Below are positions 1 to 39,589 of a DNA stretch of 39,589 nucleotides, in pieces; positions within the stretch are counted from its first letter, which is position 1, and every line of letters begins with the position of its first letter. The translations under genes and the position numbers were made by a program. The notes beneath the pieces were generated by a model, which searched no databases, had not been told where the DNA came from, and saw only the letters and a list, made by a program, of their open reading frames with translations. The DNA is from a virus. Location of the stretch: positions 1 to 39,589 of IMG/VR virus record IMGVR_UViG_3300010885_046850; one strand, given 5' to 3'.

Positions 1-270
1 CCAATGCCTGACAAGGATGCAAAGGGTAGCATGAAAAAGTGGGAGACTAAGCAGGACTTGTTGCAAGACCTCTACACAGCCCCCACAAACATCATGATTG
101 CAGGAACGGCTTGGGGTGCATACCAAACTCTAACCGAACACTTGGACTACTTCTCCAATCCGCGCAAGGATAACACAGAGGCTATTGCTATCAAGGCTAG
201 TGGCATGGACGACATTCACAATGCTAAGAAAAGCAATCTACTCACTATTGTAAAGTCGGTGTTAGTCTAA
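1..270 (+). CDS. DUF932-family protein, C-terminal part (cut by window start)
   Basis: The reading frame is open from base 1 and stops at 268-270, so the gene begins before the window. The visible 89 residues contain the pattern GTAWGAYQTLTEHLDY followed by a basic, Asn-rich stretch. This resembles the C-terminal part of DUF932 (TIGR03299, phage/plasmid-like proteins), where a G-T-x-x-G-x-x-N-A-x-T-E-x-x-D-H segment is typical. The biochemical role of DUF932 is not established; members are common in phages and plasmids near replication or small early genes. The M at position 4 is unlikely to be the true start, because the preceding codon is in frame and the domain is incomplete. The family call rests on a short conserved segment. 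Confidence 0.6.
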   Translation, partial: PMPDKDAKGSMKKWETKQDLLQDLYTAPTNIMIAGTAWGAYQTLTEHLDYFSNPRKDNTEAIAIKASGMDDIHNAKKSNLLTIVKSVLV

Positions 271-276
271 TCTAAG

Positions 277-298
277 GGTGGGGGCGAAAGCCCCCACC
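277..298 (+). repeat. GAAA-tetraloop hairpin, copy 1
   Basis: Perfect 9-bp stem GGTGGGGGC / GCCCCCACC closed by a GAAA (GNRA) tetraloop, seven bases after the DUF932 stop codon. Bases 279-302 recur exactly at 394-417, on the other side of tRNA-Tyr. There is no U-tract behind it, so it is not a standard intrinsic terminator. It may protect an mRNA 3' end or mark a processing site next to the tRNA (inference). Confidence 0.75.
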
Positions 299-303
299 TG
301 CGC

Positions 304-384
304 GCCTGACAGTCCCCAAGGTGGGGAAGCGGTCTGTAAAACCGTCACCATTCGGTATGCTTGGTTCGATTCCAAGGTTAGGCA
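304..384 (+). tRNA. tRNA-Tyr (anticodon GTA)
   Basis: A full cloverleaf can be drawn. Acceptor GCCTGAC 304-310 pairs with GTTAGGC 377-383 (one G-U). D stem TCCC/GGGA spans 313-327. Anticodon stem GCGGT/ACCGT carries loop CTGTAAA with GTA at 336-338. A long 14-nt variable region (346-359) marks a class II tRNA. T arm CTTGG-TTCGATT-CCAAG is 360-376. Discriminator is A384 and CCA is not encoded. A long variable arm with GTA is diagnostic of bacterial tRNA-Tyr. It is the only tRNA on the plus strand here. Confidence 0.93.
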
Positions 385-393
385 CTCAAGAGC

Positions 394-411
394 TGGGGGC
401 GAAAGCCCCCA
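394..411 (+). repeat. GAAA-tetraloop hairpin, copy 2
   Basis: Stem TGGGGGC / GCCCCCA with a GAAA loop. Bases 394-417 are identical to 279-302, so tRNA-Tyr is bracketed by two direct copies of the same hairpin about 115 bp apart. No U-tract follows. Either a duplicated RNA-processing/terminator element or the remnant of an insertion of the tRNA between repeats (inference). Confidence 0.75.
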
Positions 412-437
412 CCTGCGGGTCCCCGCTGAGCTGTAGC

Positions 438-491
438 CTATTTACGAGGTGGCCCGCGAGACCCTAATCTATTTACGATAGAACTTAGGGT
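438..491 (+). other. Leader with repeated TTTACGA motif and interrupted hairpin
   Basis: The 10-mer CTATTTACGA occurs at 438-447 and 469-478. The second copy sits in a hairpin: ACCCTAA 461-467 pairs with TTAGGGT 485-491, and TCTAT 468-472 pairs with ATAGA 478-482, leaving a TTACG loop and a 2-nt bulge. The core TTTACGA returns at 3252-3258, again in the loop of an inverted repeat. It lies between tRNA-Tyr and the first small gene, so a regulatory role is possible but unproven. Confidence 0.45.
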
Positions 492-504
492 ACCCTGAGT
501 TAAT

Positions 505-550
505 CGTTGTCAGAGGCATATGGTAGGCTGTGCCTACAACAACGAGGAGG
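505..550 (+). promoter_or_regulatory. Two-tier 5' leader hairpin next to a perfect Shine-Dalgarno
   Basis: CGTTGT 505-510 pairs with ACAACG 539-544, and inside it GTAGGC 523-528 pairs with GCCTAC 532-537 around a TGT loop. The outer stem ends directly at the AGGAGG at 545-550 that serves the gene starting at 555. The placement suggests a translational control or mRNA-stability element; this is inference from pairing only. Confidence 0.4.
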
Positions 551-554
551 AAAT

Positions 555-749
555 ATGTTAGATGTGTACCAAATCGATGGGGGACCTAGTGGTGTGTTCT
601 ATGAGGTCTATGTCGATTCCTGTCACCGTGATAACTATGTAGGCAAATTTGAGTGTCTGACCCATGTGCTAGACTATGCACAAGATGCTGAAGATGACTT
701 CACCGTTCATACATACGCCAAATGGTATAAGGAGAATGCAGATGAGTAA
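555..749 (+). CDS. Small hypothetical protein (64 aa)
   Basis: First gene of a rightward block of small, overlapping genes. ATG 555 follows a perfect AGGAGG; an upstream in-frame TTG at 507 lies inside the leader hairpin and is rejected. The product is acidic and aromatic-rich, starts MLDVYQIDGG and ends WYKENADE, with no membrane segment or known motif. It overlaps the next gene by 8 bases, which suggests translational coupling. Such short acidic proteins are typical of phage early regions. Function unknown. Confidence 0.7.
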   Translation: MLDVYQIDGGPSGVFYEVYVDSCHRDNYVGKFECLTHVLDYAQDAEDDFTVHTYAKWYKENADE

Positions 750-1011
750 CTACTACTACATTAAACAATACAAGGAAGTTATTGTTTCACAGACAGATGA
801 GATTAGTATTCATATTAGTGATGAAGAGTTCATTCGCTCTATTCCCGCCGATGTGTGGCAGAATGCACAGCATGGCGACAACGATGCCCTTGGCATCGTG
901 TGGCAAATGGCAATTGACGCTGGCTATGAAGATGAGTATGTGGACCGCGAGTATGCAGATGATGTTGAAGATTCTAAGCCTTCTTATTCCTATGAAGAAT
1001 GGAGAAACTAA
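742..1011 (+). CDS. Hypothetical acidic protein (89 aa) starting MSNYYYIK
   Basis: ATG 742 is chosen because AAGGAG (729-734) stands 7 bases upstream and the gene overlaps its predecessor; the longer frame from 676 lies inside the preceding gene. The protein is strongly acidic in its second half (DAGYEDEYVDREYADD). Its first eight residues, MSNYYYIK, are identical to the start of the GT2 protein at 35624-36379, although the codons differ. No catalytic motif was recognised. The stop overlaps the next ATG as TAATG. Function unknown. Confidence 0.7.
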   Translation: MSNYYYIKQYKEVIVSQTDEISIHISDEEFIRSIPADVWQNAQHGDNDALGIVWQMAIDAGYEDEYVDREYADDVEDSKPSYSYEEWRN

Positions 1012-1250
1012 TGGCGCAAGGTTATGATGGATTAGAGATTGATTTTCACCAGTTATGCCAATACATCTATGAAGGTTTTGGTCAATGGGCAGTCATTGCA
1101 TTTGTAAATGACAGGCAGCATAACGGAGACCTGAAAGACATCAAATGGCATACCTGTGATGCCTGTGACAATTTTAATCCATTTGAGAATGGCGTTTGCC
1201 TAGTCTGTGGAGAATGCCTTTTCCCACAAGCGATTGGAAATAAGCAATGA
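1011..1250 (+). CDS. Small zinc-ribbon-like protein (79 aa)
   Basis: Starts at the ATG in the TAATG overlap, with GGAG at 1001-1004. The C-terminal half has a CDAC knuckle followed by CLVCGEC, a two-knuckle arrangement typical of small zinc ribbons. The N-terminal half is aromatic (YIYEGFGQWAV) without a recognised fold. The gene is translationally coupled to its neighbours. Zinc binding is inferred from Cys spacing. It could act in nucleic-acid or protein binding, but nothing in the sequence decides this. Confidence 0.65.
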   Translation: MAQGYDGLEIDFHQLCQYIYEGFGQWAVIAFVNDRQHNGDLKDIKWHTCDACDNFNPFENGVCLVCGECLFPQAIGNKQ

Positions 1251-1265
1251 TTGAGGAGAGCAACA

Positions 1266-1469
1266 ATGTCTAGTTCACAACACATCACCATTATTCGTCC
1301 CAAGATTGGGCAAGGCTACACAGACGCAGAATGGGGGGCTATTACCAAGTTTATTGAGAGTTACTACGAGTTAGTAACAGAAAAAATAGATATGCAAGAG
1401 TGGCTAGTATGCGAAACTTGCCAAGCCCTAGAAGACACAGTCGATTGTACATGTGAGGAGAAACTATGA
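1266..1469 (+). CDS. Small hypothetical protein with C-terminal Cys cluster (67 aa)
   Basis: ATG 1266 has GAGGAG at 1254-1259; the TTG at 1251 is rejected because it overlaps that ribosome site. The C-terminus has CETC, then CTC within the last residues, a possible metal site. The central part is helical and acidic (TDAEWGAITKFIESYYELV). It overlaps the next gene by ATGA. Function unknown. Confidence 0.65.
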   Translation: MSSSQHITIIRPKIGQGYTDAEWGAITKFIESYYELVTEKIDMQEWLVCETCQALEDTVDCTCEEKL

Positions 1470-1690
1470 TTGAACACCACTTTGTAGTTGCATATAATAG
1501 AGATACAGGTCACTACTATCTATCTAGGGAAGATTATTTCTTGAAAGATGGAACTACCTATGATACATCCACAGGCAAATTCCGGCATACACATTCATCT
1601 GAAATAAAAGAAGATGCAGATGCATATGATTGGCTAAATGCTGCACTTACCAAGTTATCTGATGAAACAACGAAGGTGGGGAATCTATGA
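1466..1690 (+). CDS. Small hypothetical protein (74 aa)
   Basis: ATG 1466 overlaps the previous stop (ATGA) and has GAGGAG at 1455-1460. The product is polar with many Asp, Tyr and His residues (VAYNRDTGHYYLSREDYF). No domain recognised. ATGA coupling to both neighbours supports a real gene in a polycistronic unit. Confidence 0.65.
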   Translation: MIEHHFVVAYNRDTGHYYLSREDYFLKDGTTYDTSTGKFRHTHSSEIKEDADAYDWLNAALTKLSDETTKVGNL

Positions 1691-1890
1691 GAGTAGTAGC
1701 ACCTAAAGGGGGGAACATTGGTTACTTTATGAAACAAGGTATTCTTTGTTCCGCCCCCATGATGTTGGAAGAACAAAAACTTGACTTAAAGGATATGATT
1801 GTGGTAGACTACTTTGACCCTGATACAGACATGGAAGAGGCGTTTAACGCCCTGAGCCTATTGGAGAAATATGATGACGAACTTGCCTGA
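1687..1890 (+). CDS. Small hypothetical protein (67 aa)
   Basis: Begins in an ATGA overlap with the previous gene, preceded by a weak purine-rich GGTGGGG. The C-terminal half is acidic (YFDPDTDMEEAFNALSLLEKYDDELA). No motif recognised. The 3' end overlaps the next frame by 20 bases. Function unknown. Confidence 0.6.
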   Translation: MRVVAPKGGNIGYFMKQGILCSAPMMLEEQKLDLKDMIVVDYFDPDTDMEEAFNALSLLEKYDDELA

Positions 1891-2083
1891 ACGCATTAAT
1901 GTAATGCGAGTAATTACATACGATGTTGAGAAAATTATTGAGGACATTTGTCAGTGTGATGAGAAAACTCCAGACCAAGTGACTCTTGATGATTGCTTGT
2001 CTTTCATTGAGGATTGGGTCGCTGAAGACTTCGGCTCAACACGCGGACTCATCTACCAAGACGAGAATGGAGAAGAACTATGA
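1871..2083 (+). CDS. Small hypothetical acidic protein (70 aa)
   Basis: The sequence reads ATGATG at 1871. GGAG at 1863-1866 is 4 bases before the first ATG and 7 before the second (1874), so the second may be used. The protein is Asp/Glu-rich (IIEDICQCDEKTPDQVTLDDCLSF is read as two short segments, IIEDICQCDE and DDCLSFIEDW). No known domain. It overlaps the next gene by ATGA. Function unknown. Confidence 0.6.
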   Translation: MMTNLPERINVMRVITYDVEKIIEDICQCDEKTPDQVTLDDCLSFIEDWVAEDFGSTRGLIYQDENGEEL

Positions 2084-2418
2084 GTAACATCAATGATAGT
2101 ATCAGCCCAGACGCATATGGTTGCTGGATTGATTGTGGTAGTGAAAGTGCAAATACATTTTCATATCGAATTATCAAGTTAGCAATTTCGTATGGATACG
2201 ATGTAGACGAAGTTCAATTAGAAAAAGATATGGCTGAATATGACGACTTATCACTAGAAGACCAAGCAGATGTTTCGCAGGGATTGTGGGAAGAATCTGC
2301 ATTGGCTCTTGATTGGATGAATAGTCAAATCGAAGACAAGGTTTTCTATTTCTATGTAGACGACAATTGTCTATTTCTAACTCGGGACGATGAGACTGGA
2401 ATGGAGTACAACGTATGA
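2080..2418 (+). CDS. Hypothetical acidic protein (112 aa)
   Basis: ATG 2080 overlaps the previous stop and is preceded by GGAGAAG. The protein has a helical acidic middle (LEKDMAEYDDLSLEDQADV) and a beta-rich end (VFYFYVDDNCLFLTRDDETG). No catalytic motif. ATGA overlap to the next gene shows one transcript. Function unknown. Confidence 0.65.
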   Translation: MSNINDSISPDAYGCWIDCGSESANTFSYRIIKLAISYGYDVDEVQLEKDMAEYDDLSLEDQADVSQGLWEESALALDWMNSQIEDKVFYFYVDDNCLFLTRDDETGMEYNV

Positions 2419-2753
2419 CAAAGAGAGATTATCTTAGAAGTATTGGATTTATCGTGGGGGAACGAGGGAGATTCACAGATGCTATGAATGCAGCTCTTTC
2501 CTCTTACACAGGTACATTTAGTGAACCTAGTAAAGATAAGGAAGTAAAGGAAGCCAATACATGGTATCCGTCTTCCCCCACACCAGTCCGCCCCAAGTAT
2601 GCACTGGTTGGATACACGGAGTATGACACGGAGGTGCGATTTGATGGGTGTACCCGGTGCAAGGCTCACATGATTTATTGCATCTGTGTAGAGGGCATCA
2701 AGGCCCCCAGCATCGTAGTTCGATCTGATGATCCGCTTGTATGCGTAGCATAA
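2415..2753 (+). CDS. Lsr2-C-domain-like DNA-binding protein with C-terminal Cys motif
   Basis: The N-terminus reads RDYLRSIGFIVGERGRF, which matches the pattern of the Lsr2 C-terminal DNA-binding domain: Trp/Tyr-Leu helix, Gly-aromatic-x-Val, then an R-G-R AT-hook-like loop and a second helix (DAMNAALSSY). Lsr2 is the actinobacterial H-NS-like silencer that binds AT-rich DNA minor grooves. The N-terminal Lsr2 dimerisation domain is absent; a C-terminal tail with CTRCKAH and CIC replaces it, perhaps a metal site. A phage copy could compete with host Lsr2 or control early genes (inference). The match is short, so another small helix-turn-helix-like family is possible. Confidence 0.5.
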   Translation: MTKRDYLRSIGFIVGERGRFTDAMNAALSSYTGTFSEPSKDKEVKEANTWYPSSPTPVRPKYALVGYTEYDTEVRFDGCTRCKAHMIYCICVEGIKAPSIVVRSDDPLVCVA

Positions 2754-2770
2754 CCGATGTCGGGGGGACA

Positions 2771-2779
2771 TGATACAAT
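2771..2779 (+). promoter_or_regulatory. Extended -10 promoter candidate TGATACAAT
   Basis: TGATACAAT is a TGn extended -10 box one base from consensus. It lies 27 bases before the ATG of the gene at 2806, in the only real gap of the rightward block. No clear -35 is seen. The same TGATAnnnT form appears before minus-strand genes at 7509, 29022 and 29541. Confidence 0.45.
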
Positions 2780-2805
2780 AGCCGTTACATAGATAGGAGT
2801 TACTA

Positions 2806-3111
2806 ATGCCTACACCGTCAGAGAAAGTATCCAAGTTTCTAGGAGAAAATCTGTCCAATAGCCGTATCAACGAAGTATCCATCGCGTCAGATTTGGCGCA
2901 TGAACCCTATGATGTGCAGGCTAGATTCATGAACATCGCCCTTGCCTACATCTACCTAATGTCCTACACAGGAAGTGATGTGGCAGTACGCATGGATTTG
3001 ATTGAATTGGCTAGCCTATGCAGGAACATTAGGGAATTAGCGATTGACTATCTCATCACGCCAGAGCCATTCGGCGTGGCGGGATACGAAGAATACTCTA
3101 CTATGCTATAA
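2806..3111 (+). CDS. Hypothetical helical protein (101 aa), last gene of rightward block
   Basis: ATG 2806 has TAGGAG 8 bases upstream, and the gene has its own extended -10 candidate, so it may be transcribed separately. The protein is mostly helical (LAHEPYDVQARFMNIALAY; MDLIELASLCRNIRELAIDY) without a recognised motif. A strong intrinsic terminator follows 68 bases after its stop. Adjacent to the putative origin, so a replication-linked role is conceivable but unsupported by sequence. Confidence 0.65.
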   Translation: MPTPSEKVSKFLGENLSNSRINEVSIASDLAHEPYDVQARFMNIALAYIYLMSYTGSDVAVRMDLIELASLCRNIRELAIDYLITPEPFGVAGYEEYSTML

Positions 3112-3178
3112 TATATACCTAGACAAACAGACAAGGACCTCTGGATAGTTTAATCCACTTCCTTTTATAGTCTGTATG

Positions 3179-3210
3179 GCCCCCCGGTTGCGGAGCCGGG
3201 GGGCTTTCTA
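3179..3210 (+). terminator. Intrinsic terminator of the rightward block
   Basis: Perfect 9-bp GC stem GCCCCCCGG (3179-3187) / CCGGGGGGC (3196-3204), 8-nt loop, then TTTCTA. It ends the rightward gene block before the origin-like region. Confidence 0.85.
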
Positions 3211-3241
3211 TTGCCCAAATATCTAACCGCTACCGCATGGC

Positions 3242-3270
3242 ATATAGCTCCTTTACGAATAGAGCTATAT
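3242..3270. repeat. Perfect inverted repeat with TTTACGA loop
   Basis: ATATAGCTC (3242-3250) and GAGCTATAT (3262-3270) pair perfectly around an 11-nt centre containing TTTACGA, the motif also found at 441-447 and 472-478. Lies between the terminator and the DnaA-box array. Could be a protein-binding operator or an RNA hairpin. Confidence 0.6.
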
Positions 3271-3279
3271 TTACCTGCA

Positions 3280-3333
3280 AAGTGGAGGGAGTCATGTGTT
3301 TTACCTAGGTAAAATAGGTACCAAGTGGAGGGA
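3280..3333 (+). repeat. Direct repeat AAGTGGAGGGA (two copies) flanking a palindrome
   Basis: AAGTGGAGGGA occurs at 3280-3290 and 3323-3333. Between the copies is the perfect 16-bp palindrome TTTTACCTAGGTAAAA (3299-3314). The symmetric layout looks like binding sites for a dimeric regulator or initiator; inference only. Confidence 0.6.
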
Positions 3334-3344
3334 AATACACGAAA

Positions 3345-3389
3345 TCGGGCACATTTATATGATTTTTCCCATATATTTTATATGCCCGA
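3345..3389. repeat. Inverted repeat TCGGGCA / TGCCCGA around an AT-rich core
   Basis: TCGGGCA at 3345-3351 and TGCCCGA at 3383-3389 enclose 31 almost pure A/T bases. Part of the dense repeat structure leading into the DnaA-box array. Confidence 0.5.
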
Positions 3390-3419
3390 CCCGCGTGTTA
3401 TAGATCATATTACGAACAC

Positions 3420-3575
3420 CCTGTGGATATCCTGTGAATATTGTGTATAAACCCCCATTTACCTGTGGATAACCTGTGGATAACATGTTAATAACCTGTG
3501 GATAAGGGGCGGCTAATACTACCTATAACCTTAATCTATATTCTATTATGTATTTTATTATATATTTACTGCATT
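3420..3575. other. Putative replication origin: phased DnaA-box-like array plus AT-rich tract
   Basis: Exact TGTGGATAA 9-mers (reverse of the bacterial DnaA box TTATCCACA) lie at 3464, 3475 and 3497, with a degenerate TGTTAATAA at 3486, so four units stand exactly 11 bp apart. Upstream are TGTGGATAT 3422, TGTGAATAT 3433 and TGTGTATAA 3442 (22 bp before 3464). From about 3510 to 3575 the sequence is nearly all A/T, as expected for an unwinding element. The site lies where genes switch from rightward to leftward. No dnaA gene is in the window, so host DnaA or an unseen phage protein would bind. Confidence 0.75.
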
Positions 3576-3856
3576 TATCTGTGGAAATGTCCGCTAGATG
3601 AGTTCAATAGCAGTCTAATCTTGGATATATCTTCTGCTACTCTATCTACAATCTCATTAGTTTCCATATTGAGACCATATTCTTTTCTCATCATCTTTCT
3701 ATCTAGTTCTGCAGCTCTATTGGATGCAGATAATAGTAATCCAGATAATACAATAGCCTCTAGAGATAGTATCATAGTTAATAGACCAAAGGGGAAGGGT
3801 TCTACTTTTACTATTATCCATCCCGCCCACCATACTACATGCAATAAAAGGAACAA
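3575..3856 (-). CDS. DUF1003 membrane protein (start uncertain)
   Basis: The protein has a first membrane segment (FLLLHVVWWAGWIIV), a second (FGLLTMILSLEAIVLSGLLL) and then SASNRAAELDRK, the typical DUF1003 pattern of SLEA-hydrophobic-S-x-NR-x-x-x-x-DR, and a C-terminal amphipathic helix. DUF1003 proteins are small two-pass inner-membrane proteins of unknown role. The boundary given starts at a TTG (3856), but homology reaches further upstream: residues EKKAEYVSDIVAIWSGKP are in frame up to 3934. The only in-frame ATG, 3941-3943, is followed by an isoleucine codon and then a TAA at 3935-3937. So either a non-standard start, a sequence error or a crippled gene is involved. Confidence 0.6.
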   Translation of the reverse strand: MFLLLHVVWWAGWIIVKVEPFPFGLLTMILSLEAIVLSGLLLSASNRAAELDRKMMRKEYGLNMETNEIVDRVAEDISKIRLLLNSSSGHFHR

Positions 3857-4015
3857 AGGCTTCCCTGACCAAATAGCAACAATATCAGAGACATACTCTG
3901 CTTTTTTTTCTATTTTGTTCAGAATTTTCTTTATTTAGATCATCGCCTTTTTATATAGATTAAGAGTAAGTTTTACCTCACTCCCAATACTATTTTACCA
4001 GACTAATAATCTTAA

Positions 4016-4603
4016 TTACTTTCTTTTCCAGCTTTCCCATACCCAAGCATAGAACCAATCTAGGTTATGAGTATTGGTAAGCCTGTCTCTAAGCTCTTGA
4101 ATCTTATCAGCTAGTACCGGAATCATATGCCATTGAATCTGGTAGTTCTTGACAATATTAATCAAACCGCTGTCAAGCAAATCCTCTACAACATTATACT
4201 CAGATCCCTCAATGTTTGACTTTATCAAGTCTATTGAGGTGATATTGTTATCCTTGATGTATGTGGAAAGCTTGATAGTTTTACAATCGTATGTTTGGTT
4301 TCCAGCTATATACATGCTGCTACCATTGTCTTCGTAAACTATCTGACCATCCCCCGCGTATCCCTCAACCGCTAATTTGTGTAAAGTGACCTTCGGATTG
4401 TCTTTGAATTTCTCATAGCAGATATCGTAGAATTCATTGATTGGCTCAAAAATATGAATATAAGGATTGAATAGCTTGATTATATTCTCAGACCACTCAC
4501 CCTTGAATCCACCTAAATCTATAATGACTGAGTTCTCGTCAAGGTCATATTGATACCTTAAAGCCTCGCCATTATCCCTCAGCCATTTCTGAAAATCTTG
4601 CAT
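4016..4603 (-). CDS. FkbM-family methyltransferase
   Basis: A 195-residue SAM-dependent methyltransferase. Motif I is VIIDLGGFKGEWS; the acidic end of strand 2 is HIFEPINEFYD; then come KLAVEGYAGDG and a post-motif IDLIKSNIEGSEYNVVEDL, which matches the FkbM signature (hD-hhKhDhEGxE). FkbM enzymes mostly methylate hydroxyl groups on sugars or polyketides. It is the most promoter-distal named gene of the accessory block and is separate from the glycan operon, which has its own FkbM at 20873-21514. Its start overlaps the stop of the next gene upstream. It may methylate a glycan made by that operon (inference). Confidence 0.85.
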   Translation of the reverse strand: MQDFQKWLRDNGEALRYQYDLDENSVIIDLGGFKGEWSENIIKLFNPYIHIFEPINEFYDICYEKFKDNPKVTLHKLAVEGYAGDGQIVYEDNGSSMYIAGNQTYDCKTIKLSTYIKDNNITSIDLIKSNIEGSEYNVVEDLLDSGLINIVKNYQIQWHMIPVLADKIQELRDRLTNTHNLDWFYAWVWESWKRK

Positions 4604-4845
4604 TATTTTACCAACGACTGGCTGGCGGCATTTAGCTGTGTTTGGGAAATGAGTTCATTGAATTTCTCCATATAGGTATTGATGACTGTTGCTGTATCTG
4701 ATACTGCATACTCTGTGTACTTTTGGATAGTCTCATCATCATCCGCCGGAATTCTATCATCGATTGCCCATTCTTCTAGCAATGTCCTGGCAGTCTCCAT
4801 GACAATATATTCAAGTGCATCTGATGTCAATGGTACTTCAGCCAT
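4603..4845 (-). CDS. Hypothetical helical protein (80 aa)
   Basis: Acidic, predicted all-helical protein (ALEYIVMETARTLLEEW; IQKYTEYAVSDTATVINTYMEKF). No known motif. The ATG follows the GroES stop closely, and the end overlaps the FkbM start by one base, so it is co-translated with both. Function unknown. Confidence 0.6.
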   Translation of the reverse strand: MAEVPLTSDALEYIVMETARTLLEEWAIDDRIPADDDETIQKYTEYAVSDTATVINTYMEKFNELISQTQLNAASQSLVK

Positions 4846-4846
4846 A

Positions 4847-5119
4847 TTAGACTACCTTCCCATATAGGTACTGATAAACCATAATAAGATATTCTTCGCC
4901 ATCTTCTTCAACTTCCGCCCCAATATTGGTGGCAAATACAACATGGTCGCCTACTTCGATTGTATCAGGCACACCAGCGCCCTTAGACATTACGATGCCA
5001 CGAGGTAGCTCCTGCTCGAAATCGGATGTGGCGATATACAAACCAGATGTGGTTGTCTTCTCATCATCTTCTACTTTATCTTTTTTGATCAATACATGAT
5101 CTCCGAGTGTTTGAATCAT
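4847..5119 (-). CDS. groES: GroES-like co-chaperonin (Cpn10)
   Basis: 90 residues, the usual Cpn10 size. It begins IQTLGDHVLIKKDKVEDDEKTTTSG, matching the GroES start (hxPLxDRVhVKxxxxExxT-xGGhhhP), and contains PRGIVMSKGAG and IEVGDHVVFATNIGAEV, equivalent to the xGxVxAVGxG and VKVGDxVLFxKYxGxE segments. The mobile loop corresponds to TTTSGLYIATSDF; it has Ile where GroEL-binding IVL is usual. Phage co-chaperonins (T4 gp31 type) replace host GroES to fold capsid proteins. It abuts an HslV-like protease gene, suggesting a protein-quality unit. Confidence 0.88.
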   Translation of the reverse strand: MIQTLGDHVLIKKDKVEDDEKTTTSGLYIATSDFEQELPRGIVMSKGAGVPDTIEVGDHVVFATNIGAEVEEDGEEYLIMVYQYLYGKVV

Positions 5120-5694
5120 TATTCTCCTATAGTTAGTACGTCAAATGGTGCTGAACAGGTCGTAGAATGCTTTGCAGCGACCTGTAGCGCACCGTTAATT
5201 TGTTCTGCTAGATGTTTGCTACCATATATATTTTTATACGCTGACAAAGCTCCTACAGCGTATTCGGATGCTGACCCGATTGCTGCATAATTATCGGCAT
5301 ATTCAATGGCAGCAAGATCATATTCAATCTCAAAGATTCTGCCTTCTATGCCGACTATCAAGCCAGACACTGAGGGTCCGATTTCTTCCTTATGGTCGAA
5401 CATTTCAAACTGATTTTCTTCCAAAAAGGATTTCAATTGTGGGCAGAATATCGTATTCATGAATTCATCTAAGTCTCCGTCTAATTCCGGAACATATGCA
5501 GGTGGCTCAAATCCGTACTGGATTAACTTGCCAAACCTAATACTACCTGCATATCCGAATAGATACTGATATCTTACGAATACCTTAGGGTGTGCAGATG
5601 TAGCAATGAATCCACCATTGTCTGATACCGCTCTATCCCCGCCCATGACAGTAATTTTACTGATTGGATCACCGATGGCGACAATACAAGTCAT
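5119..5694 (-). CDS. HslV/proteasome beta-like Ntn-hydrolase
   Basis: 191 residues beginning M-T-C-I-V-A-I, so removal of Met would expose Thr1 as in HslV (TTIVSVR). An Asp in GGDRAVSD (residue 20) and a Lys in HPKVF (residue 37) fit the proteasome Asp17 and Lys33 positions. FGYAGSIRFGKL matches the GxAGxxxD/G segment, and AIGSASEYAVGALSAY matches the G-S-G-x-x-x-A-x-G-A loop. These point to an active threonine peptidase of the HslV type, forming a ring in the cytoplasm. No HslU/ATPase partner is in the window, so it may work alone or with a host unfoldase. Its stop overlaps the groES start by one base. Confidence 0.82.
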   Translation of the reverse strand: MTCIVAIGDPISKITVMGGDRAVSDNGGFIATSAHPKVFVRYQYLFGYAGSIRFGKLIQYGFEPPAYVPELDGDLDEFMNTIFCPQLKSFLEENQFEMFDHKEEIGPSVSGLIVGIEGRIFEIEYDLAAIEYADNYAAIGSASEYAVGALSAYKNIYGSKHLAEQINGALQVAAKHSTTCSAPFDVLTIGE

Positions 5695-5946
5695 TTAGCT
5701 CTCCTGAGTGTCTAGTTTCGCTTGCCATTCCTTGTATACAAGATAGTTTTGTACATCTTCAATTTTCAAGCTTGCGAGATAAATTCTGCGCCAAGCAAAG
5801 AATGCAAACAGTAAAGAAATATCGGAAGCAATGCTTCGGCAATGCTTAAAGTTTTCGTAGCCGTCATATGCGGAATACATAAGAATAAAGATGGGAACGG
5901 CTTGTCCTACAATGACCCCAAGCATATAAGAAAATTTATCTTTCAT
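5695..5946 (-). CDS. Small membrane protein (83 aa)
   Basis: One clear N-terminal membrane segment (YMLGVIVGQAVPIFILMY) and a second weakly hydrophobic part (DISLLFAFFAWRRIYLA), then a polar C-terminus. No family recognised. The start overlaps the thioredoxin stop (ATGA) and the stop abuts the protease start. Co-expressed with folding/protease genes; function unknown. Confidence 0.65.
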   Translation of the reverse strand: MKDKFSYMLGVIVGQAVPIFILMYSAYDGYENFKHCRSIASDISLLFAFFAWRRIYLASLKIEDVQNYLVYKEWQAKLDTQES

Positions 5947-6239
5947 GACTTTACCTCACTTAAAATATTGGTGGTAGTTCTAGATAAAACTTTTTTAACA
6001 ATATCCCCTTTGGACATTACGAATACGCTAGGCACACTCTTAATATTATACAGGTCTAAGTATTCCTTGTCAATCTTGTCAATATCAACAACAAAATAAT
6101 CTGTTTTATTGTCCTGAACTGCTGCTTTTGCAAATTGTGGCTTTAATTGTGTGCATGGCCCACACCATACTGCTGTAAATGCTACAACAGAAGCATTTGA
6201 TTCTTTGATATCTAACATATCATTTGTAATTTTTAGCAT
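5943..6239 (-). CDS. Thioredoxin-like protein
   Basis: 98 residues of thioredoxin fold with active site TAVWCGPCTQLKP, matching the canonical WCGPC. The conserved cis-Pro is in IKSVPSVFVMSKGD, and YFVVDIDKIDKEYLDLYNI matches the strand-helix that precedes it. It is a cytoplasmic disulfide reductase. Phage thioredoxins can serve ribonucleotide reduction, DNA polymerase processivity or folding; no such partner gene is visible here, but GroES and the HslV-like protease are co-transcribed. Confidence 0.9.
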   Translation of the reverse strand: MLKITNDMLDIKESNASVVAFTAVWCGPCTQLKPQFAKAAVQDNKTDYFVVDIDKIDKEYLDLYNIKSVPSVFVMSKGDIVKKVLSRTTTNILSEVKS

Positions 6240-6246
6240 AATTCTC

Positions 6247-6471
6247 CTAAACGATTTCTACCCCAGAGATGTCATTACCTATATACCTATGATTAATAAT
6301 GTAATCTTTTGCAGCTTCCGTTCCCGAACGCGCTGCAAGAATGATTACCCATTTTGGTTCAAATCGTTTATCGATACAAGTCTGACACAACATTAGGTTG
6401 ATATCTTTAAGTATATTAGACTTTTTAGAATAAAGCTGATTTTTTGGTTGATTACATGATTGACACAGCAT
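6247..6471 (-). CDS. Small two-CxxC zinc-ribbon protein (74 aa)
   Basis: Starts MLCQSCNQPK and has a second knuckle LCQTCIDKRFEPKW, 26 residues later, a classic treble-clef or zinc-ribbon spacing. The rest (VIILAARSGTEAAKDYIINHRY) resembles a short helix-loop found in small phage zinc proteins. Zinc binding is inferred. It lies directly upstream of thioredoxin in the same unit. Function unknown. Confidence 0.7.
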   Translation of the reverse strand: MLCQSCNQPKNQLYSKKSNILKDINLMLCQTCIDKRFEPKWVIILAARSGTEAAKDYIINHRYIGNDISGVEIV

Positions 6472-6677
6472 TATAAAACCTCTTCTATGTGTTGAATTCC
6501 AACTTCTTGAACTATATAAAAATCTTCATTAAGTAAATCAACTTCATACTCAATACCATTATTTATATAGTGTATTTTAGACGCATGTGCGCCGGGGGAA
6601 ATAAGTCTGCCAAAGCAATGTTCGTCTATCACATAGACAATATCAAAATTTGACTCCCAATTGTTTTGTTTTTTCAT
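6471..6677 (-). CDS. Hypothetical beta-rich protein (68 aa)
   Basis: ATG 6677 is preceded by GAGG. The pattern VIDEHCFGRLISPGAHASKIHYINNGIEYEVDLLNEDF suggests an SH3-like barrel, read from alternating hydrophobic strands. It overlaps the upstream gene by 35 bases and the downstream one by one base. No named family; function unknown. Confidence 0.6.
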   Translation of the reverse strand: MKKQNNWESNFDIVYVIDEHCFGRLISPGAHASKIHYINNGIEYEVDLLNEDFYIVQEVGIQHIEEVL

Positions 6678-6960
6678 CTTTCACGCCCTCAATTTCACAT
6701 GGTGTACCATAAGACATAATTATTTTACGAACCATTAATAAATAATTCATAATTTGTTCTCTTTGTGAATCATTGTATTCCATGATATTGCTTTCATATA
6801 CCAATATCGCAAGATAATTGGGTCTAGTAGCAATATCAAAAATTAATCCCTTTACTGGAGGTTTAATATTGCGAACGGCTTTAGCCATTTCAAGATTATA
6901 TGTAATCCTAATAGGCTTCTCTTTATCAAATTCGCCTTCGCGCCAAATTAAACTATCCAT
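6643..6960 (-). CDS. Hypothetical protein (105 aa)
   Basis: No recognised domain. The sequence alternates strands and helices (IRITYNLEMAKAVRN; GLIFDIATRPNYLAILVY; SQREQIMNYLLMVRKIIM). Its start lies within the end of the WhiB gene and its end overlaps the next gene by 35 bases, an unusually long overlap. Function unknown. Confidence 0.6.
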   Translation of the reverse strand: MDSLIWREGEFDKEKPIRITYNLEMAKAVRNIKPPVKGLIFDIATRPNYLAILVYESNIMEYNDSQREQIMNYLLMVRKIIMSYGTPCEIEGVKDEKTKQLGVKF

Positions 6961-7258
6961 GTAATTTCTTGAGCTTTCTCCATATTTCTTGTGTTTTGTG
7001 TTTATTGTAAGTCTTGTCTGATCTTCCTAGATTCATGTAAACACCACCACGAACCCCCCAGTCTTTATTCTTTACGCCCTCATCAAAACAAAACTTATTA
7101 ACAGGGCAAGACAAGCATAACTGATCAATCTGCTTTGCCGTCTCTTTATCTGTTTCATAGTCCTCAAAGAACCATGAAAAAGGCATATCTTTGCAAGAAG
7201 CCATGTGCCACCAACGGAGATCTTGTTCTTCAATCCCCAAATGTTTAATTAACGACAT
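6953..7258 (-). CDS. whiB: WhiB-like Fe-S transcriptional regulator
   Basis: 101 residues with four Cys at positions 22, 48, 51 and 57 (CKDMPFSWFF ... CLSCPVNKFC), the WhiB arrangement C-x(n)-C-x2-C-x5-C that ligates a [4Fe-4S] cluster, followed by WGVRGGVY, the G[V/I]WGG-type turn, and a basic C-terminal tail (KTYNKHKTQEIWRKLKK) that can contact DNA. WhiB proteins occur in Actinobacteria and their phages, where they bind the primary sigma factor; phage copies such as TM4 WhiBTM4 can inhibit host WhiB2. This is the strongest host marker in the window. It overlaps both neighbours. Confidence 0.92.
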   Translation of the reverse strand: MSLIKHLGIEEQDLRWWHMASCKDMPFSWFFEDYETDKETAKQIDQLCLSCPVNKFCFDEGVKNKDWGVRGGVYMNLGRSDKTYNKHKTQEIWRKLKKLHG

Positions 7259-7475
7259 ATTTAGTTAATACCTTCCATGTGCCTGAATCGGTCATTGGAA
7301 TTCGTGTAGCGTATCCCCAAGTATTGTTACGAAATAAACCATTTGTTTGAACATAACCGTTAGCATTGGGGGTAAACTTTACCATGTCCCAACCATTCCA
7401 GTAGAATCCACGAAATTTATTGTATTCTACAAACTTTTGAGCATCGTCATAACTTAACTCTGTCAAATTAGACAT
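7245..7475 (-). CDS. Hypothetical aromatic-rich protein (76 aa)
   Basis: Rich in Trp, Tyr and Asn (FRGFYWNGWDMVKFTPNANGYVQTNGLF), likely a small beta protein. The start has a weak GATAGG upstream and an extended -10 promoter candidate 34 bases before it. It overlaps the WhiB start by 14 bases and would be the first gene of the WhiB-thioredoxin-protease-GroES transcript. Function unknown. Confidence 0.65.
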   Translation of the reverse strand: MSNLTELSYDDAQKFVEYNKFRGFYWNGWDMVKFTPNANGYVQTNGLFRNNTWGYATRIPMTDSGTWKVLTKYVVN

Positions 7476-7508
7476 GATATTTCCTATCTTTAGTAGTTAT
7501 ATTGTTAT

Positions 7509-7517
7509 AGTATATCA
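7509..7517 (-). promoter_or_regulatory. Extended -10 promoter candidate TGATATACT
   Basis: On the minus strand TGATATACT (TGn plus TATACT) lies 34 bases before ATG 7475. No TTGACA is seen at 17-18 bp. It overlaps the end of the 48-residue gene at 7524 only slightly downstream, so it could start a separate transcript for the WhiB block. Confidence 0.5.
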
Positions 7518-7523
7518 TATTGG

Positions 7524-7670
7524 CTATACTTTTTTCTTTACCGTATGACATTGACATTGGCAGGTAAAATACCTATTGTTGTAATCTGATCCGAAATCAA
7601 ACTCATGTTTACATAAATTGTGATGTTGTGTGTTACAGAATCCTGACACATCCATTGGCTTTCGGCTCAT
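7524..7670 (-). CDS. 48-aa Cys/His-rich small protein with CxCxCH tail
   Basis: Too short for a 60-residue cutoff. ATG 7670-7668 sits in an ATGA overlap with the upstream gene's stop and has GAGCAGGA before it; stop TAG is 7526-7524. The product begins MSRKPMDVSGFCNTQHHNLC and ends FTCQCQCHTVKKKV. Five Cys and several His suggest a metal site. The motif C-x-C-x-C-H recurs in the 53-residue product at 8724-8885 (CNCGCH). Function unknown. Confidence 0.6.
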   Translation of the reverse strand: MSRKPMDVSGFCNTQHHNLCKHEFDFGSDYNNRYFTCQCQCHTVKKKV

Positions 7671-7903
7671 TCCTGCTCACCGTCCCGCACAGCGGCATCC
7701 ATGAGGTCAAGGAAGTCAGCGGTCTCAAAGCGACTGATTCCAACCAATGCAATCTTCATTGCTGCGTTATTGACGCGCTGCACTGCTTTCGCTTGTTCAT
7801 CTGCACGTCCGCGCTCATATGCATCGCGTACTGCCTCACATCCAATACAGAATTTAGGGTTTTGTAATACATGAGGTTTAAGGCATTCAGGTTCGTGTCT
7901 CAT
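7667..7903 (-). CDS. Hypothetical protein with N-terminal Cys pair (78 aa)
   Basis: Begins MRHEPECLKPHVLQNPKFC and then IGCEAVRDAYERGRADEQ; the Cys residues near 7, 19 and 22 with nearby His could bind zinc. The remainder is helical (RVNNAAMKIALVG; FLDLMDAAVRDG). Both ends overlap neighbours by 4 bases (ATGA type), so it is part of a translationally coupled chain. Function unknown. Confidence 0.65.
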   Translation of the reverse strand: MRHEPECLKPHVLQNPKFCIGCEAVRDAYERGRADEQAKAVQRVNNAAMKIALVGISRFETADFLDLMDAAVRDGEQE

Positions 7904-8043
7904 CCCTGCTCACCTTCCATTTCTTTTGCTTTTAAAATAATATTAATTACAGATTGTTTTGAGATTGACACGCCATTGATAAAATCATAACTGGCGGGAG
8001 GCAAAGAAGATATCTTATCTATTAAAACATCATAATGATTCAT
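7900..8043 (-). CDS. 47-aa hypothetical protein
   Basis: A longer frame to 8139 runs into the deaminase gene, so the start was set at ATG 8043-8041, which has TTAGGA 6 bases upstream. The product begins MNHYDVLIDKISSLP and ends ILKAKEMEGEQG; one helix near the end. It ends in an ATGA overlap. No motif recognised. Confidence 0.55.
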   Translation of the reverse strand: MNHYDVLIDKISSLPPASYDFINGVSISKQSVINIILKAKEMEGEQG

Positions 8044-8050
8044 TTTATTC

Positions 8051-8422
8051 CTAATCTGTATATACAATATGTTTAATGCCTGATTCACGAATTGCAGAAT
8101 AGCAATTGTTGCATGGGCGGGAAAGCATGGATTTACCAAAATTATTTATTCTTGCTACATATATTGTAGCTCCTCTAGCATCTTTAATTTTATTCAAAGC
8201 ATCAACTTCTGCATGAACAGAGCAAGATGTTTTAACAAGAGACTCTGGAATAATATCTGGGTGGTTCCTGAATTTATTCACCCCTATGCTGAGTACCCTA
8301 TTTGATTTTATTATTACGGCCCCATGCTTTCTACGCTCTTTAGAGGACAATGCAGCATTTTTAGCTAGCTTTAGATATTGTTTGTCCCTATTGGACAAGC
8401 GCGAATCAGACTCCTTAGACAT
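8051..8422 (-). CDS. Cytidine/dCMP-type zinc-dependent deaminase
   Basis: 123 residues with the two signature zinc motifs: HAEVDAL (His ligand and catalytic Glu) and RPCNNCYSAIR (PCxxC). The N-terminus LKLAKNAALSSKERRKHGAVIIKSNRVLSIG matches the family start with its HGAVI strand. The protein is too short for a typical dCMP deaminase with allosteric insert, and fits the compact phage deaminase type that converts (deoxy)cytidine or its nucleotide to the uridine form. The exact substrate cannot be read from the sequence. It overlaps the ParB-like gene upstream by one base. Confidence 0.85.
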   Translation of the reverse strand: MSKESDSRLSNRDKQYLKLAKNAALSSKERRKHGAVIIKSNRVLSIGVNKFRNHPDIIPESLVKTSCSVHAEVDALNKIKDARGATIYVARINNFGKSMLSRPCNNCYSAIRESGIKHIVYTD

Positions 8423-8727
8423 TAGTTATCCTTGTCAAAAGCCTGCACTGGTACTCCACGAACTACTAATGTAGTGATAGCAATATCAGATTGTGCAACG
8501 GCAGTCAAGCGATGCTGACCATTACGCAAAACTCCATCTGCATCAAAAATAATTACTTTACCATTTAGTTGCCAGTCTCCTTTGGCAAGATCAAGGATAT
8601 AACGATTAACTCGCTCCTGCTTAATCTCGCGGTGTTTAGCATTATTGTTTAGATATTCATTTGCCTTATCCGCGCCAATTGTTTCTACCTTAACGGAAAG
8701 ACCAAAGTCTTCTGGGTTACTAATCAT
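8422..8727 (-). CDS. ParB/Srx-domain-like protein with NGQHRL motif
   Basis: ATG 8727 has AAGGAG close upstream and is preferred over the longer frame from 8760. The 101 residues contain REIKQERVNRYILDLAKGDWQLNG, then VIIFDADGVLRNGQHRLTAVAQS and VVRGVPVQAFD. The G-Q-H-R-L segment is the signature of small ParB/sulfiredoxin-fold proteins common in actinobacterial phages, usually annotated ParB-like nuclease domain. Activity is not proven for this subgroup. It overlaps the deaminase and the small gene upstream (ATGA), so the three are coupled. Confidence 0.7.
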   Translation of the reverse strand: MISNPEDFGLSVKVETIGADKANEYLNNNAKHREIKQERVNRYILDLAKGDWQLNGKVIIFDADGVLRNGQHRLTAVAQSDIAITTLVVRGVPVQAFDKDN

Positions 8728-8885
8728 TCTGTCTCCTTGATATTGTTGTGGCACCCGCAATTACATACAAGTGAACGTTTATAGAAATCACATCTTTCGT
8801 GCATAACAGGCATGGCATCTCCAATTCTATCTTTATTTTTATTCAAAAAATACCAGCCGCCTTTGCACCACCGACTTATTTGCAT
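8724..8885 (-). CDS. 53-aa Cys-rich small protein with CxCxCH motif
   Basis: Below a 60-residue cutoff but well supported: ATG 8885-8883 with AGAGG upstream, one base after the SLOG-like gene's stop, and its TGA overlaps the next ATG. The product starts MQISRWCKGGWYFLNKNKD and ends with VCNCGCHNNIKETE preceded by HERCDFYKR. The C-x-C-x-C-H motif matches that of the 48-residue product at 7524. Probable metal binder; function unknown. Confidence 0.6.
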   Translation of the reverse strand: MQISRWCKGGWYFLNKNKDRIGDAMPVMHERCDFYKRSLVCNCGCHNNIKETE

Positions 8886-8886
8886 A

Positions 8887-9267
8887 TTAACCTCTTACTA
8901 TTTTTGTAGGAATTTCAAACTGTGCCAATATTTTAGCACAATACTCTGACCTCTTGCAATTATTTTTCTTAAAAATTATTGCCCTATCAATTCCGGAAGT
9001 GATGACATCAAAGTCACTATTTACGGCATTTGCATTAATCGGAATTAGTTGTTCTTTAATAGTAAATCCCTTTTGTTTCATAAACTTAGAAATCTTTCCA
9101 ATGTATTCTGTTACCATTGTTTCTGCCCCCCAAGTTCCTTTGTGGATAAATGTCAAAAACTTATCCCCATCGCTTTCATACTTTAATTCTTCTAATATAA
9201 TAGTAAGATTACGCATGATTTCATTATAATCAACCCAATCTTTACTTCCTACTACAAAAACTCTCAT
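8887..9267 (-). CDS. SLOG/DUF2493-like nucleotide-binding protein
   Basis: ATG 9267 follows a perfect AGGAGG; the longer frame to 9291 enters a hairpin. It begins MRVFVVGSKDWVDY, close to the DUF2493/YspA start (MRVhVTGSRDWxD), and has FIHKGTWGAETMVTEYIGK where the family has HGGAxGADxhA. The C-terminal half includes DFDVITSGIDRAIIFKKN. The SLOG (SMF/DprA-LOG) Rossmann-like superfamily binds nucleotides or nucleotide derivatives. Activity is unknown. The gene lies just downstream of a 16-bp perfect hairpin, so its expression may depend on read-through from the upstream gene. Confidence 0.6.
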   Translation of the reverse strand: MRVFVVGSKDWVDYNEIMRNLTIILEELKYESDGDKFLTFIHKGTWGAETMVTEYIGKISKFMKQKGFTIKEQLIPINANAVNSDFDVITSGIDRAIIFKKNNCKRSEYCAKILAQFEIPTKIVRG

Positions 9268-9281
9268 AATTCCTCCTGTAA

Positions 9282-9316
9282 ACGCAAACAACGGTCATTT
9301 TGACCGTTGTTTGCGT
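9282..9316. terminator. Perfect 16-bp hairpin between two genes
   Basis: ACGCAAACAACGGTCA (9282-9297) pairs without mismatch with 9301-9316 around a 3-nt loop. On the minus strand it follows the stop of the Cys-rich protein gene and precedes AGGAGG of the SLOG-like gene. Only a short T-run follows, so it may be a weak or bidirectional terminator, an RNase III-type processing site or an attenuator. Confidence 0.65.
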
Positions 9317-9331
9317 GAGATTTTAAAATTC

Positions 9332-10555
9332 TCAGTTTGGCAAGAATGTTCCGCCCCAAACAGACTTCTTGATTGAAGTCTTTGAGTCGTCATCATTGTC
9401 TGTGTCAGCGTCTGTGTCGCCATCATTGTCTGTGTCTGCAGCCTTCATCATACCTGCACACTTCTGGCAACAATCGCATCCTGCTCCTGTGCAAGTATCA
9501 CAATCGCATCCAGCAGCCTTATTTACTGTTGAACACTTATCGCAGCATGAGCAACACATTGAACCTGAGCAGCACTGGTCTGGATTACATCCACCAGCAA
9601 CACATTCAGAGCAACAGGTGCATCCAGTCTGTGCGTCTGAAGCATCACCCTTAAGAACATTACTTGCGATATTTTCAACATCATCAGTAACGCCCTTGGC
9701 AACTTCAGCTGTTTGCATTTGATCAGGTGCCTGTGTTACTTTATTGGCAATATTTGCATATCTACCAACACCAACAAGAGCTTTCTCAGCCTTGCGTAAA
9801 GCAAGTAGAGCAGATCTTACGGAAACTAATTGTTCGCCGTATGGGTTTGTTTCGTTCGCAACAGTTACGGAAGTTGCTCTACCAACATCAGGCATATCGC
9901 CTTTTGTTACATGAGGATCAGTTTTGTATGGACTTGTCTGATTTGCAACTGTTGGTGTACCTGATGCACGACCTGTTTTTGGTAGGGCTGCCTTGTTAAT
10001 AGAAATTTCAGATAGGCTAGATTTAGCCTTTTCAATTGATCTGATGGCTTTCTTCAAGGACTTTTTTGCATATCTACGAGTTACTTTTTCCTTAGCATTT
10101 GCTGGAAATTCACCCTTAGCCGTAGCCATAGTTCCCTTGCCATCTGGTTCTGTTGTAGCAGTAACATCAACAGCTGGAACAACACCCTTTTCTAGATTGT
10201 CATTTGACATATATTTTTCACCACCTTCGATTTTATTATTTGGTATAACCCAAAACTTACATATTGCATCGTGATCAATTTCGCCCGATACAATAGCACA
10301 AGCTTTATTAGGTGCGTCATAAAAGACGCAATTGGAGCATATTACTCCATAATTTTTTAAAACATTAAGAGTTCCGGGCAAGTAGGAAGATCCCTGAGGA
10401 CCATTTCCATGTGTAAACTTTCCCTTATCCTTAACCCACTTACGATACTGATCAATCATTTTTTTCTGTAGATCAGTTAAAGTATTAGATGATTTATTCT
10501 GCTCAACATAATAGTCTATGTTATCATCTTTAGGTTGGGGTCTTTGACTACTCAT
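9332..10555 (-). CDS. Cys- and Asp-rich protein with HiPIP-like motif
   Basis: About 407 residues. The start MSSQRPQP (10555) is chosen because GGA precedes it; a second ATG lies at 10567. Near residues 73-99 there is CSNCVFYDAP...CAIVSG...CKFWVIP, the four-Cys motif seen in HiPIP-like segments of phage head-associated proteins. The middle is Ala/Lys helical (two YAKKSLKKAIRSIEKAK-like stretches) with repeats TVANQTSPY and TVANETNPY. A C-terminal stretch packs 19 Cys into about 60 residues (CNPDQCCSG, CCSCCDKC, GAGCDCCQKC), followed by DTDNDGDTDADTDNDDD, which resembles calcium-binding thrombospondin type-3 repeats. It is probably a virion or scaffold-associated protein; metal binding is inferred. 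Confidence 0.6.
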   Translation of the reverse strand: MSSQRPQPKDDNIDYYVEQNKSSNTLTDLQKKMIDQYRKWVKDKGKFTHGNGPQGSSYLPGTLNVLKNYGVICSNCVFYDAPNKACAIVSGEIDHDAICKFWVIPNNKIEGGEKYMSNDNLEKGVVPAVDVTATTEPDGKGTMATAKGEFPANAKEKVTRRYAKKSLKKAIRSIEKAKSSLSEISINKAALPKTGRASGTPTVANQTSPYKTDPHVTKGDMPDVGRATSVTVANETNPYGEQLVSVRSALLALRKAEKALVGVGRYANIANKVTQAPDQMQTAEVAKGVTDDVENIASNVLKGDASDAQTGCTCCSECVAGGCNPDQCCSGSMCCSCCDKCSTVNKAAGCDCDTCTGAGCDCCQKCAGMMKAADTDNDGDTDADTDNDDDSKTSIKKSVWGGTFLPN

Positions 10556-10571
10556 GTTTCCGATCATATTT

Positions 10572-10808
10572 TTAGTAAGGACCAGCCTCTGTTGTTACAA
10601 CTGGACCGCCTGCTGGCTGAGCATCTGTCATAGAAACATTTGCTGCTGTCATTGCAGATGGAAAACCTGTAAGCTCTCTTGCTTCGTTTACGCCCAAGTC
10701 ATTGACTGATGGCGCATTTGCGGCTACAATTGGAGTAGCAGTTACCCCTGTATTTGGATTTGCAGATGGCTGTACTACTGTGTTATTCTGCTGATTGTTG
10801 TCTGGCAT
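10572..10808 (-). CDS. Low-complexity hypothetical protein (78 aa)
   Basis: Gln/Asn/Ala/Pro-rich product (MPDNNQQNNTVVQPSANPNT ... TTEAGPY) with GAGAAGG upstream and a TATAAT (10858-10853) in the gap before it. Intrinsic disorder is likely. It precedes the Cys-rich protein by 16 bases and is probably co-expressed. Could be a small structural or decoration protein; no motif proves it. Confidence 0.55.
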   Translation of the reverse strand: MPDNNQQNNTVVQPSANPNTGVTATPIVAANAPSVNDLGVNEARELTGFPSAMTAANVSMTDAQPAGGPVVTTEAGPY

Positions 10809-10860
10809 TTATTGATTCACCTTCTCTCTTTAGACATAGTTGTCTTACTGTCATTATACA

Positions 10861-11010
10861 TTATTTATTCGAATTTTCCGAAACGAGTCTTCCGCGCTTA
10901 TATCCTGCCGTATAAGATTCTTCAATCTTATTATTAAGCAAAATAGCGGCAATAATAAACCCAATTACTGCTCCCACAGAAAGTGTAATAGCTTCAATTA
11001 AATAAATCAT
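10861..11010 (-). CDS. 49-aa single-pass membrane protein
   Basis: Short gene with AAGGAG before ATG 11010-11008; stop TAA 10863-10861. The product begins MIYLIEAITLSVGAVIGF, continuing IIAAILL, one membrane helix, then a charged tail EESYTAGYKRGRLVSEN. N-out/C-in is likely from the positive tail. No family recognised; it may be a small lysis or membrane-remodelling protein. Confidence 0.6.
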   Translation of the reverse strand: MIYLIEAITLSVGAVIGFIIAAILLNNKIEESYTAGYKRGRLVSENSNK

Positions 11011-11019
11011 CTTTTCTCC

Positions 11020-11328
11020 TTATTTATCTTTGTAGAAATCTGGAAGATCTTTACCGTTATCTTTTAAATGCTGAATTCCTTTTTCAGTAACTCTGAATCC
11101 CGCCTCTAATTTTTCATTATACTCTATGTCTACAAACCCATCTTGATATGCAGACATTACTGATTCGTCAATGTCTGCCATAATGACATCATAAAGTTCT
11201 GGCAGAATCTCTTTCAAGACTTCAAAATTAAACTTATAAGTTATTTCACCGTCAATTGTCATTCCATGCAATTCTACTGCATTATTCTCCATGAGGTAAC
11301 TCATGATTTCTTCTTCACTATCAAACAT
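11020..11328 (-). CDS. Hypothetical protein, winged-helix-like tail (102 aa)
   Basis: ATG 11328 has GAGGAG upstream and comes directly after the tmRNA. Acidic helical protein (EEEIMSYLMENNAVEL; FEVLKEILPELYDVIM) ending in GFRVTEKGIQHLKDNGK, which resembles the wing and last helix of winged-helix proteins (Y-x-L-T-x-x-G). Regulation is therefore possible, but the evidence is weak. Confidence 0.55.
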   Translation of the reverse strand: MFDSEEEIMSYLMENNAVELHGMTIDGEITYKFNFEVLKEILPELYDVIMADIDESVMSAYQDGFVDIEYNEKLEAGFRVTEKGIQHLKDNGKDLPDFYKDK

Positions 11329-11340
11329 TTTATCTCCTCG

Positions 11341-11637
11341 TGGAGTAGGCGGGAATCGAACCCGCGTCCAATTGTTATTTTCAATAAATGGTATTACAGC
11401 TATTTTTTTGTATTGCTATTGTATTACAGGTATTTCAATCTGACTTTTCTGTTCCCGCGCAAGTCAGTAGCGTGGCGATTACGCTGCTACAGAAATTCTA
11501 ATGAATGCTGAAAGCTTGTTGCGTAGTGCTGATTCGGTAATAAATGTGCCGATTATTTGTTTTGTGCCGTTTAATAAGTCTGCACAACTTAAGCTGCCTT
11601 TCATTGCTTCCAACAACTGTCGAAACCGATCTACCCC
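11341..11637 (-). ncRNA. ssrA: tmRNA (ssrA), phage-encoded
   Basis: On the minus strand the RNA starts GGGGTAG at 11637 and its 3' part ends CCGCCTACTCCA at 11341; the tRNA-like acceptor GGGGTAG/CTACTCC pairs fully with one G-U. The 5' end has the tmRNA hallmark GATCGGTTTCGACAG, and the 3' end a T arm GCGGGTTCGATTCCCGC. CCA is not encoded. After CAAATAATC, the usual context before the resume codon, an open frame begins GGC (11550-11548) and stops at TAA 11481-11479. The encoded tag is 23 residues, begins GTFITES and ends RISVAA, so it is longer than the common 8-15 but ends in the expected small hydrophobic residues. tmRNA rescues stalled ribosomes and tags products for proteolysis. Confidence 0.9.
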
Positions 11638-11641
11638 TTAG

Positions 11642-11714
11642 CGGCTCTGAAGGGAAATTGAACCCTCTCTGCATCCTTGACAGGGATGTGTGCTAACCTT
11701 TACACTACAGAGCC
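11642..11714 (-). tRNA. tRNA-Asp (anticodon GTC)
   Basis: Acceptor GGCTCTG pairs with CAGAGCC. D arm is GTGT...GCAC. Anticodon stem CATCC/GGATG holds CTGTCAA with GTC. Discriminator is G, as usual for Asp. CCA is not encoded. The T arm GAGGG-TTCAATTT-CCCTT has an 8-nt loop, one more than normal. It ends only 4 bases before the tmRNA, so both are cut from one transcript. Confidence 0.88.
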
Positions 11715-11728
11715 AATCCTATTAAGGA

Positions 11729-12178
11729 TTAATACCAGCCATGACGTTTTTTAAATGCTAAAGCGTGACATGGTGTGCCATAACGACTATTAATGTAATT
11801 TAAGCCGTATTTAATTTGTACCTTGGGGTCTGAAGTCTTTTTGCGACTGCCCCAAGTTTTAGGTAGAAACTGTGCGATTCCGTATGCCCCAGAATGTTTA
11901 TTTCTGGCTTTGGGATTGAAGTGGCTTTCTTGAGTCCAGATCCATTCAAGGCAACGCCATTGCCTGGAAGAATTCCACATGCTTCTTGATGCTCTTTCTG
12001 CAATTTTTTTAGGATGCAAAATCACACGTTTGTGTTTCTTTATTTTATTATGTTTTACTATTTTACTTACTGCATGCGTTTGTTTCTCTATAGCGTACAC
12101 CGGGCCAATTGGTAGCATTACGGAAAATACCATAAGAGGCGCAATCAGGTGGCGCAACGCTTTGTTGATTAGCGTCAT
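11729..12178 (-). CDS. Secreted lytic transglycosylase (SLT domain)
   Basis: 149 residues. The N-terminus MTLINKALRHLIAPLMVFSVMLP followed by IGPVYAIEK is a typical Sec signal with cleavage near VYA. A basic linker (NKIKKHKRVILHPKK) leads to the transglycosylase fold: CLEWIWTQESHFNPKARN (catalytic Glu in ESxFNPxA), SGAYGIAQFLPKTWG (the GLMQ-like motif) and VQIKYGLNYINSRYGTPCHAL. It should cleave glycan strands of peptidoglycan outside the membrane. A promoter lies immediately upstream, and tRNA-Asp and tmRNA follow it, so the enzyme and RNAs share a transcript. Could act in lysis or entry. Confidence 0.85.
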   Translation of the reverse strand: MTLINKALRHLIAPLMVFSVMLPIGPVYAIEKQTHAVSKIVKHNKIKKHKRVILHPKKIAERASRSMWNSSRQWRCLEWIWTQESHFNPKARNKHSGAYGIAQFLPKTWGSRKKTSDPKVQIKYGLNYINSRYGTPCHALAFKKRHGWY

Positions 12179-12184
12179 TACTCA

Positions 12185-12214
12185 ATGGTATCACAGACAT
12201 ATAATATATGTCAA
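12185..12214 (-). promoter_or_regulatory. Promoter TTGACA-N18-TACCAT
   Basis: Minus strand: perfect -35 TTGACA (12214-12209), 18-bp spacer, -10 TACCAT (12190-12185) with TGn just before it. It overlaps the stop of the upstream glycosyltransferase and lies right before the transglycosylase ATG. The same -35/18-bp layout occurs at 24998, 25998 and 29758. Confidence 0.65.
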
Positions 12215-13356
12215 CCTCTTGTACGCCCATCGGACATAGCTTTTTCATAAATTTGAGTGATAGTGTCTGCCCATTCATAAACCTTACTATGCAAATTATA
12301 CTTTTCAAGTACTAATTCATAATTCTTTTTAGCTTCTGCTTTACGCACATCAGGATCAATTAATGCTTCCATATGTTTCAGCCACCCCTTTGCATTTTTC
12401 GCTACCCGCCCAGCGCCTTCCTGAGCCATTGTGCGGTACTCATGAGTATCACCTGCAACAAAGGGAATGCCAGACATAGCATATTCTACACCCTTTAGAC
12501 TACTCTTTGCTTCATTGAATTGATTGGAAGTTAGAGGGACAATACCAATATCAATAGGCATTAAAATGTTGGAATAGTTCCAGACATTAGTTCCTGTAAT
12601 TTCTTCTAGTCTTTCGGGGTCAAACTTTGCCATCTCCGCCAATTGCTTAGGCTTATCCAAAAGCATACCAGAGTGATGGAACTTTAAGTCATGCTTTTCT
12701 AAGAATTGATTCAGCCAGCCCTGTAGCATTTCAATATCCTCTCCACGCCATAACATAATTCCGACCCAGCCGATTTTAGGCTTGTCTCCCGCAGCATCAT
12801 ATCTATAAAGAAAGTTGTCGGGATTTATAGAATTTTTAACCATATAAATATTAGGGTTATCCTTCTTATAAAAATCATAAATTAATTGAGTACTGGCAAT
12901 AATGCCATCTGCATATTTATAGGATGCAAGCATATGATCTCTATTCCAATTTGCATTCTTATCCGCAGCAGTAGTGTGATAAGCAATATTATATTTAGGC
13001 AGATTGCTAAAGAAATCATCAATGTCAATAATAATAACTTGACCTAGTTCTTGCGCTCTTTTAATAAAATATTTATACTCATGCCACATCCAAAGCTTCA
13101 TAATAACAACATCAAGATTACCTACATGCGAATCAAAATTTTCAATTGGAGCATGACTTCCATATTTCATTCTTTCTACTGTAGGAACAACTACAAAGCC
13201 TTCATCTTCCTTCCAGCCGTATTCGCCTACAAATGCTTCAAATCCAGAAACCTTGCATAACTCATTAGCAATGCTTACACATCTAATCCAGGAGCAACCA
13301 CCAGGATGAGACTGAACATAATCAGACCAATCCGAACTTAAAAAACCTATTCTCAT
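12211..13356 (-). CDS. GT4-type glycosyltransferase
   Basis: 381 residues with two Rossmann-like halves (GT-B). The N-terminal half carries GGCSWIRC and YADGIIASTQLIYDFYKKD; NPNIYMVKNSINPDNF is the link to the nucleotide-sugar domain. There, PKIGWVGIMLWRGEDIEML and MPIDIGIVPLTSNQFNEAKSSLKGVEYAMSGIPFVAGD match the GT4 donor site, with E-x7-E spacing replaced by FNEAKSSLKGVEY. It is the last gene of the glycan operon and overlaps its predecessor by ATGA. Donor and acceptor are not known. Confidence 0.78.
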   Translation of the reverse strand: MRIGFLSSDWSDYVQSHPGGCSWIRCVSIANELCKVSGFEAFVGEYGWKEDEGFVVVPTVERMKYGSHAPIENFDSHVGNLDVVIMKLWMWHEYKYFIKRAQELGQVIIIDIDDFFSNLPKYNIAYHTTAADKNANWNRDHMLASYKYADGIIASTQLIYDFYKKDNPNIYMVKNSINPDNFLYRYDAAGDKPKIGWVGIMLWRGEDIEMLQGWLNQFLEKHDLKFHHSGMLLDKPKQLAEMAKFDPERLEEITGTNVWNYSNILMPIDIGIVPLTSNQFNEAKSSLKGVEYAMSGIPFVAGDTHEYRTMAQEGAGRVAKNAKGWLKHMEALIDPDVRKAEAKKNYELVLEKYNLHSKVYEWADTITQIYEKAMSDGRTRG

Positions 13357-14213
13357 GCTAATTTCTCCTCTAGCTGTTTCTTTCTTTCAATGTAATAATC
13401 TTGATTCTCATAGTATTCTATCAATTCTTTATCATTAAAGGAAGATATTTTATTCATTAAATATTCATTGTCGCCAACATTTTTATATCTTTTAATATTG
13501 TTTATGTTTGCTCCACCATGACTAATGTGAAAAATTGGTCCCTCAACCCTATCAAAAACAAATCCCAATCTTTTAAATCTTAAGATTTTTTCAATATCTT
13601 CCGGTCCGTATCCTTGAAAATTTTCATTTTCCATAAATCCTTTTACATAAATATCATATTTTAAAAAATGAACGCCCCCCGGTGGTCCGGGTCGTTTAAT
13701 GTCATTTCTTGGTAAACAATTATTTGCATTTATACTATTAGTAACATTAAAATTTTTAGCATCGGTAAAAAAATAATCACAGTCTAATTCGTGATAGTGA
13801 TTGCGATCATCAGAAAAGGGAAGAACAAAATCAACATTTTTCATTAGCTTAACTCTAGCTTTTACATATGAAATAAGAGGTAAAACGATATCTGCATCAT
13901 GCATAACAACATATTGTTCATCAACTTCCATAAGTAAATCATTTAATATTTTAGTTTTTGGAAAAAATTGATAATCTTTTTCATCATGAAAATATTTAAT
14001 GTTTTTATAGTTTACTTCAAGGGAAGAAAGCAAGGGAACAATTTCATTATTATAAACATTCCCACCACTTTCTTTTAAATATATGTTTGTGTCAAAATTT
14101 ACCAATAAATAATTTAAAAGAACAGCAAGAGCTTTAGTTCTTGAGGGATTATTGCTACATTGAAAAGGAATAATAAAAGCTACATCCTTAAAATCAATTT
14201 TGCCTGTTGACAT
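13353..14213 (-). CDS. GT2/GT7C-like glycosyltransferase
   Basis: About 286 residues. The start is set at MSTGKIDF (14213); an upstream ATG at 14219 is also possible. N-terminal GT-A pattern: FIIPFQCSNNPSRTKALAVLLNYLL, then YVVMHDADIVLPL with a DxD-like metal site. The C-terminal ENENFQGYGPEDIEKILRFKRLG matches the GT7 C-terminal galactosyltransferase motif, and FHISH supplies a likely metal His. It is a paralog of the product of 17236-18078. Sugar specificity is unknown; galactosyl or N-acetylhexosaminyl transfer is typical of the fold. Confidence 0.78.
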   Translation of the reverse strand: MSTGKIDFKDVAFIIPFQCSNNPSRTKALAVLLNYLLVNFDTNIYLKESGGNVYNNEIVPLLSSLEVNYKNIKYFHDEKDYQFFPKTKILNDLLMEVDEQYVVMHDADIVLPLISYVKARVKLMKNVDFVLPFSDDRNHYHELDCDYFFTDAKNFNVTNSINANNCLPRNDIKRPGPPGGVHFLKYDIYVKGFMENENFQGYGPEDIEKILRFKRLGFVFDRVEGPIFHISHGGANINNIKRYKNVGDNEYLMNKISSFNDKELIEYYENQDYYIERKKQLEEKLA

Positions 14214-15102
14214 TATCATTAATCCATTTCTCAATATTTATTTTAGGCTCCCAGCCAAGAATGCTTTTAATTTTATCAATAGTTGCTAGCGTGGTTTTTG
14301 CTTCTCCTGAACGCTCTGGAACAAAAACATGATTATTTGAAATCATATTTGCTAGCTCCAAAATGGATATGTTTTTTCCATTTGCAACATTAAATATTGT
14401 ACCATAATATTCTTCCGGGATTTCTGTTTCTGCCGCAAGAATGTTTGCATAAGATATATCTTTTACATGAACAAAATCTCTTCTTTGAGACCCATCCCCA
14501 ACAATTGTCAAAGGCTCTCCGCGTCTAGCTTGGTCAAGGAAAATACCTAATACTAAAGAGTATTGCCCAGTTACTGGAGACCTCTCTCCATAAACATTAA
14601 AATATCTAAAAATAACAGTTTTCAATCCATACAGTTTTGTATAAAGCGTACACAAGTCTTCTGCCGCTATTTTGGTGGTGGCGTAGGGGTTCAAACAGTC
14701 CCTTGGATCTTCCTCGCTATTTGGTGGAGGATTTAAACCATATGCAGATGAAGTAGAAGAATACATAAATTTCTTTACTCCTGCCTCTTTTGCACATTGA
14801 AGAACTACACAAGTTCCCACAAAGTTTTTATGAGCAGTTTCAATTGGATTTTGAATTGAATTTTGTAATCTAGCTTCAGCAGCTAAATGAAATACATAAT
14901 CAACTCCATCAAATAATTTGCGAATAGCTTTATAGTCACAAATGTCTCTACTGTAATTTTTTGCTTTTTGATTCCAATAAAAGGTTTCATTGTCTGCAGA
15001 ACAATTATCAATTACAACAACTTCATGACCAATATCTATTAGCATATCTACAAGATTCGAACCAATGAAGCCAGCCCCGCCTGTGACCAAACTTTTAGGC
15101 AT
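14194..15102 (-). CDS. UDP-glucose 4-epimerase-type SDR
   Basis: 302 residues from MPKSLVTGGAGFIGSN, the NAD-binding TGxxGxxG motif; ATG 15102 follows AGGTGG. It has HLAAEARLQNSI, the catalytic Ser in YSSTSSAYG, NPYATTKIAAEDLC with YxxxK, RYFNVYGERSP and QRRDFVHVKDIS. All are typical of extended SDR sugar-nucleotide epimerases of the GalE group. It should interconvert hexose configurations at C4 of a UDP- or other NDP-sugar in the cytoplasm. It lies between the HAD-cytidylyltransferase and a GT in the operon. A dehydratase or reductase variant cannot be excluded. Confidence 0.85.
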   Translation of the reverse strand: MPKSLVTGGAGFIGSNLVDMLIDIGHEVVVIDNCSADNETFYWNQKAKNYSRDICDYKAIRKLFDGVDYVFHLAAEARLQNSIQNPIETAHKNFVGTCVVLQCAKEAGVKKFMYSSTSSAYGLNPPPNSEEDPRDCLNPYATTKIAAEDLCTLYTKLYGLKTVIFRYFNVYGERSPVTGQYSLVLGIFLDQARRGEPLTIVGDGSQRRDFVHVKDISYANILAAETEIPEEYYGTIFNVANGKNISILELANMISNNHVFVPERSGEAKTTLATIDKIKSILGWEPKINIEKWINDNVNRQN

Positions 15103-15829
15103 TTCCACCTCTAGCAATTTTCTGCTTTAGTGAAGTTGTGGAGTATTCGTGATCACGATTTATCCAAACAATCTTCATTGGTAGATTCTTTTCGGTGTAA
15201 TCAGCATCAATATAATCATCACCCAAGAATCTTACATCAAAATTGCCAGTCTTCAAGATATTGGCAAACTCATCTTCTGAGTAGTAAACAATCACATGGT
15301 CAACATACTTGATACTTCTAAGAATTTCTTCTCTTTCATCAACAGAATGGACAAGATTTCCCTTGCCCTCTGGATTTGCATTTAAAGCAATAGTTAAATC
15401 TGTGCAATTTAACTTTGCATCTTGAAGCATCTTGATGTATCCGGGATGGATTAAATCAAAAGAACCCGCCAGAATTCCATATGTGACTGGAATGCTTTTT
15501 TTCCATTCAGAGATATTGATTCCTCTGTCATCAATAAATAAATCAGCGTAAGGCTTTTTATTCATGATTAACTCGTGATATTTTAGTCCCCAATAATTAA
15601 GCTGATTTTGTGTCAATTCAGTATGATCGACTTTACTAACCGAACCTCTTGCGGTCATAATTTTAATTATGACACCATTATTATATAACCTATTAATTTC
15701 ATCTACTACAGTCTTGTCTGGAATAGCGTCTTCATATTGGCTATTCTCTACATTACTGCAAATAGTTCCATCAAGGTCAAAACAATAAACTATTCCACTA
15801 TTGAGTGGAGGAATATCTGGTGAACGCAT
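15095..15829 (-). CDS. Fused HAD phosphatase and TagD-like nucleotidyltransferase
   Basis: 244 residues, two domains. Residues 10-110: HAD phosphatase with YCFDLDGTICS (nucleophile Asp in DLDGT), KIMTARGS and ADLFIDDRGINIS. Residues 115-240: cytidylyltransferase fold with YGILAGSFDLIHPGYIKMLQDAK (HxGH replaced by HPGY), VDEREEILRSIKYVDHVI and EYSTTSLKQKI, close to glycerol-3-phosphate cytidylyltransferase or HldE-C. With the adjacent GmhA and HddA it could remove the 7-phosphate and activate a heptose 1-phosphate. HxGY in place of HxGH is odd. ATG 15829 has GGAG upstream and overlaps gmhA by 40 bases. Confidence 0.8.
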   Translation of the reverse strand: MRSPDIPPLNSGIVYCFDLDGTICSNVENSQYEDAIPDKTVVDEINRLYNNGVIIKIMTARGSVSKVDHTELTQNQLNYWGLKYHELIMNKKPYADLFIDDRGINISEWKKSIPVTYGILAGSFDLIHPGYIKMLQDAKLNCTDLTIALNANPEGKGNLVHSVDEREEILRSIKYVDHVIVYYSEDEFANILKTGNFDVRFLGDDYIDADYTEKNLPMKIVWINRDHEYSTTSLKQKIARGGNA

Positions 15830-16290
15830 TCTGCTACTCCGTAACTGTGTGTGTTAATGTAATAATCAAATTTTGGATTTTTAGATGTTGTGCGAACTTT
15901 ATTGTTTTCATCAAACGCTGTAAGTATACCGTATGGAATATTATTTGTCTCGCAATATTCAACACATTTAACAATGTTAAGAGAATTTCCAGACGAACTA
16001 ATTAGGATTACTAAGGTTTCTTGGTCAGCATGTGCCTCTAAAAACTTTTGATATGCAATATCAACACCGTAATCATTCATAAAGCAAGTGAGCATTGAAG
16101 GGTCTGAAAAAGATAAGGACTTTTTCCCTGCTCTTTTTACAAAATCTTGACTCATATGCGATGCAATTGCATTGCTTCCGCCGTTGCCCAGTACAATAAT
16201 CTTTTGGTGGGCATTAAAAGCATTCTCAAAATCTGAATATGCCTTATCAATTTCATTGATTGCTGATATACAATCATTAAAAAAACTCAT
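15790..16290 (-). CDS. gmhA: Sedoheptulose-7-phosphate isomerase GmhA-like (SIS domain)
   Basis: 166 residues with SIS fold: KIIVLGNGGSNAIASHMSQDF (phosphosugar loop GNGGSxAxAxH), then LVILISSSGNSLNIVKCVEYC (SSSGxSxNI), and a C-terminal helix VAECVHQIFLHSIVE with H and E. This matches phosphoheptose isomerases, which convert sedoheptulose 7-phosphate to D-glycero-D-manno-heptose 7-phosphate. The next gene upstream is a HddA-like kinase, which gives the functional context. It overlaps the kinase stop by ATGA. Confidence 0.87.
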   Translation of the reverse strand: MSFFNDCISAINEIDKAYSDFENAFNAHQKIIVLGNGGSNAIASHMSQDFVKRAGKKSLSFSDPSMLTCFMNDYGVDIAYQKFLEAHADQETLVILISSSGNSLNIVKCVEYCETNNIPYGILTAFDENNKVRTTSKNPKFDYYINTHSYGVAECVHQIFLHSIVE

Positions 16291-17234
16291 AGTTGCTCGC
16301 CTTCTACTCCATTAGGTGACACATTAATTTTAACATATTCGTATGAAATATTCAAGGTGTCTTTGTGAGAAAATACCAAGAAGAAACCTCCATTGCCTGC
16401 CCCACAAAGCTTGTGACCGACTACAGTTGGGTTATTGCTCAACTCGTTATCCATGTCTTTAATTGTATTATTCTTAGTGATTATGTCGCTGGTATTCTTT
16501 TTCTGGCTCCAGCTTTTGTTAAAAAAATTCATAAACATATCATAATCTTTATCTATCAATGCTTCATGTGCTAAATTTACAGTATGGATTAATGGACTTA
16601 TTTTATCTATGTTGTTACTTATGTTTTTCAGTACAATTTTAGAGTTTCTTGTTACTCCTGTAAATATCAAATGCGTATCGTAGACATTAAATAATTCAGT
16701 AGGAAGAAATTCATGCTTAACTGATCCATTGTCATAGAATTCCATTCTTTTAAACCCGCCAATTCCGCAGCCATATGGGTCTTGATATCCACAGTATGGA
16801 TTTATTTTTTGCTCAAGCTCCAAAGCCAGACTACAAATTTCAGCATCTGTCAAACTCAATCCCTTAAATATAGAAACAGCTTTAATTAGCGATATAAAAT
16901 ATGATGATGATGATGCTAAACCGCTGCCATGAGAAAAGACATCGCTTGTCAACGAAATATTTAATGGCGGCACATCAAAATGCTCCATTACTAATCTCAC
17001 CAGCTCATTTTTAATATTTGATAAGCTATTAACTTCTTCTCTTTTAGAATAATTGAGAATGTACTTATGATTGTGCTGGTTGTATCCAAACTTATCTTGA
17101 CTTAAAGTTACATAAGTTTTTAAATCACAAGCAAAACTTATGACAGAGCCATATCCAAACTTTTTAACAAAGAATGGATTGTCTGTGGAGCCGCCGAACA
17201 TCGATATTCTTAACGGTGTTTTGGTAACAATCAT
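16287..17234 (-). CDS. hddA: GHMP kinase, HddA-like heptose-7-phosphate kinase
   Basis: 315 residues starting MIVTKTPLRISMFGGSTDNPFF, the start shared by HddA and related GHMP kinases (TPLRISFxGGGTD). Motif 2 SHGSGLASSSSYFISLIKA is the ATP loop (GxGLxSSS), and GHKLCGAGNGGFFLVFS is motif 3 (GAGxGGF). INPYCGYQDPYGCGIGG is the typical substrate loop. Expected reaction: phosphorylation of D-glycero-D-manno-heptose 7-phosphate at C1, using ATP, in the cytoplasm. Its place beside gmhA supports this; L-fucokinase-like GHMP kinases are the alternative. Confidence 0.85.
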   Translation of the reverse strand: MIVTKTPLRISMFGGSTDNPFFVKKFGYGSVISFACDLKTYVTLSQDKFGYNQHNHKYILNYSKREEVNSLSNIKNELVRLVMEHFDVPPLNISLTSDVFSHGSGLASSSSYFISLIKAVSIFKGLSLTDAEICSLALELEQKINPYCGYQDPYGCGIGGFKRMEFYDNGSVKHEFLPTELFNVYDTHLIFTGVTRNSKIVLKNISNNIDKISPLIHTVNLAHEALIDKDYDMFMNFFNKSWSQKKNTSDIITKNNTIKDMDNELSNNPTVVGHKLCGAGNGGFFLVFSHKDTLNISYEYVKINVSPNGVEGEQL

Positions 17235-17235
17235 A

Positions 17236-18078
17236 TTAATCCTTAATGTATTTATTTAAATAATCTTGCTTATTGTAATATTCTCTAAGTTCTTCCGGCG
17301 TTAAAGTAATTAAATGCTCATATAATGCTAAATTAGCTGGATAATGTGGATTGCCAGACATAGAAACTGGATAAGAATTGTTCCCTCTGTGATGATCAAT
17401 ATGGTACACAAAATGATTAAGTCTTGTAACTTTATATCCTAAATGGGAAAACCTATGCAGTCTTTCCCAATCTTCCGGCGCAGAACCTTTAAAGTTTTCA
17501 TTTTCCATTCCACCTTCAATCCACGACTTTCTATTAAAGAATTGAACAAAACCTGCAATGGAAGCCTCCCGTTGGTGGTGTTGCTTTAAGAAATTAAAAT
17601 CATAGCCTCTTGAAATAAATTCAAGACACCTTTGAAAATCAGCATAAATATCTATTCTATTTTCTATTAAGAATGGATATACCAAATCGGCTTTATCATG
17701 AACAATTTTAAATATTGAATCAATAATTGCAGAAGGCTCAAGAAGAACATCAATATCATAATTAACAACTACCTTAGTCTTGCACATACTTAACATCTCA
17801 TTAATTATTTTCATTCTGTAAAAAACTGGATCGTCTGAATGCTCAAAAACATGTGTTAGATTTTCTAAGTTTGCCTCTGAAACTGTTTGATACAGCCAAG
17901 GCATAACCTGCTCTTCAAAATTAGGATGTGAATCTACTTCTTTAACAATAACATTTGTTTTAAAATTATTTAATAAATAAGAAAGAACTGTCACAGCATT
18001 TCTTGCTCTATCTGGGTGTTCTATTCTAACTGGAATTATAAATGTAGCATTGCTTATATCCATCATATCTTTATCCAT
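17236..18078 (-). CDS. GT2/GT7C-like glycosyltransferase (paralog)
   Basis: 280 residues, related to the product of 13353-14213: FIIPVRIEHPDRARNAVTVLSYLL, VVVNYDIDVLLEPS (DxD), GGMENENFKGSAPEDWERLHRFSHLG and FVYHIDHHRG. The C-terminal block is the GT7 C-type signature. The start is uncertain: ATG 18078 is only two bases from GAGG, and ATGs at 18066 or 18063 have better spacing to GGA. Two such paralogs in one operon suggest two similar linkages in the glycan. Confidence 0.77.
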   Translation of the reverse strand: MDKDMMDISNATFIIPVRIEHPDRARNAVTVLSYLLNNFKTNVIVKEVDSHPNFEEQVMPWLYQTVSEANLENLTHVFEHSDDPVFYRMKIINEMLSMCKTKVVVNYDIDVLLEPSAIIDSIFKIVHDKADLVYPFLIENRIDIYADFQRCLEFISRGYDFNFLKQHHQREASIAGFVQFFNRKSWIEGGMENENFKGSAPEDWERLHRFSHLGYKVTRLNHFVYHIDHHRGNNSYPVSMSGNPHYPANLALYEHLITLTPEELREYYNKQDYLNKYIKD

Positions 18079-18848
18079 TCCTCAGGAGTCAAATCTTTTG
18101 TGTCATTATGTGCGTTGCTTGGTCCAAACCAATTTTGGGGAGCAACAACAATTTTATCATTATTTTTATTCAGCCACGCTCCCCACCAAGAAAAGGAGCT
18201 GTTGGCAATTATATTGCCATTACACATTGTCATAATGTAAAAATCAACATAAGGGTTTAAACTTTTAACAAAATAAGCATCTTTAAATATTTCTTGAGTC
18301 ATACACCATTCTATGTCATCTGACAAAACAATCTTTTTGTAATCAGAAAAATTTTCAATTGCTCGTGAATAATAATCAAGTCCTAAGTTTGTGTGCCATT
18401 CTGCTAGTTGTGTATAATCTGATCTTCGTACATGTATAGCAACAGTTTTTTGTGAATCTAATTCAGACATAATAGAATTACCTTGACTAACAATGTATTC
18501 TTTAAAACTAAAAAGACTCAACAGCTCTTCTCTATATTTTTCAAAATATTTATAAGACTGAAAATATCCATTCAAATCAGTATTGTCAGAGCATTGATTA
18601 TAAAATTCTTCATCAAAATGATAATATCTTTCGTTAAAAACATATGTGGGATTTAAAATAATTTTTTTTGTTATATCAATATTCATATCAAAGCATTGAT
18701 ATATATTGCTTAACGGATCATTGGCATGATACTCAGGCGGTATAACCCACTCATAATTTAAATTATTTGCTATCCCAATCAATGATGATAATTGAAACAT
18801 CTGATTTCCTAGATGTCCGTTTTTTCCGAGGTTGTTCATTGATATCAC
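18063..18848 (-). CDS. GT11 alpha-1,2-fucosyltransferase-like
   Basis: 261 residues with the GT11 motifs: GHLGNQMFQLSSLIGIA (motif near G-G-x-G-N-Q-x-F), TVAIHVRRSDYTQ (HxRRxD, the GDP-fucose site) and ANSSFSWWGAWLN (the SSF-x-WW-x-A block). Reported GT11 enzymes transfer L-fucose from GDP-fucose to O2 of galactose; a few use other GDP-6-deoxyhexoses. The pathway genes gmd and fcl lie upstream in the same operon, so the donor could be made by the phage. A GDP-colitose donor is an alternative given the ColD-like gene. Confidence 0.85.
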   Translation of the reverse strand: MISMNNLGKNGHLGNQMFQLSSLIGIANNLNYEWVIPPEYHANDPLSNIYQCFDMNIDITKKIILNPTYVFNERYYHFDEEFYNQCSDNTDLNGYFQSYKYFEKYREELLSLFSFKEYIVSQGNSIMSELDSQKTVAIHVRRSDYTQLAEWHTNLGLDYYSRAIENFSDYKKIVLSDDIEWCMTQEIFKDAYFVKSLNPYVDFYIMTMCNGNIIANSSFSWWGAWLNKNNDKIVVAPQNWFGPSNAHNDTKDLTPEEWIKI

Positions 18849-19664
18849 TTACATCCCCCCTAAAAATTCATTAATTTTTTCTTCTACTTTATTTAAAACA
18901 GGGAAGAATTGTTTTGCTCTGAAAAAATTATCTTCAATTGCATCAATCTTTTTTTCATAAAAACCATCTTCAATATTGCTTAAGATTGTGACAAGCTCAT
19001 TTAAGCTTTCAAATAATATAACGCCTTCCATATTAAAATATTCATTTAAGTTTGGACACCCCCAATAAATTGGAATAGTTTTAGAAACAAAACAATCAAC
19101 AATTTTTTCTGTAAAGTAATTGTTGTGCTGGCTATTTTCAAGAATAATTGAAAACTTTGAGTCATTAAGAATCTCATTTTTTGTTTCTAGTCGTGGGGGA
19201 CTCATATGCTGAATATATTCAAAACCATTTATATTATTTATTTCAGATAACATTTGATAGATTTGGTGCCGCATTTCATGTCCAACTGTCATTGCTTTAT
19301 TTGAAGTCAAATAAGATATTTTGTTTTTTTTGTTAATTTTTAAATTGCTTAAATCTAAAAAACATTCTCCGTATACCAGTTTTTTTGAGCTAGGAAATTC
19401 ATTTAATAATTTCTCGTTCCAGCACAAAACTAAGTCAAAATTTGATTTTACATATTCAAGAAGATAGGGATTTCCTTTGTGGATGTTATATACTTCATTG
19501 TAGCCATGAGCAAGTATATCCTGCGGCTCCAAAAGGACTAGAACCTTTATTTCACAACTTGGATCGTAGGATAGATTGTCATAACTAATGCTGACAGTTT
19601 TATTAAAAAGCATCTCCGGCTCTACCCCCCAGCCATCCATTCCTATGTTATTGGCTTTATACAT
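18849..19664 (-). CDS. GT10 alpha-1,3/1,4-fucosyltransferase-like
   Basis: 271 residues. KFSIILENSQHNNYFTEKIVDCFVSKTIPIYWGCPNLNEYF is, in short pieces (FSIILENS, YFTEKIVD, IPIYWGCPN), the donor-binding signature of GT10. Upstream KISYLTSNKAMTVGHEMRHQIYQ corresponds to the family's S-N-x5-R-x2-F segment. GT10 enzymes use GDP-fucose. Together with GT11 they imply two fucose or fucose-like branches. The stop and next start are adjacent, showing one transcript. Confidence 0.85.
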   Translation of the reverse strand: MYKANNIGMDGWGVEPEMLFNKTVSISYDNLSYDPSCEIKVLVLLEPQDILAHGYNEVYNIHKGNPYLLEYVKSNFDLVLCWNEKLLNEFPSSKKLVYGECFLDLSNLKINKKNKISYLTSNKAMTVGHEMRHQIYQMLSEINNINGFEYIQHMSPPRLETKNEILNDSKFSIILENSQHNNYFTEKIVDCFVSKTIPIYWGCPNLNEYFNMEGVILFESLNELVTILSNIEDGFYEKKIDAIEDNFFRAKQFFPVLNKVEEKINEFLGGM

Positions 19665-19665
19665 A

Positions 19666-20535
19666 TTAATCCCTTAAGTTCTTTTCAATTATATCAAATA
19701 CATAATTGATATCTTTGTCTAAAATAGAAAAATATTCGCTGTCAACTTTTATTTGATATAAAAAATCGCAATTTCTATTATATCTCAAAGAAAAAATCTT
19801 TTTATTTTTATTGTTTAATATTGAAGAAGTGTTCATAAAAATAAATGGTCCTGACTGTCTGCCGATAATATATTTGCAATGCTTGTCGGCTATGTAAGAT
19901 ATTTCATTTAAATCAGAACCATTAGTTTGTATTAAATCTTTGGTGTACAAAATGTTATTGCTTTGAATACTTGATTCATGAGTAAGAATAAATTTCTTTT
20001 CTGGAAATACATTGACAAGATAATGAATAATATTATCCATTGATTGCAAATTAGATTGACCAGACATGACGTTGCCATTTGATATCATGACAGTATTTTC
20101 ATAGTCCAAGCTTAAATTACTTGGTATATCATAACATGAGTAATCTGTTTCATAAACATAATCTTTGATATCTTTTATCTTAATTTTCACGCCAATAGCA
20201 TCAAATATATTTTTATTTATTTTTTCATAAACTTTATGAGTGGTGATCCAGTTGCATTCGGCATCTTCTATATAAGAAAAATATTTACCAACATGAGTGT
20301 TGATTAACAAGGTGTCCCCATTAATAAAATATTCAGCTGACTCAGGAAAATAAGAACTGTTTAATTCTTGATAATCAATTCCGATATCTTTTATTATTTT
20401 AGATCCGTTTGAATGTGCATATGAAAATGAAAATTGGGGCAGGCTTTCAGCAATGTGTTTTACATACGGTTTTGATAAAAATATATCTCCATTATGAAAA
20501 TAATTAAAAAAAGCTATCCTTTTAATTTCCATCAA
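19666..20535 (-). CDS. GT9-like (heptosyltransferase-like) protein
   Basis: 289 residues. The N-terminus IKRIAFFNYFHNGDIFLSKPYVKHI resembles GT9 starts (I-L-I-x-G-D-x-h-x-S-P-h-h-x-x-h), and YIIGRQSGPFIFMN resembles the donor loop (S-x-D-S-G-x-x-H). The central part (FPEKKFILTHESS) fits a GT-B fold. GT9 enzymes transfer heptose in lipopolysaccharide; with GmhA and HddA-like genes in the same operon, a heptosyl donor is plausible. The match is remote, so assignment is tentative. Confidence 0.55.
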   Translation of the reverse strand: MMEIKRIAFFNYFHNGDIFLSKPYVKHIAESLPQFSFSYAHSNGSKIIKDIGIDYQELNSSYFPESAEYFINGDTLLINTHVGKYFSYIEDAECNWITTHKVYEKINKNIFDAIGVKIKIKDIKDYVYETDYSCYDIPSNLSLDYENTVMISNGNVMSGQSNLQSMDNIIHYLVNVFPEKKFILTHESSIQSNNILYTKDLIQTNGSDLNEISYIADKHCKYIIGRQSGPFIFMNTSSILNNKNKKIFSLRYNRNCDFLYQIKVDSEYFSILDKDINYVFDIIEKNLRD

Positions 20536-20873
20536 TTAATTCCTTTATAAAGCTTTACAGAATCTTCTCTAAGAGACTTATTGCTAATGATTGCATTATC
20601 AACCATAAGGTTAATAGCTTGAACAAATTTTGGTCTCTTTTGCTTAAAACAAATATCAATCTTTCTTTTTAGATCGGCAATTTCTTCATCGGTTGATGCT
20701 ATTCCAATTGCATCTTCAAGCATCCAAGTTCTGATGTGTAGAATCACAAGCTTCTCAAGTAGCTCGCCAAAGTTATCGGTTTCAACATATTCAATCTCTG
20801 GCTGAGTACCATTACTTAAAACTGAATTTACCTTGTCTTTAATGTAATCATCAACTACTGTGTTTATAGACAT
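20532..20873 (-). CDS. DUF4254-like protein
   Basis: 113 residues; ATG 20873 with GGAGG upstream, in a TAATG overlap with the FkbM gene. The segment LHIRTWMLEDAIGIASTDE followed by IADLKRKIDICFKQKRPKFV resembles DUF4254 (W-x-L-E-D-x-x-R ... L-K-R-x-I-D-x-x-N-Q-x-R). DUF4254 genes are often next to glycosyltransferases of the GT9 type, as here. All-helical; biochemical role unknown. Confidence 0.5.
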   Translation of the reverse strand: MSINTVVDDYIKDKVNSVLSNGTQPEIEYVETDNFGELLEKLVILHIRTWMLEDAIGIASTDEEIADLKRKIDICFKQKRPKFVQAINLMVDNAIISNKSLREDSVKLYKGIN

Positions 20874-21514
20874 TATTCCTCCAAATATTTTTTGTTCAAC
20901 CAAACTTGGTCAACGCTATTCTCAGTGAAGTATTTTTGATCGATAAGAATAAAATCATTATCCTTGAGGATTTGCATTACTTCGTGTGCAAGTTTTTGAT
21001 CCTTCCAGTATTGAACTTCTTCCAGCTCAATATGAATCATCTTGATGCTCTTTATTTTCTCTCCGAATCCCATAAGTACTTCGTAAGAACATCCTTCTAC
21101 ATCCACCTTTACCAAATCTATTTCTGTCTTTATTTTTATTTTGTCGATTAGATTATTCATAGTGTCTGTATTTACTTCTATTTTTCTTGTATCTTGATTT
21201 GTGTAGTAGTTATCGTTTCTATCTCTCATAGAAGAAATACCCGCCTCAAGCAAGTTTGTATAAATTGCATTAAACTCTGTTGTTCCGGTGAAATTTGAAA
21301 CAGCTACATGAAATACATTAAGCTGTGGATGATTCTCTTTTATATATTTATAGCACTCAGGGTGAGCCTCAAAAACATATGTTTGTGAACAACTAAGTTC
21401 CTCAGACAAAAAAGCTGCATCATTTCCATCTCTAGAACCTATATCAAAAATAATATTTGCTTTTTCACCAACATGTTTTCTATATAGGTCAGGCAAATAT
21501 TCAATAGTAGTCAT
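20873..21514 (-). CDS. FkbM-family methyltransferase (second copy)
   Basis: 213 residues from MTTIEYLPDLYRK (ATG 21514; the longer TTG start overlaps the previous gene). SAM motif NIIFDIGSRDGNDAAFLSEEL, acidic YVFEAHPECYKYIKE, then IDLVKVDVEGCSYEVLMGFG with the FkbM D-x-E-G signature. It should methylate a hydroxyl of a sugar. Being inside the glycan operon, O-methylation of one of its sugars is the likely role. Related to, but not a close copy of, the product of 4016-4603. Confidence 0.87.
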   Translation of the reverse strand: MTTIEYLPDLYRKHVGEKANIIFDIGSRDGNDAAFLSEELSCSQTYVFEAHPECYKYIKENHPQLNVFHVAVSNFTGTTEFNAIYTNLLEAGISSMRDRNDNYYTNQDTRKIEVNTDTMNNLIDKIKIKTEIDLVKVDVEGCSYEVLMGFGEKIKSIKMIHIELEEVQYWKDQKLAHEVMQILKDNDFILIDQKYFTENSVDQVWLNKKYLEE

Positions 21515-21515
21515 A

Positions 21516-22667
21516 TCATACAATCTTTCTAAAGATTTCTTCTAGCATCTTGATATTCTTCTTGCTGACAAAATGACTATTGCCAAGGTAGAATCCTTGA
21601 TCGTTAATCAAGTCAACAGTATATCCATTTGAATTAAATCCCTCTATTTTGTAATCTTTTAGGAATGGATGCTTCAACAAGTTACCGCCAACAATAGGGC
21701 GATATTCAATTCCATGATACTCAAATTCATCTATAATTGCATAATAATCTTTGATATTCTTGCAAACAATTGGGAAGCAAAAGCTACTGTTTCCATCTCT
21801 ATTTAGACCAGCCGCATGGAAGAGCCTCTGATAACGCAACATCAAGTTGCAAAATATATCATAGTTTTTTCTTCTTTTTTCAATCATCTTGTCAAGTCTC
21901 TTTAGTTGAGACAAACCTAGTACGGCACAAATTTCGTGGTTTCTGAAATTATATCCATCAGTGATGAATAAAAATTGCTTGTTAATTTCTGGGTATTGTG
22001 TTGCATACTTTCCAAAATTAATTGATTCTCTAGCCATTCCATGACTACGCTTCATCTTCATAATGTCATACAACTCTTGATCGTTGGTACATACCATTCC
22101 ACCTTCAATTGTTGTCATGTGGTGACCAAAATAAAAACTAAATGTAGAGCCTATACTGTCACTTCCAACCTTCTTGCCATCTGGGTGTAAAGCACCGTGA
22201 GACTCGCAAACATCGTCAATGATAATAGCATCTGGGAAAAGCTGCTGGTAGTAAGAATTATCTGCAGGAAAACCTAGCAAATGCGTGACAAAAATAAGCT
22301 TAATGTCTGGATGCATTTCCTTAATCAACTGCATATTGTTTTTGTCAAAACTAAAGTTGTTCATGTTGATATCACAAAAAATTGGCTGCAAGCCCAACTG
22401 AATAATCGGAGCGACATTGGTGACCCAAGTATCTGCTGGCAGTAGAACCTTATCGCCATCCTTAAGATCGTATTTTTCTTTAATGGCGGCTACCAACAAG
22501 AAATTGGCGGTGCTTCCAGATGAAACATAGAGGGAGTATTTAGATCCTAGCCACTCGTTCCATTTCTTTTCAAATTCACGAACCTTTGGACCATTTGTAA
22601 ATTGTTTAGTTGACAATGTGAACCAAGCCATCTTTATTCTATCAAATGGCGTAATTGTATTTTTCAT
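21516..22667 (-). CDS. ColD-like PLP-dependent 3-dehydratase (DegT family)
   Basis: About 383 residues. ATG 22667 follows GGAAG; a GTG at 22685 would add six residues. The DegT/DnrJ/EryC1 fold is clear: YVSSGSTANFLLVAA, LLPADTWVTNVAPI, IIIDDVCESHGA. The key loop is TFSFYFGHHMTTIEGG: the position of the PLP-binding Lys in aminotransferases is His (residue 182). The same His is found in ColD and in E1 dehydrases, which remove the C3 hydroxyl from GDP-4-keto-6-deoxymannose or the CDP analogue. With gmd and fcl next to it, a GDP-colitose-like product is suggested. Lys-to-His makes simple transamination unlikely. Confidence 0.85.
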   Translation of the reverse strand: MKNTITPFDRIKMAWFTLSTKQFTNGPKVREFEKKWNEWLGSKYSLYVSSGSTANFLLVAAIKEKYDLKDGDKVLLPADTWVTNVAPIIQLGLQPIFCDINMNNFSFDKNNMQLIKEMHPDIKLIFVTHLLGFPADNSYYQQLFPDAIIIDDVCESHGALHPDGKKVGSDSIGSTFSFYFGHHMTTIEGGMVCTNDQELYDIMKMKRSHGMARESINFGKYATQYPEINKQFLFITDGYNFRNHEICAVLGLSQLKRLDKMIEKRRKNYDIFCNLMLRYQRLFHAAGLNRDGNSSFCFPIVCKNIKDYYAIIDEFEYHGIEYRPIVGGNLLKHPFLKDYKIEGFNSNGYTVDLINDQGFYLGNSHFVSKKNIKMLEEIFRKIV

Positions 22668-22677
22668 TAGCTTCCAC

Positions 22678-23619
22678 TTAGACACTTCTTTTACCGCCTG
22701 TCGCTATATACCAATCAACTGTCTTTTCTAGACCTTCCGACAAATTAGTTTTTGAATACCAGCCCATAGAATTTATTTTTGAATTGTCCAGCTTGCGCCT
22801 TGGGGTACCATTTGGCTTATCTGTATCCCAAATAATTTTACCAGTATATCCAGTTTTTTCTGCAACGATTGTAGCCAGATCCTTAATAGTATATTCTTCA
22901 GATGATCCAACATTGATATGTTCAGGATTATTATAATTATTCATCAAAAAAATACAAGCATCTGCTAAATCATCCACATATAAAAATTCCCTAGTTGGGG
23001 TTCCGTCTCCGAATAGAACTACATGGTCATCGCCATTATTTTTTGCCGTAATAAATTTATTAATCATTGCTGGAATAACATGACATTGCTCAATATTAAA
23101 ATTATCATTTACTCCATATAGATTTGCTGGCATTAAAGAAATGGCATTAAATCCATATTGCTGATTAAACATTTGACACATTTTCAGTCCCGCAATTTTT
23201 GCTAATGCATAACCTTCATTAGTGGGTTCAAGATAATCAGAAAGAAGATATTCTTCCTTGATTGGTTGTAAAGTCACCTTGGGATAAATACAAGCTGAGC
23301 CAAGGAATAGCAATTTTTTTACTCCATGTTTATATGCAGAAGAAATAATGTTATTTTGAATTTGTAGATTATCTAAAATAAAATCTGCGGGAGCTGATTT
23401 ATTGTAATTAATTCCACCAACTTTTGCTGCTGCTAAAAATACATAGTCGGGCTTGTTTGTTTCAAAAAAATCATTAACTGATTTTTGATTTCTGAGATCT
23501 AGATGTTCACGATTTCCTCCAAAAACATTGTTATATCCGGCTTCTTTTAGTTTTCGCATAAGTGCTGAGCCAACTAAACCTTTGTGACCCGGCACATAAA
23601 TTTTACTAGTTAATTCCAT
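22678..23619 (-). CDS. fcl: GDP-L-fucose synthase / ColC-like epimerase-reductase
   Basis: 313 residues: [19 protein letters not shown] (NADP loop GxxGxxG), [33 protein letters not shown] (Ser of S-x-C-I-Y-P, the Fcl signature), [15 protein letters not shown] (YxxxK) and [13 protein letters not shown] with HVIPAMI. It matches GDP-L-fucose synthase, which epimerises C3/C5 and reduces C4. ColC, which makes GDP-L-colitose, belongs to the same family and cannot be told apart here. It lies between gmd and the ColD-like gene with overlaps. Confidence 0.88.
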
Positions 23620-24619
23620 TGATGCACATATCCTTTACTAATTCTTCAAAAGAAATATTCGGCTTCCAGTCAAGTTTTTCTTTTGCATAGGATGAGTCTC
23701 CTAGCAAAGTTTCTACTTCTGCGGGACGGAAATATTTAGGATCAACTCGCACAACAACTTTATTTGTATTCAAGTCAATGCCCTTTTCTTGCAAGCCGGA
23801 GCCTTCCCAAAAAATATTCATGCCAAAGTATGGAGCGCAAGCATTTACAAACTCTCTAACGGAATACTGTTTACCTGTTGCAATAACAAAATCCTCCGGC
23901 TTGTCTTGTTGAAGCATAAGCCACATAGCACGAACAAAATCCTTTGCATGACCCCAGTCGCGTAGAGCATTAAGATTTCCTAGGTATAGGCAATCTTGAT
24001 TTCCATTTGCAATATCTCTAAGACCCATGACAACTTTTTGAGTAACAAATGTCTCACCGCGCTTTGGCGATTCGTGATTGAATAAAATGCCGCTACAGGC
24101 ATACATATTATATGCCTCACGATAGTTCTTGGTAATCCAATGTCCATAAAGCTTGGCTACACCATATGGTGATCGCGGATAAAATGGAGTCTTTTCAGTT
24201 TGAGGAATTTCCTGAACAAGACCAAACATCTCTGATGTTGATGCCTGATAAAATCTAACCTTGTTCTCCATCTTTAGAATTCTAATTGCCTCAAGCATTC
24301 TCAAAACACCAATAGCATCACTATTCGCTGTATATTCTGGTGTTTCAAAAGAAACAGCAACATGACTCTGAGCGCCAAGGTTATAAATCTCTTCTGGCTG
24401 AATTTCTCCAATTAGTCTGATAAGATTCGTTGAATCTGTCAGATCTCCATAATGCAAATAAAAATTATCATTCTCTGCAAAAATATCATCAATTCTATCT
24501 GTATTAATTAAAGAGGTTCTGCGCTTAATTCCATGAACCTCATAACCCTTTTCCAAAAGTAGTTCAGCAAGATATGAACCATCTTGCCCTGTAATTCCTG
24601 TGATTAAAGCCTTTTTCAT
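23606..24619 (-). CDS. gmd: GDP-mannose 4,6-dehydratase
   Basis: 337 residues. [28 protein letters not shown] is, in short, [13 protein letters not shown], the Gmd-specific NADP loop. [14 protein letters not shown] binds [24 protein letters not shown], the catalytic [26 protein letters not shown] (YxxxK) and [15 protein letters not shown] complete the family pattern. It converts GDP-D-mannose to GDP-4-keto-6-deoxy-D-mannose, the shared precursor of fucose, colitose, rhamnose and perosamine. It is the first sugar-nucleotide gene of the operon, behind a membrane-protein gene with which it overlaps by ATGA. Confidence 0.94.
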
Positions 24620-24897
24620 CTGCGCCTCTTTCTTCTCACATCTCTATCAGTCAATAATTTTCTAATTCTACCATATTGGTGAGAAATTATCCATGCTCTT
24701 AAGTTTTTTATAAAAATTGTTCCGTATAAAGCTGAGCCAAAGACAAAACCATATTGCTTGGTTGTGATGCCATATGTTGTCCATAGGACTTCAGAAGCTA
24801 AACTCACTGCCCATCCGCGCCAATCTCTTTTCCCCGCTAAATAAATTCCGGCTGCACCCACAATGGATAGCAGCCAGGACCATATTTCAAAATGCAT
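24616..24897 (-). CDS. Small membrane protein (93 aa)
   Basis: Start set at MHFEIWSW (ATG 24897, with GAAAGG upstream); a longer frame runs into tRNA-Thr and is rejected. Two or three membrane segments: [34 protein letters not shown] and [15 protein letters not shown], then a basic tail ending RRKRRR. The layout recalls small PnuC-like fragments or holin-type proteins, but no family is certain. It follows tRNA-Thr and precedes gmd in one transcript. Confidence 0.65.
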
Positions 24898-24912
24898 TTT
24901 TTGACCTTTCGT

Positions 24913-24987
24913 TGGAGCCTCTTTAGGGATTTGAACCCCAGACCTACGCATTACAAGTGCGTTGCTCTACCCCTGAGCTAAAGAGGC
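24913..24987 (-). tRNA. tRNA-Thr (anticodon TGT)
   Basis: Acceptor GCCTCTT/AAGAGGC, D arm GCTC-AGGGGTA-GAGC, anticodon arm ACGCA-CTTGTAA-TGCGT with TGT, T arm TGGGG-TTCAAAT-CCCTA, discriminator T, and encoded CCA (24915-24913). It is the only tRNA here with a genomic CCA. It starts about 10 bases after a strong promoter and heads the glycan operon. Confidence 0.94.
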
Positions 24988-24997
24988 GTGAATGACT

Positions 24998-25027
24998 ATT
25001 CTAACATATTATATATTTACTTGTCAA
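24998..25027 (-). promoter_or_regulatory. Promoter TTGACA-N18-TAGAAT before tRNA-Thr and the glycan operon
   Basis: Minus strand: TTGACA 25027-25022, 18-bp AT-rich spacer, TAGAAT 25003-24998 preceded by TGT (extended -10). Transcription would begin just before the tRNA at 24987 and can continue through the overlapping glycan genes to about 12211, since no terminator is seen between them. Confidence 0.8.
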
Positions 25028-25040
25028 TACTACTTTTTTA

Positions 25041-25808
25041 TCAAGAACTAATAAAAAACATATCTTCCCATTGATAATCTTCAAAAAATGGTACTTGAGA
25101 ATTAGGAAAATAAGCTTCGTCATAATGATAGCCAGTTTTACCTATATGTTGTGATCTTGATGCCTCTGGAGTTATACAATACATACTACCGATTCTTGTA
25201 AATTCATCCAAATATGTTGCTGCATCCACAGGGCATTCCCAAGCTGGAGGATGTGTTTTCCATACTAGATGCTCACATTTTGGCTTCATGCAACAAACAA
25301 TTTTGTTAAACATATATTTTTCCCATTTATTTTTCCAAGTCCCCCAAATCCAAGCATTGAAATTGGGAATTTTAAAATAAGATTCTTGGTTTAATATATT
25401 ATAAGTTGAATTTCTGCCGTTATGATTGTTAGCACAAACCGCAAGAATGTTTTCTTCATTCTCATTGGAAAGATAATCAAAGTAATCAATAATATCTTTT
25501 GAAGGAACAATATCGTCTTCAGCCAACACAACAAAGTCATAACCATTCTCATTAAACATTTGGTACAAAGCATTGTGATGATTTTTTGACATACCATTTA
25601 CTTCTTCATTGATACTAATATTTTCTTTTACATTATTTGAAGAACAAAAATTTTTAATAATCTCAATAATTTTATCATTATTGTCACTCGGCTCAAGTCT
25701 AAAATAAAAATCAAATTTATTTAAGTTTCTTACTTGTGACCATGCTGCTATAGTTTGAGAGAAATAGTCATCTCTTCCTGATGTGATAAAGATGACACCT
25801 TTTTTCAT
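25041..25808 (-). CDS. GT-A glycosyltransferase (GNT-I/GT13-like)
   Basis: 255 residues. GVIFITSGRDDYFSQTIAAWSQ begins the fold, FDFYFRLEPSDNN binds donor, NHHNALYQMFNENGYDFVVLAEDDIVPSKDIIDYF contains the metal motif AEDDIVPS (in pieces VVLAEDDIVPS), and FNAWIWGTWKNKWEKY plus SRSQHIGKTGYHY match the acceptor region of GNT-I-like and related phage transferases. It stands alone between tRNA-Thr's promoter and tRNA-Asn, outside the main operon. Sugar unknown. Confidence 0.75.
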   Translation of the reverse strand: MKKGVIFITSGRDDYFSQTIAAWSQVRNLNKFDFYFRLEPSDNNDKIIEIIKNFCSSNNVKENISINEEVNGMSKNHHNALYQMFNENGYDFVVLAEDDIVPSKDIIDYFDYLSNENEENILAVCANNHNGRNSTYNILNQESYFKIPNFNAWIWGTWKNKWEKYMFNKIVCCMKPKCEHLVWKTHPPAWECPVDAATYLDEFTRIGSMYCITPEASRSQHIGKTGYHYDEAYFPNSQVPFFEDYQWEDMFFISS

Positions 25809-25839
25809 AATCTCTCCTGTATTCGTAAAGTTTATATTG

Positions 25840-25911
25840 CTCTCCCTGCTGGATTCGAACCAACAACCTTAGAGTTAACAGCTCTCTGCTCTGCCGTTGA
25901 GCTAAGGAAGA
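25840..25911 (-). tRNA. tRNA-Asn (anticodon GTT)
   Basis: Acceptor TCTTCCT/AGGGAGA (one G-U), D arm GCTC-AACGGCA-GAGC, anticodon arm GAGAG-CTGTTAA-CTCTA with GTT and one terminal mismatch, T arm GTTGG-TTCGAAT-CCAGC, discriminator G; CCA not encoded. It follows tRNA-Arg by five bases in the same transcript. Confidence 0.92.
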
Positions 25912-25916
25912 ATGAG

Positions 25917-25988
25917 TACCCCCGGCAGGATTCGAACCTGCGACCTTAACATTAGAAGTGTTTCGCTCTTCCACTGAGCTACGGAGGT
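25917..25988 (-). tRNA. tRNA-Arg (anticodon TCT)
   Basis: Acceptor ACCTCCG/CGGGGGT, D arm GCTC-AGTGGAA-GAGC, anticodon arm AAACA-CTTCTAA-TGTTA with TCT and an A-A mismatch at the base of the stem, T arm GCAGG-TTCGAAT-CCTGC, discriminator A; no CCA. It reads AGA/AGG codons, which are frequent in AT-rich phage genes. Confidence 0.92.
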
Positions 25989-25991
25989 GTA

Positions 25992-26438
25992 TTAAAAAGT
26001 ATAGCCTGTCCACCCAATTTTTGTCAAGCTATCAAGTCTGGCTTTTAAATCTTCAGGATGAATAGCTTTAATTCCCATTTTGCGATAGGCTTCAAGGGTG
26101 GGTTCATAGTCATCTACTCCTAGCCAAACATCATACTTTTGCAAATATGCCTGTAGTACTGCGGCTTTGTAGATAGCAGGGTCAACATCACCGTTATATG
26201 TTTTGGGACGCATAACCAACATATCAAATGGAATGTCAAGCTTCCTAAGAAGAGCAATTGTTTCTTTGCGCTTTTTTTCTTTTCTGAATGTTGTAAGAAT
26301 AATCTTATGCTTGTGTGCTGTTTTTTTTACAAGATCAACAGTTGCTTGAATAGGCGTATCTGTATCTTTAATTACAAGAGTTCCATCAATATCAATAAGC
26401 ATTGCAGACTTTTTGGGAGTATCTAGTTTATTTCCCAT
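25992..26438 (-). CDS. HAD phosphatase, PNKP-like (copy 2)
   Basis: 148 residues from MGNKLDTPKKSA (ATG 26438 in a TAATG overlap; the longer TTG start is rejected). AMLIDIDGTLVIKD is HAD motif I (DxDGT), IILTTFRKEKKRKETIALLRKLDIPFDMLVMRP matches the 3'-phosphatase domain of T4 polynucleotide kinase in pattern (T-x-R ... T-x-x-L), and VWLGVDDYEPTLEAYRKMG is motif IV. No kinase domain is present. It follows a paralog (26438-26863). It might repair 3' ends of cleaved tRNAs next to which it lies (inference). Confidence 0.75.
   Translation of the reverse strand: MGNKLDTPKKSAMLIDIDGTLVIKDTDTPIQATVDLVKKTAHKHKIILTTFRKEKKRKETIALLRKLDIPFDMLVMRPKTYNGDVDPAIYKAAVLQAYLQKYDVWLGVDDYEPTLEAYRKMGIKAIHPEDLKARLDSLTKIGWTGYTF
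25998..26027 (-). promoter_or_regulatory. Promoter TTGACA-N18-TATACT before tRNA-Arg/Asn
   Basis: Minus strand TTGACA 26027-26022, 18-bp spacer, TATACT 26003-25998, ending 9 bases before the tRNA-Arg 5' end. It lies inside the 3' end of the HAD gene. Spacing is identical to the other tRNA promoters here. Confidence 0.75.
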
Positions 26439-26863
26439 TAAATAAACATTCCTTCCCAAGCGCCTTTTTTAAGAGTAGTTGTATTTAGTTTTTTGCCTTT
26501 TTTAACATCAATGCCCCCACCATAATCTTTAATTGCGTTTCTGACATCCTTGTTATCGTCAATAACAATCTTGACATCATATTTTTTTTTCATTTCATTA
26601 AGCATGATAACCTTCATTGTGTGATGTCTTAAATCTTCATTAGCCCCCTCTGGCTTCATTAAAAGTTCATCAAAAGGAATTCTCAATCTACGAAGAGACA
26701 TAATTGTTTCATCTCTAGCTTCCTCTGGTCTTCCTGTCCACAAAATAATTTTATATGTTTGGGCAGCATTCTGAACAAATTTAATTACATCATTAATTGG
26801 CACAAAGTTATCATCAATAATTGTATTGTCAATATCGCAAATAATTGCTTTAGGCTTAACCAT
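26438..26863 (-). CDS. HAD phosphatase, PNKP-like (copy 1)
   Basis: 141 residues from MVKPKAIICDIDNTII (ATG 26863). Motif I is CDIDNT, then IILWTGRPEEARDETIMSLRRLRIPFDELLMKP, which corresponds to the T4 Pnk phosphatase segment (TGRxxxxRxxT), and VKIVIDDNKDVRNAI for the acidic motif IV. Strongly similar in layout to copy 2, so the pair arose by tandem duplication. Expected activity is phosphate removal from a nucleic-acid 3' end or a nucleotide; the substrate is unproven. Confidence 0.78.
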   Translation of the reverse strand: MVKPKAIICDIDNTIIDDNFVPINDVIKFVQNAAQTYKIILWTGRPEEARDETIMSLRRLRIPFDELLMKPEGANEDLRHHTMKVIMLNEMKKKYDVKIVIDDNKDVRNAIKDYGGGIDVKKGKKLNTTTLKKGAWEGMFI

Positions 26864-26870
26864 TTGAATC

Positions 26871-27002
26871 CTAACGCCCACGCTTAGCATAACCAGTTTT
26901 ACGCTTATTCATACTTCCCGGCTTATTATATCCTGAACCTGCTGGAGTATTTTTAATACGAATTTCTAATGCTTTAAGAACTTTATCGTGATGTTTTCCC
27001 AT
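26871..27002 (-). CDS. 43-aa basic protein
   Basis: Short gene with AAGGAG before ATG 27002-27000 and TAG at 26873-26871. Product begins MGKHHDKVLKALEIRIKN and ends with a Lys/Arg-rich tail KPGSMNKRKTGYAKRGR. Very basic, so nucleic-acid binding is possible. It overlaps the upstream gene by 20 bases. No family known. Confidence 0.6.
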   Translation of the reverse strand: MGKHHDKVLKALEIRIKNTPAGSGYNKPGSMNKRKTGYAKRGR

Positions 27003-27234
27003 TTTTGTCTCCTTTGGATGGATTTTGACTTAATGCTTCTTTTGTTTTGTTGTTTTCTACTCTTTGAACACTTTCACCTAAGCCAAATAGTGCTGCAATT
27101 GTTAGTATTGTTACTTCTATTGGTAGTCCCGGCACTTTTTTAGCTAAATACACGGAAAAAATTGATGCAAAGGTGTAAATTCTAGCAGGATTTTTTCTTC
27201 CAAAATCTTTTATAGATTTCACTAGCTTTTTCAT
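26983..27234 (-). CDS. Putative holin-like membrane protein (83 aa)
   Basis: Basic N-terminus (MKKLVKSIKDFGRKNPARIY), a first hydrophobic segment TFASIFSVYLAKKVPGL and a second LPIEVTILTIAALFGLG, then a polar basic tail ending KNGKTSR. Size, two segments and charge distribution fit class II holins, and the endolysin gene is 500 bases upstream on the same strand. No sequence family confirms it. Confidence 0.5.
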   Translation of the reverse strand: MKKLVKSIKDFGRKNPARIYTFASIFSVYLAKKVPGLPIEVTILTIAALFGLGESVQRVENNKTKEALSQNPSKGDKNGKTSR

Positions 27235-27246
27235 GCTTTAATTATA

Positions 27247-27612
27247 TCAGGATGGCGACTCAAAAGAAAATGCTGAACCTTCCCAGTCTTTTTTAATCCT
27301 GTTTACAATGGCGCGAGACCATGAAAATCCTGAATCTCCACCCCAGGCCTCCCACATAACTCTTCCCTTTGATGGAAAACCCTCTTCCCCAGAGTTAAAT
27401 CCTTGACCCTTTTTATCTACTTCATGACGAGAAAAAAAAGAATACATTCTTTTAACTGTATCTAGCGACAATGCTTCCTTGCTAGCAAGCTGATTAGCTC
27501 TAGTCCAGCCAACAGCTGTTCCAGCTCCTTTTGCTTTTCCATCTTCTTTCCACTTCAAAGCTTTTTTTGCAGCAGATGCCATTGCATCTGTGGGTTTATA
27601 AGTTTCTGACAT
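27247..27612 (-). CDS. Phage protein family of unknown function (121 aa)
   Basis: Contains ASAAKKALKWKEDGKAKG, GWTRANQLASKEALSLDTVKRMYSFFSRHEVDKKGQGF (in pieces LSLDTVKRM, FFSRHEVDK) and GEEGFPSKGRVMWEAWGGDSGFSW. I recognise this as a widespread phage domain (R-M-x-S-Y/F-F-x-R-H-E-V-D ... P-S-x-G-R-I-x-W-x-x-W-G-G-D), often near or fused to head-maturation or portal genes. Its function is not established. Here it stands alone between holin candidate and tRNA-Gly. Confidence 0.6.
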   Translation of the reverse strand: MSETYKPTDAMASAAKKALKWKEDGKAKGAGTAVGWTRANQLASKEALSLDTVKRMYSFFSRHEVDKKGQGFNSGEEGFPSKGRVMWEAWGGDSGFSWSRAIVNRIKKDWEGSAFSFESPS

Positions 27613-27636
27613 TTTATTCTCCTATTTTTTATTCTG

Positions 27637-27707
27637 AGCGACTGACCAGAATCGAACTGGCACAACTAACTTGGAAGGATAGCGCACTACCATTATGCAA
27701 CAGTCGC
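27637..27707 (-). tRNA. tRNA-Gly (anticodon TCC)
   Basis: Acceptor GCGACTG/CAGTCGC, D arm GCAT-AATGGTA-GTGC, anticodon arm CTATC-CTTCCAA-GTTAG with TCC and one T-T mismatch, T arm GCCAG-TTCGATT-CTGGT, discriminator T; no CCA. It starts 10 bases after the endolysin stop and has no promoter of its own. Confidence 0.9.
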
Positions 27708-27713
27708 GGTGTC

Positions 27714-27732
27714 AAGCCTACTTAGTAGGCTT
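27714..27732. repeat. 8-bp hairpin at the endolysin stop
   Basis: AAGCCTAC (27714-27721), TTA, GTAGGCTT (27725-27732), spanning the endolysin stop codon just before tRNA-Gly. No T-run follows. Possibly an RNA end or tRNA-processing signal. Confidence 0.5.
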
Positions 27733-28446
27733 AGACTTGTTAGCTGGCTTGGCAGCAGGAGCCTTTGGTTTAACAGCAGGAGAGGCAACAGACTTTGGTG
27801 CTTTTTTTACTGCTTCTGCGGTTTTTACAGGCTTAACCTTAAGGACAGGCAAATTGGATGGAATTGGACGAGGGCTAATTGTTTCAACAGCCTTAATCCT
27901 TTGTAGAATTCCAGGCTTCTTTGTTCCTGCTCCTTGACGAACACCATTCTTATCAATTCCTAGCTTAAGCAGGATACGATTGACATCTGTGACTGTGGTT
28001 CCTGCCTTTAGAGCATAATGCATTGGATCCCATGAATTAGTATCTGAATAATCTCCACCATTCTTTTTGTTTCCACCCCAGATAACAATCTCATAGAGAG
28101 CCTTGATATTTGCACAAGCTTTAATTTGTGCATCGTTCATAGTCTTCATTCCGCCATTTGGACCCATTGCTCCCTCGTGACTCCAGTTTAGGTCAACAGC
28201 CGTTCCAGAGGAGTGGTCTGAATAGGCATTTGCCTGACGTGCTTTTCTAAAATTATAGGCTCCGCATTCGCCATTTCGAAGATGTGCAACCTGATTGTTG
28301 TAGTCTGCAGCAAGTGCAAGAAAGAGTGGAAGAACTTCCTTACGCATACGCAACTTCACATTTGTTCCGGGAACTACTCCAACGGCAAGACTTTTGTCTC
28401 CAATTGAAGGAATAACTTCCCATCCATTAATACTGACTTGTGACAT
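27718..28446 (-). CDS. Endolysin, M15 (D-Ala-D-Ala/L-Ala-D-Glu) peptidase type
   Basis: 242 residues. N-terminal peptidase M15 fold: RMRKEVLPLFLALAADYNNQV, then NAYSDHSSGTAVDLNWSHEG, with zinc ligands His and Asp in SxHxxGxAxD, and SWDPMHYALKAG with WDPMHY, the second His. Zinc-dependent peptide cleavage in peptidoglycan is expected. Residues from about 175 to 242 form a Lys/Ala/Pro-rich tail (VKKAPKSV, KPKAPAAKPANK), perhaps wall-binding through charge. AAGGAG lies upstream of ATG 28446. Gene order with a holin candidate supports a lysis cassette. Confidence 0.88.
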   Translation of the reverse strand: MSQVSINGWEVIPSIGDKSLAVGVVPGTNVKLRMRKEVLPLFLALAADYNNQVAHLRNGECGAYNFRKARQANAYSDHSSGTAVDLNWSHEGAMGPNGGMKTMNDAQIKACANIKALYEIVIWGGNKKNGGDYSDTNSWDPMHYALKAGTTVTDVNRILLKLGIDKNGVRQGAGTKKPGILQRIKAVETISPRPIPSNLPVLKVKPVKTAEAVKKAPKSVASPAVKPKAPAAKPANKSKPTK

Positions 28447-28487
28447 TATTTTCTCCTTATTGTTTATTTCAAATAAATCGTAAAACT

Positions 28488-28496
28488 ATTATAACA
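28488..28496 (-). promoter_or_regulatory. Extended -10 promoter candidate TGTTATAAT
   Basis: Minus strand TGTTATAAT (perfect TATAAT with TGn), 42 bases before the endolysin ATG. The -35 is poor (GTTACA at 16 bp). It would give the lysis cassette its own transcript. Confidence 0.5.
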
Positions 28497-28498
28497 AA

Positions 28499-29014
28499 TT
28501 ATTGGTTACTGTAACCTTTGCCAGATTTATTACCATATCCGACTGATGGCTTTCCATCTTTTTGTGGAGGAGTATTATAGGTAGATACATATCTTGCATC
28601 ACCTTTTTCATTTCCAAATACAGGGGCTAGTGAGCCATTCCAAAACGATAAGGCAGGAGTACCTTCTTCTTCCTTGCCCTTTTCCTCGTATTCATCAACT
28701 TGAACAGTTAATGCTTCAATTGCAGCTTTGGCTTCTTCTTCGCTAGAATAACAACCAACAACCTGACCGTTATTTTCTTTAAGTACTCCCCAGCCACCTT
28801 GACAATCAGGAACATTTTGTTCAATTTTAAAAGGTAATGCTGCGCCATGTCCAAATTGCATTTTTTCAATTTGCTCTACATTAATTTTTAATGCTACAAG
28901 ATGATCTTGTGCGTCATTTTTATTTTTGTGGCATCCAACGATTTCTCCCGTAGTTGATTTAACTACTGCATATCCTGAGCATCCTTTAATGTTTCTTTTA
29001 ATTGTGTATGGCAT
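28499..29014 (-). CDS. Protein with two C-GYAVVK/C-GGWGVLK repeats (171 aa)
   Basis: Two tandem units of about 35 residues: residues 12-43 (CSGYAVVKSTTGEIVGCHKN, then DAQDHLVAL) and 71-102 (CQGGWGVLKENNGQVVGCYS, then EEAKAAIEAL). Each has two Cys about 16 apart, a W/Y-A-V-x-K strand and a helix. This small beta-beta-alpha unit is common in actinophage head-maturation and portal-linked proteins. The C-terminus is Gly/Asn-rich. Its role is unknown; a virion component is likely. Confidence 0.65.
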   Translation of the reverse strand: MPYTIKRNIKGCSGYAVVKSTTGEIVGCHKNKNDAQDHLVALKINVEQIEKMQFGHGAALPFKIEQNVPDCQGGWGVLKENNGQVVGCYSSEEEAKAAIEALTVQVDEYEEKGKEEEGTPALSFWNGSLAPVFGNEKGDARYVSTYNTPPQKDGKPSVGYGNKSGKGYSNQ

Positions 29015-29021
29015 AATAGTA

Positions 29022-29030
29022 TTATATCAT
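29022..29030 (-). promoter_or_regulatory. Extended -10 promoter candidate TGATATAAT
   Basis: Minus strand TGATATAAT, 8 bases before ATG 29014, so the mRNA would be nearly leaderless unless the start is further downstream. A TTGACA lies only 6 bp from it and cannot be its -35. Confidence 0.35.
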
Positions 29031-29524
29031 CCTGTCAATAAATTATCTAATGTAGATTTTCTGTTTACAATTCCAATAGAGCATGCCCAGCACCAATTTA
29101 AATTATGATCACATAAATTTGCAGGGCGTTTGAGGTAATGTGGGGCATGTTTTGGACCAGCTTCCGACCCACAAACTCTACATGTATCATATTTTTTTAA
29201 CTTTCTACCGTTTTCGCATATATGGCAAACTTTTTCTTTGAGTTTTTTTTTATGTTCTTTTTTAAGATTATAACGCTGCATGTTGGTTAAATTTTTTTCG
29301 GGAATTGTTCCGTCTTCATTGGGAATTCTGTCCGCTTTTTCAGTATTACATTTTCTATGAGTAATTCTAAGATTTTCTACATCATCTTTCCCACCGTGTG
29401 CTTTTGGAATCCAATGATCAATTGTTGGTGGCTCTTCAATAAATTCTTTTTTGCAGATAAAGCAAAAGTCGCCATCACGATTTTTGATGATGCTAATTAC
29501 CTCTTGCTTGCTTATGGTTTTCAT
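29027..29524 (-). CDS. HNH endonuclease with extra Cys knuckles
   Basis: 165 residues. CFICKKEFIEEPPTIDHWIPKAHGGKDDVENLRITHRKCN contains, in pieces, CFICKK, TIDHWIPKAHGG, NLRITHRKCN: the beta-beta-alpha HNH fold with two zinc knuckles. C-terminal CHICENGRK, CRVCGSEAG and LNWCWACSIG add three more Cys pairs. HNH nucleases near terminase genes often assist packaging or act as free-standing homing enzymes. Directly upstream lies a candidate structured RNA and tRNA-Ile. AGAGG precedes ATG 29524. Confidence 0.85.
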   Translation of the reverse strand: MKTISKQEVISIIKNRDGDFCFICKKEFIEEPPTIDHWIPKAHGGKDDVENLRITHRKCNTEKADRIPNEDGTIPEKNLTNMQRYNLKKEHKKKLKEKVCHICENGRKLKKYDTCRVCGSEAGPKHAPHYLKRPANLCDHNLNWCWACSIGIVNRKSTLDNLLTG

Positions 29525-29540
29525 AATTACCTCTGCATAT

Positions 29541-29549
29541 ATTCTATCA
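29541..29549 (-). promoter_or_regulatory. Extended -10 promoter candidate TGATAGAAT
   Basis: Minus strand TGATAGAAT between the structured RNA and HNH ATG, 17 bases before the start codon. Could start an HNH-only transcript. Confidence 0.4.
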
Positions 29550-29557
29550 TAATTTAG

Positions 29558-29672
29558 AATGGTAGGTAGAGCCTTGACGAGTCCTGCATCAAATGGGTGG
29601 GAGAACTATCTCTCTCGGACTCTGCCTTGGTTTTGGGTAACTAGTCCATCCTAAGATGCGCTACCTACCATT
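29558..29672 (-). ncRNA. Candidate structured RNA with 12-bp closing stem and pseudoknot
   Basis: Arms 29558-29569 (AATGGTAGGTAG) and 29661-29672 are exact inverse complements, 91 bases apart. On the minus strand, inner GCATC (29659-29655) pairs with GATGC (29590-29586), while GAGTCC (29622-29617) pairs with GGACTC (29584-29579). These two stems interlock, so the minimum model is an H-type pseudoknot inside the closing stem. It lies between tRNA-Ile and the HNH gene and would be transcribed with both. It is not a tRNA: no T arm is present. It may be a small RNA, a riboregulator or an HNH-associated RNA (inference). Confidence 0.5.
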
Positions 29673-29675
29673 CAG

Positions 29676-29749
29676 TAGGGCGGGTGAGAATTGAACTCAC
29701 TATCGGCAAGATATAAGCTTGCTGCATTTACCTAATATGCTACCGCCCC
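29676..29749 (-). tRNA. tRNA-Ile (anticodon TAT)
   Basis: Acceptor GGGGCGG/CCGCCCT (one G-U), D arm GCAT-ATTAGGTAA-ATGC, anticodon arm GCAAG-CTTATAT-CTTGC with TAT, T arm GTGAG-TTCAATT-CTCAC, discriminator A; no CCA. TAT reads ATA. Most bacteria use a CAT anticodon with lysidine for ATA, so this is an unusual choice. A consensus promoter lies just upstream. Confidence 0.92.
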
Positions 29750-29757
29750 ATAGTACT

Positions 29758-29787
29758 ATTATAACTAAATAATAGTAAAGTTGTCAA
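29758..29787 (-). promoter_or_regulatory. Consensus promoter TTGACA-N18-TATAAT before tRNA-Ile
   Basis: Minus strand TTGACA 29787-29782, 18-bp spacer, TATAAT 29763-29758, 9 bases before the tRNA 5' end. Both boxes are perfect. It overlaps the end of the terminase gene. Confidence 0.85.
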
Positions 29788-31603
29788 CAAAGCCGCCACG
29801 ATCTTCATCAGGAGTTTCTTGCGAAAGAAAATCTTTTACGTCAAAAGGCATAATTTTTGTTTCCGGCAATTCAATAATATGAGGATTTCTTCCTTTTCTC
29901 ATTTTATCAACTTGATCTTCATGAAATTGATAATAATCCTTAATGTCAACTTCTTGATCCATATCTCTTGCTGTAAGGCTAACAGCATTATATATTGACC
30001 CGCAGACAGCATCTGCTAAATCCTTAGAGCCTTTGCGCGGATGATCAACTTTGTCTTTAATAATTCTTAATTGTAACAATTCATCAATAAGCAATTTAAT
30101 ATTGGGTCCCTTAAGTCTTTCTTCTGTAACAATAAGAGCCATATCGTCATAATGTTTTTTAGCTACAGATAAAATTTCAGCATTCATTCCATTAGCTCGC
30201 AGTTGCAACATTAAATCGTGAGAGTTCCAGCGATCAAATGTGACAACCTTAATATTAAATCCACGAGACCTAAGACTAATAATATAGTCTTTAACATCTT
30301 GAAAATTGACACTTTGATTTGATTTTGGAGTCCACCATCTAACTGCATCAACAATTACTTGAGGGGCTGCTTCTCTAGTTTGTCCCGCAATCTTAATTGA
30401 TTGCCATTTTTCAACATGAGATAAAGCAACTGCACAATGATCATGCTTTTGTGCCAAATCAACATGAACAAAATAAGATTTATCTTCTTGAGGTTGAAAC
30501 CACTCAGAGAATCTTCCTTCTCTATCCACTCCATTATTGCCTACAAATGCTGCTTCAACTTTTTCTCTTGACCTAAAAAATGCATCAATAGCTTCTGGAG
30601 GCATACAGGCAAAACGAGATAAAGCGTCAATGGGATCACTAAAAAAGTCAATGGTAAAGTCTTCAATTTTTCTTGTGGGATTAACTTCCCATGTTGGTCT
30701 TCTTAACGCAAAAACTCTAGGAACAGTATAAGATTCAATATGATCTTCTTCCCATTCAACAGAAAATTTATTGTCCTCTAAGTCGTCCGGCAAATCTGGA
30801 TCAAGTTTAAATTCATGTGTGCGGATAACAGTTTCTCTTGACGCTACAACTTCATTATATCTCTGCTGAATATAGTCATTTTTAAATCGGGGAAATGAAA
30901 GCAAAATTAACTTACCGAAATCGGGAAATCGGGAAGAAATACTTCCCTTATACATTTTATATATCGCACCTGCTGTTTTTGCCTGATCATTTCCAGAGGT
31001 TGATTCTAGGTCGAATCCGGAGATTTCATCAAGAACGACAATAATAACGTTGTAGCCCTCCCACGATTCCCTCTGAGAGTGTCCAGAATGGACTGTAATG
31101 GCTTTTCCAAATTCTACGCTAGCTACCTTAGCTTCATATTTTCCAGCGAACCAGGGGGACTTCTGAATGCGAGTCAGAAAGCCCTTAAAGAATACTCGCT
31201 TAGCCTGTTCTGCGTTAATAGCAATGTTAATAATATCAATAGCATCGCCTGAAGGCTTACCATAATAAAGAGCAGGGTCTCTGAGGCATAGCAATAAATA
31301 AACAACATAAGAGCAAGCAATGGTAGATGTATAATCCTTGCCAGAGCCTTTGCCCAACTGTAGGATTACTTCATTGCAAGTTTGCTTATATCTTTTCAGT
31401 CCTGCCTCAGCACCATAAAGTTTAATTAATGTTTCTTTTTTGTAAATCTGAGTCATTGCTTTAATCATTGTATACTGATATTCAGAAAGAGGAGGAAGCC
31501 CCAGATAATCTCTTGAGGTTACAAATTCCTCAATCTCTATTGGAGTTTCTTCAAATTCATCTTCATCTAAAATATCTAAAAAGTCGCCAAAATCAATCGA
31601 CAT
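29765..31603 (-). CDS. terL: Terminase large subunit
   Basis: 612 residues. The N-terminal ATPase has VILQLGKGSGKDYTSTIA (Walker A GxGSGKD) and VIIVVLDEISGFD (Walker B with catalytic Glu), and FGKLILLSFPRFKNDY may hold motif III. The C-terminal nuclease domain (RNase H-like) begins around KSYFVHVDLAQKHDHCAVALSH, with VVTFDRWNSHDLM and DHPRKGSKDLADAVCGSIYNAV giving the acidic cluster. It cuts and pumps DNA into proheads. The start is in a 12-base overlap with the upstream DNA-binding gene. It is of the type found in tailed actinophages with long terminases. No portal gene follows it in the window. Confidence 0.93.
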   Translation of the reverse strand: MSIDFGDFLDILDEDEFEETPIEIEEFVTSRDYLGLPPLSEYQYTMIKAMTQIYKKETLIKLYGAEAGLKRYKQTCNEVILQLGKGSGKDYTSTIACSYVVYLLLCLRDPALYYGKPSGDAIDIINIAINAEQAKRVFFKGFLTRIQKSPWFAGKYEAKVASVEFGKAITVHSGHSQRESWEGYNVIIVVLDEISGFDLESTSGNDQAKTAGAIYKMYKGSISSRFPDFGKLILLSFPRFKNDYIQQRYNEVVASRETVIRTHEFKLDPDLPDDLEDNKFSVEWEEDHIESYTVPRVFALRRPTWEVNPTRKIEDFTIDFFSDPIDALSRFACMPPEAIDAFFRSREKVEAAFVGNNGVDREGRFSEWFQPQEDKSYFVHVDLAQKHDHCAVALSHVEKWQSIKIAGQTREAAPQVIVDAVRWWTPKSNQSVNFQDVKDYIISLRSRGFNIKVVTFDRWNSHDLMLQLRANGMNAEILSVAKKHYDDMALIVTEERLKGPNIKLLIDELLQLRIIKDKVDHPRKGSKDLADAVCGSIYNAVSLTARDMDQEVDIKDYYQFHEDQVDKMRKGRNPHIIELPETKIMPFDVKDFLSQETPDEDRGGFVDNFTII

Positions 31604-32114
31604 CTATTACTTCAACTCGTCCCGTAATTTCAGATAGTCGTTTAGCAAGTTCTCTTTTGCAAGTAGGACAATTAGATGAAACTTCTTTAAGAATATCTGC
31701 AAGAATTTTTTGCTTTCTTTCATTCTCAATCATCTGGTCCGCTAATTCATTATTTTCAAGAACTCCAGCTTTATTAAGCATGTCAAGTCGCTTGCTTTCA
31801 ACATCAGCAATTAGCTTTAAAGTCTGAGCCTTTGTACCATATTGAGCATTAGAGTCTGCCTGCTCAACTGTTTCCCATCCTTTTTGAATAATCATATTAA
31901 AATGTTGATCGGCAGCAGCAAGTGCTTCTCTAGCTCTTGCATGAATATTATTATCATTTCTGATAATCTCTTTCCATTCATTTATATGCTGCACAACTTC
32001 AGCACGAGGAATAGCTAGCATTTTAGAAATTTCTGATGCATTTCCACCCTTTAATAGTTCTTCAACTACTTTATTCATTCTGTCGAAATGATCTGCAATT
32101 TCTAATTCACTCAT
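31593..32114 (-). CDS. Terminase small subunit candidate (HTH protein)
   Basis: 173 residues. An N-terminal helix-turn-helix (VVEELLKGGNASEISKMLAIPRAEVVQHINEWKEII) would bind DNA; long central helices (ADQHFNMIIQKGWETVEQAD; AQTLKLIADVESKRLDMLNKAG) fit the oligomerising part of small terminases; the end has CPTCKREL. Its position directly before terL and overlap of 11 bases supports the role. No family name is certain. Confidence 0.65.
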   Translation of the reverse strand: MSELEIADHFDRMNKVVEELLKGGNASEISKMLAIPRAEVVQHINEWKEIIRNDNNIHARAREALAAADQHFNMIIQKGWETVEQADSNAQYGTKAQTLKLIADVESKRLDMLNKAGVLENNELADQMIENERKQKILADILKEVSSNCPTCKRELAKRLSEITGRVEVIDVD

Positions 32115-32397
32115 CTTTTTTCCTGCTTCTCTTATTGATTACAATATTTTTTAGTCTATCTACATAGAAAGATTTAAACTCTCCAGTAAAACTATCCATG
32201 CAGTCGATCCAAGTAACATTTGTTTTAGCATTATGCACAAGCTTAATAAACCTAAATGTTCCACGACTATTTTTAATTTTAATACTATCTCCAGGATTAA
32301 TTACAGATTTGCCAAATTCTAATTCATAGAAAACGGAAATGTCTGGATTAAACCAATAGGGCGGTAGTTCACTAGCTTTTGATTTCTTTCGAGCCAT
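32107..32397 (-). CDS. Hypothetical SH3-like protein (96 aa)
   Basis: Start set at MARKKSKASELPPYWF (ATG 32397, AGGTGA upstream); the longer frame overlaps the zinc-ribbon gene. The strands KSVINPGDSIKIKNSRGTFRFIKLVHN and VTWIDCMDSFTGEFKSFYVDRLK suggest an SH3-like barrel. The family is found next to small terminase genes in actinophages, to my knowledge without known role. Overlaps the HTH protein start by 8 bases. Confidence 0.6.
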   Translation of the reverse strand: MARKKSKASELPPYWFNPDISVFYELEFGKSVINPGDSIKIKNSRGTFRFIKLVHNAKTNVTWIDCMDSFTGEFKSFYVDRLKNIVINKRSRKKDE

Positions 32398-32401
32398 GAT
32401 G

Positions 32402-32569
32402 TCACCTATATCCTCCAGCCGTTGGTGCCCAAACGAGTCCCGGTCGGTCAATTAGTCTTTTTAGATTATCTTCACAAACATCACACTTTTGAATATCTCT
32501 ATTGTCAGCCTTGACAATTCTTTCAAAAATTGTTTCGCAACTCAAACAATTAAATGTGTAGGTGGGCAT
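32402..32569 (-). CDS. FmdB-type zinc-ribbon protein (55 aa)
   Basis: Short gene, GGAG before ATG 32569-32567, TGA at 32404-32402. MPTYTFNCLSCETIFERIVK followed by KCDVCEDN and then APTAGGYR matches FmdB-type putative regulatory proteins (MPxYxYxCxxCGxxFE ... CPxC), with two Cys pairs for zinc. Small zinc ribbons of this kind are common in phages; function unknown. It is coupled to its neighbours by short overlaps. Confidence 0.75.
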   Translation of the reverse strand: MPTYTFNCLSCETIFERIVKADNRDIQKCDVCEDNLKRLIDRPGLVWAPTAGGYR

Positions 32570-32931
32570 ACTTTATTCTCCTTAGCGATTTGACTATAGC
32601 CTTTTTCGGCTTCTCGCTCTCTATATATACTATATAATACCAGATAACCCAGTAAATCGTCAAGGTCATTGTCTCCTGGATAGGATTGATTATTTGCAAT
32701 ACGATTTAACTTATCATCAATTCGTGATGCAAGACTCTCATTCTGCCCGCCCTTTGAAAATATTGGACGAGGGTTTAATGCTGAATCTCCATATGAAACA
32801 TTCTTAGCAATAAGATTGTCAGCAAGTCGCATGCATCTTTCAAAAATTGCTTCTCCTGATGGAGCTACAGGCATATTCCTGTTGATATTCATCATGTGGC
32901 TTTCAATATTAATATTAGGAATTTTTTCCAT
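32542..32931 (-). CDS. DUF1599-like protein (nucleotide modification-associated domain)
   Basis: 129 residues; ATG 32931 with AAGGAG. Core VSYGDSALNPRPIFSKGG, then LASRIDDKLNRIANN and GDNDLDDLLGYLVLYSIY matches DUF1599 / Nmad1 (Y-G-D-S ... R-x-D-D-K-L-x-R-I ... D-x-x-x-D-L-x-G-Y). The domain is associated with nucleotide modification systems in phages; catalytic activity is not shown. It overlaps by 17 bases the IMPDH/GMP reductase-like gene, so the two are likely partners. Confidence 0.65.
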   Translation of the reverse strand: MEKIPNINIESHMMNINRNMPVAPSGEAIFERCMRLADNLIAKNVSYGDSALNPRPIFSKGGQNESLASRIDDKLNRIANNQSYPGDNDLDDLLGYLVLYSIYREREAEKGYSQIAKENKVCPPTHLIV

Positions 32932-33964
32932 GTGGATGATTCTCCTTTACGCTATTGGCTGATATCTTAACATACTGTGAATTGTACTTTAAGTCTGTGA
33001 TGTATTGCACTCCAGAATAAGAACATCCACTTGATAGACCGCCGCGAATTTCTGCAAGAGTATTGACGACTGTCCCCTTATAAGCAATTTCGGTAGCAAT
33101 TCCTTCGACAACAGAAATTTTTCCCTTAAAATCAATTTGAGCGTTTTCACTTGCCATTCCGCGAACATTTTTGAATGGTTGATCATTTTTATCAAACATG
33201 ACCTCCCCAGGAGATTCGTCATGTCCAGCCAAAGCGGAGCCAAGCATTACTGCATCAGCCCCTGCTGCAAAAGACTTAACCATGTCTCCTGTATTCCTAA
33301 TTCCACCATCAGCAATGATTGAGCATGGAAGACTCATTCGGTCAAGCATAGCATTAACATCTATAATTGATGACAATGTAGGCATTCCATGACCAGTGAC
33401 AATTCTTGTTGTACACATAGATCCTCCGCCAATGCCTACCCTAATTGAGTCTGCTCCTGCAATTGCTAAGGCTAAAAAACCATCCCATGTAGAAACATTA
33501 CCTGCCATAATGTGGACATCAAATTTCTTTTTAATTCTTTTGATTGCATCTACAGTATTTGTGTTGTGACCATTGGCAACATCTAGAAGGATTACTCTTG
33601 CGCCTGAAGAAATTAAATTCTCAATATGCTCTTGCTTGTCAAGGGTATCACTAAGAGATACAGCGGCTCCTACAATCAAGCCTTCTTTTGCAATATTGAA
33701 GACTTGAGATTTTTGCTCATCCTTATCCATAAATCTATGAATAATCCCAATACCGCCTGCTTTTGCTACAGCTCTAGCCATTTCTTCTGCACAAACCGTA
33801 TCCATTGGAGATGCAATAATCGGCAAAGAAAGAGCTATACTTTTTTGTCCATATCCAATTACGGTCTGTAGGTCTACATCAGACCTACTAATAACATCCG
33901 ATGCTTGCGGGACAAGCAGAATATCATCAAAACATAATTGCTCAGATGTGTTATAGGGTTGCAT
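32915..33964 (-). CDS. IMPDH / GMP reductase family enzyme, no CBS domains
   Basis: 349 residues forming a TIM barrel. [13 protein letters not shown] starts it; [32 protein letters not shown], the active loop [17 protein letters not shown] with the catalytic Cys, [32 protein letters not shown] and a flap with AYKGTVVN. Length and missing CBS pair fit GMP reductase (GMP to IMP) or a CBS-less IMPDH (IMP to XMP). SMCTTR and [11 protein letters not shown] are mixed between the two. Purine pool change or modified base supply is possible; partner is the DUF1599-like protein. Confidence 0.85.
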
Positions 33965-33974
33965 TACTTCTCCT

Positions 33975-34985
33975 TTAGATGTTTAGCCACTCTGGATGGT
34001 CAAGTGTCCACTTAACCGTTTTTTCAATAGACTCTTCTAGTGGAAGTGGAAGGCTCCAACCTGATTCTGCCATTTTCTTTCCATCAAGGGCATAACGCAA
34101 ATCATGTCCGGGACGAGATGAATGGAAATCTACAAGTTCATATTCTAATGGCTTACCTACTGCTGCTGCAATTAACTGTGCCATCTCAAGATTATCAACT
34201 TCCCGCTCGCCAACAATGTGGAAACGCTCAGGAGTGTCAACCTCACCATATGGTCTAAATGGTTGATTCAATACATGCAATAGTCCATCTGCTTGATTAC
34301 GGGCGTGTAGGTAAAAACGACTGCCAATTTGTCCAGTAGGGGAAGCATGAACAGTCATTTTTTCACCATTAAGTACACGCTTAATAGTCATAGGCATAAA
34401 TTTTTCTGGGTCCTGTGTCTCCCCAATAATATTCATGGTATTGGTAATAGCCATAGGAATTCCATATGTACGCCAGTAGGAGAAACAAATATCTTCTTGG
34501 GCTGCTTTACTAGCAGCATATGGATTACTTGGAAGATGCTGGTCAATCCATTCTTGATGAGCATAGCCTGTTGAAGCAGGACCATAAACTTCATCGGTTG
34601 ATACATGCAAAAACTTTTCTGGCTGAGCAATTCTAGCCCAGTCCAATAAATGACAAATAAGAGAAACATTGTTAATAATGAAAGGAGCAGGATATTCAAT
34701 GCTTCGATCAACATGTGACTCACTTGCAACATTAATTACATAATCAATCTTGCCAAATTCATTTGCTGTGATTGATGAAATTGGAGATGTAAAGTCACAA
34801 CGAATAACTTTAATGCGCTTATATGCATCTGGAATATCATCAAGTGCTACACGAATTCTATCTTGCAAGCCTTTGTGAGTAAAAGTTGTGGGACATACAA
34901 TAAACCAATCTGTGTTTACGATAAGGTGTCTCAATACATGGCTTCCAACAAATCCAGAGGCTCCTGTTAGCAATACTCTTTTCAT
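33975..34985 (-). CDS. dTDP-glucose 4,6-dehydratase-like SDR
   Basis: 336 residues. VLLTGASGFVGSHVLRHL binds NAD; YVINVASESHVDRSIEYP, FLHVSTDEVYGPA (S/T-D-E catalytic set), NPYAASKAAQEDIC (YxxxK) and TNTMNIIGETQDPEKFMP all match RmlB-type 4,6-dehydratases. The C-terminal half has SRPGHDLRYALD, the substrate loop. It would form a 4-keto-6-deoxy sugar nucleotide. Unlike the glycan operon it sits next to two GT2 genes and the IMPDH/GMPR-like gene, so it may form a second sugar unit. Confidence 0.85.
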   Translation of the reverse strand: MKRVLLTGASGFVGSHVLRHLIVNTDWFIVCPTTFTHKGLQDRIRVALDDIPDAYKRIKVIRCDFTSPISSITANEFGKIDYVINVASESHVDRSIEYPAPFIINNVSLICHLLDWARIAQPEKFLHVSTDEVYGPASTGYAHQEWIDQHLPSNPYAASKAAQEDICFSYWRTYGIPMAITNTMNIIGETQDPEKFMPMTIKRVLNGEKMTVHASPTGQIGSRFYLHARNQADGLLHVLNQPFRPYGEVDTPERFHIVGEREVDNLEMAQLIAAAVGKPLEYELVDFHSSRPGHDLRYALDGKKMAESGWSLPLPLEESIEKTVKWTLDHPEWLNI

Positions 34986-35021
34986 TATCTCTCCATTCTC
35001 TTAATGCCTAATAATAACATA

Positions 35022-35627
35022 TTAATAATTTTCTCCTAGTATTTCCGGCAACTCTGTCCAAGGATATTTATTGCACATTGCCTCATAAATAACTCCATCT
35101 CCGCAGAAAGATTTATCATACCAATACCCCATCTCTTCCCATACCCTACGATGTGCAACTAATTGCATGGCATCAATATATTTCATGATTGGAGGTGTTC
35201 CTGTAAATCTTTCTATTGCCCAAGGGAACCAAGGGGCCTTGAAATGCCGAATATGGAAGATAGTGATTAAAGCATTCATCCTATCAATATGATCAGACAA
35301 TTCTTGCAAACAATTTGAATACATAAAATTGTCAATGTTTAACTGAAAGAAATATTGTCCCGTAGCCATTCTCATAGCTTTATCTCTTGACCAATGCCCC
35401 CAGTCACCTTTCCATTCTTCCGTATTGATAATAATTGGATTTAATCCCATAGCGGCAAAATCTATTTCTTGCTCATAAGGAATAGACTTAGGTCCATCAT
35501 GACAAATAATTAATTCATAATCTTTAAATGTTTGATTAGCTAATGATTGCAGTCCCTGCCTCATTCCTTCACGGGGAACATGAAACTCAAAATCTACAGC
35601 AATAATAGAAAACTTAGGTCTTTTCAT
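35022..35627 (-). CDS. GT2 glycosyltransferase
   Basis: 201 residues: FSIIAVDFEFHVPREGMRQGLQSLANQTFKDYELIICHDGP is, in parts, FSIIAVDF and LANQTFKDYELIICHDG, the GT-A start; ATGQYFFQLNIDNFM has the D-x-D/N metal site; WEEMGYWYDKSFCGDGVIYEAM is the acceptor-side acidic motif. A typical small GT2. Overlaps the preceding GT2 gene by ATGA. Confidence 0.78.
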   Translation of the reverse strand: MKRPKFSIIAVDFEFHVPREGMRQGLQSLANQTFKDYELIICHDGPKSIPYEQEIDFAAMGLNPIIINTEEWKGDWGHWSRDKAMRMATGQYFFQLNIDNFMYSNCLQELSDHIDRMNALITIFHIRHFKAPWFPWAIERFTGTPPIMKYIDAMQLVAHRRVWEEMGYWYDKSFCGDGVIYEAMCNKYPWTELPEILGENY

Positions 35628-36379
35628 AGTCCCATCCTCTTTTTTTCATTTTCAGTGCTAGCCCATGTTTGTATATTTTTGTAATATTCAAATTCATCTT
35701 GTGTCATAGGCTGATCTTTCCACCAGCCCATATGCTCGCAAGTGTAATTTCCTGCAATTCTAGCAGCTCTTAGCAATGCTGTGCCACCTACATGCAAAAC
35801 TTCATTTGCCAATATGTGAGAATTATTTAAAGAAAATGTAGTGTCAATTGGTGCTGAATAAATTATGCTTCCGTCTTTCATGAATCCCATAGGTTTAGTC
35901 CAATATCCGGATTCCCAACTTTGCACCAAACTTTTATTAAAAAATTTACTGGCTGCGTGGTTGTCAAATATTTCCATAGCAAAACCAACTTTAGGCAATT
36001 GGTAATAAGAGCAAACTTCAGCCATATCATCAATAAATGTTTTAGGAATATTTTTGTTTATAACTAAATCTGGATCTGTCACAACAAACCAATCTGGCAT
36101 TAAATCTAAAACTTCTAAGACCTCAGTATAAATTCTTGGTCCCAAATTGCTTCCTAGATGAAGAACTCTAATATCTTTAGATGCCTTTTCTAACCATTCT
36201 ATCATTGGCGGATATGTTGAATTATTATCAGCAATAATAAAATTTTCAATTCCTAGCGATTTAAGTTGCTCAGTCATATGCTTTGCATAACTAACTTGAT
36301 TAAATGTTGGGATAATAATAGGAATTTCATTGCTAGAAAAACTTTCCATTGCTTCTTTAATATAATAATAATTTGACAT
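35624..36379 (-). CDS. GT2-like glycosyltransferase starting MSNYYYIK
   Basis: 251 residues. IPIIIPTFNQVSYAKHMTEQLKSLGIENFIIADNNS gives the GT-A start; WFVVTDPDLVINKNIP holds DPDL, a DxD; HVGGTALLRAAR and CEHMGWWKD are acceptor-side features. Its first eight residues equal those of the plus-strand gene at 742. The pair of GT2 genes sits with a dTDP-glucose dehydratase-like gene. Sugar and acceptor unknown. Confidence 0.75.
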   Translation of the reverse strand: MSNYYYIKEAMESFSSNEIPIIIPTFNQVSYAKHMTEQLKSLGIENFIIADNNSTYPPMIEWLEKASKDIRVLHLGSNLGPRIYTEVLEVLDLMPDWFVVTDPDLVINKNIPKTFIDDMAEVCSYYQLPKVGFAMEIFDNHAASKFFNKSLVQSWESGYWTKPMGFMKDGSIIYSAPIDTTFSLNNSHILANEVLHVGGTALLRAARIAGNYTCEHMGWWKDQPMTQDEFEYYKNIQTWASTENEKKRMGL

Positions 36380-36380
36380 T

Positions 36381-36527
36381 TTATCTCTTTCTTATTAATC
36401 CAAACTTCTCTAAGGCTCTTTGAATAGTCATATGACTACATCCCGCCTCTTTTGCGATTTCAACAATATTCTTTTTTTGAATAACATATCTATTATGTAG
36501 CCAAGTTTTTGATTCATATAATTTCAT
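36381..36527 (-). CDS. 48-aa helix-turn-helix protein
   Basis: Short gene starting in the ATGA overlap with ruvC (ATG 36527-36525), stop TAA 36383-36381, GGTGAAG upstream. IVEIAKEAGCSHMTIQRALEKFGLI is a clear helix-turn-helix (helix 2 IAKEAG, turn CSH, helix 3 MTIQRALEKF), preceded by YESKTWLHNRYV. It resembles the terminal DNA-binding piece of homing nucleases or a small regulator. Confidence 0.7.
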   Translation of the reverse strand: MKLYESKTWLHNRYVIQKKNIVEIAKEAGCSHMTIQRALEKFGLIRKR

Positions 36528-37096
36528 GCTTCACCAACTAATTGATTAACAGCGTACCAAGCAATACCAAAAGCATCAGAAACGTTATCGGAGCTAGTAA
36601 CAACACCATGCCCTTTAGCAAATCCATTTGTCGTTTCCTTTCGTATTTCCCTTATTTTTGCTTTGTACCAATTTTCAGATTTTCCCGGAAAATCCTTTTT
36701 AATTTGTTCTTTCTGAACCTTTGTAAAATTTTTGTTTCCAATAAAAGATTGCCATGTGATTGGATGAACTTCAACAACTTCGATGTGACCATTAAGTATT
36801 TCGCCCATTATAGCTCCAAAAACATAAGCCATTTTAATGCCAACATGAACACTCTTAACGCTTACTGCTGCCTCAATTGCCATGTAGTCTACATCAAATA
36901 CATTTAAATTGACCAAAGCTGACATTTTTCTTTTTGCGTCTAAAATTCTTTCGTAAATGTCTGCGCCCTCAAAAAACACTTCACCGTATTGATTAACTTT
37001 TTTATTTTCGATTACGCAAAATGCAATACTATTTGTACTAGCATCTACTCCTAAAACTTTATGAGCCTTATGTTTTTTTAATTTAGCTAGAGACAT
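36524..37096 (-). CDS. ruvC: RuvC-like Holliday junction resolvase
   Basis: 190 residues of RNase H fold: HKVLGVDASTNSIAFCVIE (first catalytic Asp in GVDAS), YMAIEAAVSVKSVHVGIKMAYVFGAI (Glu in AIEAA), VVEVHPITWQSFIG, and SSDNVSDAFGIAWYAVNQL (final Asp pair). It cleaves four-way junctions during replication and packaging. It overlaps the zinc-finger gene upstream by 14 bases. Confidence 0.87.
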   Translation of the reverse strand: MSLAKLKKHKAHKVLGVDASTNSIAFCVIENKKVNQYGEVFFEGADIYERILDAKRKMSALVNLNVFDVDYMAIEAAVSVKSVHVGIKMAYVFGAIMGEILNGHIEVVEVHPITWQSFIGNKNFTKVQKEQIKKDFPGKSENWYKAKIREIRKETTNGFAKGHGVVTSSDNVSDAFGIAWYAVNQLVGEA

Positions 37097-37370
37097 TTTT
37101 TACCAAATCCAGGAGGTAATTTCTTTCGGCTATAACAATGGCCTGCTCACAAATTGTACAGATTTTAGATTCATTGTATCTACTAAGACTATTTTTACAA
37201 TTTTTATTAGAGCAAATTCTTTTATTTCCGTTCAATCGTTCTTTTCTTTCGTAGTACTTTTCTTTTATTTTAATGTTTGTGGCAATTCTACAGCATTCGT
37301 CAGAGCAATATTTCATATTATGAGTGCGAGGTTCAAATTCTTTATTGCATTTTTTATAAGAGCAAATCAT
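37083..37370 (-). CDS. Zinc-finger protein with two Cys clusters (95 aa)
   Basis: Start set at MICSYKKCNKEF (ATG 37370 in an ATGA overlap). Cluster 1: CSYKKCNKEFEPRTHNMKYCSDEC, a zinc-knuckle of the C-x4-C-x(n)-C-x3-C kind found in FCS-type or zf-MYND-like fingers; cluster 2: CSNKNCKNSLSRYNESKICTIC. Basic helical linker between. DNA or RNA binding is likely. It sits between RuvC and the Cas4-like nuclease. Confidence 0.7.
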   Translation of the reverse strand: MICSYKKCNKEFEPRTHNMKYCSDECCRIATNIKIKEKYYERKERLNGNKRICSNKNCKNSLSRYNESKICTICEQAIVIAERNYLLDLVKNVSS

Positions 37371-38146
37371 TTTGGTACTTTCAGCGCCTCTAAAGTAACT
37401 TCTCCATCGCCCAATTCTTTCCAACATACCTTTTTGACAGGACAATAGGTGCAAGCAGAAGTAGATTTTGTAAAAGGTCTATTAGGAAGAGTCTTATTTT
37501 CCCAATTTTTACGGACCTCCCGCAGCCAATCAAAGACATAATTTATTAAAGTTTCATTAGTCTCATTCATATTGACTGGAAGGATGAGAAAGCTTTGATC
37601 ATTTTTATTTTCATAGAACATAAATCCTTGCTTAACCCCGCGCAACTTCATGTATGTAAGAATTTGCAGCAAGTGATTCGGAGACGGCTTCATACTTGAT
37701 TGTTTGTGTAGATAAACTTCTTCCTTGGCAGTTTTTATCTCTCCAATTACCTCTTCGCCATTCCAGTCCAAACCTAAGTCAATGAATCCACGAATCGGTG
37801 GATCATCATTTTTTACTTCTTTTTCCAGAAACTTAACTTTGCCAGTAAGCTCCATCTTGGCTTGGAGTCTGTCATGGGCAAACTTTCCATTTTCCATGTT
37901 TGCCCTGGCCATTGCGTCAAACTTCTCTTCGAATTCCGCGCCCTCAAAGGCAATAAACCAATACCGTCCACAGTTTCCATATCCATAACCAATAGTGCTA
38001 GGGCTAAAAGTTGTTTTTTGTTTGAATCCACTTTGATTTCCGTCTCCTTCATAGGCATTCTCTAACATTAGCGCAAACTCATTTGCGTTAAAGCCGTCAT
38101 CTGCGGCTTTTTGAAACTTTAAGTTTCCAATAATTTTTCTTCCCAT
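37367..38146 (-). CDS. Cas4/RecB-like exonuclease (PD-(D/E)XK, Fe-S type)
   Basis: 259 residues. GKFAHDRLQAKM gives the N-terminal His, IRGFIDLGLDWNGEEVIGEIKTAKEE the core D...ExK, and LLQILTYMKLRG the QxxxY motif of RecB/Cas4 nucleases. One Cys near the N-terminus (GNCGRYW) and three at the C-terminus (CTYCPVKKVC) fit a [4Fe-4S] cluster as in Cas4. Phage homologues act in recombination with RecA-like proteins, here present nearby. No CRISPR array or cas1 is seen, so it is not a CRISPR locus. Confidence 0.82.
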   Translation of the reverse strand: MGRKIIGNLKFQKAADDGFNANEFALMLENAYEGDGNQSGFKQKTTFSPSTIGYGYGNCGRYWFIAFEGAEFEEKFDAMARANMENGKFAHDRLQAKMELTGKVKFLEKEVKNDDPPIRGFIDLGLDWNGEEVIGEIKTAKEEVYLHKQSSMKPSPNHLLQILTYMKLRGVKQGFMFYENKNDQSFLILPVNMNETNETLINYVFDWLREVRKNWENKTLPNRPFTKSTSACTYCPVKKVCWKELGDGEVTLEALKVPK

Positions 38147-38470
38147 TTACATACCAAATTTCGCTGAGTATTTAAGTGCATCTACTAATCTATCAAGAGA
38201 GTCGGACATTGTGTAATAAGCATTCTTCTTTTTAGAAGCCTCAACACCCTTTTCAAAAGTTGTATAATATCTTGCTAGAATTGCACATTTTGCACTAAGA
38301 GCCTGCAATTGAATGATAAGTTCTGGTGCTTTAGCAGCCGGAACATCAGGCTTCATGACCAATTTTACCACAAATTCTAATGCTTTGTCTAAATCTTTAT
38401 CCTGCATAAATTCAGACAAATCATTGAATTCGGTAACTTGGCTAATAATTTCTAAAGGAGTGTCACTCAT
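38147..38470 (-). CDS. Hypothetical helical protein (107 aa)
   Basis: All-helical, mildly acidic (FNDLSEFMQDKDLDKALEFVVKLVM; LIIQLQALSAKCAILARYYTTF). Single Cys. No known motif. Lies directly between the Cas4-like gene and a small gene with overlaps, so it belongs to the recombination operon. A ssDNA- or protein-binding helper is conceivable but unproven. Confidence 0.6.
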   Translation of the reverse strand: MSDTPLEIISQVTEFNDLSEFMQDKDLDKALEFVVKLVMKPDVPAAKAPELIIQLQALSAKCAILARYYTTFEKGVEASKKKNAYYTMSDSLDRLVDALKYSAKFGM

Positions 38471-38637
38471 TGTACTGCAAATACCTTAACTACTGGGCAA
38501 CACGGATCTCCGCCATCTTCCCAAGCTTGTTCTTCTTCTTCATTCATGTATTTATCACCGTCATGAGTAAAGCAAAAACCCTCGCTAATCCAGCCTTTAT
38601 CAATTCCTAGCTGATACCAATCATTAAAATCATTCAC
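38467..38637 (-). CDS. Small acidic hypothetical protein (56 aa), GTG start
   Basis: The likely start is GTG 38637-38635 with GGGAGA 6 bases before; a TTG at 38658 lies inside the preceding gene. Product: MNDFNDWYQLGIDKGWISEG, then CFTHDGDKYMNEEEEQAWEDGGDPCCPVVKVF. Cys residues at CF and CC, acidic middle. The ending resembles small phage proteins that follow recombination genes. Function unknown. Confidence 0.6.
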   Translation of the reverse strand: MNDFNDWYQLGIDKGWISEGFCFTHDGDKYMNEEEEQAWEDGGDPCCPVVKVFAVQ

Positions 38638-38935
38638 TATTGTTCTCCCAACATTCAATTAGTTCTTCTAACAATGACCATTCAATTACTGCTAATCTTA
38701 TTTTACTCTTACCGCCTAATATTAGTTTTAGGACTGGATGTTTATTTCTGTCTACTTTAAATGTATCTGTACATATTTTAGACCAAATAGTAGGGGAAAT
38801 TGAAATTGACTTTTCATATTCTTTGTAATCTACTACAAAGTTTTTCCATGTAGAATCACCTTTTTGAATTTTGCCTCTACCGGAATTTTTTTGAAGCTTT
38901 GCGCCGTCACGCTTAGCCTCTCCTCGTTCAGACAC
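38630..38935 (-). CDS. Holliday-junction resolvase-like PD-(D/E)XK protein (101 aa)
   Basis: N-terminus SERGEAKRDGAKLQKNSGRG, then KIQKGDSTWKNFVVDYKEYEKS: Glu, the GD pair and the VDYKE segment fit a PD-(D/E)XK nuclease (E...GD...D-x-K), as in Hjc or phage RecU-like enzymes. The C-terminal half (KHPVLKLILGGKSKIRLAVIEW) gives the final strands. Overlaps its neighbours. RuvC is also present, so two resolvase-type enzymes may be encoded. Confidence 0.55.
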   Translation of the reverse strand: MSERGEAKRDGAKLQKNSGRGKIQKGDSTWKNFVVDYKEYEKSISISPTIWSKICTDTFKVDRNKHPVLKLILGGKSKIRLAVIEWSLLEELIECWENNSE

Positions 38936-39119
38936 CTACACTAATTCTTGATTCATGTCCATCTTTACAAGTCCAGGTCATAGTTCCCTCATCTTCATTG
39001 AAATAAGCATGAGTAACAAACATAGGACACTCTTGGCATCCATACGTTCCCTCAACTAAAACTTTTTTAAAATCATCGGATGGATTACTCAATTTATTAA
39101 AACTATCATATTTTCCCAT
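38928..39119 (-). CDS. Small zinc-ribbon protein (63 aa)
   Basis: One CxxC (YGCQECPMFVTH) and a single Cys-His near the end (WTCKDGHES), with aromatic spacing; a C2-CH zinc ribbon is possible. It is read between recA and the nuclease candidate, overlapping both. Function unknown. Confidence 0.6.
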   Translation of the reverse strand: MGKYDSFNKLSNPSDDFKKVLVEGTYGCQECPMFVTHAYFNEDEGTMTWTCKDGHESRISVGV

Positions 39120-39589
39120 AAATATCTTCCTTAAGCTCTTTTACAATTTTTTCGTTGTCCCGCAAATACTCAACGGCTTTTGCGCGACCTTGCATTCTTT
39201 CTTCTTTGATTGTATACCATGATCCACCTCGTTGAACAATACCCATCATTTCGGAAACATCTAGTACTTCTCCGACTGAATCAACTCCAACGTGATCACC
39301 TTGATAATAAAAATCATATTGACCTGAGAGATTAGGTGGTCCAAGTTTATTATAATCAATAATCCAATTTACTGGTCTACCCACTTTTTGTTCAATAATC
39401 TTATCGCCAACTTTAATGCCATCCTTGATAGCATTTGCTTCAGCCTCTGAAGACCAAAGTTTAATCACTGTTGACGAAAAGAACTTAACTGCCATTCCAC
39501 CTGTAGGAATATGTGATGCATGCATACTTCCAAACTGATTTCTCTGCTGGGAAATAAGAATAAGAAGAGTATTTTTATTTGCATAATTA
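39106..39589 (-). CDS. recA: RecA-like recombinase, C-terminal part (cut by window end)
   Basis: The reading frame is open to the window end, so the ATG at 39525 is not the start. Visible: ILISQQRNQFGSMHASHIPTGG, matching the RecA loop (I-N-Q-x-R-x-K-I-G ... T-x-G-G), then MAVKFFSSTVIKLW (A-L-K-F-Y-x-S). The following part (GDKIIEQKVGRPVNW; YQGDHVGVDSVGEVLDVSEMMGIVQRGGSWY) is the RecA core end and C-terminal lobe. It catalyses strand exchange and works with Cas4-like, RuvC and HJR-like products in this operon. Confidence 0.85.
   Translation of the reverse strand, partial: NYANKNTLLILISQQRNQFGSMHASHIPTGGMAVKFFSSTVIKLWSSEAEANAIKDGIKVGDKIIEQKVGRPVNWIIDYNKLGPPNLSGQYDFYYQGDHVGVDSVGEVLDVSEMMGIVQRGGSWYTIKEERMQGRAKAVEYLRDNEKIVKELKEDIYGKI

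Follow-up and report, generated by a model that had tools for sequence, protein, structure and literature searches.

A DnaA-box array at a convergent gene junction in a Stanwilliamsviridae-related phage fragment as a candidate origin for host DnaA

Replication origins built on DnaA boxes and the injection stop signal of phage T5 are both already known kinds of element. In the B. subtilis arrangement of such an origin, the box word TTATCCACA faces the trios, and a maximum of the cumulative GC skew in a bacterium is a sign of the terminus. Rules for the basal unwinding system (BUS) of bacterial oriC have been described (PMC8287927), and E. coli DnaA prefers pairs of boxes that are 2–3 bp apart (PMC11317965). 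The annotated injection stop signal of T5 (AY543070, 9140–10149) lies in a gap where repeat-side genes converge with unique-side genes, and the repeat boundary (10219) falls in the same gap. DnaA boxes have been named as a feature of this signal (PMC13250531), which carries two DnaA-box pairs 3 bp apart (9437/9449 and 9498/9510), inverted repeats, and the repeats TGTGCAAATCCGAC, all facing one way. In Paradiddles, one of the Streptomyces phages of cluster BE (Stanwilliamsviridae), read pile-ups served to map the ends of a 10,778-bp direct terminal repeat (DTR) (PMC5764925). In a literature search of incomplete coverage, we found no paper describing a DnaA-box element in cluster BE phages.

The window, by which we mean the whole stretch of DNA analyzed, is a 39.6-kb IMG/VR fragment without end repeats. 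Its terminase large subunit is 58–64% identical, over 93%, to the terminases of cluster BE phages, and its gene order is that of Gilson (Cas4-like exonuclease, RuvC, glycosyltransferases, terminase, tRNAs, tmRNA, WhiB, and thioredoxin). By sequence comparison, the window, from a phage of lytic type, is thus assigned as a fragment with relatives among the Stanwilliamsviridae. The helicase, primase, SSB, and polymerase genes of Gilson lie upstream of the shared block, in a region beyond the window. The likeness to the terminal-repeat junction of BE phages (Paradiddles, Karimac, and Gilson) comprises the related terminase, the gene order, and a DnaA-box site in a homologous gap; however, all seven boxes of the window share one orientation and include an 11-bp core, whereas the BE isolates carry two or three, which are often inverted.

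Seven 9-mers resembling TGTGGATAA, as read on the + strand, span positions 3422–3505 and comprise three perfect copies, two with a single mismatch, and two with two mismatches. As DnaA boxes, all lie on the − strand. The first, at 3422–3430, has the + strand letters TGTGGATAT, one mismatch from the box word, which is TTATCCACA as read on the − strand; it is followed by boxes at 3433–3441 (TGTGAATAT, two mismatches), 3442–3450 (TGTGTATAA, one mismatch), 3464–3472 and 3475–3483 (both perfect TGTGGATAA), 3486–3494 (TGTTAATAA, two mismatches), and 3497–3505 (again perfect TGTGGATAA). Exact 11-bp steps join the last four (3464, 3475, 3486, and 3497), the upstream three are partly out of register (steps of 11 and 9, then 22 from 3442 to 3464), and an extra weak box with two mismatches is present at 3580. 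The best four 9-mers at period 11 total two mismatches in the window, versus 11–15 in 20 third-order Markov copies of it. The array positions and 11-bp steps given in an earlier note on this DNA are thus exact and far above chance, and the window holds a cluster of DnaA boxes beyond chance, as expected of an origin.

A GC-rich spacer, GGGGCGG (3506–3512), leads from the boxes to a tract at 3514–3573 that has the lowest duplex stability, by nearest-neighbor energies, among all 39,529 60-bp stretches of the whole window. The AT-rich tract that had been noticed after the array is therefore real, and its place next to the boxes is that of an unwinding element, for which it is our candidate. In all window boxes, TGTGGATAA points toward this tract and TTATCCACA points away from it. 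Elsewhere in the gap, a strong GC-rich, terminator-like hairpin (3178–3205, + strand; DNA fold z −3.4) ends the + genes, and a repeat search returned an imperfect inverted repeat, TCGGGCA...TGCCCGA (3345–3389; fold z −2.3). Two oriented TTACGA motifs lie on the + strand at 3253–3258 and 3410–3415; the sequence surrounding the former, TTACGAATAGAGCTATATTT, is also found in L160, the nearest relative that we found (8 of 300 shuffles score as well). Such motifs are possibly packaging, promoter, or phage-initiator sites, and their direction with respect to the terminal-repeat side is the same in 27 of 27 instances across the eight gaps counted (the window, L160, L121, L122, L278, L280, L284, and L286).

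The gap itself is flanked by genes that converge on it, with the + genes stopping at 3111 and the − genes at 3575. The final + strand gene (2806–3111) is an ORF of no family with a 38% identical homologue at the same position in L160, and the last gene of the − strand, right-arm block (3575–3856) encodes a DUF1003 membrane protein (Pfam E 7e-13), which also has a homologue at the same L160 position. The C-terminal piece of a DUF932 protein, our terminal-repeat-side marker, is encoded at 1–270 (+ strand); it is a homologue of Paradiddles gp003, is 44.6% identical to BE1 phages, and matches Pfam DUF932 with an E value of 2.9e-4, which is under the curated cut-off. Since the DUF932 gene of Paradiddles (gp003, 1404–2417) lies inside the DTR, the left of the window corresponds to the repeat side and its right to the right arm. 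The flip in gene direction reported in the earlier note is real, but it is convergent, a detail which that note did not contain. GC skew also switches at the gap, from about +0.12 to −0.15, and its cumulative curve has a maximum near 3.1 kb rather than the minimum of an origin. Because this maximum has the sign of a terminus and because skew follows gene strand, as it does along the Gilson genome, we rejected skew as origin evidence, and the skew check that had been suggested for an origin came out negative.

In the cultured Stanwilliamsviridae, a perfect box is found 6.4–12.7 kb from the right end in all 13 of 13 complete genomes. In 10 of the 13, this right-end site has two perfect boxes within 24 bp, against 0.07 genomes with any such pair expected by chance. 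The right DTR copy of Paradiddles begins at 122,709, and its DnaA-box cluster lies just outside the DTR. In six Boydwoodruffvirinae with long DTRs (Paradiddles, Karimac, Wofford, Yaboi, Riptide, and Mildred21), exactly 60 or 62 bp separate the end of the final perfect TGTGGATAA from the start of the DTR that follows it; the intervening tract is 63–72% A+T and ends with GTGTGTAATG (GTGTGTAATA in Paradiddles). In Karimac and Paradiddles, the boxes adjoin the 60 bp that rank lowest or second lowest in stability within the ∼30-kb right arm, and no top-ranked unstable tract was found at the boxes of Gilson, Wakanda, Kenrey, or the environmental contig G002. In Paradiddles, Karimac, and T5, convergent blocks flank a noncoding gap located at the boundary of the terminal repeat; in the window, a fragment, the terminal repeat is unseen.

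Loccivirinae repeats are short (766–1773 bp in Kenrey and Wakanda, and about 767 bp in Gilson), and the boxes of these phages occupy a 1.4–1.8-kb gene-free gap; in Kenrey, Gilson, and Wakanda, they are about 5.8–6.6 kb away from where the DTR begins. From the boxes onward, Wakanda and Gilson share a noncoding block that is 80% identical over 178 bp, the top match among their right-arm alignments, and DNA related to this block is present in 43 Streptomyces phage records. The Loccivirinae block showed no fold excess and positions 2900–4000 of the window gave no Rfam match, and a structured RNA was rejected on these grounds. As a separate observation, the box-side noncoding block (L301, 340–700) has a 71% identical, 150-bp copy without boxes (MK620900.1, 3428–3577), which adjoins the DNA polymerase gene of the Streptomyces tectiviruses Forthebois, WheeHeim, and RickRoss.

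Among environmental relatives, in which the junction was placed by marker genes, many from freshwater have paired boxes at the junction of the window. The word TTATCCACAGGTTATCCACAGCCTGTGGA occurs in 22 viral contigs, 18 of which belong to a single family context, and several have the element between homologues of the left and right blocks of the window. The 120-kb contig G002 carries a paired-box version at 55 kb, at its skew flip, and 12 long environmental relatives contain 69 perfect boxes, versus 6 for the reversed word. Very large clusters, exceeding that of the window, were also seen several kb upstream of DUF932 in two other relatives from freshwater, L164 (1591–1850, about 14 boxes) and L163 (1762–1935, about 8 boxes), such that certain genomes may carry two or more DnaA sites.

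L160 matches parts of the left block of the window at 95–98% identity, and its genes follow the same order on both sides of the junction, but its gap contains no boxes. The unstable tract is homologous between the two (local alignment score of 42, with 0 of 300 shuffles as good), whereas the array showed no homology in L160 (score of 18, with 136 of 300 shuffles as good). The array was either gained by the window lineage or lost by L160. Since L160 keeps the tract and has no array, we conclude that the box array is an exchangeable module beside an older unstable tract, and that the boxes are not essential in every member. Thus, the comparison with relatives proposed in the earlier note had a divided outcome: the array is absent from the nearest relative, but boxes are retained at this junction in more distantly related phages. 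In place of boxes, L160 carries, at 8500–8760, three direct repeats (GATTACGAA...TTACTTTGA) and a palindrome (AAAATCGGGT...ACCCGATTTT), which are perhaps the sites of another initiator.

The 11-bp step had been read as helical phasing that would align bound DnaA on one face of the DNA. In relatives, the same-strand box spacing peaks at 11 bp (36 of 116) and 12 bp (32 of 116), with values of 0, 1, and 0 in the controls, such that the two steps are used about equally. Given the preference of E. coli DnaA for gaps of 2 or 3 bp between boxes (PMC11317965), the 11-bp step, with its 2-bp gap, is the usual spacing of DnaA dimers, and the notion of phasing as a special design is not upheld.

We propose that the array is a host-DnaA-binding element that acts as a phage replication origin, a reading to which we give an even chance. 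Its basis is the boxes, their spacing, the unstable tract, the convergent genes, the family-wide site near one end, and the lack of a DnaA gene in relatives. A profile search that was positive in 13 of 14 control genomes detected no dnaA gene in 21 relatives (12 long environmental relatives and 9 complete isolates). According to this proposal, positions 3422–3505 would serve as a platform for the host initiator DnaA where the terminal-repeat-side and right-arm genes converge. DnaA dimers or filaments would occupy the boxes with their 2-bp gaps, the filled boxes would promote melting of the adjoining tract at 3514–3573, and the phage helicase, primase, and polymerase, encoded beyond the window in relatives, would then load and start replication. 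The binding of host DnaA to the array, which the origin reading shares with that of a stop signal, is predicted with considerable assurance. The suggestion that the phage captures host DnaA is probable, given consensus boxes 2 bp apart, the family-wide sites, and no DnaA gene in these relatives. That the array is an origin is plausible from its boxes, unstable tract, and family-wide site, but it is unproven, gains no support from skew, and has to accommodate a nearest relative without boxes, a box polarity opposed to that of B. subtilis, and the missing top-ranked unstable tract at the boxes of Gilson, Wakanda, Kenrey, and G002.

Compared with a bacterial oriC, the locus shares consensus boxes, a same-orientation array, 2-bp gaps, and a GC-rich spacer followed by a very unstable, AT-rich tract. 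It differs in that the array resides in a phage, between convergent genes and with no dnaA or dnaN alongside, in that its boxes are turned the other way with respect to the tract, and in that the skew has a maximum instead of a minimum. With respect to the BUS rules, the box polarity is the reverse of the B. subtilis arrangement. A Bacillus-type basal unwinding system to the right of the array was accordingly rejected, since the trio-like CTAATACTA after GGGGCGG is on the wrong side for this polarity; the ATACTACC part of this stretch also occurs in the box-less L160. A Rep-iteron plasmid origin fits poorly: no rep gene is present at the array, whose neighbors encode DUF1003 and proteins that match no family, and the only plasmid match was short and lay over the boxes.

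Computation cannot choose between an origin and its main rival, a T5-like stop signal, although we consider the latter rather unlikely. Under such a reading, the gap would be the border at which uptake of the first DNA (that of the terminal repeat) halts, with the boxes bound by host DnaA or some other host component until the pre-early genes act. The junction resembles the T5 signal in having convergent blocks around a long noncoding gap, which in Paradiddles and Karimac lies at the edge of the terminal repeat, as well as DnaA-box pairs (3 bp apart in T5), oriented repeats, an inverted repeat, and a terminator; within the window itself, DnaA-box pairs are found together with repeats and inverted repeats. 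Moreover, as in T5, the distance of the Stanwilliamsviridae boxes from one end is about 5–10% of the genome length. We know, however, of no two-step entry in cluster BE phages. T5 belongs to an unrelated phage family with unrelated repeats, and its boxes lie inside the repeat, whereas those of BE phages are just outside it. A stop signal does not require a top-ranked unstable tract next to its boxes, and none is seen at the T5 boxes, whose role in entry is itself only a proposal (PMC13250531).

The exact 60- or 62-bp distance and the conserved cut sequence (GTGTGTAATG or GTGTGTAATA) in the six Boydwoodruffvirinae, together with the single orientation of the TTACGA motifs, would also suit a packaging or terminus element, in which the terminase cut that generates the terminal repeat would be marked by the boxes together with the 60-bp tract. 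We regard this as improbable, in view of the several kb that separate the boxes from the DTR start in Kenrey, Gilson, and Wakanda, the inversion of the window module relative to the genes, and the fact that the words are the exact DnaA consensus at the spacing preferred by DnaA. A similarly low probability attaches to a DnaA sponge, whereby multicopy phage boxes would titrate host DnaA and halt host replication. While the seven boxes of the window, the larger clusters of L163 and L164, and the example of E. coli datA, a natural titration site with few boxes (PMC5835720), speak for a sponge, most relatives have just two or three boxes per genome at the site, and titration requires neither a fixed position near the end nor an adjacent unstable tract. 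Least credible is a transcription terminator formed by a box palindrome at the convergent junction, with DnaA irrelevant, which we judge highly improbable. In 18 of the 22 environmental matches, TTATCCACAGGTTATCCACAGCCTGTGGA is followed by an AT- or T-rich run, giving a terminator-like hairpin (L122, fold z −3.5), but tandem boxes at 11 or 12 bp are unnecessary for termination, and the window has a separate GC-rich terminator at 3178–3205. The window array itself folds into no hairpin (fold z +1.45), and a terminator formed by it was rejected.

A broader and doubtful idea joins the fixed distance of the module from the terminal-repeat edge (60 or 62 bp in six genomes) with the T5-stop-signal layout. 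In this scheme, host DnaA would either initiate replication right at this edge, with firing of the fork also restoring the second long-repeat copy, or gate the stepwise entry of DNA, with the window array as an expanded, inverted, and exchangeable version of the module. If the element is an origin, then host DnaA initiates replication at a defined spot beside the terminal repeat in a large family of lytic phages of actinobacteria, cultured Streptomyces phages among them, and two questions become testable in isolates, namely how long terminal repeats are duplicated and why the T5 stop signal has DnaA boxes.

Several minor observations concern the genes near the array and the occurrence of similar arrays elsewhere. 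The DUF1003 gene (3575–3940, − strand) seems to run on upstream in another frame across an eight-A run near 3903–3910, which is possibly a frameshift or an assembly error. Neighboring GroES-like (Cpn10) and HslV/proteasome-like genes lie at 4847–5694, and a tmRNA gene with a long predicted tag is found beside tRNA-Asp at 11340–11714. Single-protein scans with the proteasome-like protein and with the product of 2806–3111 gave almost no matches. As a DNA pattern, four boxes at 11-bp steps matched 35 viral contigs, none of which carries the neighborhood genes of the window, bar one weak match. The same pattern matched 37 bacterial contigs (L240–L276), none titled Actinobacteria; the bacterial contigs with these exact four-box, 11-bp arrays include several Babeliales/TM6, Binatia, and Hydrogenothermaceae.
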